From contig PWMI01000052.1 in assembly GCA_003558235.1 (NCBI GenBank), positions 1 through 41,587 on the forward strand: a stretch of 41,587 bases of DNA. Direction: 5' to 3'. The position numbers and the translations under genes were made by a program. Positions 1 through 41,587 of the stretch are shown here, one piece after another. The stretch's first letter is position 1. Every line of letters begins with the position of its first letter. The notes beneath the pieces were generated by a model. The model saw nothing but the letters and a program-made list of their open reading frames with translations, was not told the DNA's origin and ran no database searches. This DNA is from Candidatus Iainarchaeum sp. GTDB lineage: Archaea; B1Sed10-29.

Positions 1-225
1 ACAATCTACTCAATCGAAATAAATTCAACAGATGGAGGTAGAGTGGTAAACCCAGGAGAAGGAACATTCAATTATTCAGATGGTACAGAGATAGGTATAG
101 AAGCAGCACCTGAAAAGGATTACTTCTTCCTAAATTGGTCAGGAGAAACCGAGACAATGGAAGATCCAAGCTCCCAAAGGACAAACATGACTATTGAAGG
201 AAACTACAGCATAACAGCAAACTTC
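1..225 (+). repeat. InlB-like repeat copy A (partial at window edge)
   Basis: YSIEINSTDGGRVVNPGEGTFNY...FFLNWSGETETMEDPSS...ITANF. Confidence 0.75.
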
Positions 226-2649
226 ATGCCTTTAGCTAACGAAACATGGGTCAACGAAAGCTTCACAAACAACGGAACACACTTCAACACAATACAAAAA
301 GGAATAGACGCAGTAAAAGCAGGAGGAACAGTAAACATACACCCAGGAACATACGATGAAGGCAATATAGAGGTAATAGGGAAAAATGGAGTAACAGTAC
401 AATCAGTGAACAAAACAAATGAAACAATTATAGGAGGAAACCACAGTGTGGGGCTAATCATCTTCTCAAACAACTTTGTTCTCGATGGAGTCACAATAAG
501 AAACTACGCTGAAGTGGGAATTGCAGCAGGAGAGACCTCAGGAGTAACCATCAAAAACTGCATAGTTCAAAATATAGAAGGAGAAGGTAACGAACCAGGG
601 ATGAGCGTCGTATTCATAAATGCTACGGAATCAAATGTCTCCAACAACTCATTTACAGACAATGGAGTAGGAGTAATGCTCATGAATAGCACCAGCCTAA
701 ACAACATCCTTGAGGACAACAGCTATGAAAACAACTTCGTAGATTATGCAGAGATGTATTCAGGTTACTTAGAAGCTAAAATGGGCTCTATAAACAGCAT
801 TTTAGAAGGAGCTTACCTAAAAATTGAATTTGAAGAATCTCCAGACAACACTACAAAAGTAACAGTTCTAGAAGATGATTGGACCATACAAGTGCCAGTT
901 ACAGCCGAAGAAAACGCAACGATAACAATAACAGAAGGAACCAGCATCACTAGAACAATAGGGGAAGAACTAGACATATTTAGCCTAAGCGCACACAACA
1001 CTACGCAAGACGGCTTCAATGCATCCATAAAGTTCGGATTGGACTACGACCTAACCTTCAGCTCACCAGTAAACATCTCCCTATTCGTAGGGGAAGAACT
1101 GAACGATTCAACACTAAACATATTCAGACAAGGTGAAGGAGGATGGACACAAGAAGGACTAATAAACACAAACTGCACCGTCACCTCAGGATTCTGTGAA
1201 ATCCAAACAACCCAAGCATCAGAGTTCGCAGTAACCACAGAAGAAGAAAAATTCAACTACACACTAACCATAGACTCAACCACCGGCGGATCAATCACGA
1301 AACCAGGAGAAGGAACATACCTATACAACGAACCCAAAAACATAACAATCCAAGCCACACCCAAAGACCACTACGAATTCATAGAATGGACAGGTGACAC
1401 CGAAAACGTGGAAAACACATCCTCAACCAACACAACAATAGAAGTAAACGGAACACAAACAATCACAGCAAACTTCGAGAGAATAAAATATAGCTTAACG
1501 ATCGACTCAACCACAGGAGGATCAGTAACAACCCCAGGAGAAGACACATACCTAAGAAGCGGAAACGTAACACTAAAAGCCGTAGCATCATCAGGCTACG
1601 AGTTCGACAAGTGGACAGGTGACACAGAAACAATCGCGGACACAGAATCAGCATCAACAAAGATAGACATGCTAGGAGACAAATCCATAACCGCTGAATT
1701 CACCAAAACAGACTCAGGAGGATGGATCAGACCAGGAAAAACAGACGAAGAAGATGACCCAGAACCAATAGCGCAAGAAGCAGAAGTAGAAAACGAAACA
1801 GCAACCACGAAGATAGAAAACATAGAAGAAGGACAAACAATAGAGATCACCATCCCAGACACGGACGACTGGAACACAACCATCGAGAAAATAAAGTTCA
1901 CATCAACCACAGACGCAGACGAAGTATCCATAACCATAAAAACACTAGGAACACAGAAACCAGAAAACACCTCTGAAGCAGCAGACCAAGTACACATCTA
2001 CCTAGAGATAGATGTAGAAGGAATAGACTCAGAAGACATGGAAGACGTAGAAATACACTTCAAAGTACCAAAATCATTCGTAGAACAAGCGAACGAAGAC
2101 CCAGAAAACGTTATCCTAAGAAGGTACCACGATGGAGAATGGGAAAAAATAGAAACCACGCTAGAAGACGATGACGATGACTACTACAGATTCAAAGCAA
2201 CACTACCAAGTTTCTCCTACTTCGCAGTAACCATGGACGAAGTACCAAACATCCAAGTCAAATCCCTAGAAGTAACACCTAAAACCGCGGAGATACCATT
2301 CAACATAAACATAGAAGTACAACTAGAAAACACAGGAAAAGCAGAAGGAAACTACACAGTAGAAGTCAAACTAGAAAACAAAGTAATAAAAACAGAAGAA
2401 GTAACACTACAGCCAGAACAAACCCTAACAACGACCTACACATACCTAATAGACCGCGAAGGAAACTACACAGTAACAGTAAGCGACCACACGAAAACAA
2501 TCGAAGCACTACCAGAAAAACCCGGAAGATCACCATGGGCAACAAGAATACTACTAATCATCATAGCAGCAGTAATGATACTAGCAGGAGCAGTAATGGC
2601 GCAGAAGTACTACGAAGAATACAAAGACAGAAACATAAAGCTAAAATAA
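1..2649 (+). CDS. Large secreted/surface protein, 5'-truncated by window edge: InlB/Listeria-Bacteroides-type repeats, parallel beta-helix (NosD-like) segment, PGF-pre-PGF-like region, CARDB-like domain, C-terminal TM anchor
   Basis: Frame is open from base 1 (TIYSIEINSTDGGRVVNPGEG...). Three repeats end in 'ITANF/ITAEF'. Beta-helix pattern GVTIRNYAEVGIAAG...NNSFTDNGVGVML. 'LPSFSYFAVTMDE' resembles PGF-pre-PGF. C-terminus RILLIIIAAVMILAGAVMAQ is a TM. Many N-x-S/T sequons. Confidence 0.85.
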   Translation, partial: TIYSIEINSTDGGRVVNPGEGTFNYSDGTEIGIEAAPEKDYFFLNWSGETETMEDPSSQRTNMTIEGNYSITANFMPLANETWVNESFTNNGTHFNTIQKGIDAVKAGGTVNIHPGTYDEGNIEVIGKNGVTVQSVNKTNETIIGGNHSVGLIIFSNNFVLDGVTIRNYAEVGIAAGETSGVTIKNCIVQNIEGEGNEPGMSVVFINATESNVSNNSFTDNGVGVMLMNSTSLNNILEDNSYENNFVDYAEMYSGYLEAKMGSINSILEGAYLKIEFEESPDNTTKVTVLEDDWTIQVPVTAEENATITITEGTSITRTIGEELDIFSLSAHNTTQDGFNASIKFGLDYDLTFSSPVNISLFVGEELNDSTLNIFRQGEGGWTQEGLINTNCTVTSGFCEIQTTQASEFAVTTEEEKFNYTLTIDSTTGGSITKPGEGTYLYNEPKNITIQATPKDHYEFIEWTGDTENVENTSSTNTTIEVNGTQTITANFERIKYSLTIDSTTGGSVTTPGEDTYLRSGNVTLKAVASSGYEFDKWTGDTETIADTESASTKIDMLGDKSITAEFTKTDSGGWIRPGKTDEEDDPEPIAQEAEVENETATTKIENIEEGQTIEITIPDTDDWNTTIEKIKFTSTTDADEVSITIKTLGTQKPENTSEAADQVHIYLEIDVEGIDSEDMEDVEIHFKVPKSFVEQANEDPENVILRRYHDGEWEKIETTLEDDDDDYYRFKATLPSFSYFAVTMDEVPNIQVKSLEVTPKTAEIPFNINIEVQLENTGKAEGNYTVEVKLENKVIKTEEVTLQPEQTLTTTYTYLIDREGNYTVTVSDHTKTIEALPEKPGRSPWATRILLIIIAAVMILAGAVMAQKYYEEYKDRNIKLK
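1258..1476 (+). repeat. InlB-like repeat copy B
   Basis: YTLTIDSTTGGSITKPGEGTYLYNEP...YEFIEWTGDTENVENTSS...ITANF. Confidence 0.8.
1489..1701 (+). repeat. InlB-like repeat copy C
   Basis: YSLTIDSTTGGSVTTPGEDTYLRS...YEFDKWTGDTETIADTES...ITAEF, tandem with copy B. Confidence 0.8.
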
Positions 2650-2752
2650 AGCAAAAAACCACTTCTTTCCTCTTTCTACAGCCACCACCATAAACCTTTA
2701 ACCAAACCAAAACAAAAATAAAACCAAAGAAACACAGAACAGAGGAAGAAAA

Positions 2753-3595
2753 ATGACATTCAAAATAGGAGCACACGTAAGCATAGAAGGAGGATTCACC
2801 AAAGCACTCGAACGAGAAAAAGCACTAGGAGGAAACTGCGGACAAATATTCGTCAAAAGCCCAAGAACATGGCACATAACAAAGACAACGGAAAAAGAAA
2901 CATCACAGTTCAAGGAAAAATACGAAAAAAGCAACCTAAAACCCTTCATGGCTCACGGAACCTACCTAATAAACCTAGCAACACCAAAAGAAGAACTATT
3001 CCAAAAATCCATAGAGTGCCTAAAAAAAGAAATAGAAAAAACAAACAAACTAAGCCTACCCTACATAACATTCCACCCAGGAAGCCACACAGGATCAGGT
3101 GAAGAAAAAGGAATAAACAAAGTCATCCAAGGACTAAACGAACTTGAAGAAACCCTGAAAAACGTTGAAACACAGCTACTACTTGAAAACACATCCGGAA
3201 AAGGAAGCACACTCGGACACACATTCCCACAACTAGAAAGAATGATCAAAGAAACCAACGCACCAAACATAGGAGTATGCCTAGACACAGCCCACGCATA
3301 CGGAGCAGGATACGACTTCAAAACAACCACAGGGATACAGAAAACACTCAAAGAAATCAAGAAAACCATAGGCCTACATAGAATTAGGATGATACACCTA
3401 AACGACTCACTAGCCCCACTAGGATCAAGAAAAGACCAACACGCTCACGGGACCAACGGAGAGATAGGCAAAGAAGGCATAAAGAACATAGTGAACCACA
3501 AAGAACTCAGAAACATCCCAATGGTAAGAGAAACAAACCTCCCACAAAAAGACATAGCGATAGCAAAAGAACTCAGACAAAAACAAAGTGTTTAA
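2753..3595 (+). CDS. nfo: Endonuclease IV (AP endonuclease family 2)
   Basis: GAHVSIEGGFTKALE...IFVKSPRTW...CLDTAHAYGAGYDF...MIHLNDSLAPLGSRKDQHAHGTNGEIG are diagnostic Nfo motifs. Confidence 0.93.
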   Translation: MTFKIGAHVSIEGGFTKALEREKALGGNCGQIFVKSPRTWHITKTTEKETSQFKEKYEKSNLKPFMAHGTYLINLATPKEELFQKSIECLKKEIEKTNKLSLPYITFHPGSHTGSGEEKGINKVIQGLNELEETLKNVETQLLLENTSGKGSTLGHTFPQLERMIKETNAPNIGVCLDTAHAYGAGYDFKTTTGIQKTLKEIKKTIGLHRIRMIHLNDSLAPLGSRKDQHAHGTNGEIGKEGIKNIVNHKELRNIPMVRETNLPQKDIAIAKELRQKQSV

Positions 3596-4379
3596 GATGA
3601 AAGCAATAGTAGCATCAGAAAAAGACACAGCAGGAAAAAACATATTCAACCAACTAACAGAACAAGGATTCCAACCCACAGACAAAAAATGGCAGGGAAA
3701 AACAACGTACAAAAGAAAAAACTGGATCCTCGTAAAGACCGAGTCAGACATAGTCCACGCAGACGAAGTAAACGAACTCGACGCCGATGAAATAATCTTC
3801 ATCTCCAGGCATTCATCCCAAAAAGGTACACCGACACTAACTACCCACTACCCCGGGAACTTTGGACCCAACGACCACGGGGGTGCCCACGGAGAACTTT
3901 GCTACGCACCAGCAGAACGAATGAAAAACATTTACTTAGAGATAATCAACCCTCCTTTTCAGCACGATGTTTCTCTTGAGGTTACACATCACGGCCCCTC
4001 AATATCGAAGCCATGTTTATTCGTTGAACTAGGGTCCACCGAAGAACAATGGAAAAACCAAGAAGCAGCAGACTACCTAGCAACATCACTCATCAGAGGA
4101 ATAGACAAAGAAACACCCAAAAGAGAAACAGCAATAGGGATAGGTGGAAACCACTACGCACCAAAGTTCAGTGAACTAGAACAAAAAGAAGAAGTAGCGA
4201 TGGGACACATCATCCCTAAGTACGCGCAAAGCTACCTAAACAAGAAGATGGTGGAGCAGATGATAGAGAAAACAATTCCTAAACCCAGCAAAGCGATCAT
4301 AGATAAAAAAGGAACCAAAAAACAAAGCAAAGTAACCAGAATGCTTGAAAAAACGGGGCTTGAAGTGATGCACATATAA
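3588..4379 (+). CDS. dtdA: D-aminoacyl-tRNA deacylase, archaeal DtdA/GEK1 type
   Basis: FISRHSSQKGTPTLTTHYPGNFG...LEVTHHGPSISKPCLFVELGSTEEQW...IGIGGNHYAPKFSE; ATG may lie 6 nt downstream (MKAIVASEKD). Confidence 0.92.
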   Translation: MFKMKAIVASEKDTAGKNIFNQLTEQGFQPTDKKWQGKTTYKRKNWILVKTESDIVHADEVNELDADEIIFISRHSSQKGTPTLTTHYPGNFGPNDHGGAHGELCYAPAERMKNIYLEIINPPFQHDVSLEVTHHGPSISKPCLFVELGSTEEQWKNQEAADYLATSLIRGIDKETPKRETAIGIGGNHYAPKFSELEQKEEVAMGHIIPKYAQSYLNKKMVEQMIEKTIPKPSKAIIDKKGTKKQSKVTRMLEKTGLEVMHI

Positions 4380-4397
4380 AGAGTTTTGAATCCTACG

Positions 4398-5792
4398 TCA
4401 CTCACCAAGTTGCTTTCCAAGCTCAACGTCCATCTTATCCAAAAACAACTTTTCCTTATCCTCCGGAACGGTCGCTCCAGCAGCCACATCGTGACCCCCT
4501 CCCTCACCACCTAGTTCCTGACATATACTGTACATCGCTTCACCCAGGTTCAATCCCTTCAAAGCAAGTTTCCTGTTTGCTCTGCCACTTATTTTAACCT
4601 TCCCTTCACCCTTGTTAGCCACACCAAGTATAGCTTTCTCCCTCGATACTTCCTTCGTCGAGTAAAGCATTCCAACGACTATACCAACCAAACTGTGTTT
4701 TATCTTTCCCTTAGCATCCAGGACGTATAGGTTCTCCATCTCAAGCACCCCTTTCTCCTCGGCGTACTGTATCCCCTTCCTCAATTCTCTCCTATGTTTT
4801 CTGAGGAGGCTCATCGCGTCATCGTAGTACCTTTCCCGATTCCCCATAGCGAGCCTTACTCCAACTTCAGGTTTATCGTGCCGCCCACAGGCATTTAGGA
4901 CGGTTGCAAACTCCTTCGCGTCCTTCAAAGGGGATTTTTGAGGTTCCTCAGTGAGTTCATACACTTCTCCAACCAGGTTTCTGAGAACTTTCTCGTGAAC
5001 GTGCCTCTGTTTCCCATAGATATAGAGGCCAGATATCAACTTCTTCTTCTCTCGTGGGCTGAGGTCATTGTAGTACCTCCACTTCCCGGTCACTTCGTTC
5101 TTAAGTGGAATACCTAAGTTTCTAAGGAAGTTTAGGCACTTGATACGATTTCCAGTTAAACCGGGTAGGTAGGGGTAAGAGGAGTAAGCTAAAAAGGATA
5201 CGAGGGGGCGAGCGTTTCTACCGAAGAGGGTTATGTCTTTCTTGACAGTCACCACGCCTTCTTCTTGACCCTCTAAGGCTATCTGCCTATTCAAACTTAC
5301 CAACATGTTCTCGTTACTGTGCTGCATGTCTCCCAATGCTCCAACTACAGCCATCTTCGCCAGATCCTTGTTATCTTCACTCACTTCCTTTGCTAACAGG
5401 TAACTCATTCCAGATGAACTTATCTCCGTGGATCCATCGTAGCCGGAGAGGTGGGGGTTGAAGTGTGGGTGGCTTGTTTCTCCTTCTACCTCGTGGTGAT
5501 CGATTATGCAGTACTCCTTTCCTTCTATCTCTTTTTCAATCATGTTCAGGTAGCCTGATCCGAAGTCCACCAGTATGAAGTGATCGGAGTTTTCACCGTG
5601 TTTCTCCAAAGCTTCCTTAGAGAAGTGCTTGAGGGTGTGTGCCTCGTAGTTCTTGTTTAACCTATCAAGAATCTTTCTAACTATGGCTCCTGCGGACAGT
5701 CCATCTGCATCGTAGTCATTTAGAATGGTGAAGTCATCTTTTTCTTCTATGAATCTTGCTGCTGCTTTTAGTCCTTCCATCTTTTTCTTCAT
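4398..5792 (-). CDS. DHH-family phosphoesterase, RecJ-like single-strand nuclease
   Basis: LNDYDADGLSAGAI, CIIDHHEVEGE and C-terminal GGEGGGHDVAAGATVP (DHHA1) motifs. Confidence 0.88.
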   Translation of the reverse strand: MKKKMEGLKAAARFIEEKDDFTILNDYDADGLSAGAIVRKILDRLNKNYEAHTLKHFSKEALEKHGENSDHFILVDFGSGYLNMIEKEIEGKEYCIIDHHEVEGETSHPHFNPHLSGYDGSTEISSSGMSYLLAKEVSEDNKDLAKMAVVGALGDMQHSNENMLVSLNRQIALEGQEEGVVTVKKDITLFGRNARPLVSFLAYSSYPYLPGLTGNRIKCLNFLRNLGIPLKNEVTGKWRYYNDLSPREKKKLISGLYIYGKQRHVHEKVLRNLVGEVYELTEEPQKSPLKDAKEFATVLNACGRHDKPEVGVRLAMGNRERYYDDAMSLLRKHRRELRKGIQYAEEKGVLEMENLYVLDAKGKIKHSLVGIVVGMLYSTKEVSREKAILGVANKGEGKVKISGRANRKLALKGLNLGEAMYSICQELGGEGGGHDVAAGATVPEDKEKLFLDKMDVELGKQLGE

Positions 5793-5843
5793 GCTTTACC
5801 CATATTGTTAAAAGGCTGAGTGTATTTATCGACCTTGGTTAAT

Positions 5844-5963
5844 ATGAAGTGCTTTGAGTGCGATGTTAAGATGGATATGATGACGTTCGAGAGACGGAGA
5901 GGCCTTTACTACGGTGCTCTTCTCTGCCCAAGTTGCGGTAGAAAAGAGTTGGAAGGGAGCTAG
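5844..5963 (+). CDS. 39-aa zinc-ribbon microprotein MKCFECDVKMDMMTFERRRGLYYGALLCPSCGRKELEGS
   Basis: ATG at 5844, TAG at 5961-5963; CxxC...CxxC pairs; the interval between divergent recJ-like and convergent aCPSF2 is otherwise unexplained. Not in the supplied ORF track (below its size limit). Confidence 0.6.
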   Translation: MKCFECDVKMDMMTFERRRGLYYGALLCPSCGRKELEGS

Positions 5964-7291
5964 ATTCTGAACTCCTCATCTAGCCTTGGAATGTAGGTCT
6001 CCAGTTCTTTTTTCTCAAGTTCCTTGTTCAGGTTTTTTGTTCCTTCTTCATCTCCGTGAACGAGGAACACCATCCTTGGTTTGGGTATGTTCAGAGCGAA
6101 CTTTATCAGGTCCTTTTCGTCTGCGTGTGCGCTGAAGTGAAGTGTCTTAACGCTTGCTTTCACGTTCACTTCCTTTTCGTTTGGTAGTGTCACTTTTTTC
6201 TTTCCATCCATCAGGTCCCTTCCAGGGGTTCCTTCAACCTGGTAACCCACTAGGATTATTTTGTTGTTTGGATCATCGGCGAGTTCCTCCATGTACTTTA
6301 TCACGGGGCCACCGGTGATCATTCCAGAGGTTGTTAGGATTATCGTGGCTTTATCGTTCTTAGTTACATCGGAACGGCTCTTCGTTTGCGGTGAATTAAA
6401 GTACTCTGAGTCGAAGGGGTTCTCCTGAGCCATCAGTATTCTTTTCGGGATTTCTTCCTTGGCGTAGATGACGTTCTGACGGTGTATCGCGTTTGCTTTC
6501 TTGATCATCCCGTCGATGAATCCATCTACCTTCGGGATGTACCCCGATTTTATGTAGTTGTCCAGGATGAGCATCAGTTCCTGGGCCCTTCCAACCCCGA
6601 AAGTGGGTACTATCACTTTCCCTCCCTTCTTTATCGTTTTCCTTACTTCTTCCGCTAGTTCCTTGCTGTTCGTCTTAAGTTCAATCGTTTTCCCGCTCCC
6701 ACCATAAGTTGATTCCATTATCAAAGCGTCTACTGGCTCTATGTCTGAATCAGCCTTGTCCAGTATGTTACTTTCCTTGTATGAAAAGTCCCCGGTGTAA
6801 AGTAAAGAGGACTTCCTGTCTTCCAACCTTATTAAGGCGGCTCCCAGGATGTGCCCTGCTTTATACAGTGTTAAGTGAACACCTTTACCTATCTTAACCT
6901 TTTCCCTAAACTCTATGTACTCTATGTCCTTCATTATGTTGTTGATGTCTTTCTGAGTGAACTCAGGGTCTCTTTCCTCCTTCGCGATCCTTAGGTAGTC
7001 ACTCAGAAGAAGCTGCATCAGATCCCTAGTCGGCTTCGTTGCGTATATCTTCCCCCTCCACCCTCTAGCGTAGAGGTGAGGCAGGTAACCTGAGTGATCC
7101 AGGTGAGTGTGACTTATTACAACAGAATCTATCCTCTTAATCATCTCCTTAGTGATATGGGGATACCTATCTTGGTCCTCCTTTGCCCCCAGTTTTATTC
7201 CACAGTCTAACAAGGTGCTTCCTCCGCTGTGGTCGACCAGTACACAGGATTTGCCTACTTCTCTGGCTCCTCCTAAAAACTTTATATCCAT
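5960..7291 (-). CDS. Metallo-beta-lactamase/beta-CASP ribonuclease, aCPSF2-like (no KH domains)
   Basis: HTHLDHSGYLPHLY, DFSYKESNILDKA, PTFGVGRAQELMLIL, HFSAHADEKDL, LVHGDEE; start set to ATG (MDIKFLGG) preceded by AAGGAG; the ORF track uses upstream TTG at 7321. Confidence 0.9.
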   Translation of the reverse strand: MDIKFLGGAREVGKSCVLVDHSGGSTLLDCGIKLGAKEDQDRYPHITKEMIKRIDSVVISHTHLDHSGYLPHLYARGWRGKIYATKPTRDLMQLLLSDYLRIAKEERDPEFTQKDINNIMKDIEYIEFREKVKIGKGVHLTLYKAGHILGAALIRLEDRKSSLLYTGDFSYKESNILDKADSDIEPVDALIMESTYGGSGKTIELKTNSKELAEEVRKTIKKGGKVIVPTFGVGRAQELMLILDNYIKSGYIPKVDGFIDGMIKKANAIHRQNVIYAKEEIPKRILMAQENPFDSEYFNSPQTKSRSDVTKNDKATIILTTSGMITGGPVIKYMEELADDPNNKIILVGYQVEGTPGRDLMDGKKKVTLPNEKEVNVKASVKTLHFSAHADEKDLIKFALNIPKPRMVFLVHGDEEGTKNLNKELEKKELETYIPRLDEEFRI

Positions 7292-7340
7292 TTCTATCAT
7301 CTCCTTTCTTTCTTCAATCAAACTTTCTTAGTTTGTTTTC

Positions 7341-7445
7341 ACGCAGCGAAGTGAAGCAGGTAGGTTCCCTTCAAGCATCCATTAGAAAGACAGTTAAATC
7401 TACTTCAAGGAAGCTTGAAGAGAATCAGGTAGGCACCTTTGCGCC
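7341..7445. other. Structured intergenic element: two near-repeats of CAGGTAGGnnCCnTT flanking a 7-bp stem hairpin
   Basis: CAGGTAGG at 7357-7364 (gcaggtaggttcccttc) and 7426-7433 (tcaggtaggcaccttt); CTTCAAG-GAAG-CTTGAAG palindrome at 7403-7420; no plausible CDS. Confidence 0.4.
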
Positions 7446-7541
7446 ACTTGTCCACTGGCTCACTTTCTTTTTCACTGCTATAATTACGTATCATTACATA
7501 ACTTGTTTATATTTCAACACCCCTAATTTAAATAGGTATGG

Positions 7542-8639
7542 TTGATTTCAATGGATTTACCGATAATCAGCAAAATAATCGAGCCAAAGAGGAAGAAAAA
7601 AGTCCTTCAGGAGATAAAGGATCTAAATAAAGAAAAAGCTCACCTTAAAGCAGAGAAAAAGAGCCTATCTGAAATGGGAAGGGGCACCTCAGAGATTCAG
7701 GATGAACTCAACGAGGTTGAAAAGAAGCTAGTTAATAGGTACGATGAACTAGCGAACATTGAATACAAGGAAGCGATGAGGGGGATAGAGGAAGAATCGG
7801 AAGAGAAGACCGCGACGGTAGCCAGAGTAACGGGAGAACTAAAAGAAGAGAAGAAAGAAGTCAGAAAAGTGGAAGAAAGACTCAGGAAATCCGAAGAAGA
7901 AAAAGAAAAACTCAAAGAAGATAAAAAAGAGTTAGCTAAGAAGATAAACGAACTCGAAGAAAAACTACGCGACAGAGAGATGAGGATAAAACAAAAAGAG
8001 GGAATCATAAAGGAACTTGAAAATGAAGTGAAACAAGAAGAAACGCCTACTACAACCACCAAAACAATAGAAGAAGAAGCATTAGCTGAAAACAAACTAC
8101 TTGAAATAATACTGAAAAAATACGCGGACCACATAAACGAAGAAGAAAGAAGAACCATCCAAGAGATGCGGGAACTCATACAACCAAACAACATAAGCCT
8201 AAGGGAGTACCTAGCGGAAGTGAAAGAAGAAGACAAGTTGAGAGCATGTGAAGAAGCATACGAAAAAATAATGGATGACTTCAAGACCTCGGAAGTACTT
8301 CCAGTCGAACACTGGATGACCCTAAAACAAATGATAGATCACAGAGTATGTGATAAAGAAGATAAAGCGATACTACTATGTTCAACTTTCCGTCACTTCG
8401 GCGCTGATGCACACATAGCGATGGCTGAACTCGAAGACAACCAAAAAAGACCAATTCTAATCATAAAAGAGAACGAGAAAAACATAGTTGTGGATCCAAA
8501 CAAAAAACACCCATTCATGAAGTACTACGGAACAATGGGGGAAGTCAAAGAACAGTACAGATACAATGGAAACAAGATAAGGCGGTTTGAATACATATTC
8601 AATGACAGGGAGTACAGGATACCCGAAGGGGACATCTAG
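7542..8639 (+). CDS. Coiled-coil protein with C-terminal transglutaminase-like domain
   Basis: Long heptad-rich N-terminal half; C-terminal VCDKEDKAILLCSTFRHFGADAHIAM...NIVVDPN resembles the Cys and Asp segments of transglutaminase-like folds. Start TTG 7542 or ATG 7551. Confidence 0.7.
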   Translation: MISMDLPIISKIIEPKRKKKVLQEIKDLNKEKAHLKAEKKSLSEMGRGTSEIQDELNEVEKKLVNRYDELANIEYKEAMRGIEEESEEKTATVARVTGELKEEKKEVRKVEERLRKSEEEKEKLKEDKKELAKKINELEEKLRDREMRIKQKEGIIKELENEVKQEETPTTTTKTIEEEALAENKLLEIILKKYADHINEEERRTIQEMRELIQPNNISLREYLAEVKEEDKLRACEEAYEKIMDDFKTSEVLPVEHWMTLKQMIDHRVCDKEDKAILLCSTFRHFGADAHIAMAELEDNQKRPILIIKENEKNIVVDPNKKHPFMKYYGTMGEVKEQYRYNGNKIRRFEYIFNDREYRIPEGDI

Positions 8640-8730
8640 AAAAAAATCTTTGCCCACCGAACAACATAACGTATATATTAATTACTGAAAAAATGAACAA
8701 CAGACAAAGCTAAAAAAGGAGGTTTTTCAC

Positions 8731-8946
8731 TTGCCAGTACAATCAAATCCAAACAAATGCATATCGTGCGGAGGATGCGTATCAGTATGCCCCGCAAACG
8801 CGTTAGAACTAAGAGGGAGCGACATAGTCGTGGACACAGAAAGATGCATAGACTGCGAAACATGCATGAAGTTCTGCCCAGTAAACGCACTAAGAAAAAA
8901 ACAACAAGAAAAAGGACTAATATACCCAATGGAGAACGAGGAGTGA
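8731..8946 (+). CDS. 2[4Fe-4S] ferredoxin
   Basis: CISCGGCVSVCP and CIDCETCMKFCP; AGGAGG just upstream of a TTG start. Confidence 0.93.
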   Translation: MPVQSNPNKCISCGGCVSVCPANALELRGSDIVVDTERCIDCETCMKFCPVNALRKKQQEKGLIYPMENEE

Positions 8947-10172
8947 TCAAAATGACTAACAACCCATTAGAATTCAAAGAAAATTACGACGTAATAATAG
9001 TAGGAGCAGGACCAGGTGGCTCAATAGCAGCGAGAGACTGCGCAGAAAGAGGCCTAGAAACACTAGTCATAGAGAAAAGACAAGAACTAGGGACCCCTGT
9101 AAGATGCGGAGAAGGATTAGGAGAAGCCTGGATGGACATAGCGGGACTTGAATACGACCCAACTTGGTGCGTAAAAGAGATAAAAGGAGCAATAGTGTTC
9201 CCCCCAAATGAAAAAAGCCTCAAAATGCCCACGGAAAACAAAGGATACATAGTGGAAAGGAAGATCTTCGAAAAAAGACTAGCGGAACAAGCTGGAAGAA
9301 AAGGAGCAAAGTACCTACTGAAAACACGCGTCAAGCATGCGATAAAAGAAGATGGAAAAGTAAAAGGAGTAGTAGCCGTAGACGACGAAGGACAAGAAAA
9401 AGAGTACAGAGCAAAGATAGTGATAGCAGCAGACGGGGTAGAATCACCAACAGCCAAATCAATAGGAATAAACACAGTAAACAAACTCATAGACATAGAA
9501 TCAGGATACGAATACGAAATGACCAACATAAACGTCGACCCAGAAGATACAGAGTACATAAACATCTGGATCGGAAACGAGATAGCACCGGGAGGATACA
9601 TCTGGGCATTCTACAAATCAAACGACACCGCGAACGTTGGAATAGGTGTCAACTCAGTGATGAAAGAAAAAACAGCCAAAGAGTACCTTGATGAATGGAT
9701 AACCAACAACCCCCAATACTTCGAAAACGCAGTTATAACTGAGAAAAAAGGAGGAGCAGTACCAATAGGCAAACCAATAGAACAACCCTATGAAAACGGA
9801 TTCATGATAATAGGGGACGCAGCACACATGGTAAACCCAATACACGGAGGAGGGATGGGAATAGCCATGGAATCAGCAAGAATAGCAGCAAAAGTAGCAG
9901 CAGAAGCAATAAAACAAGAAGACTACAGCAAAGAATTCCTCAGCAAGTTCGCTGAAGAATGGTGGGAAACAAGAGGAAAACAACTCCTAGAAGTACAGAA
10001 AGTAAGAAAGTTCGTAGAAACCCTAAGCGACAAAGAGTTCAACAAACTCAGAGAAATCCTCGACGCCGAAGGGGTACTGGAACTAACCGAAGCAAGTGAC
10101 TTCAGCAAGTTCCTAAAAATATTTAAGAAAAGCCCCAAAATAGCCATGAAGGCAGTCAAAGCATTCAAATAA
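8943..10172 (+). CDS. FAD-dependent geranylgeranyl reductase family protein (archaeal lipid saturation)
   Basis: YDVIIVGAGPGGSIAARDCAERGLETLVIEK Rossmann; GEGLG; NGFMIIGDAAHMVNPIHGGGMGIAMESA. Start GTG 8943 or ATG 8952; the ORF-track start at 8757 overlaps the ferredoxin and is not credible. Confidence 0.9.
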   Translation: MIKMTNNPLEFKENYDVIIVGAGPGGSIAARDCAERGLETLVIEKRQELGTPVRCGEGLGEAWMDIAGLEYDPTWCVKEIKGAIVFPPNEKSLKMPTENKGYIVERKIFEKRLAEQAGRKGAKYLLKTRVKHAIKEDGKVKGVVAVDDEGQEKEYRAKIVIAADGVESPTAKSIGINTVNKLIDIESGYEYEMTNINVDPEDTEYINIWIGNEIAPGGYIWAFYKSNDTANVGIGVNSVMKEKTAKEYLDEWITNNPQYFENAVITEKKGGAVPIGKPIEQPYENGFMIIGDAAHMVNPIHGGGMGIAMESARIAAKVAAEAIKQEDYSKEFLSKFAEEWWETRGKQLLEVQKVRKFVETLSDKEFNKLREILDAEGVLELTEASDFSKFLKIFKKSPKIAMKAVKAFK

Positions 10173-10187
10173 ACAAAAAAGCAACGG

Positions 10188-11126
10188 ATGATACGAAGAA
10201 TGACTCTCTGGCAAAGAACCAGTGAAAAACTGGAAGAGATCCCCACGGGGATAGTCACAATGTTGTTCGTTGCAACCATGGCTATAATATACATTTCAAT
10301 GTCCCACGCATACTTATTCATACCCAACGAAGGACTAGTAACATATGGATTCAGCCCCAGCAGACCTCTTGGAATACTAACCTACTCATTCCTACACCTC
10401 AGCCCACAACACATCATAGCAAACATCGCGCTCCTAATAGCGGTCGGAGTGATAGCAGAAAAGAAACTAAACCCCAAAGACTACCTTGGGATATTCTTCG
10501 CATCAGCAATAACAGCAGGGATAGTTTTCCACATACTAACACCCAAACCAGTCGTATTAGTAGGAGCATCCTCATCAATATCAGGAATACTCGCAGCATC
10601 TATCTTCGTCGACATAAAAAAAGCAGTAATAGCAATAATCCTATTCGGACTATTCCTACACATGGCATCTCCCCTAGTAACAACCTACACTGAAAACAAA
10701 CTCTTAGAAGTTCAAGGAAGAACACAAGAAGTAGTTCAAGAGTACAACGAAACGATAAAAGAAAGACAAGAAACACAGGAACAAGTACAAACAATAGCAG
10801 AAAGAATGCAGGTACTGACCATACTATGTGAACAACAGAACCAAACAGCCTGCGACGAACTAAAAACACTCAACGAAACATACGTAAACAAAACCATCGA
10901 AAAACAAGCAATAGAACAAAAAGAAGGAGAGCTACAAAAAGAAGCAAACCACACACTCATAAGAAAAATAATGCTTGAACAAGGGATAGAAAGAGAAAGA
11001 GAAGCCAAAACAAGTACAGTGGTACATATGGTAGGAGCAATAACCGGAATACTCTACCTAGCACTATTCAGGAGAGACATAATATGGAAAATGCCATCTC
11101 AAATCTTGCCGTCAAAAGACTCATAG
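10188..11126 (+). CDS. Rhomboid-family intramembrane serine protease with coiled-coil insertion
   Basis: GILTYSFLHLSPQHIIANIALL; VGASSSISGI (GxS) ; ~110-aa charged coiled coil; then TVVHMVGAITGILYLALF (TM with His). Confidence 0.8.
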   Translation: MIRRMTLWQRTSEKLEEIPTGIVTMLFVATMAIIYISMSHAYLFIPNEGLVTYGFSPSRPLGILTYSFLHLSPQHIIANIALLIAVGVIAEKKLNPKDYLGIFFASAITAGIVFHILTPKPVVLVGASSSISGILAASIFVDIKKAVIAIILFGLFLHMASPLVTTYTENKLLEVQGRTQEVVQEYNETIKERQETQEQVQTIAERMQVLTILCEQQNQTACDELKTLNETYVNKTIEKQAIEQKEGELQKEANHTLIRKIMLEQGIEREREAKTSTVVHMVGAITGILYLALFRRDIIWKMPSQILPSKDS

Positions 11127-12109
11127 AAGAGATAAAAGAAGAAATCGAAGGAAGGTACCTAGACAAAGTCCAACAGATAGGGAAAAACACATTTAGGTTC
11201 AAACTAACCCCCGGAACAAAGGATCTGCTTATAGAGCCCGGAAAAAGAATCAATGTAACTAGATACAGGATAAAAGCCCTCCAAAAACCAAGTCAAGCAG
11301 CACTAATAATGAGAAAACAACTCTCAAACCAAAAAATAGATCAAGTGAAACAAAAAGGGTTTGACAGAGTAGTTCAAATAGACTTCACCACCGGAAAAAG
11401 CATAATAGCGGAACTATTCGGAAAAGGAAACATAGTAATAACAGACGAAGAAGGAAAAGTAACCTACAACCACACGAGAGTAAAAACAAAGAACAGGGAA
11501 CTAGAAAAAGGAAAAAATTACCAACCCCCAACCTCAAAAATACTGAACCCCTTCACCATAAACCTAGAAACCTTCAAAGAAAACATTAAAAGACAAAAAA
11601 ACGGGGTATCAACACTAGCAAAGACAATGGGGCTAGGAGGACCACTCTCAGAACACATATTCAATGAAACAAACATAGAAAACAAGGAAGAACTAACCGA
11701 AGAAGAAAAAGAAGAAATCTACGAAGTAATGAAAGAAGTAATCAATAGAAAACCAGATCCAGTCAAACAACAAGAAGAAATAAGACTATTCCCCCTCGAA
11801 GGAGAAATTCAGGAAAAATACCAATCAATAAACCAAGCAATCGACGAAAACTACAAGCAAAAAGGAAATAAAGACGAACAAACACAGAAAAAGATAGCTA
11901 AACTCGAAAATAGACTAAAACAACAACAAAAATCAATAAAAAAATTCAGAGAAAAAGTAAAGGAAAACAAGAAAAAAGGTGACCTGATCTACGAAAACTA
12001 TGGAAAAGTCTCCAAAGTAATTGAATCATTCAGAAAAGGCCAATACGACAAACTAAAGGAACTTGGAGCCGAGAAAAAGAAAGGAAAAATACTGCTGGAA
12101 CTAGAATAA
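11084..12109 (+). CDS. NFACT/Rqc2-family protein, N-terminal NFACT-N plus coiled coil only
   Basis: MENAISNLAVKRLIEEIKEEIEGRYLDKVQQIG..FRFKL; PSQAALIMRKQL; AELFGKGNIVITDEEGKVTY; KNYQPP; C-terminal coiled coil then stop; no NFACT-R-like sequence. Confidence 0.75.
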   Translation: MENAISNLAVKRLIEEIKEEIEGRYLDKVQQIGKNTFRFKLTPGTKDLLIEPGKRINVTRYRIKALQKPSQAALIMRKQLSNQKIDQVKQKGFDRVVQIDFTTGKSIIAELFGKGNIVITDEEGKVTYNHTRVKTKNRELEKGKNYQPPTSKILNPFTINLETFKENIKRQKNGVSTLAKTMGLGGPLSEHIFNETNIENKEELTEEEKEEIYEVMKEVINRKPDPVKQQEEIRLFPLEGEIQEKYQSINQAIDENYKQKGNKDEQTQKKIAKLENRLKQQQKSIKKFREKVKENKKKGDLIYENYGKVSKVIESFRKGQYDKLKELGAEKKKGKILLELE

Positions 12110-12111
12110 AA

Positions 12112-12372
12112 CTAAACCAGCATTGTCTCATCAACTACGATGACATCTGAAACAGAGAAAACTGCTTTGAAAGGAACCCTTGCCATACTATCAGTACCAA
12201 TTAAATCAGTAGCTATTCTGGAACTCGTTCTAGGCTCTATAACCAGGAACTCAAGGTTTCCACTTTGTTCATCCACAGTAACATCACTAAGACGACCTAC
12301 TTCCTCGCCTTTATTCGTTATTACTCTCTTTCCACCTAACTGCTTAGCTATTACGAACTTCTTTGAAGCCAT
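12112..12372 (-). CDS. PRC-barrel domain protein
   Basis: 86 aa, KQLGGKRVITNKGEEVGRLSDVTVDEQSGNLEFLVIEP; AAAGGAGGTTTAAGAA SD before ATG. Confidence 0.85.
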   Translation of the reverse strand: MASKKFVIAKQLGGKRVITNKGEEVGRLSDVTVDEQSGNLEFLVIEPRTSSRIATDLIGTDSMARVPFKAVFSVSDVIVVDETMLV

Positions 12373-12521
12373 TTCTTAAACCTCCTTTAACGTTATTCAG
12401 ATATAGTAACAAAGCATTCATTTAAAAACCTTTCCCTGTCCAAAGAAAAAGCCCCAATTAACAAGAGTTAACCCAAAACCGTTTGAAAACAACTTAAAAA
12501 GAGCACCAAGAAACATTAAAC

Positions 12522-15500
12522 ATGCCTTTAACCATAAGCGCCACCCTATCAACAATGGGGATACTAGGAATAATCCAAACACTCATCATCCCATTCCCAC
12601 CACTAGCATCAGGAATGGGGCTAATAACATCCATCCAAATAATAAACCAAGCCTCAGAAAGAATCTCAAAACTAGAAACCCCCATCGCAACAGAACAATA
12701 CATTAAAAGACACTACATTAACGATGAAACCAGCAGATACGTTAGACAAGCATGGGAAAACGCAGATAAAGCCAAAGAAAAGATAAACAAAGCAGAAAAA
12801 ACCATCAGGAGCACTACAGCAATGGGAAGCGAGTTTAAAACAATCGCTAAAGCAATGAAACCATATAGAGAAGCCTCAAAACACTATAAAATAGCCTTAG
12901 AAAACTCCAAAAAAGTATACGAAGAGATAGTGAAGGACATAGTCAGAAAAAACAACAAGTTAAAGTGGATGGGGGCAGATAGAGATTATACAGGTCCAGC
13001 AAGCCAGATGCATGAGAAGACACAAGAAATAATCTTAAAAATAAATCAAGAAGGAGAATGTACAGGTAAAAAAGACATAGCAACAACATTAAGCTGCCTA
13101 ACCTACAAAGTAAGGCAACAAAGAGAACTAAACCCAGAAATATTCAACGAAATACTCGCACCAGAAGAATCGATGCTATCACGCTACCACAATCTCAAGA
13201 AAGAAATAGACAAAAGCATCAGAAACATGCAAAGAGAACTAGAATCAAACCAAAAATACTACCAAGAAAAAGAAGACAAAGTAAACAAGTACCTAACACA
13301 CTTCGAAAGAGAAGGCGTCCTAAACATAAACCAGAACCCGGGAACAGGAAAAAGCCAGATAATAACAACCGGAATTGCTGGATCTCCGAGAGCAAAACTG
13401 ATAAACATACAAAATAGAGTATCAAGAGCACAGATACTAAAACAAAAAGCAGAATCAATAAACGAACTTAAAGAAGAAGGACACGTAGCAAAAGCAATCA
13501 AAACATACAAAGAAGCTAACTCAGAACTTAAAATTAGCGAGAAAGGAGTAGAAGACCTCGAAAAAAGACTAAAAGAAATAGAAAACTATTACATATTGGA
13601 AATAGAGAATAAAAGAACCCAACTAAGAAAAACACTAACTACCCCTTACATGGCAGCTGTACAAAGGAAGATAGAGACAGCTAAAGAAGAAAAAACCTAC
13701 AAACAAAGGATAAGAAGATTATCCGAAACTCTAGAGTACCTAAAATCCCTCGAAAAACTAGATCAAGACGGCATAGTAACAATACAAACAGAAATGAAAA
13801 ATCTAGAAGAAGACCTAAAAGAATACATCTCCATGGGATACAACCTGGAAGACAAACTAGCAAAACTAGAGCACCTAAAACGAATAAAGGACCCTGAGAT
13901 GATACCTGGGGTCTACGAAACCCTCCAAAACATAAAAAAAACAACTGAAATAAGGCTAACACCACTGAAACAAAAAATAGAAAGTAAAAGAGAACTAGCG
14001 GACAAGTACATAAGATCAGCAGAGACACTCAACACCAACACCCACACCAAAAACAGAATAGATCAAATACAACTCAGAAACCTCCGACAAGATTACAACG
14101 AAGCAGCATACAGAGACACACTAAAAAACCCACAGGAAAAAATACAGACCTATGAAACAATAATAAACACAGTCAGACCAGCCATAGACCAGTTAAAATC
14201 ACAACTAATATCCTCAAACACAGAAATAAACGTAGAAACAATAAACTCAGCAAAATGCAATGAAGAAGTAATCCAAAAAATCACCATAGACATAAACAAC
14301 CCACTACCAATAACCCTCTACGACACAAAAATACAGAAAGAACTCCCCATCGTAATTGGGGAAACAAGAACCATAGAAACATGGGAAAAAGGAATAAAAG
14401 TGAACCAGAACATCCTCAATCCAATGCAACAAGAAAGAATCACAGCAAAAGCAAAGATAACACCCTACACCTGCGAAGAGATATCTAAAAAAACCCTATC
14501 AGCCAACGAAGCAGAGACAACGAAGATGAAGGAAGTACTAATCAAAAAACATGCAGCAATGGACAAAGTAAAGATAGAAACAGGACTAGAAAAAAACAAC
14601 ATAGTACACCAACCGATAAATTCAGAGTTCAAGGATGGAAACGTTATACTAGAAACACCTTGGGAAGAAAAAACCATAAAAATAACGTACCGAAAACCCA
14701 CGGAAATAACCATAAAAGAAGAGAAACAAACAACGAACGAAGGAAAGATACACCACAAGATAGAGCTCTTTAACGCGGGACCAAGCATACACAACTTCAC
14801 AGTAACCAGAAAGATAGATCCAATAGGAACAATAGAAAGCAACCACAACTTTGAAAAAATACAAAACCACGTAGAAATAAAAATTCCACTCCTAAAAAAC
14901 CATGAAATAATAGAGATAACATACCTAGCAAAAAACCTACAACAAGAAGCATTGACCCTCATAGTAGATCTCGAAGTAGCAAACGCAACCAAAGAAACCA
15001 CCAGAAACCAAGAAACACAACTAAAAAAACTCATAGGGCACTACGAAGCAGGAAGATACAACGAAGTGCTTAAAGAAGCACCACAACTACTGAATGAAAT
15101 AAAGAAGATGCCCGAAGAAACATACTCTCAAGAAGAGACATCCTACTCGGAGCAAAAAGATGAGAAAGACATAGAAAACCAATACGATGGAGAAATCCTC
15201 CGAATCAACGAAAAAATAACTCAGGTAAGCCACTTCAACGAAGCAAAAGAACTAAAAAACAGATTGAACGAAATAAAGGAACAAAATGACTACAATCAAC
15301 TAGAAAAACTAAGAAAAGAAATAAAAGAGATGGAAGAACAAACGATAGATAAAATAGTCAATGAAGGGTACTCGGAGATCGAAGAAGCAGTAAAGAAGCT
15401 AGAAAAAGCCTTCAACCTTGAAAAAAGCTATGAAATAGATCAATCTACACCATATGGTCCAAAAGACCTGGAAAGCATTCGGGAGAGGTACGAAGAAATC

Positions 15501-15938
15501 CAAGAAAACAGGCCCTCTACAACGTTAACAACATATAACCTACAGAGCCTAATTGACTCAAAAGGACTAGAAGACCTAAAAAGGCTCTTGAGAAATCGTG
15601 AGGATCTTCTTCAAGATACAGAAGCCCTAATAAGAAACATGGAAAGAACCGCCATGACTGAAATGGAGATAGCTGCTGAGAAGTACAGTAACGCAGAGAA
15701 CGAACTAAATGCCAGGTGGTTAAAAAGAACAAAAGAACACTACCAGGAGGGAGAGTACCTGAACGCAATCGCAGCTGCAAAAAAAATCGAAGATGGTTCA
15801 ACCAGCAAATGGAAAGCATTTCCAATAAGATACCTAGTAGCGGGTGCAATGCTATCTGGAAGCATCTTATACTTCCTCAAGAAACCGAGAAAAAAACCCA
15901 GGAAACCAATAACCATGAAACTAAAAAGAGGGAGCTAG
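12522..15938 (+). CDS. 1138-aa coiled-coil protein with N- and C-terminal TM segments and internal beta-rich domains
   Basis: N-terminal hydrophobic LSTMGILGIIQTLIIPFPPLASGMGL; multiple heptad-rich blocks; beta-rich stretch around residues ~560-810 (KIELFNAGPSIHNFTVTRKI...); C-terminal RYLVAGAMLSGSILYFL followed by KKPRKKPRK. Confidence 0.8.
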   Translation: MPLTISATLSTMGILGIIQTLIIPFPPLASGMGLITSIQIINQASERISKLETPIATEQYIKRHYINDETSRYVRQAWENADKAKEKINKAEKTIRSTTAMGSEFKTIAKAMKPYREASKHYKIALENSKKVYEEIVKDIVRKNNKLKWMGADRDYTGPASQMHEKTQEIILKINQEGECTGKKDIATTLSCLTYKVRQQRELNPEIFNEILAPEESMLSRYHNLKKEIDKSIRNMQRELESNQKYYQEKEDKVNKYLTHFEREGVLNINQNPGTGKSQIITTGIAGSPRAKLINIQNRVSRAQILKQKAESINELKEEGHVAKAIKTYKEANSELKISEKGVEDLEKRLKEIENYYILEIENKRTQLRKTLTTPYMAAVQRKIETAKEEKTYKQRIRRLSETLEYLKSLEKLDQDGIVTIQTEMKNLEEDLKEYISMGYNLEDKLAKLEHLKRIKDPEMIPGVYETLQNIKKTTEIRLTPLKQKIESKRELADKYIRSAETLNTNTHTKNRIDQIQLRNLRQDYNEAAYRDTLKNPQEKIQTYETIINTVRPAIDQLKSQLISSNTEINVETINSAKCNEEVIQKITIDINNPLPITLYDTKIQKELPIVIGETRTIETWEKGIKVNQNILNPMQQERITAKAKITPYTCEEISKKTLSANEAETTKMKEVLIKKHAAMDKVKIETGLEKNNIVHQPINSEFKDGNVILETPWEEKTIKITYRKPTEITIKEEKQTTNEGKIHHKIELFNAGPSIHNFTVTRKIDPIGTIESNHNFEKIQNHVEIKIPLLKNHEIIEITYLAKNLQQEALTLIVDLEVANATKETTRNQETQLKKLIGHYEAGRYNEVLKEAPQLLNEIKKMPEETYSQEETSYSEQKDEKDIENQYDGEILRINEKITQVSHFNEAKELKNRLNEIKEQNDYNQLEKLRKEIKEMEEQTIDKIVNEGYSEIEEAVKKLEKAFNLEKSYEIDQSTPYGPKDLESIRERYEEIQENRPSTTLTTYNLQSLIDSKGLEDLKRLLRNREDLLQDTEALIRNMERTAMTEMEIAAEKYSNAENELNARWLKRTKEHYQEGEYLNAIAAAKKIEDGSTSKWKAFPIRYLVAGAMLSGSILYFLKKPRKKPRKPITMKLKRGS

Positions 15939-15948
15939 AAAAAAGAAA

Positions 15949-16467
15949 TCAAAGAAGATAATCCGAGAAATCTATACTGGAATCACCTTCACTAAACCCA
16001 TTTAATATCGAAACAACCTCTTCAACACTCTCCTCAGATGACCTATGAGAAGTATCCAACTCAAAAACTCTGCCATAGTTCATACGAGCCATCTGGGAAC
16101 AGTAATCCAAAGCTTCGCACTCCAAGTTCTCACCAATCTTCTCAGGAGTATAACTTCTTCCCAAAAGCCTTTTTTTCAAAATAGTCGGCTCACACCTAAG
16201 CACGATCACCACAGAATCAGGCAAACTAAATTCACAGAGCAAGTGGCTTTCTAAGATACCCTCTTCCTTTAAAAGAACAGTCCTAAGCTCATCTAAATCA
16301 ACCAAAATTTCTCCTCCGCTCGAGGACCTCTCTCTGATCCCTTTGCTTTCCAGGAAATCTACACTAACATTTAAAACCTTTAACCCTAGTCTTTCACCAA
16401 TTTTCTTGCTTAATGTAGTCTTTCCAGTACCAGGAACACCTGTAATCACTATCCTCCTATATTTCAT
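15949..16467 (-). CDS. Fap7/hCINAP-like adenylate kinase
   Basis: RIVITGVPGTGKTTLSKKIGERLGLKVLNVSVDFLESKG...VVIVLRCEPTILKKRLLGRSYTPEKIGENLECEALDYC. Confidence 0.88.
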   Translation of the reverse strand: MKYRRIVITGVPGTGKTTLSKKIGERLGLKVLNVSVDFLESKGIRERSSSGGEILVDLDELRTVLLKEEGILESHLLCEFSLPDSVVIVLRCEPTILKKRLLGRSYTPEKIGENLECEALDYCSQMARMNYGRVFELDTSHRSSEESVEEVVSILNGFSEGDSSIDFSDYLL

Positions 16468-16540
16468 GGGCCCACCCCAACATCAATGATACGTCCATAT
16501 GTTATTTAAACAACCCATGCTTTAAAGAAATGGTGAAAAA

Positions 16541-16678
16541 ATGGCAGAATTCAAAAGATCATGTCAACATTGTTTCTCAAAAGAAGGGATGACGGTTTTA
16601 CTGGAAAAGAAGGACGACGAATGGGTTTGCCCAAGAGATCCTTCTCACACAAACAAAAATACAATCATCGTCTGCTGA
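16541..16678 (+). CDS. 45-aa putative zinc-ribbon protein MAEFKRSCQHCFSKEGMTVLLEKKDDEWVCPRDPSHTNKNTIIVC
   Basis: ATG 16541, TGA 16676-16678; CQHC ... CPRDPSH ... C; fills an intergene. Below ORF-track size cut-off. Confidence 0.6.
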   Translation: MAEFKRSCQHCFSKEGMTVLLEKKDDEWVCPRDPSHTNKNTIIVC

Positions 16679-16696
16679 GGTACAGTTGAATTCAAA

Positions 16697-17203
16697 ATGT
16701 TTGGAAAAAATGTTTCAAACCAGGAAAGAGAACAGTTCCTATCAATAGCCCTTCCGGGAAAGAAGGACATATCCCAAGGAGAGGAAGGAAGGATACTATA
16801 CTCTTTGAAAAGAGGAAGAGTCACTGATGGAGATCTAAGAGATTTATTCCCAGAGGATTACCAAGAGTTTAAGGATTTCAAAAAGGAACAAGCAAAGGTC
16901 TTAGGGTTTCTAGACAAGACCAACTACGTTCAAAAGTACTTTTTCAAAGTTTATAATCCCAAGAAAGTCTTTAAGGTTAAACCCGCTAAGGTTATAGGCT
17001 TCAAAGCAGAAAGGAAGGGTGGAAAGAACATAATGAAAGTTAAAGTAAAGTACCCTAATGGGGAAGTAGAGGAAAAGAGTTTGGAACTTTTTGCGGGGAT
17101 AAAGATCAGCCCAAACCTAAATGATTACGTCCTGGTTCACCGGACAAAGGTATGCCAAAAAATAACTCGAGAAGAATATGAGGAAATAGTTAATAATTAC
17201 TAG
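16697..17203 (+). CDS. Uncharacterised 168-aa protein
   Basis: Intact ORF in an otherwise empty interval; no family recognised. Confidence 0.7.
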   Translation: MFGKNVSNQEREQFLSIALPGKKDISQGEEGRILYSLKRGRVTDGDLRDLFPEDYQEFKDFKKEQAKVLGFLDKTNYVQKYFFKVYNPKKVFKVKPAKVIGFKAERKGGKNIMKVKVKYPNGEVEEKSLELFAGIKISPNLNDYVLVHRTKVCQKITREEYEEIVNNY

Positions 17204-17223
17204 TGATGCTTCAAAGTGCTCTT

Positions 17224-18504
17224 CTAAGGATAAACCCGTGTTATGGTCCTTGGAAAACCAATAGTCTCCTTTATATGGCTTCTTTTAAACATCCACATCA
17301 ACATTCTTTCCAGACCAAGACCAAAACCAGAGTGAGGGACTGAACCATATTTCCTAAGGTCAATGTACCATTCATACGCATCAGGATCCATCTTATCTTC
17401 TTCTAACCTGCTTAATAGCTCATCAAGTTTCCATATTCTTTCAGAACCCCCGATTATTTCACCGTATCCTTCAGGAGCGAGTATATCATCACAAAGTACA
17501 ATCTCTCTTCCATCCTCCTGGTCTTTAGGCATGTAGAAAGGTTTTATTGATTTAGGGTAGTTATATATGGTGACTGGGACCTCCTGGTCACTTGTAAGTT
17601 GCTTCTCGTGACCGGTTCCAAAGTCTTCTCCCCAGGAGATGCTTGATCCTTTCTCTTGAAGTTCTTCCACTGCTTCAGTGTAACTTAATCTTTTGAAAGG
17701 AGGCTTAACTTTTTTGAGGGTCTCAGGATCTCTTTTGAAGTATCTTAATGTATCAGGGTGGTTTTCAGCTAGTCCCTGTGCAACGTGGGAGATCATCTCC
17801 TCTTGGAATTGAATGTTTTCATTGCTCTTAAACCACGCCATCTCTGCTTCAAGGTGCCAGTACTCTGTTAAGTGTTTGCTCGTTCTTGATTTCTCCGCTC
17901 GGAAACTCGGTGCTAAACAGTACACTCTTTCCAGGAGAGTCATGAATGCCTCCAAGTAAAGCTGTGAAGATTGAGTTAAGTAAGCAGTATCTCCGAAGTA
18001 GTCCAAGCTGAATAGAGTGGATCCTCCTTCAACCCCTGCCTGAGTGGTGATGGGGGGTTGAACTTCATAGAAATCCTTGCTTGAAAAGAAGTCACGAAGT
18101 AAATCTATGGTTGCCTGTCTGCCCTTTAGCATCTTCCGCATATCCTCGCTTCTTAACCAGAGGTGCCTAACGTCCATGAGGAAAGATTCACTGGGTTTTT
18201 CGGTTATCGGAAACTTCTCAGATTTGTGTATGTGCTTGAAGTCTTTCCCCATAACTTCATATCCACCAGGTGCCCTTTCATCCTTTTTTACTATCCCAGT
18301 TATCTCTACACTTGATTCTACTAGCGTGTTTTTGGCTTCCTCGAAACCAGGGGAGTCTTTTTTAAAGGTGCATTGAACGGTTCCAGTAGCGTCTCTGAGT
18401 ACAATGAAGGCCATCTTCTTCGTTGATCGCTCTCTATAGACCCATCCTCGCAGTAAAACTTCTTTTCCCTCTTTTTCCTTGATTTCCCCTACTTTCGTCC
18501 GCAT
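17224..18504 (-). CDS. asnS: Asparaginyl-tRNA synthetase
   Basis: OB-fold N-terminus LLRGWVYRERSTKKMAFIVLRDATGTVQC; YLTQSSQLYLEAF (AsnRS-type rather than AspRS-type); SGFGLGLERMLMWM motif 3; GFPRT. Confidence 0.9.
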   Translation of the reverse strand: MRTKVGEIKEKEGKEVLLRGWVYRERSTKKMAFIVLRDATGTVQCTFKKDSPGFEEAKNTLVESSVEITGIVKKDERAPGGYEVMGKDFKHIHKSEKFPITEKPSESFLMDVRHLWLRSEDMRKMLKGRQATIDLLRDFFSSKDFYEVQPPITTQAGVEGGSTLFSLDYFGDTAYLTQSSQLYLEAFMTLLERVYCLAPSFRAEKSRTSKHLTEYWHLEAEMAWFKSNENIQFQEEMISHVAQGLAENHPDTLRYFKRDPETLKKVKPPFKRLSYTEAVEELQEKGSSISWGEDFGTGHEKQLTSDQEVPVTIYNYPKSIKPFYMPKDQEDGREIVLCDDILAPEGYGEIIGGSERIWKLDELLSRLEEDKMDPDAYEWYIDLRKYGSVPHSGFGLGLERMLMWMFKRSHIKETIGFPRTITRVYP

Positions 18505-18580
18505 TTAACCACCATCATTTAATTCATGTGTTACTTATTTAAAATATGTTCCAACATTACGTAAAAGAGGGGTGTTTTGA

Positions 18581-19732
18581 GTGAGTAAGAAAGATAAAGG
18601 CAATTCAAAAGGATCTTTAAATATGCTTAGGGATAGAGAGAATCACTATAGGGGTATACTAAGGAACATGGGTTTCAAAGAAGTGATAAATTCCTATACT
18701 ATTCCAAAGAGGGACATAGAGCTTCAAGGACTAGGTAAGGAAGAGTATTTGTCGACCAGAGAGGGTTTCATCCCACTATGTCCAGAAACCCCATGGTTGC
18801 CCCTTATGAAGGTTGCTAGGAAAAATCTACCTCTCCCTATAAAGATGTTCGCCATTTCCCCGGTTCCTTTCAAGCAACATCATCTTTCCATTGGAATTCT
18901 AAGCTTTGAAGATGCTTCACAGGACTACTCAACTATGATTGAGAACGTAACAAATGTTTCCAGTACCAATGTAAAGTACCTGAAAACGGACGCTGCCTCA
19001 TCGTTACGTTCTGCAGGAGGTTGGAAAGATGTATTCTACCGCTCCGAAAGGATAGGGTCCCGAGGGTTCATTCCTTCGGAGGTGCTGGTTAACTACAGTA
19101 TAGATGAGCCACTCTTTGTACTGAACATTGACTTAGTTTCACTTATCTCCCTGAAACAGGGTATGAGTAAAGAAGAGGTACTTTATCCTCATCCTTCCTT
19201 GGAGTTCTCTTTCAGCGATAAAGAGATAGCAGAGACAATGGGGGTGAAGGACTACCCTAAAACAGCGATGGGTAAATTGATATCACGTAAAACCAAGAGA
19301 GAGGTTCTTAATATGAGTAGGGGGGGTTTGAAGAAAGCTAAGTTGTTTAGTTACGAGGTTCCTGAGAGAGGGGTGATTACAGGGTGGATCACTAATGCTA
19401 GAGAGGGAGGAGCGATTGCTTCAGAAGTATTTGACGAGTTCTACATTTGGGATAAGAATCTTTACCTAATCCCAAGGTTCTCAGGAGGAGGTGCGATACG
19501 GGAGGTCAGAGAGAAAGGTGCTCCAACAGGCCTAACGCTCTTGGATGCATTAGCAGACAAAGTAGCGTTCGAAGCTGAGTCATTGAGTGAATGGCGTAAA
19601 TCAATAGGATTTAGAAGTATTAAATCTCCTGAAGAAGCCAACGTATGTTTGCCTGGGAATGTGAGGTCTATTCTAAGTCCAATAGACTTTGAAGTGGACC
19701 TGGATCTCGATGTGGTAATCGAGGTCGTCTAA
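18581..19732 (+). CDS. SepRS-like class II aaRS-fold protein, probably catalytically degenerate
   Basis: GFKEVINSYTIPK, KVARKNLPLPIKMFAISP, FVLNIDLVSLISLKQGMSKEEVLYPH and C-terminal GGAIASEVFDEFYIWDKNLYLIPR...GAPTGLTLLDALADKVAFE resemble SepRS segments, but motifs 1, 2 and 3 are not canonical. Confidence 0.6.
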   Translation: MSKKDKGNSKGSLNMLRDRENHYRGILRNMGFKEVINSYTIPKRDIELQGLGKEEYLSTREGFIPLCPETPWLPLMKVARKNLPLPIKMFAISPVPFKQHHLSIGILSFEDASQDYSTMIENVTNVSSTNVKYLKTDAASSLRSAGGWKDVFYRSERIGSRGFIPSEVLVNYSIDEPLFVLNIDLVSLISLKQGMSKEEVLYPHPSLEFSFSDKEIAETMGVKDYPKTAMGKLISRKTKREVLNMSRGGLKKAKLFSYEVPERGVITGWITNAREGGAIASEVFDEFYIWDKNLYLIPRFSGGGAIREVREKGAPTGLTLLDALADKVAFEAESLSEWRKSIGFRSIKSPEEANVCLPGNVRSILSPIDFEVDLDLDVVIEVV

Positions 19733-21628
19733 CTAGATTAATCTCAGTGAATCTAGGTTATGTAGTACCTGTGTGTCGGTGTGGAACTTGTAGTTTATGC
19801 TCTTGGCGAGGTTCTTGCACTTGTTTTCTTCCCCGTGAATCGTTAGGACTTTTTTGGGGGTTGGAGTTAGTTTTTTGAAGTACCCCAGTAACTCGTTTAT
19901 GTCTGCGTGTCCACTGAATCCTTTTATCTTCTCAACATTCATGTTTAGTTCATATTCCTTCATCTGCCCGTTGTTGTCGGGTAGTGCTATCTTGTCTGGT
20001 TTTCTTTCTACTTTTCGCCCAAGTGTTCTTTGTCCTTGGTAACCTACTGAGATTATTGTGTTCTTTGGATCTTCACATGTTTGTTTGAAGTATGACAGTA
20101 TGGGTCCCCCGTCCATCATTCCACTGGGGGAGAGTATGACTGCTTTTCCTCTGTCTACTATCTTGTCTCTTTCACGTGGGTCTACTCTTTGGAAGATCTT
20201 GGAGTCAAATGGGGAGTCCCCGTGTAGTATTCTTTTCTTCACGTTTCTTTTTAGGAACTCAGGATAGGCTGTGTGTATTGCGGATGCTTCTTTGGTCATT
20301 CCGTCCAAGTAAACGGGTGCGTTGAAGTTTCCTTTTCTATAGTTCTCTTCTAGAATAAGCATTATTACTTGAGCTCGTCCTACGCCAAATACTGGGATTA
20401 GTACAAGACCGTTTTTATCTACTGTTTTTGTCACTACGTCCATAAGTTTTTTCTTACTTTGCCTTGTGTCTTCTTGTTTATCTTGTTGCCCTCCGTACGT
20501 GCTTTCGGTTAATAGCGTTTCTGCTCGTGGGAACCTTGTGTGTGCGGGGTTAAGTAGTTCGGTGTATCCAAATTTAAAGTCACCTGTGTATATGAGGTTG
20601 TGTTCACCTTCTCCTATGTGGATATGGCTTATGCTTGATCCTAGTATGTGTCCTGCGTTGTAGAGTGTTAGCCGCATGTCTGGAGTGATGTCTGTTACTT
20701 CTCCGTATCCTTTCGTTACTGAGTGTAGTATTTCTTTTTTTATGTTTTTTTCTGAGTAGGGTGTTTTTTGTCCTTCTCTTTTGTTTATCTTCACGTAGTC
20801 TTTTTGAAGGAGGGTCATGAGGTCCCTTGTGGGTTCAGTTGAGTAAACTGGTCCTTCGTAGCCGTAGTTGTATAGGTATGGTACGAATCCGCCATGGTCT
20901 AGGTGGGCGTGGCTTACTACTACTGCGTCCAGTTCATCTAGGGAGAAGTTGATTGTGCTGAGTAGGGGGTATGCTTCTTCTCCTTCGACTCCTAGTTTTA
21001 TTCCGCAGTCGAGCATTATTTTACTGTTTGGGGTTTCAAGTAGGAAACAACTTCTTCCGACTTCTCTGCTTGCTCCTAGGGAGGTTATTTTGACCCACTT
21101 TATTTCTTCTGGGGGTTCTCGATATATCTTTTCCCCTAGCTCGGTTAGTATCTTTTTTCTTTCGCTTCCTTCATTTATCATCATCTGGCGAATTGCTTTT
21201 AGGGTGGTGGATTCGCCGGTTGGTATTCTCTGGAGCTTTGGTTTCCAACCTGTTTTTATGTTGATCTTTTTTATGGTTTTTCCGCCTTTTCCTATTACTA
21301 ATCCTAGTTTATCCGCGGTGATTACTACTTCGTTGAAGTCTGGATTGAACTCTATTGTTTGTATCTCTGCGTCGGAGGGAACTATTTCTTTGATCATCTT
21401 TTCGGCTCTTTCTGGGGGTTCGAGCATCGAGTCATCTGCTCGTGGAACGAATCTTTTTTTGAAGTTCTCTGCGAGGTGTTTTATTATGTCTCCTTTGTTC
21501 AGAAGTTTTGAGATGTTTTTTGAGTACAGAACGAGGTCTGGTCCTTCTGCTTCTACTTTTGTTAACATTGCTTCTGGGGGTGTTGCGTCCTTTATTTTTT
21601 CTTTTAGTTCTTCTAGGTATGTGTCCAT
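19733..21628 (-). CDS. aCPSF1: KH-domain metallo-beta-lactamase/beta-CASP transcription-termination ribonuclease
   Basis: N-terminal KH region (VVITADKLGLVIGKGGKTIKKI); HAHLDHGGFVPYLYNYGYEGPVYSTEPTRDLMTLL; GFSGHADINELLGYF; LTIHGEENKC. Confidence 0.95.
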   Translation of the reverse strand: MDTYLEELKEKIKDATPPEAMLTKVEAEGPDLVLYSKNISKLLNKGDIIKHLAENFKKRFVPRADDSMLEPPERAEKMIKEIVPSDAEIQTIEFNPDFNEVVITADKLGLVIGKGGKTIKKINIKTGWKPKLQRIPTGESTTLKAIRQMMINEGSERKKILTELGEKIYREPPEEIKWVKITSLGASREVGRSCFLLETPNSKIMLDCGIKLGVEGEEAYPLLSTINFSLDELDAVVVSHAHLDHGGFVPYLYNYGYEGPVYSTEPTRDLMTLLQKDYVKINKREGQKTPYSEKNIKKEILHSVTKGYGEVTDITPDMRLTLYNAGHILGSSISHIHIGEGEHNLIYTGDFKFGYTELLNPAHTRFPRAETLLTESTYGGQQDKQEDTRQSKKKLMDVVTKTVDKNGLVLIPVFGVGRAQVIMLILEENYRKGNFNAPVYLDGMTKEASAIHTAYPEFLKRNVKKRILHGDSPFDSKIFQRVDPRERDKIVDRGKAVILSPSGMMDGGPILSYFKQTCEDPKNTIISVGYQGQRTLGRKVERKPDKIALPDNNGQMKEYELNMNVEKIKGFSGHADINELLGYFKKLTPTPKKVLTIHGEENKCKNLAKSINYKFHTDTQVLHNLDSLRLI

Positions 21629-21733
21629 AAGTACTGCTCCTCTATATGTGTCTTTATTTGTGTTTAAGGGTTATTAGTATCTCTCTTTAGGGGTAGTTGC
21701 TGCAGGGCTTTCAATGGGTTGGGTGAGCCATTG

Positions 21734-22393
21734 TTATATGCTTCTTAGCTTCACTTTCTTCTTCAGTTCTTCTATTTCCTCTTGCGTGTACTTCTTTGTT
21801 CCGTCTTTTGTTATCTTCATTAGGTGTATCTTTCTGCCACCGCTTGCGGAATCTCTTTCTTTTGCTGCGTGTATTGCTTTGAGTGCTATTTTTATGTTTT
21901 CATCTACGTTGTTATCTTCTTCGTAGTAATTTTCGAGTACTCCGTAGGCTATCTGTGATCCTGATCCTGTTGCGGCTGCTTTCTCTTCTATTAGGGATCC
22001 TACTGCGTCCATGGAGTATAGTTTGGGTTCTTCGTCGTATCCTGCTACTAGCAGCTGCACGAAGTATGGGAACATTTTGTTTCCTTGAAGTATGTTTGAG
22101 AGTAGTGTTGCTGCGGACTCTATTTTTACTTTCTTTTTTCTTTCAAGTTGGTAGAGGCTTGTTTCTGCTTTCATTAATCTTCCAAGGGACTGTGCATCTG
22201 ATACTAATCCCGCGATGGTTATCGCTATGTGGTCTTGTATTGGAATTATTTTATCGGTGTACTTGTTGGATACTAATCTACCCATGCTCGCTTGGCTTTC
22301 TGTTGCGATTACTACTCCGTCACTTGACTTTATTCCAAGGGTAGTGGTTCCTGTTTCTATTTTCTTAACTCCATTTTGTTCTTCTTGTTTCAT
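21734..22393 (-). CDS. psmB: Proteasome beta subunit
   Basis: Propeptide then ETG|TTTLGIKSSDGVVIATESQASMG; GSGSQIAYGVLE; RDSASGGRKIHLMKI. Confidence 0.93.
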   Translation of the reverse strand: MKQEEQNGVKKIETGTTTLGIKSSDGVVIATESQASMGRLVSNKYTDKIIPIQDHIAITIAGLVSDAQSLGRLMKAETSLYQLERKKKVKIESAATLLSNILQGNKMFPYFVQLLVAGYDEEPKLYSMDAVGSLIEEKAAATGSGSQIAYGVLENYYEEDNNVDENIKIALKAIHAAKERDSASGGRKIHLMKITKDGTKKYTQEEIEELKKKVKLRSI

Positions 22394-22467
22394 TTAATCA
22401 TCTCGTTTGTAAAAGAAGGGTTTGAGTGAGTTGTTTACATTCTTATTGTTGAGGTATTTAAACTTTG

Positions 22468-23178
22468 TTATTTGTTTTCTCCTTGCTTTTTGTCTTTCTC
22501 CTTCTCTTCTTCCTTATTTTCTTTTTCTTTGTATTCTTCTATCTTTATTTCCCCGTAGCTTGTGCTTTCCTTTATTCTATCTGCCAGGATCTTTTTTACT
22601 TCTTCTTTTTCTTTACCTAGCTTTCCTTCTGGAACGTGTATGGATAAACTGTTTTCTTTTTCCTCTAACTTTATCTCTTCTTCTTTGTAAGGCGTCAGTT
22701 TTCGCATTAGGGCCTTGGCTTTTTCGGAATCTTTTTTGAATTTCTTAATTAGTTTCACTTTGAACTTAAGGTCTTTTCCAGCAAGGGGGTTGTTAAAGTC
22801 AACTCTTACTCTTCCTCCTGAGACTGTTTGTATCTTTGCTGGCTGTCCATCTAGGAGTACCGTTAGGCCGGGTATGGGTGTTACTTCTGTTTTTTTGAAG
22901 TCTTTCTTCGGAACTAGATCGATTTTACCTGGGTCTCTTGGCCCGTAAGCTTTTTTTGAAGGTACTTCTACTTCTTTCTCTTCTCCTTCATCCATTTTTT
23001 TTACTTGATCTATGAGTCCTTTTACTACTCCATCCTCTCTCGTGATTATCTCCGGTTGGTAAAGTGTTTTGGAGTTGAAGATGCCTTCTCCTTTGGCTAC
23101 GTCTTCTCTAGTGGTGTCGAAGACTTCATTTGTTCTTTTTATTCTTCCTGTGTAGTCTATTTCGTAGAATTCATCCAT
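22468..23178 (-). CDS. FKBP-type peptidyl-prolyl isomerase (SlyD-like insert) with extended C-terminus
   Basis: IDYTGRIKRTNEVFDTT; KKMDEGEEKEVEVPSKKAYGPRDP; LTVLLDGQPAKIQTVSGGRVRVDFNNPLAGKDLKFKVKL. Confidence 0.9.
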   Translation of the reverse strand: MDEFYEIDYTGRIKRTNEVFDTTREDVAKGEGIFNSKTLYQPEIITREDGVVKGLIDQVKKMDEGEEKEVEVPSKKAYGPRDPGKIDLVPKKDFKKTEVTPIPGLTVLLDGQPAKIQTVSGGRVRVDFNNPLAGKDLKFKVKLIKKFKKDSEKAKALMRKLTPYKEEEIKLEEKENSLSIHVPEGKLGKEKEEVKKILADRIKESTSYGEIKIEEYKEKENKEEEKEKDKKQGENK

Positions 23179-23312
23179 CTATACTACCTTTTTATCTTCG
23201 TGTAATCCTCTTTGTAACTCGCTTAAAGTTAAATACTTTGGGTTCACTATTATTAATTAATCTAAGGGATTAAAAAGTTAAGTAATTTAGGAGAAAAATT
23301 AGAGGGGTTTTT

Positions 23313-24422
23313 ATGGGTAGAAAAGGATTACTCTTCATGTTGATAGTGATAATGGGCTTGTCTTTAGGGCCACTAACTTACTTTTATGGGGGAACACAGG
23401 AGCAGATAGGTGTTGATGAGCCGCCGGAGGAAGGTGAAAGACAGTTCTATGTTTCAGAATCTAACTTCACTGGAACGGTTAATAGGGTAGATCCTTACGT
23501 GTTTTTTTTAGGATCTAAGTATGATAACTCACGGGAACAAGCAGAGCAAGAACTCAACGAGGTCCTTCCTGAAGTTGAAAATTACTCGATCTCGATCAAC
23601 CTCGCTGAGGGGGAACACGGGCTCTGGCGATACACTATAGCTATACCTGTAAACAGTACAGCTGTAGCTAGTGAGTATGGTTTCAAGATGTCTTTCTTAC
23701 TTTCAAACCACTATCAAAACACTGTTACGTACAGGAAAGCGCGTGTTAAGATGCCTTCGCAGGTGAGTGCGAAGACTATCGAAGAGGGCAAGAGTATTCA
23801 GGTGGTTACGGACAACAGGACTATTGACGCAAATGTGATTTACTCCCAGGGGATGGGTAGGGTAGAGATAACTTGCCCAAGGATAATTTCAAGTACAGCG
23901 GGGAGGTTAACTGAGGTCCTAGCCAGGTGTGCTCAGAAGGAGGACACATTCTTCAAGTACGGGGTGACTCAAACACACTTCAGTAGAGCGGGAGAAACGG
24001 GAAGGCTCAATCAAACGCTGAATGTTCAAAACATCATTTACTACGAGGCAGAGTATGACTACTCACAGGTAGCTAACTTCTCAACAGGTGAACTAGAGGA
24101 CCTATCGGCTGAAATAAGGGTAGATAGGACCAAGAAATCACTTGAAGTGAAAGCGATGGAAGAGAAAGACTTTAATCAAACCGAAGAGTACCTGATTGAG
24201 AGGGGTCTTGAAAAAGTCAAAGAAACAACTCTTCTCCTTGAGGTGGATATCCCTGAGGTGGTCGTGATTGACTCCATTGAGTATGAGATTGTTCCAAGGG
24301 AACTTGATACTGCTGAAGTAAGGGTCCCAAGAGATGACTACAAGGATTCAATGGAGTTTGAAGTCGTGTACCGGATACTGTACGGAAAAATATTTGCTCT
24401 CAGAGTAAACTACTTAGGTTAA
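23313..24422 (+). CDS. Uncharacterised membrane-anchored/exported protein
   Basis: N-terminal LLFMLIVIMGLSLGPLTYFYGG hydrophobic segment; 369 aa; no domain recognised. Confidence 0.7.
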   Translation: MGRKGLLFMLIVIMGLSLGPLTYFYGGTQEQIGVDEPPEEGERQFYVSESNFTGTVNRVDPYVFFLGSKYDNSREQAEQELNEVLPEVENYSISINLAEGEHGLWRYTIAIPVNSTAVASEYGFKMSFLLSNHYQNTVTYRKARVKMPSQVSAKTIEEGKSIQVVTDNRTIDANVIYSQGMGRVEITCPRIISSTAGRLTEVLARCAQKEDTFFKYGVTQTHFSRAGETGRLNQTLNVQNIIYYEAEYDYSQVANFSTGELEDLSAEIRVDRTKKSLEVKAMEEKDFNQTEEYLIERGLEKVKETTLLLEVDIPEVVVIDSIEYEIVPRELDTAEVRVPRDDYKDSMEFEVVYRILYGKIFALRVNYLG

Positions 24423-24754
24423 TCTGATAGGTTGATTATGGCTTCAGCGAGATCTCCATCCGTTTTCTTGAGTTCTTCCCTAGCTTTTTCTTCGGAAACA
24501 CCTGTCTTAACTACCACCATCTCAACGTCCTCATCATCGAAACTCTCTTTGTCAGCTTCCTCTAGTTTACCCATCACTTGAATTATTTCTTGCCCCTGCA
24601 TGTTTATGATGGACACTTTGGGGTTCTTGACGATGTAGTTCTTGTCTCCCTCTATCTTTACTTTGTTTGCTTCTATTTCCTGGGTGTCTATACCCATCTT
24701 CTTCATCATTTTAGACATTTTTTTCGGGTCAAGTGAACCCATTCCTGGCATCAT
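24419..24754 (-). CDS. nac: Nascent polypeptide-associated complex protein (NAC domain plus UBA)
   Basis: MMPGMGSLDPKKMSKMMKKMGI; VKNPKVSIINMQGQEIIQVMG; C-terminal UBA VEMVVVKTGVSEEKAREELKKTDGDLAEAIINL. Confidence 0.92.
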   Translation of the reverse strand: MMPGMGSLDPKKMSKMMKKMGIDTQEIEANKVKIEGDKNYIVKNPKVSIINMQGQEIIQVMGKLEEADKESFDDEDVEMVVVKTGVSEEKAREELKKTDGDLAEAIINLSD

Positions 24755-24806
24755 AGATAGACCTCCAACCGTTTTCTATTTAAAGTTACATTTCCTTATC
24801 TTCTGT

Positions 24807-25460
24807 ATGTCAACTATCTTAGGAAGGTTCTCTGAGTATTTAAGTATTGGGGAAAAAGGAGAAGATGAGGGGAAGGACCCCGAGGTGCTAAGTGAGAGAG
24901 AGGAGGCTATCAGATTATATATGGAACAGGGGGGCATAATAAAGATAGAGGGGTCTGGTAAGAGGTCTCGTTTGGTTTATCCTGGGGAGGATAGGATAAA
25001 CAAACAGATCGAGAGTCTTAAGTATAAAGAAGAGTATTTGAGGAGGGAACTATCAAACCTTAAGAGGAAACAGAGGGAACTTGTCAGTAGGGCGATAGGT
25101 TCCGTGAAGAAGGTCTTTAACCCGGTTTATTGGCAGCATAAAATTCAGAAGAGACGTGATGAAGATTATTTAGCTGTTTACGAGGAGATAGATCCTCCTA
25201 TGGAGAAGTTGGATGATCCGAAGTACAAGAGCATGCTTGAAATGTTTGTTAGGGAGCCAGAGTATAGGGAAAGGTTGCTTGAGGCCTCTAGAAGCGAATT
25301 AGGTAGGGGCAGGGACACGCTGAAGGAAAGGGCGATTAGGAGAGATGAATTCACTAATGGGGTCGTTGAGAATAGGATAAAAAAGTTGGAAGATCAATTG
25401 GAAGAGTATAAAGAGAAGAAGAGGGCTTTAAGGGTCCTTTTAAAGTGGTCTCGGCAGTAG
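24807..25460 (+). CDS. Uncharacterised 217-aa charged/coiled-coil protein
   Basis: ATG 24807 (MSTILGRFSEYLSIGEKG) lies just upstream of and divergent from nac; the ORF-track start at 24642 would overlap nac. Confidence 0.65.
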   Translation: MSTILGRFSEYLSIGEKGEDEGKDPEVLSEREEAIRLYMEQGGIIKIEGSGKRSRLVYPGEDRINKQIESLKYKEEYLRRELSNLKRKQRELVSRAIGSVKKVFNPVYWQHKIQKRRDEDYLAVYEEIDPPMEKLDDPKYKSMLEMFVREPEYRERLLEASRSELGRGRDTLKERAIRRDEFTNGVVENRIKKLEDQLEEYKEKKRALRVLLKWSRQ

Positions 25461-25472
25461 GGTTTTTAGTTA

Positions 25473-26675
25473 CTATGTGAAGTGTTCTTCTAGTACTTTC
25501 TTAACTTTGTCTTCAGGGTAGGCTAGTTTTATTAGGGTGGTGTTTCCTCTGACTCCTTTTCCGGAGATGTTTGTCGTTACTAGTCCAAGCATATCTAGGT
25601 CGTGTATGTATTCTCTGCACCACCTGGCTGTCTTCGGTTCTTTCCCCCGTGATTTGCAGAGTGATTCGTATCTTTCGTAAACCTGTCCTGACATTAGTGT
25701 TTTTTTATCTATGGATCCATCTAGTTTTTCGTAGTGGCCTGTGTTGGATGTTAACTGCGCTATCCCGTATAGTAGTATCTTTTGATGTTCTGGGAGTGTT
25801 TTTATGGTTTCGTAAACTATTTCTTCTTCAACGCTTTCTCTGGCGATCTTAACGTGGTTATCTGTTACTTTTTTGGATTCTTCATCATCTGCTACATCCC
25901 CGGCTTTCTGCATGAGTATTAGTGCTCTTCTAGCGTCACCGGATTCCTGTGCGGACATGGCGGCAGCTAGGTTGATGGCGGATTTGCTCACGGCATCTTC
26001 TTTGAATCCTGTTTTTATTCTTTGTTCTATTATTTCTTTCAATTCATCTGCGTTGTAGGGGGGGAATACCATTTCTTCTTCACAGAGTGTGGACTTGCTT
26101 CTTGGGTCTAATCTATCTTTGAAGCTAACATCGTTTGTTATTCCTATGAGTATTAATTGGCCATTTTGAACTTCGTCATTTATCCTGGTTAGTGTGTAGA
26201 GAAGATCGTCTAGGTTACCGTTCTTATCTACTTCGTCCAACATCACTATGAAGTTTGTCTTTGTCTTATCGATGTACTTGATTAATTTGTCGTGAAGGTG
26301 AGCGAAGGGGTATCCGATGAACTCCTGTTCAGGGTAGCAGTACTCGACCATCTTAAGAAGAACCTGGTACTTCGTGTTCTGGATTCTGCAATTAACGTGC
26401 ACAGCATCCACTGTTACCTTATATTTGTCTTTAACCTGTATTAATCTACTTAAAACATGTTTAGCGACACTTGTTTTACCTGTCCCGGTTTTCCCATATA
26501 GAAAAAGATTTTTGGAGGTTTTATTGGATAGAGAGGGTGCTAAAACTTTCATTATCTTCTCTATTTCTTTTTCTCTGTGTGGAAGATTATCAGGGATGTG
26601 GTGTGGGCTTATGACGTTCCGGTCTTTGAAGACTGTCTCCTTTGTCAGTTCTCTTTCGAAGATATCGTTCATCAA
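25473..26675 (-). CDS. cdc6: Orc1/Cdc6 replication initiator
   Basis: FLYGKTGTGKTSVAKHVLSRL Walker A; FIVMLDEVDKNG Walker B; ITNDVSFKDRLDPRSKSTL sensor 1; GDARRALILMQKAGDVA; C-terminal wHTH. Confidence 0.94.
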   Translation of the reverse strand: MMNDIFERELTKETVFKDRNVISPHHIPDNLPHREKEIEKIMKVLAPSLSNKTSKNLFLYGKTGTGKTSVAKHVLSRLIQVKDKYKVTVDAVHVNCRIQNTKYQVLLKMVEYCYPEQEFIGYPFAHLHDKLIKYIDKTKTNFIVMLDEVDKNGNLDDLLYTLTRINDEVQNGQLILIGITNDVSFKDRLDPRSKSTLCEEEMVFPPYNADELKEIIEQRIKTGFKEDAVSKSAINLAAAMSAQESGDARRALILMQKAGDVADDEESKKVTDNHVKIARESVEEEIVYETIKTLPEHQKILLYGIAQLTSNTGHYEKLDGSIDKKTLMSGQVYERYESLCKSRGKEPKTARWCREYIHDLDMLGLVTTNISGKGVRGNTTLIKLAYPEDKVKKVLEEHFT

Positions 26676-26769
26676 ATCATCCTTTAGTTTAAAATACCTT
26701 GATATCTATAATAATATACCAGTACAGAATATTGTATTCATAGTGGAATAAAAATAGGAGGTAAGATAA
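26676..26769. promoter_or_regulatory. Divergent cdc6/sepF promoter region; possible replication-origin element
   Basis: 94-bp AT-rich intergene; GAATA-TTG-TATTC dyad at 26727-26739 followed by attCATAGTGGaat; AGGAGGT SD before sepF. Confidence 0.35.
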
Positions 26770-27123
26770 ATGGCTGGTTTACTAGAAAAGTTTAAAGCGA
26801 GCAAAGGAAAAGACATGGACGTTGAATCATACCTAAATCAACTGGGTATGGAAGAAGGAGACCTAATGGAAGAAGAAGCAGATGCGTGGGTAAAGTCGAT
26901 CCCATTAGACAGAATTGTTGATGTGGAGTCTGTTACAAAGGAACTTAGACAAGGCAACATAGTCCTACTCAACATAGCACCCATGTACAAGAAGAACAAG
27001 GTCAAGCTAAGGCAGAGCATATCTGAACTTAAAGGCACCGTTAACGATTTAAACGGAGACATAGCAAGACTCAGTGAAGAAAGAATCTTGATGACCCCAT
27101 CAGGAATCAAAATAAAGAGATAG
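26770..27123 (+). CDS. sepF: Archaeal SepF cell-division protein
   Basis: VKSIPLDRIVDVESVTKELRQGNIVLLNIAPMYKKNKVKLRQSISELKGTVNDLNGDIARLSEERILMTPSGIKI. Confidence 0.9.
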   Translation: MAGLLEKFKASKGKDMDVESYLNQLGMEEGDLMEEEADAWVKSIPLDRIVDVESVTKELRQGNIVLLNIAPMYKKNKVKLRQSISELKGTVNDLNGDIARLSEERILMTPSGIKIKR

Positions 27124-27162
27124 AAAGGGACTCTAGAAGTCCGCAGTGAGTAGTGTGACAAG

Positions 27163-27960
27163 ATGCCTAGGTTAGAGAACCCTGCAGCGTCTTTGGGAAT
27201 AAGTTTCCAGGACGTAATAGATATATTGAGTGGTTTACTCAAGGAGAGGAACTGGAAAGAGTTCGATCCATCGAGCATAAAGCTTTTCTACTCTCCACAC
27301 TATATCTTCAACTACGATGCACTCGTGGAGCAGGAAGTTAGGGGACAAGTTGTTTCAAAAGGTTTTTCTGGGAAGATGGCTATAAATGCGACTAACGCGA
27401 AGCTTGAACCTATTCTTACTCAAATAATGGATAATAAACCGATAGAGTTCAGTAAAGAGATAGATGAGAACGTCGATTACCAATACGAGGTAGAAGATGT
27501 TTTTATTTCTGAGAAAGAGTTAAAGGAAACTTGCGCGATAAAGATCGCCAGCAGGTTCAATATCGCTAAAGATAATGTGGCTACCTCTGCATTTAGATTA
27601 GTCTACTGGCCGGTTTGGGTGCTTTATGTAAGGATATCTGGAGGAGGGACACATAAATTGATTATTGATGGTGTTTCAGGGTACCCGATGAACATAGAAG
27701 AGGTTCCTGAAAGAGAAAAAGGATGGATAGAGGTTTCCGCGGACACATTCAACAAGATGAAGTCACCTTCAGGGTGGGCTTCACTCGGAAAGACCGCTGC
27801 TAAAGTAACTGCGGGAGGTATAAAAAGCGCGGTTAAGAGAGAGGATGAGGGACGTGGATCGGGATCAGCTTTACATTGGTTACTACACACCAAGTCTGGG
27901 AGGTACACTATCCTCCTAGTTCTGTTTTTACTTGGTCTTCTGTACTTCCTCTATGCGTAG
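27163..27960 (+). CDS. Uncharacterised 265-aa protein with C-terminal TM, downstream of sepF
   Basis: C-terminal YTILLVLFLLGLLYFLYA; same strand as sepF with a ~40-nt gap. Confidence 0.75.
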   Translation: MPRLENPAASLGISFQDVIDILSGLLKERNWKEFDPSSIKLFYSPHYIFNYDALVEQEVRGQVVSKGFSGKMAINATNAKLEPILTQIMDNKPIEFSKEIDENVDYQYEVEDVFISEKELKETCAIKIASRFNIAKDNVATSAFRLVYWPVWVLYVRISGGGTHKLIIDGVSGYPMNIEEVPEREKGWIEVSADTFNKMKSPSGWASLGKTAAKVTAGGIKSAVKREDEGRGSGSALHWLLHTKSGRYTILLVLFLLGLLYFLYA

Positions 27961-27961
27961 T

Positions 27962-30900
27962 TCAGGAGAATTGATCCAAAGAGCTCTGTTGTGATTTTCT
28001 TTGCTGAAATATTTGATCAAGGTCTTGTTTAACTAATTTAAGCCTTTGTTTCAAGTAATCTGAGAGCATGAATTCTTCAGCGAGTTCACTCGAAATGTTT
28101 AGGTACTTTTCTATCCCTTTTTTATGCACGGTCAATAGGATCTTGCCTCCGCAGGAGGTGCATTTGCCTATTAGTGGTACTCTTCTGAATTTTTTGTTAC
28201 ATCCTACGCACCGGAAGGTTTGTTGCCCAAAGGCCCTTAGGTTTCCGTAGATGTCTTTCATGAAGTGCGAGTTGATCAATCTTTCAGCCATGTCCTTTTC
28301 ATCAACTGCTCGGATTCTTTTTCCAAGGTCCATCTGCCTCCTTACTTTTTCATCCATCTTGTGAAGGGTTGTGTATGTGGAGGCGGTTACTCCTGCATCG
28401 TACTGCGTTGTATCGTGGGTGAATCCAAGGCCCTTAAATGCTTTTTCAGTATCTACTCTGTCTCCTACTGTTTCTATGTCTACGTCGGCAGGGTTCTTCA
28501 TCTTTTGAGTTGCATCGTAAAACTCTAGGGGGTAGTTGTATACTGTTTCCAGGGCATGAACTTCATCATCTATCTCCATTGGGTTTATCTTTATTGATAA
28601 TACTAGTGGAGCATCTTGAGCTGCTCCAGGTCTATTTGGAAGGTACTTCTGCGAAAAGTTTAGAAGAAGGTCTAGTAAGAGCATGAAGGAGTCCTCATCT
28701 CCGTCGCAGTTACGTCTTTTTGCGCAGTGGAAGTAGGGGTGAGCGTAAAGTGCTCTTGCTCTACTGAATCCAACTATTCGGCCTAATACTCCTACGCAGA
28801 TGTGGGGGGCTAGGCCTGCAACCAGGCATCCCACCAGGTCTTCCTTGTTTTTGACGTTGTAGTATGGCTCCATGTGGTAGTACTTCTCTAGAAGTTCATC
28901 TATGAACTGCGAGGTGTTCATCAGGTACTTTATGCTGTCTTTTGGAATCAGTATGTCCTGGGGCTTCAGTTCCAGGATTTGATCGTCTCTTCTGAGCCTG
29001 TTTCCTTCATGATCTCGAACGTATCCAAGCTCCTTGAATTTCTCTACACTTACTCCAACTTCTTTTGGTTTGAAGTGGGTTATTGGTAGGTCTACTGCAT
29101 CAAAACGCACTGTTCCATCTCTAAAGACGTATACGCCGTGTTTTGCTCTTAGCACTGTTTTTTCTAGTGCTTCGAATAGTTTATCCTCGTTGGTGAGTCC
29201 TTTTATTCCCTTTATTTTTCCAGCTATCTTCTTGCTTTCGTTTGTGGTGAGTTTTATGGTATTATTATCTCCGTTGGAGACATCTTTCAGGTTCTCAAGT
29301 ACTTGTGCTAATTCTTTCTTCATGTTCACGGTTGTGTTATGGTGTGTTTTTAGGTATGAGCCACAGCTATCGCATTTTTTTCCTTCTTCTTGTACTCTTC
29401 CGCACTTCGTACAGGTCTTCACTAGTTTTGCTTTTGCTCCGCAGTCCCTGCATCTATAGGAGAATGTTTCTTCTCCACATTCAGGGCATATCAAACGAGC
29501 TTTCTCTATTTTTATAGACCCTGCTTCTGCTGCTTTGTTCACTAGTCTTTGATTACCTCCTGATTGGCCTACTGGTGTTAGTCCGTGTGGGGGTGGTGAC
29601 ATCTTTCGGGGTTTTGCTTTTTCAGTTCTACCTATCCGTGTGCCGATGTACACGGGAGTCTTGTTGTATACTGGAAACTCACTTAGATTGTTAATTAGTT
29701 CTAGGGCGTCCTTTGCTTCTTCGCTTATTCTTTCTATGTCTAGATCGTCTTTCTTTAGCCCAAGTGTTTCTACTATTGATTCTCCTTCTTCTATTTTGAT
29801 GGTGTTTCCTTCTACTTTGTGGGGTATGCAGCATTCTTCGAGTATTCTTTTCTTATCTTGATTATTTACTGTCAGTTGAAGTACTTCTTCATCGTTGAAT
29901 GACTTATATTTACTTACCTCTCCTTTTTCCATTAGCCAGTTTCTAAGTTCTTTTATCTCTTCTTTGGACACATCGTTGTAGTGATAAGTGAATCGAGGGT
30001 GTAGGGGGATTTTGTGTTCTTTTGATAGTTTTATAGCTTGTTTAAGTGTCACTTTGTATGGGTCGCTTACTTTTACTCCTTCTTTTTCCGCTAGTTGTAC
30101 CCACCACTCTTCGCAGATTCCGCTTGGAACTAGTTTGTGGTTTTCTTCCAGGAAGTCTCCGTAGGTTATTAACATGTCTCCGAGGAAGAGTATCTCTTCT
30201 ATGTGGCCTTCTACTTCATCTGCTTTCTCTATGGTTTCAACTCTGAGGACATCTCCATTTTTTAGTTTTACTATTGGGGGTTCTATTGTGTCGCAGACTG
30301 TTAGGGCCATTGCTTTCCCGGGTCTTTCGGTTCTTATCTGTGTTCCGTGCGCGGGAAATCGATCTAGTACCACTGTGGCTGCGGGGTGTATGCTTTTGGC
30401 TGCTATCCCGTTTGTTCGGCTGTGACCGTATCGTAGCCTAAATCCTCCTGGTGCTAGGGGATATGAGAATATTGGTCTTCCTCCCACTGTGTTTCTCAGG
30501 TATTTTGTTATTGGTGTTATGGTGTTTTCTTCATCTTCGGCGCTGGAAACGTCTTTTTTCTTTACTTCTATCATTGTTTCAAGCCATTTCCATTCTAGTT
30601 GGTGTTTGTTTGTTATTCTCAGGACTTTTTTCTTCTTTTGTGCTATCCCTTCTCCGACTACTAAACACATTCCGCCTCTAACGCGGTTTGTTTTCACTCT
30701 TTCAAGGTTTTTGTAGACGCCTACTTCTTTTTTCTCGGTTGGAACGCCATCGATGCATACTGGGCAGTTCTTTACTATTGTTTTGACTTCTTTTTCACTT
30801 GGGTAGTACTGTAGACGCGTTATTTGGTTGTGGTAGATTTCTATTTCTTCCCAGTATCTTTCTTGTTCTTCTCTTGTTGGTTGGTATCTACCTATTCCGA

Positions 30901-31378
30901 GTAGTTTTCGAGCGTAGTCTGTGAATATGATTGCTTTAGCTGATGCGGTTCCTCCGGCGGATCTTATGGGTCCTGCGAAGAGCACTGCAACGTAATCTGA
31001 CCCATCTTTGTTTTTGTTGATCTTGAAGTCGCTTATCCCGTCTTTTCCTGCTACTGTTACTCCTTCGGTTTCTATTGAAACGGCGGTTCGGACTGCTTGA
31101 GATATCTTCTCTTCGTTGCTTTTGTTTCCGTTTTCTTCATTGATTATCTCCTTTATCACTTGGAACTCTATCTCGTCTCTTGATTTGCCTTCTTCTTGTA
31201 GCTCTCTTATCCTTTCAGCGATTCCGTTTGGTCCTACTAATCCCTCTACTCTGTCTGCTAGGTCTTCTGCTTGAGGGGTTTCTACTTCTGCTGTTGGATC
31301 GAGCCCTTTTGACCTTGCTTCTTTTGCTATTGCATATGCTTCGTTCGTTTTCTCTTTCATCCTTTCGAAGTAGTTCAT
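27962..31378 (-). CDS. polC: DNA polymerase D large subunit DP2
   Basis: AGPIRSAGGTASAKAIIFTDYARKLLGI; GVPTEKKEVGVYKNLERVKTNRVRGGMCLVVGEG; Zn-finger CPECGEETFSYRCRDCG; CDGDEDSFMLLLDLLLNFS; no intein seen. Confidence 0.97.
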   Translation of the reverse strand: MNYFERMKEKTNEAYAIAKEARSKGLDPTAEVETPQAEDLADRVEGLVGPNGIAERIRELQEEGKSRDEIEFQVIKEIINEENGNKSNEEKISQAVRTAVSIETEGVTVAGKDGISDFKINKNKDGSDYVAVLFAGPIRSAGGTASAKAIIFTDYARKLLGIGRYQPTREEQERYWEEIEIYHNQITRLQYYPSEKEVKTIVKNCPVCIDGVPTEKKEVGVYKNLERVKTNRVRGGMCLVVGEGIAQKKKKVLRITNKHQLEWKWLETMIEVKKKDVSSAEDEENTITPITKYLRNTVGGRPIFSYPLAPGGFRLRYGHSRTNGIAAKSIHPAATVVLDRFPAHGTQIRTERPGKAMALTVCDTIEPPIVKLKNGDVLRVETIEKADEVEGHIEEILFLGDMLITYGDFLEENHKLVPSGICEEWWVQLAEKEGVKVSDPYKVTLKQAIKLSKEHKIPLHPRFTYHYNDVSKEEIKELRNWLMEKGEVSKYKSFNDEEVLQLTVNNQDKKRILEECCIPHKVEGNTIKIEEGESIVETLGLKKDDLDIERISEEAKDALELINNLSEFPVYNKTPVYIGTRIGRTEKAKPRKMSPPPHGLTPVGQSGGNQRLVNKAAEAGSIKIEKARLICPECGEETFSYRCRDCGAKAKLVKTCTKCGRVQEEGKKCDSCGSYLKTHHNTTVNMKKELAQVLENLKDVSNGDNNTIKLTTNESKKIAGKIKGIKGLTNEDKLFEALEKTVLRAKHGVYVFRDGTVRFDAVDLPITHFKPKEVGVSVEKFKELGYVRDHEGNRLRRDDQILELKPQDILIPKDSIKYLMNTSQFIDELLEKYYHMEPYYNVKNKEDLVGCLVAGLAPHICVGVLGRIVGFSRARALYAHPYFHCAKRRNCDGDEDSFMLLLDLLLNFSQKYLPNRPGAAQDAPLVLSIKINPMEIDDEVHALETVYNYPLEFYDATQKMKNPADVDIETVGDRVDTEKAFKGLGFTHDTTQYDAGVTASTYTTLHKMDEKVRRQMDLGKRIRAVDEKDMAERLINSHFMKDIYGNLRAFGQQTFRCVGCNKKFRRVPLIGKCTSCGGKILLTVHKKGIEKYLNISSELAEEFMLSDYLKQRLKLVKQDLDQIFQQRKSQQSSLDQFS

Positions 31379-32889
31379 TTTATCCTCACACCTTTTTCAT
31401 CTATGTTTTTGTCAAATTTAAGGACGTTTATCTTTGCTTTGTTTAGTTCTATTACCGGTAGCTTTCCAGGAGTTGGTTTGTGGCCCAGTTTTTTCTGGTA
31501 GGGTGTTGCTTCTTGCCATGTCCCGGAATTTACGCATATGGTTCCTTTGTATTTGGTGTAGTCGTTTTTGTGGACGTGGCCTGTGTGGTATATGTCAGGA
31601 GGTTCTTCTATTACTAGGTGGTCTTCTTTCTCTGGGACTATTGGTTTTTCTCCGTATATTGGGTGTACGTGTCGGGATTGGAGGTTTTTCTTCATTACTT
31701 CCCTTATTTTCTCGTAGTCTGCTTGGGGTATCATTGGTATTATGTCGTCGAATCCTGTTCCGTGGTAGAGTAGTAGATTTAGCCCGTGAACTTTTATCGT
31801 TGCTGGGCTACCGACTAAGGTTATATTTGGAAGTTCAGTGATGCCTTCTATCAGTTCTTCAGGTATTTTTGGCTGGGGGTCTGCTCGGTTTATTGCATCG
31901 TGGTTTCCGGGGCCGATTATAACTTCTATGTGGCTTGGGATTTTCTCTAGGTATCTTTTGAAGTCTTGGTACTGGTCATAGATGTCTTCTGATTCCAGTT
32001 CGTCTTCTTGAGAGGGGTAGACTCCAACGCCGTCTACTAGGTCCCCTGCTATGGTGATGTACTTTACTTTTTCAGCTAGTTTCCTTTGTTTTTCCTTTCC
32101 TTTTTTACCTATAATCCAGTCTATAAAGCTCTCGAAGTTTTCTCTGAGGAAGTATCTGCTTCCTATGTGGACGTCAGAGGTTAGAACAAGTGCTAGATCT
32201 TCTTCTATCTTCTTGGTCTCTCTTATGGGTACATCAGGGTAGCATATGTCTTCTACTATGAATAGGTTGCTTTTGCTCATTCTTCCTTCAAAGGCGAGTA
32301 CTTCGTCGTTCAGAATGTTGTCGGATTCCCGTATCATTTCTTCGTTACCCTTTGGAATGAGTGCTTTTATGAGTCCCGTTGGATCTTCAAGCTCAAGGAA
32401 CACGTGACCATTCTTGGTGCTTCTTTTGTCAGTCACCATCGCTATTATCTTTACTTCATCTTTTTTCCTGGTTTTAACGCGTTCTATCTCTGATAGGGGG
32501 TTTTCTCCACGCCCTTTGAGGATCTTGCTTAGTTTTTCGTATCTGCTTCTGAAGTTGTTCACGAAGTCTTCTAGTTCCCCTTTTGACATCGATTCCTTTG
32601 AGAGGTCCTTGTTAATGATCTTCATGTCTGTTTCGTATTCTTTTGATAGTGGCCGGTAGAGTGATCCTTTAACGTCCACATCCATGATTTTTTCCCGTGA
32701 ACCTTCTTCAAGAGATTCCGAGATTTCTTCGGGCCCTATGAACTGTTTAGAGCTTCCTTTTAAGTGTTCCAGAATTTTTTCAGTTACTTCTGAGGGGGTC
32801 TCAGATTCCTTAATCCTCTGTAGTGCTTCGATGGAGACCAGGTACCCTTCATTCTGTAGTTTGTTTATTGCTCTTTGAACGTCATTCAT
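31375..32889 (-). CDS. polB: DNA polymerase D small subunit DP1
   Basis: LVLTSDVHIGSRYFL; ITIAGDLVDGVGVYPSQEDEL; VIIGPGNHDA; YHTGHVHKNDYTKYKGTICVNSGTWQ; 4-nt ATGA overlap with DP2. Confidence 0.96.
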   Translation of the reverse strand: MNDVQRAINKLQNEGYLVSIEALQRIKESETPSEVTEKILEHLKGSSKQFIGPEEISESLEEGSREKIMDVDVKGSLYRPLSKEYETDMKIINKDLSKESMSKGELEDFVNNFRSRYEKLSKILKGRGENPLSEIERVKTRKKDEVKIIAMVTDKRSTKNGHVFLELEDPTGLIKALIPKGNEEMIRESDNILNDEVLAFEGRMSKSNLFIVEDICYPDVPIRETKKIEEDLALVLTSDVHIGSRYFLRENFESFIDWIIGKKGKEKQRKLAEKVKYITIAGDLVDGVGVYPSQEDELESEDIYDQYQDFKRYLEKIPSHIEVIIGPGNHDAINRADPQPKIPEELIEGITELPNITLVGSPATIKVHGLNLLLYHGTGFDDIIPMIPQADYEKIREVMKKNLQSRHVHPIYGEKPIVPEKEDHLVIEEPPDIYHTGHVHKNDYTKYKGTICVNSGTWQEATPYQKKLGHKPTPGKLPVIELNKAKINVLKFDKNIDEKGVRIK

Positions 32890-33051
32890 TTAACATACCT
32901 ACTAATCCCTCTTCAAAAAAGGTGATTCAACAGACGGATTCTTATTTTGTTGACACACTATTTTTGTGGTTTTTGAGGAATAAAATGGTGCTCTGCAAAT
33001 TTTAGTTGGTTTTACCTTGGAGATATTAAACTCCGGTACCATAGTTACTAC

Positions 33052-33618
33052 ATGTTGAATGAGGAACAGGGAAAAGAGTTGATTCAACTCGCTAGGAAGA
33101 ATATGGAGAACTTTCTCCAAACGGGAAAGAGACTTCGTTTAAACTATCATGAACTCCCTGACTACATGAAGGAAAGTGCTGGAATCTTTGTTACCTTAAA
33201 GGGCAATATGGGGGAACTAAGAGGGTGTATTGGGATACCTTATCCTGATCAAAGCTTGGTCGAGGGATTGCTGGAGGCTTCAGTTTCTTCCATGGTGGAT
33301 CCGAGGTTCCTTCCGGTTACGGGGGATGAGTTAGATAGCTTGATCATCGAGTTAACTGTTTTGAGTGAACCAGAAAAAGTGGAGGTAGGAGACATGAATG
33401 AAGCGAAAGAAAGGATAGTGATTGGACAGCATGGCTTGATCATCAGGAAAGGATTGAATTCAGGGCTGCTTCTTCCACAAGTTCCTTTGGAGCATGAAAT
33501 GAATTTAAAGGAGTTTCTGGAGGCTGTTTGCAGTAAAGCAGGTTTGAATAAGGGGGATTGGAAGGAAGAAGATACGGAGGTCTATAGGTTTGAAGGAAAA
33601 GTGTTCAGAGAAGATTAA
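33052..33618 (+). CDS. AMMECR1-family protein
   Basis: GIFVTLKGNMGELRGCIG...DPRFLPVTGDELDSLIIELTVLSEPEKV. Confidence 0.9.
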   Translation: MLNEEQGKELIQLARKNMENFLQTGKRLRLNYHELPDYMKESAGIFVTLKGNMGELRGCIGIPYPDQSLVEGLLEASVSSMVDPRFLPVTGDELDSLIIELTVLSEPEKVEVGDMNEAKERIVIGQHGLIIRKGLNSGLLLPQVPLEHEMNLKEFLEAVCSKAGLNKGDWKEEDTEVYRFEGKVFRED

Positions 33619-33644
33619 AAGATATTTCTTTATTTCTTAGGAAA

Positions 33645-34652
33645 TTAAAGGTGATTGAGGGGTTCAAGGTACTTAGGGTTTCTTTTGAAGTGTTCTCTGA
33701 TTGGTTTCAATATTTCTACTACTGCTTTTGCTGTGGATTTTTTAAGGTCTGCGGGGTGTAGTTCTCCGGATGAGAAGTCTTTTTCTAAGTCGTCCATCGT
33801 GGAGTAAGTTACGTTTCCACCGTACTTTTCAGGTCTTTCTACATCTAACTTCCCTTGCATTGGAAAGACGGCTAACCGAACTATCTCCATTATGGGGTTG
33901 CCCTCGATAGCGCTTTCCATGCAGTACGCTCCCATTATTCTTTCTTCTATAACTTCGGGTTCTGCGTGAAGGGGGAAGGTGGTCTTAGGTTCGCTTGAAC
34001 TCATCTTGGTTTCAGGCCCCTGTAAAGATATCAACATGGGGTTGTATATCGAGGTTGGTGAACTGTACCCTATGTCCGGTAAGTAGTCTCTTGCGAGCAT
34101 ATAGACTTTCCTTTGGTCTATTCCTCCGTGTGCTATGTCTGCATTTAGGTGGGGTACATCTATGGCTTGCATTAGGGGGTATATGAGTTGGGAGACTCCT
34201 GTAGTTTCTCCACCTCTTGAGACTTCCCTCATGCTTCGAGTCCCTCTGTTTATAGTCACTCTGGTGGAGAGTTCAAGGACATCTGTTACGTACTTCGAGG
34301 TTGTCTGGAAACTTGAACCTAATACGTAGTCCACGTCTTTGAGTCCAAATGCTTTGAATGTTTCTTCCCAGTATCTAGCCATGTTCTTTATCCATTCTCT
34401 TTCTCCTTTTAGGTTTTAGTAGGTGTGAAGATCAGCTAAAAGGAGTTTTATTTCTAACCCTGCTTTTTGGTAGTCTCGTAGCTTGATCAGGGTCGTCATC
34501 GTTCCTAAATGCACGGGGCCACTTACCTCGTATCCACAGTATACTGTTGGACTCTTCTTCGTCTCCAGGAGGTTCTCCAGTTCCTCTTCCGTGACTACTT
34601 CCTCAACGTTTCTTTTTATCAATTCAAGCTTTTCTTCTTTATCCATCTTCAT
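33645..34652 (-). pseudogene. tyrS: Tyrosyl-tRNA synthetase interrupted by one in-frame TAA (34416-34418); functional status unresolved
   Basis: 34652..34416 (PVHLGTMTTLIKLRDY...LLADLHTY*) and 34382..33645 (ARYWEETFKAFGL...HGGIDQRKVYMLARD...ETKMSSSEPK) are in the same frame; the 11 codons between the stop and the next ATG read NLKGEREWIKN, consistent with TyrRS. Confidence 0.85.
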
Positions 34653-34926
34653 CTTCCTTCAATAACTCATTTATCTCTTCTAACTGTGAAGTTAAGCTCA
34701 TTATGTCTGTTCTAGCGTGGAATGGAATATTTATGTCTTCTGATACATCGTTGAGCAGATATATCGCTCTTGCTATCCTCATATCTTCTTCTTCCTCTTC
34801 ATTTTCTAGTTCTTTTTTAGCGTTCTTTATCTTTTCCTTTACGTTTCGAGGAACATCCCTATCTTTCACGACTAGGTCCATTTCTTCTTTCAAGTTATCC
34901 ACCATGTCTTGTATTTCTTTTTTCAT
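34639..34926 (-). CDS. UPF0147 family protein
   Basis: VKDRDVPRNVKEKIKNAKKEL...ARAIYLLNDVSEDINIPFHARTDIMSLTSQLEEI. Confidence 0.85.
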   Translation of the reverse strand: MKKEIQDMVDNLKEEMDLVVKDRDVPRNVKEKIKNAKKELENEEEEEDMRIARAIYLLNDVSEDINIPFHARTDIMSLTSQLEEINELLKEDEDG

Positions 34927-35028
34927 GCTATCACCTCATATCAGAACGAGTGCCTGCTTAATTTCTTTCAGCAATTTATTTAAATCTGCGTGAGATAAAT
35001 TAGTTACGCAAAAAAGAGGGGGGACAAA

Positions 35029-36084
35029 GTGGATTTACTTGGAACGAGCATAACTGGACTGGCTTCCATGTCTTTAACGGAGATCTTTTCGTTCACAACA
35101 GCAGTAAACTTGGTTCTCATAACTCTTATAGGGATTCTAGCAGCATATATCTTTCCAAAGATTCCTTCATGGTTCTGTAAAAAGATAAATAAGCTCTCCT
35201 TCATCAACTTCGATGAAGAGGTCCAAGGAGAGGCCTCCAAGGTAATACGCTGGATAGTTTATATCTCAGTGTTATACTCAGCTCTTTACGCTGTGGGGTT
35301 TGTAAAGATATATGAAAATCCTCTTTTCCAGCTAGTTCTTCTTTTATTTGCAATGAAGGCAATCATCAGTGCACTTAAACCTTCTCTGAGAAAGTTGGAT
35401 GCTGCTATAAAGGGGGTTAAGGTCCATGAAGGTAGCATAATGGAAAAAATAGTGGTGACGAGCATCTACATCATAGGCTTATTCGCGGCATTATCAGTAA
35501 TAGGTGTTGGAGGGGCCCTAACAGCGGGGCTAGCAGGAGCAGGAGTAATGGGAATAGTGATAGGTTTTGGAGCAAAGGACTTAGTATCCAACACACTTTC
35601 AGGAATATTCATAGCGATAGATAAGCCATTCGTGGTTGGAGACATAATAGAAATCAAAGGAGAAGCAGGTACAGTAGTGGACATGGGTCTAAGGACCACT
35701 AGAATCAGAAAATTCGATAATAGGATGGTAACAGTCCCTAACGCATCCTTAGCAAACAATCTTCTGATAAACTACACTGCCAACAAACTCAGAAGGGTCA
35801 GTATAGAAGTGGGCATAAACTATAGTTCGGACATGGAGAAGTCCATAAAAACATTTAAAGAGGCACTTGAATCAATAGGTTCTTCTGCAAAAGGAAAAGA
35901 ACCACAAGTCCTAATAAGTGAGTTCGGGGACTCAGCAATAGAGCTAGAAGGAAGGATTTGGATAAACCAAAGAAAACACAGCTTTGTTGAAGAGGCTTCC
36001 AAGGCAAAAGAGGCGGTCATAGAACACTTCCGGAAAAACGAAGTGGGAATACCGTTCCCAACGAGAGTCATAATACAGAAGTAG
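35029..36084 (+). CDS. mscS: MscS-family small-conductance mechanosensitive channel
   Basis: GLAGAGVMGIVIGFGAKDLVSNTLSGIFIAIDKPFVVGDIIEIKGEAGTVVDMGLRTTRIRKFDNRMVTVPNASLAN; GTG start. Confidence 0.94.
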   Translation: MDLLGTSITGLASMSLTEIFSFTTAVNLVLITLIGILAAYIFPKIPSWFCKKINKLSFINFDEEVQGEASKVIRWIVYISVLYSALYAVGFVKIYENPLFQLVLLLFAMKAIISALKPSLRKLDAAIKGVKVHEGSIMEKIVVTSIYIIGLFAALSVIGVGGALTAGLAGAGVMGIVIGFGAKDLVSNTLSGIFIAIDKPFVVGDIIEIKGEAGTVVDMGLRTTRIRKFDNRMVTVPNASLANNLLINYTANKLRRVSIEVGINYSSDMEKSIKTFKEALESIGSSAKGKEPQVLISEFGDSAIELEGRIWINQRKHSFVEEASKAKEAVIEHFRKNEVGIPFPTRVIIQK

Positions 36085-36109
36085 GGTACTTCAACAAATA
36101 ATAAATACA

Positions 36110-36820
36110 ATGATGAACAAAACATACATGATGAAAAAACTTGCTCTACTCCCAATAGTTTTCTTAGCACTCTTCTCGGTAGCTCATGCAACCGCGGACT
36201 GCGAAATCTACATACAGGAAGCGCACTCAAAGATATCTCCACCATACCCAAACTACTTTGGAGCTGGAGAAGAATACTATAACGCTGCAGAGTGCTATAA
36301 ACGTTTAGAAAAATTTCAAGAAGCAAACTCAGCCTACTTAAACGCTGCAAGGTACTATGAAAAAGCAGCGGAGTACATCGTAGAAGGAGGAGACCATCTC
36401 CAGAAGGGAGGGAGCTACGAGAGAGCAGCGGAATCTTACTTAGCTGTAGGAGAGTATTCAAAAGCAATAAAAAGTTATGAAGAAGCTAAATTAGTCTACA
36501 GCCAAGGAGGATACGCCGCGAAAGCACAAAACATCGAAACAATATTGGAAGAACTACAGGAACGAGAAGAATACGCAACAGCCATAGAACTAACAAGAGA
36601 ATCAATAATAGGGCTAATCTCACTCATAACCCTATTCATATCAATACTATTCTTAGCATTAATAGCAGCAGCCAACCTAACAAAGGAAAAAGAAAGATCA
36701 TTCACAGTCCCCGATGAACCAAAAACAAAAGAAGAACCAGTAAAAACACCCCAAAGAGAAGCAACACCTAGGGAAAGAGTAATAAAGAAATTAAGAGAAA
36801 AATACGCTCCTAAAGAATAA
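36110..36820 (+). CDS. TPR/SNAP-like repeat protein with signal sequence and TM
   Basis: YYNAAECYKRLEKFQEANSAYLNAARYYEKAAEYI...YERAAESYLAVGEYSKAIKSYEEA; TM IIGLISLITLFISILFLALIAAANL. Confidence 0.8.
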   Translation: MMNKTYMMKKLALLPIVFLALFSVAHATADCEIYIQEAHSKISPPYPNYFGAGEEYYNAAECYKRLEKFQEANSAYLNAARYYEKAAEYIVEGGDHLQKGGSYERAAESYLAVGEYSKAIKSYEEAKLVYSQGGYAAKAQNIETILEELQEREEYATAIELTRESIIGLISLITLFISILFLALIAAANLTKEKERSFTVPDEPKTKEEPVKTPQREATPRERVIKKLREKYAPKE

Positions 36821-36867
36821 CAGAACAGGGATCAAACAACCTATTTTTCACAAGGAGATATGAGAAT

Positions 36868-38568
36868 ATGTCACACTTCGAAATAAAGGACAAGGACCTA
36901 GCGGCCAGGATAGGAAAACTGGAAACCAAACACGGAACCATAGAGACTCCCACGATACTTCCAGTCATAAATCCAAACAAAGTAACAATCCCCCCAAAAG
37001 AAATGCAGAAGATGGGCGCACAAGGAGTAATAACAAACGCTTACATATTATGGAGAAACAACCTACAAGAAGTACTAGAAAGAGGCCTACACAACTTCCT
37101 CGACTTCTCAGGCCCAATAATGACCGATTCAGGAGCATATCAATTAATGGAATATGGAGAAGTGACAATATCAAACGAAAAAGTAATAGAGTTCCAAGAA
37201 AAGATAGGTACAGACATAGGGGTAATCCTCGATGTCCCGACAGCAAGTGAAGACTACGAAGAAGTCAAAAAATGCGTGGAAAAAACGATACAAAGGTCAG
37301 AAGAAAGCCAAAAACTAATAAAAGACACAGAAACACTCTACGCTGGACCACTACAAGGGTGGAGATACCCAGAACTATTCAAAAGATGCATAGAAGCCGA
37401 AAAAGAATCAAAATACGCATTGCACGCAATCGGGTCAGTAGTACCAGCCATGGAACAGTACCAGTACGATAAACTAATCGAACCTATGGCCATAGCAAAG
37501 GAAAAGATACCTGAAAACAGGCCAATACACCTATTTGGAGCAGGACACCCATCATTCTTACCCTTCGCAGTAGCTATGGGGATGGACCTATTTGACTCAG
37601 CAGCATACGCTCTCTACGCCAAAGACAAAAGATACATAACACCAGAAGGAACAGAAAAAGTAGAAAAAATGAGTTACCTACCATGCGAGTGCCCAGTATG
37701 CACAGAAAACAAACCAAAAGACCTAATTGAAGACCAAAACAAACTCGCGAAACACAACCTACACGTTACAATGAGAGAAATAAAAAGAATAAAACAATCA
37801 ATAAAAGAAAAAACATTATATGAGCTGCTAGAAACAAAGAGCAGAGCACACCCGGCGCTAAAAAAACTAATGGATAATCTCACAGATAAAGGAATGAAAG
37901 AAATAGCAAGAAGGGACCCAGTAACAAAGAAACACCTCTTTCAAGTATCCGAATACAGTAAAAAAAGACCCGACTACATCAGAGCAATGAAAAAAGCTAA
38001 AGAAATAAAAGGAAAAAAAACGGAAGTAGAAGGATTTGGGAAGGTACCGCAGAAGATAGTACAATGCTATCCATACTCCCACACAGGGTTAAAAACACCT
38101 AAATCAAATTCAACAGACCTAGAAAAAGTAGTAGGAGCAAGCGAATACTGGCTAGGAACAAATATAGTTCCAGAAGATGTTAAAATAGAAAAATCAGTAA
38201 AAACCGGTAGAATAAGAAGAATAAAAAAGGATGAAAAAATGTTCGCAGTCCTAAGATCCAACGACTTCATGATCCTGCTCCACGAAGGAGCCAGAGAACT
38301 ACACCAAAAAACAAAGTACCCTGAAAAAAGAATAGTAATCAACAGAGAAGCAGAAGAATTCGTCAAAAAAGGAGAATCAATATTCAACAAGTTCGTATTA
38401 GAAACAGACCCAACCCTTAAACCAGGGCAACCCGTCCTAATAGTAAATCAAGATGACGAATTACTAGCAGCCGGAGAAACCTACCTATCAGCAAAAGAGA
38501 TAAAGGAAATGGACAAAGGAGAAGCAGCCAAAAACCGTTGGAATATACAAGAAAAAACACCCAGTTAA
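36868..38568 (+). CDS. tgtA: Archaeosine tRNA-guanine transglycosylase (ArcTGT) with PUA domain
   Basis: LDFSGPIMTDSGAYQLMEYGEVTISNEKVIEFQEKIGTDIGVILDVPT; CPCECPVC-type Zn site (CECPVC); C-terminal PUA-like NKFVLETDPTLKPGQPVLIVNQDDELLAAGET. Confidence 0.94.
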   Translation: MSHFEIKDKDLAARIGKLETKHGTIETPTILPVINPNKVTIPPKEMQKMGAQGVITNAYILWRNNLQEVLERGLHNFLDFSGPIMTDSGAYQLMEYGEVTISNEKVIEFQEKIGTDIGVILDVPTASEDYEEVKKCVEKTIQRSEESQKLIKDTETLYAGPLQGWRYPELFKRCIEAEKESKYALHAIGSVVPAMEQYQYDKLIEPMAIAKEKIPENRPIHLFGAGHPSFLPFAVAMGMDLFDSAAYALYAKDKRYITPEGTEKVEKMSYLPCECPVCTENKPKDLIEDQNKLAKHNLHVTMREIKRIKQSIKEKTLYELLETKSRAHPALKKLMDNLTDKGMKEIARRDPVTKKHLFQVSEYSKKRPDYIRAMKKAKEIKGKKTEVEGFGKVPQKIVQCYPYSHTGLKTPKSNSTDLEKVVGASEYWLGTNIVPEDVKIEKSVKTGRIRRIKKDEKMFAVLRSNDFMILLHEGARELHQKTKYPEKRIVINREAEEFVKKGESIFNKFVLETDPTLKPGQPVLIVNQDDELLAAGETYLSAKEIKEMDKGEAAKNRWNIQEKTPS

Positions 38569-38649
38569 TTCAAAATTAGGAGTGACCTTAAGTTTAATTA
38601 AGAGTAAAAACAAAATAAGCCCGTACAAAGAAAACAAGAGGAAAAGAAG

Positions 38650-39663
38650 ATGGACCTAAAGAAGATAAACTTCAACATATACAGCAGAAAAGGATACAAA
38701 AAACTACTGATAGTCCCAATAATCCTCTTAGCGGTAGCCATATTCTACACCACTCAATTAACATACGGTATAGACTTCAGTGGAGGATCCAGAATCACGG
38801 TCCCACTAGTAACAGCAGTAGAAACACATGAATTTGAAAGAAAGCTGAATCAAGAGTTTGACATACTGGACTTATCAGTCAAACAAACAACAGGCCCAAA
38901 CAGAATGCTCTCAGTTGAATACGTGGGCCAAAGAGACATAGTTGCAGCTGAGGAAGCATTTGCAGCGGAAAACTACGCTTTAGCCATAACGAATGCTCAA
39001 AGAGTAACAGGAGTCCTTGAAGTAGAAGGAGAAGGAAGAGAAGCAGCAAGAGAATACATAAATCAGGCGGGAGAGCAGTTTAGAAGAGACATAAGGGACA
39101 CGATATCCAGAGAAACAGGTGTGCCAGAAGAAGAATTTTCTTTCAGTTCAGTAGGGGCTGCACTGGGATCCAGGTTCCTCGAACAATCCAGAAACGCAGT
39201 GATAGTCGCATTACTACTCATAGCGATGCTAGTATTCTACTTCTTCAAAAACATAGTAACATCCCTATCAGTATTCCAAGCAGCAGTATTTGACATGCTC
39301 ATAGGAATAGGCGCAGCAGGATTCTTTGGAATACCTATAACGCTAGGTACAATAGCAGCATTACTGATGCTCATCGGATACTCTATAGACTCAGATATAA
39401 TGGTCGCAGAAAGAATCCTCAAAAGAAAAAGAGGAGAACCCCATGAAAGAGCATTTGACGCGATGAAAACAGGCCTAACCATGACTGGAACCAGCTTAGG
39501 AGCCATATCAGTCCTATTCGTGGTCTCTTACTTCACAAACATACAAATACTACTCAGCATCTCAATCATCTTAATAATAGGATTAATAGGAGACATATTC
39601 GCAACATGGTTCACCAACGTTCCACTGATACTATGGAACATAGAAAGAGGTGAATCAAAGTGA
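38650..39663 (+). CDS. secF: Protein translocase subunit SecF
   Basis: YGIDFSGGSRI; ALGSRFLEQSRNAVIVALLLIAMLVFYFF; LLMLIGYSIDSDIMVAERIL. Confidence 0.94.
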   Translation: MDLKKINFNIYSRKGYKKLLIVPIILLAVAIFYTTQLTYGIDFSGGSRITVPLVTAVETHEFERKLNQEFDILDLSVKQTTGPNRMLSVEYVGQRDIVAAEEAFAAENYALAITNAQRVTGVLEVEGEGREAAREYINQAGEQFRRDIRDTISRETGVPEEEFSFSSVGAALGSRFLEQSRNAVIVALLLIAMLVFYFFKNIVTSLSVFQAAVFDMLIGIGAAGFFGIPITLGTIAALLMLIGYSIDSDIMVAERILKRKRGEPHERAFDAMKTGLTMTGTSLGAISVLFVVSYFTNIQILLSISIILIIGLIGDIFATWFTNVPLILWNIERGESK

Positions 39664-41195
39664 ACAAAGAGATACTAAAGAAGAAAAGGATAATGCTCTT
39701 AATTATCTGCGTCATAGCTCTAGGAATAACACCACTAGCACTAAGAGGCCTCCAGTTCGGAATGGACTTCAGAGGAGGCACAATGATAAACCTACAGCTG
39801 GAAAGAGAAGCCACAACTGCCGAGATGTCCGCCATAGTCGAAGTACTGACGAGAAGAGTCAACGCATATGGGTTAAGGGACATGTCCGTAACACCACAAG
39901 AAGCAATGTTCATAAGAGTAGAAGTTGCCGAAACTGACCCTTCAGCGATAGAAACCATAAAATCCATAATTGGCCAACAGGGACACTTTGAAACACTCTA
40001 CGAAGGAGAAGTAGTCCTAAGAGGAGAAGGAATAGTAGAGGTCATAACAAACCCACAACAAGGATTCGGAGCAAGACGATCCAACGGAGGATACGAATGG
40101 AACGTACCCTTCAGAATAACAACCGAAGCAGCGAGAGAATTTTCCTCAGCAGTAGAAGGAGAATGCACACAGAGAATAGGAACAGGAAACTGCGAAGAAG
40201 TACTATACATGTATATAGATCGTCCAGATGGGGCAGTAGTACTAATGACCCATGAAATGTACCAAGAAGAAAGGGAGATAAGCATATCACTATCCAAAGA
40301 ACGCGCTACGCCAGGAGGAAAACTCTTCACCATAGAAGAAGTGATGGAGAAATCAGGGGCAAAACTCATAGTCACAGATGAATTAACCGAAGAAGTTCTA
40401 AATAAAACACAAGGAGAATTCGTAATAATACCCGAAGGTGTGGAACAGCTCCAAAACATAGAAAACGCAGAAAGGATAAGGGAAGTTAGGCATGTTGGAG
40501 ACTACTGGGCAGTAGACGCGTTGAACCTAGAGAACATAGTTCACCTAACACCAGGGGTAACTAGCGGTAGGCTTGTAACACAACCCAGCATAACTGGGCA
40601 CGCTGAATCTCTAGAAGAAGCTCAAGAAGAAATGAACAGGATACAAATCCTCTTAAAATCAGGGAGGCTTCCGATAGGAGTACAAGTAGAAAGCGTGGAC
40701 AACGTATCAGCAGTACTAGGAGAAAGGTTCCTAAACTATTCGCTACTCGCAGGAATAATCGCGATAATAACCGTTGTCTCACTAGTATTCATCAGATACA
40801 GAAAAAGAGAGATAGTTTTACCATTGTTCATAACAAGTTTCTCGGAGGTAATAATAATCCTAGGAGCAGCAGCGTTGATAGGCTGGCAAATAGATCTGCC
40901 AGCAGTAGCTGGAATAATCGCAGTAATAGGGACAGGAGTAGATCACTTAATAATAATCACAGATGAAGCAGTTGGAGAGACAAAGATGAAGTCAGGGAGT
41001 ATGATCAGAAGGGTAAAAAGAGCCTTCTCGATAATAGTGAGAGCCACAACAACCACCATATTCGCGATGTTCCCACTTCTATTCATGGGGCTAGGCGCAC
41101 TCCAAGGATTCGCCATAACAACGATACTCGGAAGTTTAATAGGAGTGCTCATCACCAGACCAGCCTACGGAACATTAGTCAAGGAACTACTATAG
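39660..41195 (+). CDS. secD: Protein translocase subunit SecD
   Basis: GLQFGMDFRGGTMINLQLE; VLGERFLNYSLLAGIIAIITVVSLVFIRYRKRE; IGTGVDHLIIITDEAVGE; 4-nt overlap with secF. Confidence 0.93.
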   Translation: MNKEILKKKRIMLLIICVIALGITPLALRGLQFGMDFRGGTMINLQLEREATTAEMSAIVEVLTRRVNAYGLRDMSVTPQEAMFIRVEVAETDPSAIETIKSIIGQQGHFETLYEGEVVLRGEGIVEVITNPQQGFGARRSNGGYEWNVPFRITTEAAREFSSAVEGECTQRIGTGNCEEVLYMYIDRPDGAVVLMTHEMYQEEREISISLSKERATPGGKLFTIEEVMEKSGAKLIVTDELTEEVLNKTQGEFVIIPEGVEQLQNIENAERIREVRHVGDYWAVDALNLENIVHLTPGVTSGRLVTQPSITGHAESLEEAQEEMNRIQILLKSGRLPIGVQVESVDNVSAVLGERFLNYSLLAGIIAIITVVSLVFIRYRKREIVLPLFITSFSEVIIILGAAALIGWQIDLPAVAGIIAVIGTGVDHLIIITDEAVGETKMKSGSMIRRVKRAFSIIVRATTTTIFAMFPLLFMGLGALQGFAITTILGSLIGVLITRPAYGTLVKELL

Positions 41196-41271
41196 AAGTT
41201 CATTTTAAATAGACAGACACTTTAATACATACACAGGGGAAATGGAAGAAAAAACATAAGGAGCAAATCAA

Positions 41272-41587
41272 ATGAATAGAATAAAAAGTGGAATACCCGG
41301 ATTGGACAATGCGTTAGAAGGGGGATTTCCACACCCATCAACAATACTACTAACGGGAGAATCCGGAACAGGAAAAAGCGTCTTCGGACTACAGTATCTC
41401 TACAATGGAGTCCAAGAACACGATGAAAACGGAATCCTATTAATACTACAAAGATACAACACGGACGTAGAATGGTACTCCGATGTTTTCGGACTAAACA
41501 TGGGGAAACTACAAGACGAAGGAAAACTGGTATTAACAAACTACAAAGTCAGTAACTTCGAGAAGTTCGAAGTGAACGCGGTTAAAA
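41272..41587 (+). CDS. KaiC/RecA-like ATPase, truncated at window end
   Basis: MNRIKSGIPGLDNALEGGFPHPSTILLTGESGTGKSVFGLQYLYNG; open to the last base. Confidence 0.88.
   Translation, partial: MNRIKSGIPGLDNALEGGFPHPSTILLTGESGTGKSVFGLQYLYNGVQEHDENGILLILQRYNTDVEWYSDVFGLNMGKLQDEGKLVLTNYKVSNFEKFEVNAVK

Follow-up and report, generated by a model that had tools for sequence, protein, structure and literature searches.

The question raised by this locus is what a protein related to SepRS does once the residues that define a class II aminoacyl-tRNA synthetase (aaRS) have gone. The window, the whole 41,587-nucleotide stretch of Candidatus Iainarchaeum sp. DNA analysed here, contains a 383-aa open reading frame with a GTG start and a TAA stop (Table 1), which a first-pass annotation described as a shortened SepRS-like aaRS paralogue with all three class II motifs apparently degraded. 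The SepRS-like character is clearly supported by three agreeing searches. The protein matches the NCBIfam sepS model over residues 168-334 (E=3.1e-10) and the sequence of the SepRS structure 2du5 in the PDB (E=2.7e-8), and with its predicted fold as query the ten best Foldseek matches in the PDB are all SepRS (best 2du4, E=2.2e-22); mainly PylRS and PheRS come after them. Its sepS score of 39.1 bits does not reach the curated cut-off (TIGR00470, 380.65 bits). These matches are far above chance similarity, which we rejected, and an origin from PheRS is the weaker candidate (pheT_arch E=0.06 versus sepS E=3e-10); a PheRS-alpha-like gene (L001) is present separately in the same genome. Two sister genomes (G001 and G002) encode homologues of 388 aa that are 31-32% identical to the window protein over the full length. 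The window gene is thus a shortened descendant of SepRS. The AlphaFold2 model, built from a 14-row alignment, has a mean pLDDT of 72 and a pTM of 0.47, with pLDDT mostly 72-91 in the C-terminal domain and about 59-61 in one loop of it. The whole-chain rmsd is high (about 20 Å), and how the model places the domains relative to each other is therefore not to be relied on.

Table 1 Features of the degenerate SepRS-like locus in the window
Feature	Position	Strand	Basis
asnS, asparagine--tRNA ligase, full length	17224..18504	-	TIGR00457, 405 bits, over cut-off
Divergent intergenic region shared with asnS, 76 bp	18505..18580	.	coordinates; divergence also in G001, G002 and G006
Degenerate SepRS-like gene	18581..19732	+	ORF, sepS HMM, PDB SepRS (sequence and fold), G001/G002 homologues
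Former motif-1 helix and strand (GFKEVINS), residues about 14-42	18620..18706	+	alignments; helix 15-29 in model
Class II catalytic core remnant, residues about 79-208	18815..19204	+	alignments, column counts, core strands in model
C-terminal domain, homologous to the SepRS anticodon-binding domain, residues 209-383	19205..19729	+	alignment, profile search, model
aCPSF1 beta-CASP ribonuclease, convergent	19733..21628	-	TIGR03675, 827 bits; synteny

The window protein shares with SepRS its ancestry, the fold of the C-terminal domain, the LPLPIK segment and part of the class II core. It differs in the absence of motifs 2 and 3, of the Asn-X-Gly element, of the anticodon-reading glutamates and of a SepCysS partner, and in scoring far under the family cut-off. 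The landmarks noticed at first sight are in place: LPLPIKMFAI at residues 83-92, VINS from residue 35, NIDLVSL at 182 and the C-terminal domain from about 209. Motif 2 (F-R-x-E; FRREQ) is missing, its segment being either deleted or reduced to PFKQHH in the alignments, and the sister proteins read IFDGF and LFNSF at this position. Motif 3 (G-x-G-x-E-R; GLGVER) and Asn-X-Gly are likewise gone, NLGLGVERLA having given way to VLNIDLVSLI in the window and to YLNIDIASLI and YLRLDLASVL in the sisters. The distance from VINS/VINP to LPIK is 50 residues compared to 138 in canonical SepRS, so about 88 residues are absent between motif 1 and LPLPIK, close to the block of roughly 100 first estimated. The reported loss of the motif 2 and motif 3 catalytic residues therefore stands in alignments that include the sister proteins. 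This does not extend to motif 1, which is the best-kept N-terminal part of the protein. The sisters read VLNP here and the proline is also absent from some intact SepRS (AINK in G005), so its loss from the window protein means little, and a degraded motif 1, and with it the claim for all three motifs, cannot be upheld; in these alignments motif 1 is not clearly degraded. Judged from the motif 2 and motif 3 residues and the missing core block, catalytic activity would be lost in the window protein, and the earlier suggestion of a non-catalytic protein is probably right. A comparable arrangement is the catalytic-like module of PheRS beta, a class II core without catalytic residues that has a structural use there and gives a weak profile cross-match; the window protein differs from it in that its best matches are SepRS and its C-terminal domain is of the SepRS type.

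The fold of the SepRS anticodon-binding domain is present in the C-terminal part of the window protein according to profile, alignment, model and Foldseek, and the structural residues D358, P371, G376, P444, G456, E476 and N499 (reference numbering) are kept in 10/10 degenerate proteins. The anticodon-reading glutamates, E418 and E420 of A. fulgidus SepRS as identified from the E418N/E420N mutant with opal tRNA (PDB entry 2DU5), are conserved across the canonical SepRS set. At least one of the pair is missing from each of the ten degenerate proteins, with some uncertainty over the exact column in this short loop, and the window protein has T and A in reference columns 417 and 419. This implies that any tRNA bound would not be read as SepRS reads tRNA-Cys, and on these residues binding of tRNA-Cys by the degenerate proteins is doubtful. 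The charge of the domain gives no clear RNA-binding signal; with a pI of 5.4 in the window, the domain is not basic, and this speaks weakly against RNA binding.

Our sample of the class (and phylum), which belongs to the DPANN archaea, comprises 19 genomes, and 10-11 of them contain degenerate SepRS-like proteins. These form a gradation from full-length proteins (461-542 aa; G008, G012, G013 and G016 of family f7, and G017 of f10), through the 383-388 aa form of the window and its sisters, to G006, where the C-terminal domain (192 aa) is all that is left. The long versions have all lost Asn-X-Gly, and their motifs 2 and 3 are eroded to varying degree. One copy appears to be split across two contigs (G015) and another is a fragment at a contig end (G010). 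No SepRS-like gene was found in 7/19 genomes, three of which are at most 85% complete. A scan of genome contigs gave no match with the window protein as query and succeeded when the aligned f7 and f10 proteins were used instead. Outside the phylum, we searched with a profile of the C-terminal domain, which matched 141/397 archaeal genomes, and examined sequences from most of the matching families. All 61 outside-phylum SepRS in our tree are canonical, with R-[RN]-E in motif 2, the motif-3 Arg and Asn-X-Gly all kept. Our sample shows the degenerate form only in the DPANN phylum of the window. Short copies elsewhere (G353, G278, G312, G395 and G378) were rejected as domain-only forms, as all of them reach contig ends. 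A separate variant, SepRS with GLGR for G(L/V)ER in motif 3 and hence without the Glu but with the Arg, forms a single clade from records titled Methanomicrobia and Aenigmarchaeota and one further genome (L159:1326-2861, L160:8001-9536, L161:8001-9386 and L245).

Among the 19 genomes, an intact SepRS over cut-off occurs in G005 only, and SepCysS is found solely beside it; no genome that carries the degenerate form has SepCysS over cut-off. In the window's genome, which is 82% complete, the search for SepCysS gave nothing beyond an 18-bit match in a 410-aa frame, and that for a second, canonical SepRS gave only a PheRS-alpha-like match. The proposed derivation from SepRS thus holds, and the status of paralogue is unproven: as a second canonical SepRS was not found, the window gene may be the remodelled original. 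CysRS is over cut-off in 16/19 genomes and accompanies the degenerate form in every genome, as a 208-aa partial sequence in G002. In the window's genome (CysRS 491 bits, G000:C87:33822-35261) the tRNA-Cys(GCA) looks normal, has G37 and U73, and is found 0.3 kb upstream of cysS. Three further tRNA-family matches in this genome (L278, L279 and L285), which span 120-130 bases and which ARAGORN does not call, are probably intron-containing tRNA genes. In G005 (L130, G005:C24:3000-22000), intact sepS, SepCysS, two cysteine desulfurase-like genes, an iscU-like gene and cysS lie within about 14 kb, which places direct and indirect cysteine charging together in a single DPANN genome.

A maximum-likelihood tree of 71 rows, comprising nine degenerate sequences, the 61 outside-phylum SepRS and the intact SepRS of G005, separates the nine from all other rows by a branch with support 98/94. 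The clade spans several families. Since long branches meet at this clade, attraction may contribute to the grouping. The nearest canonical row is the SepRS of G005, and its position beside all the degenerate rows rather than within its own order may reflect duplication, transfer or an artefact. Gene order lends independent support to common descent. Families f7 and f10 share the order KaiC-like gene, SepRS-like gene, TIGR00297-type membrane protein gene, eS1 gene; in f10 aCPSF1 and the proteasome are also near, and this same neighbourhood holds the gene in f1 and f5. A neighbour that resembles Bud32 by eye is common to f9 and f7. In G008 the gene lies near iscU, iscS and cysS, as intact sepS does in G005, with a cysteine synthase in place of SepCysS. 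This cysteine synthase (L132:11784-14552, G008:C26) is divergent from the least degraded of the SepRS-like genes, SepCysS being nearby in G005, and looks like a replacement of the tRNA-dependent route.

The first-pass annotation knew of no described family of degenerate SepRS; however, such homologues, including C-terminal-only forms divergent from asnS, were reported by Mukai et al. 2022 (PMC8762117, section 3.3.2). Our literature search, to which subscription journals were mostly closed, found no later paper on degenerate SepRS-like proteins. Compared by description, the window gene is of the same kind as those homologues. Like the degenerate SepRS of 'Micrarchaeota' Alv-FOS5 and pISA35 (PMC8762117), it is SepRS-derived with degenerate catalytic residues, and like these groups it has a DPANN host whose aaRS set appears complete, CysRS being present in the window's genome. 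It shares with the pISA35 type an asnS in the opposite direction (PMC8762117). Whereas those forms are either full-length or reduced to the C-terminal domain (PMC8762117), that of the window is intermediate, with 383 aa and a remnant core. The SepRS-like proteins of Thermoplasmata and of a Deltaproteobacteria-like group also have an altered Asn-X-Gly and were proposed to have a non-Sep role, and Thermoplasmata have no SepRS or SepCysS elsewhere beside them (Mukai et al. 2022, PMC8762117). By description the window protein resembles both in its altered Asn-X-Gly and differs in its neighbours, asnS and aCPSF1 in place of TRAX or recJ. The Thermoplasmata proteins were not identified in our sample of 397 archaeal genomes.

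The explanation that we favour, and regard as moderately probable, is a non-catalytic pseudo-synthetase, a binding protein that acts through its former anticodon-binding domain. It would be a SepRS descendant unable to activate phosphoserine. With SepCysS gone and CysRS charging a normal-looking tRNA-Cys, SepRS would have been freed from its former job. One ancestral degenerate version, without the Asn-X-Gly pocket and some ATP-binding residues, would have been retained across much of the phylum; its catalytic core would then have been trimmed in the window's family and wholly lost in another. The persisting part would be the former anticodon-binding domain, accompanied in the window by the motif-1 element and a core remnant that may hold the protein as a dimer or oligomer. 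The C-terminal domain may bind tRNA-like RNA or a translation protein, making the protein a helper in translation. Action through this domain is favoured because no other part is common to all forms and because its structural residues are conserved throughout; the role in translation is suggested by the ancestry and by neighbours that are largely translation genes. More tentatively, we suggest a pseudo-synthetase inherited vertically across the phylum that would have acquired a new, non-catalytic function in translation. It would have been born at the switch from SepRS/SepCysS to CysRS, and its stepwise reduction to the bare C-terminal domain would still be visible in living lineages.

Fast evolution (end branch 2.06), repeated shortening and the several genomes of the phylum without the gene, which imply that it is dispensable in some lineages, could instead point to a decaying pseudogene without function. 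We consider this most improbable, as every complete copy has an open frame, the copies form one clade across several families, and G001 and G002 have a dN/dS of about 0.20 (dS = 1.84, near saturation) with no indels over 388 codons at 54% identity. This ratio and the lack of indels suggest a protein that is probably functional. Compared with asnS and aCPSF1, its dN is three- to fivefold higher, and on these estimates the gene evolves fast but is not decaying. A repurposed ligase, which would activate another amino acid and transfer it to tRNA or another acceptor, is very unlikely; Mukai et al. (PMC8762117) suggested such a role for the Thermoplasmata proteins, and some full-length relatives that have lost Asn-X-Gly keep a partial ATP site (FRRIDD in G008, SVERLA in G013), but the window protein and its sisters lack the motif-2 loop and have another residue in place of the motif-3 Arg, and G006 has no core whatsoever.

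The absence of a core from G006, which kept the C-terminal domain, also argues against a regulator or sensor that would bind an amino acid or nucleotide and control another enzyme. HisZ, a class II core remnant that controls ATP phosphoribosyltransferase, offers an analogy for such a use, and the position of the G008 gene, divergent from cysteine synthase and near cysS and iscS, would be compatible with it. No partner gene is common to all lineages, however, and cysteine synthase was not detected in the window's genome, so we think this role quite unlikely. Nor is the protein likely to serve specifically in asparaginyl-tRNA synthesis, for instance by binding AsnRS as a subunit or by presenting tRNA-Asn. 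Such an accessory role would account for the divergent region of about 76 bp shared with asnS, whose extent and whose asnS identity, the latter confirmed by NCBIfam, agree with the first-pass annotation. The gene is divergent from asnS in four genomes of one order, with gaps of 76 bp (G000, the window's genome), 56 bp (G001), 42 bp (G002) and 208 bp (G006), and the C-terminal-only forms of Mukai et al. 2022 (PMC8762117) are arranged in the same way. Elsewhere, among genomes with both genes located, this divergence is absent: the f7, f9 and f10 copies have as neighbours KaiC-like, eS1 or (by eye) uS15 and KEOPS-like genes, which makes the pairing weak evidence of a functional link. AsnRS is ordinary and full length in the window and G006, and genomes that lack the SepRS-like gene also encode it, again with an ordinary length. 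In one of these (G004) asnS adjoins aCPSF1, the flank conserved in G001, G002 and G006, so the SepRS-like gene fills a slot in an otherwise conserved order. The link to asnS may be functional, but position alone suffices as an explanation. An in-frame TAG, from assembly error, recoding or mutation, interrupts the asnS of G015 (L139:3506-4777, G015:C63) and leaves parts of 227 and 193 aa.

New here are the intermediate form, the wide spread in one phylum, the single clade and the selection estimate, as well as the findings that SepCysS is absent and that the anticodon-reading glutamates are lost. The isolated degenerate sequences of the literature thereby become a conserved family with graded forms, from eroded full-length proteins to a lone C-terminal domain. 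This makes the fate of a synthetase after replacement of its pathway directly testable, and small expressible proteins (192-388 aa) are at hand for tracing the retained function. Elsewhere in the window, positions 12522-15938 (+) encode a coiled-coil-looking protein of 1138 aa with no NCBIfam match; it is conserved in G001, G002 and G006, next to the same kinase gene in each.

Follow-up and report, generated by a model that had tools for sequence, protein, structure and literature searches.

How can an archaeal genome carry its gene for tyrosyl-tRNA synthetase (TyrRS), an essential enzyme, with a stop codon in the midst of conserved coding sequence? The gene (tyrS) lies in a 41,587-nucleotide stretch of Candidatus Iainarchaeum sp., contig PWMI01000052.1, which is referred to here as the window. 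The source genome is a draft assembly in 99 contigs and is approximately 82% complete. We could read 757 kb of its 829 kb, with 26 short contigs (72 kb, ~9%) masked.

A TyrRS gene with a single in-frame TAA

The minus strand at 33645-34646 encodes an archaeal TyrRS interrupted by a single TAA. One frame reads ...LLLADLHTY-TAA-NLKGEREWIKN-MARYWEETFKAFG... without a frame change, with the TAA at 34418-34416 on the minus strand, where the plus strand reads TTA. The 5' part including the TAA (34416-34646, minus strand) has 76 codons from ATG 34646, or 78 from ATG 34652, and contains a HIGH-type motif, PVHLG. The TAA itself (34416-34418, minus strand) occupies the site of a conserved Leu, residue 77. 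It is followed by an 11-codon spacer, NLKGEREWIKN (34383-34415, minus strand), which runs to the next in-frame ATG and is conserved and nominally untranslated. The 3' part (33645-34382, minus strand) gives 245 amino acids from ATG 34382 and contains the KMSSS motif.

Both parts match NF006330 (archaeal tyrosine--tRNA ligase), a curated NCBI equivalog model of 342 positions. The N part corresponds to model positions 1-76 (E 4.2e-27) and also matches PF00579 (E 2.3e-08), while the C part corresponds to model positions 90-337, scoring 283.7 bits against a cut-off of 220. Judged by these profile matches, the end-to-end agreement of the two parts with the same archaeal model is far greater than chance would give. 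Among PDB entries, the top match is the TyrRS 2cyb, which aligns over residues 1-318. The gene thus resembles archaeal/eukaryotic-type TyrRS (NF006330; PDB 2cyb, 1j1u) in its full-length match on either side of the TAA and in having the HLG and KMSSS motifs in place. It differs by one TAA at the conserved Leu of ADLHxYLNxKG, which breaks the otherwise uninterrupted frame of an archaeal TyrRS at 34416-34418 in the assembly. A sequence-only reading of this locus had described a TAA inside a class I TyrRS, with coding sequence on both sides and no frame change; the same-frame reading, the NF006330 matches, and the two catalytic motifs confirm this description.

Elsewhere in the window, two minus-strand ORFs (5960-7321 and 19733-21628) look alike by eye and have metallo-beta-lactamase-like motifs, one of them with an extra N-terminal part. 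A 1138-aa ORF at 12522-15938 is rich in Lys and Glu; it probably forms a coiled coil and seems to have a membrane segment towards its C end.

The TAA site and the tyrS neighborhood in relatives

At the TAA site, relatives with readable sequence have Leu, or in a few cases Met or Ile. In the nearest genome, which belongs to the same family and is 72% identical, the codon is CTG, as read in each of two separate assemblies (PULY01000047.1 and PWHJ01000234.1) with no difference over the 855 bases compared. No other genome examined has a stop at this codon. Among 60 further genomes, stops were also flagged in five tyrS matches (L008, L009, L014, L017, and L020), and all of these stops lie outside the aligned gene. 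The residues found at the TAA site agree with the earlier proposal that the stop replaces a conserved Leu and is one base off the Leu codon TTA, which makes up approximately 10% of Leu codons in the source genome.

Compared with the nearest genome, tyrS has 81, 35, and 174 differences at codon positions 1, 2, and 3, respectively, spread along the whole gene. In the spacer, 7 of 11 residues are identical to those of the closest relative, and the changes are mostly at third positions. The gene order is common to the relative as well, comprising the 35029-36084 ORF, UPF0147, tyrS, AMMECR1, and a DNA polymerase small-subunit-type gene. Since tyrS is constrained over its full length and the gene order is kept, this is the ancestral tyrS, with a lesion that is either very young or absent.

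The UPF0147 gene lies just upstream of tyrS (34639-34926, minus strand; PF03685, E 1.5e-22), in an order kept in the relative. Its reading frame runs past the tyrS start before reaching its stop codon, giving an overlap of a few bases. The AMMECR1-family gene (33052-33618, plus strand; PF01871) is a convergent neighbor, with the same order in the relative (L032, 4357-3791). The nearest relative has an intron-bearing tRNA-Tyr(GTA) directly ahead of tyrS, where it separates that gene from UPF0147 (L032:2594-2705; L033:2281-2392). The source genome has its tRNA-Tyr elsewhere (C63:49846-49956), and UPF0147 overlaps tyrS instead. L033 (PWHJ01000234.1) is a contig from a Bacteroidetes bin that carries archaeal UPF0147, tRNA-Tyr, and tyrS, the last being the same as in the Diapherotrites-labelled bin over those 855 bases; this contig is probably mis-binned. 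A search among viral contigs found no relative.

One interior stop among the compared genes

The visible genome, joined from stretches, was compared gene by gene with as much of the nearest genome as could be read, and shadow frames were removed by overlap. This comparison covered 133 genes and 32,785 aligned codons and gave 13 stops. Twelve of these fall in the first ~35 aligned columns, where they lie ahead of a start codon, within a tRNA or spacer, or in what is probably a shadow frame. This leaves the TAA in tyrS as the sole in-frame stop in a gene interior.

TAA is also the commonest terminator in this genome, closing 131 of the 332 long ORFs that end inside a contig. With this many ordinary uses and one interior case in the aligned codons, reassignment of TAA to a sense codon throughout the genome lacks support. 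The sequence-only reading had reached the same view from TAA codons ending other genes in the window, for example at 2649, where we confirmed the ORF end. The genome also has an eRF1-family gene, at C87 6561-6950; another, weaker match at C41 may represent a pelota-type relative. A genome-wide codon-usage scan for readthrough-like stop pairs was less informative, as most of the listed top matches resemble gene ends adjoining gene starts.

Readthrough of the UAA as a possible explanation

A near-cognate or suppressor tRNA could in principle read through the UAA at this site alone and yield full-length TyrRS, and the frame and catalytic motifs retained on either side would suit such a mechanism. 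Several observations make this highly improbable. Beyond the frequent use of TAA as a terminator and the presence of an eRF1-family gene, the tRNA-Tyr has a normal GTA anticodon, and ARAGORN scans with introns found no UUA-anticodon tRNA in this incomplete genome. The tRNA at C63 49846-49956, which ARAGORN labels as Leu, was considered as an ochre-suppressor tRNA-Tyr and rejected, as it keeps the normal GTA anticodon region CCTGTAGT. Two "Pyl" calls and one "SeC" call are intron-bearing tRNAs with unreliable anticodons; as called, they would read UAG and UGA, not UAA. The 120 bases past the TAA gave no sign of a stimulating RNA structure, their folding being no stronger than that of shuffles (z -0.03, with 0.57 for the stop-less relative).

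Programmed readthrough would also be expected to show a stop conserved in relatives, and the relatives have none at this site. According to a 2021 review (PMC8211752), readthrough in archaea is reported only for selenocysteine and pyrrolysine, at UGA and UAG. The tyrS case resembles these recoding systems in having an in-frame stop within a conserved gene. However, the stop is UAA rather than UGA or UAG, it is unconserved in relatives, and no matching tRNA or RNA element was found. Readthrough had been among the explanations offered from the sequence, and the termination machinery, the tRNA set, and the RNA folding together push it far down.

A possible TyrRS made of two chains

Another explanation offered from the sequence was a two-polypeptide TyrRS, in which an N part of 76-78 aa and a C part of 245 aa initiated at ATG 34382 would assemble in trans. 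Each part has an open frame. An out-of-frame ATG follows 7 nt after an SD-like AAAGGAG, and the six-codon frame that begins at this ATG ends at a TAG overlapping ATG 34382, which makes termination-reinitiation conceivable. However, the relative has an intact gene and yet shares both the SD-like AAAGGAG and the overlapping ATGGCTAG seen near ATG 34382, so this pattern is best seen as a by-product of coding.

The structure predicted for the protein argues in the same direction. In an AF2 model that places Leu at the TAA (mean pLDDT 91.8), a short helix (72-77) ends with residue 77, and a loop leads on to the next helix (83-99). The modelled break comes after helix 72-77, and ATG 34382 corresponds to residue 89, inside helix 83-99, and a C part starting there would cut a core helix. 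A split synthetase would be expected to divide at a domain or loop border and to leave a decayed spacer. Here the C part would start within a helix, and conservation persists across the 11 codons of the spacer. The retained spacer had earlier been taken as an argument against an old split, and this holds, as the spacer remains coding-like and no relative is split at the TAA site. We found nothing in the literature on a split TyrRS in archaea. Taken from sequence and model, we found no support for an evolved split tyrS, and the conserved spacer, the cut helix, and the unsplit relatives leave assembly in trans with a very slim chance of being correct.

A probable consensus error or, less likely, a recent nonsense allele

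With these two mechanisms pushed down, two of the explanations first proposed are left standing, an error in the assembly and a recent nonsense mutation. We think it probable that this is an ordinary archaeal tyrS in which one consensus base is wrong, an isolated error in the draft assembly of a metagenome. The population would then most likely carry TTA (Leu) at this codon, and we infer that a sense codon would be present in the reads. The wrong base most likely arose as a base error or as a strain-mixing artefact of metagenome assembly.

A consensus error is favored because the tyrS TAA is the sole interior stop in the gene-by-gene comparison, and because constraint is otherwise evident along the full length of the gene, spacer included. 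Moreover, no other tyrS was found in the visible assembly, the gene order around this copy is conserved, and the enzyme is essential. The Leu codon TTA is one base away and in regular use, and the genome is an incomplete draft in many contigs, both of which favor the same reading. Counting against an error, the changed base lies outside any long homopolymer or error-prone repeat.

The expected number of such errors also favors this explanation. Approximately 4.7% of single-base changes in the codons of the source genome yield a stop; if the consensus carries 1e-5 to 1e-4 errors per base, a rate assumed rather than measured here, a genome of this size would contain ~0.3 to 3 false stops. In a GeneTack survey (PMC3711429), disrupted genes that are singletons validated by homology are expected to reflect sequencing errors, not genuine mutations. 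The tyrS case resembles these singletons in being confined to one genome, validated by homology on both sides, and free of a conserved recoding site, but the survey covers frameshifts and the lesion here is an in-frame nonsense codon.

Lesions in tyrS are also seen in other draft genomes, at unrelated sites, which again favors an error. In a control archaeal phylum, 131 of 156 genomes have a tyrS match, and two of these have flagged stops. The lesions are in other places and of other kinds, as random errors or decay predict. The tyrS of G136 (L169, G136:C4) has a garbled stretch with a TGA near the HIGH motif. G107 has one tyrS copy with a frame break (L170, G107:C88) and a second that is intact (L171).

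The main rival to a consensus error, next in rank and distinctly less likely, is a real and recent nonsense allele. The cell or strain would then rely on a tyrS outside the visible assembly, or the TAA would be a minority allele that entered the consensus. A second copy could hide in the masked ~9% of the assembly or in what is missing from a genome that is ~82% complete. There is also precedent in the control phylum, where a few genomes carry two tyrS genes and in one case one copy is decayed (L170). Against this, we found no second tyrS in the 757 kb of visible sequence, and BLAST found no second copy of the locus there. The earlier suggestion of a second TyrRS gene is therefore unsupported in the visible part and keeps room only in the masked and missing parts. 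The copy with the TAA is also syntenic and has no other lesion, so a nonsense allele would have to be very young.

Implications

The TAA is present in the assembly, yet nothing we tested suggests that it is a biological feature. We regard it as very unlikely that the TAA is real and fixed in a sole tyrS, with the enzyme produced by UAA readthrough or from two assembling chains. To our knowledge, neither has a precedent in an archaeal TyrRS. The case shows how one base in a draft metagenome genome can mimic recoding, and how a gene-by-gene comparison with a relative tells a solitary lesion from a genome-wide pattern. If the TAA does prove real and fixed, this archaeon would make an essential enzyme either by an unreported readthrough of UAA or with a newly split synthetase.
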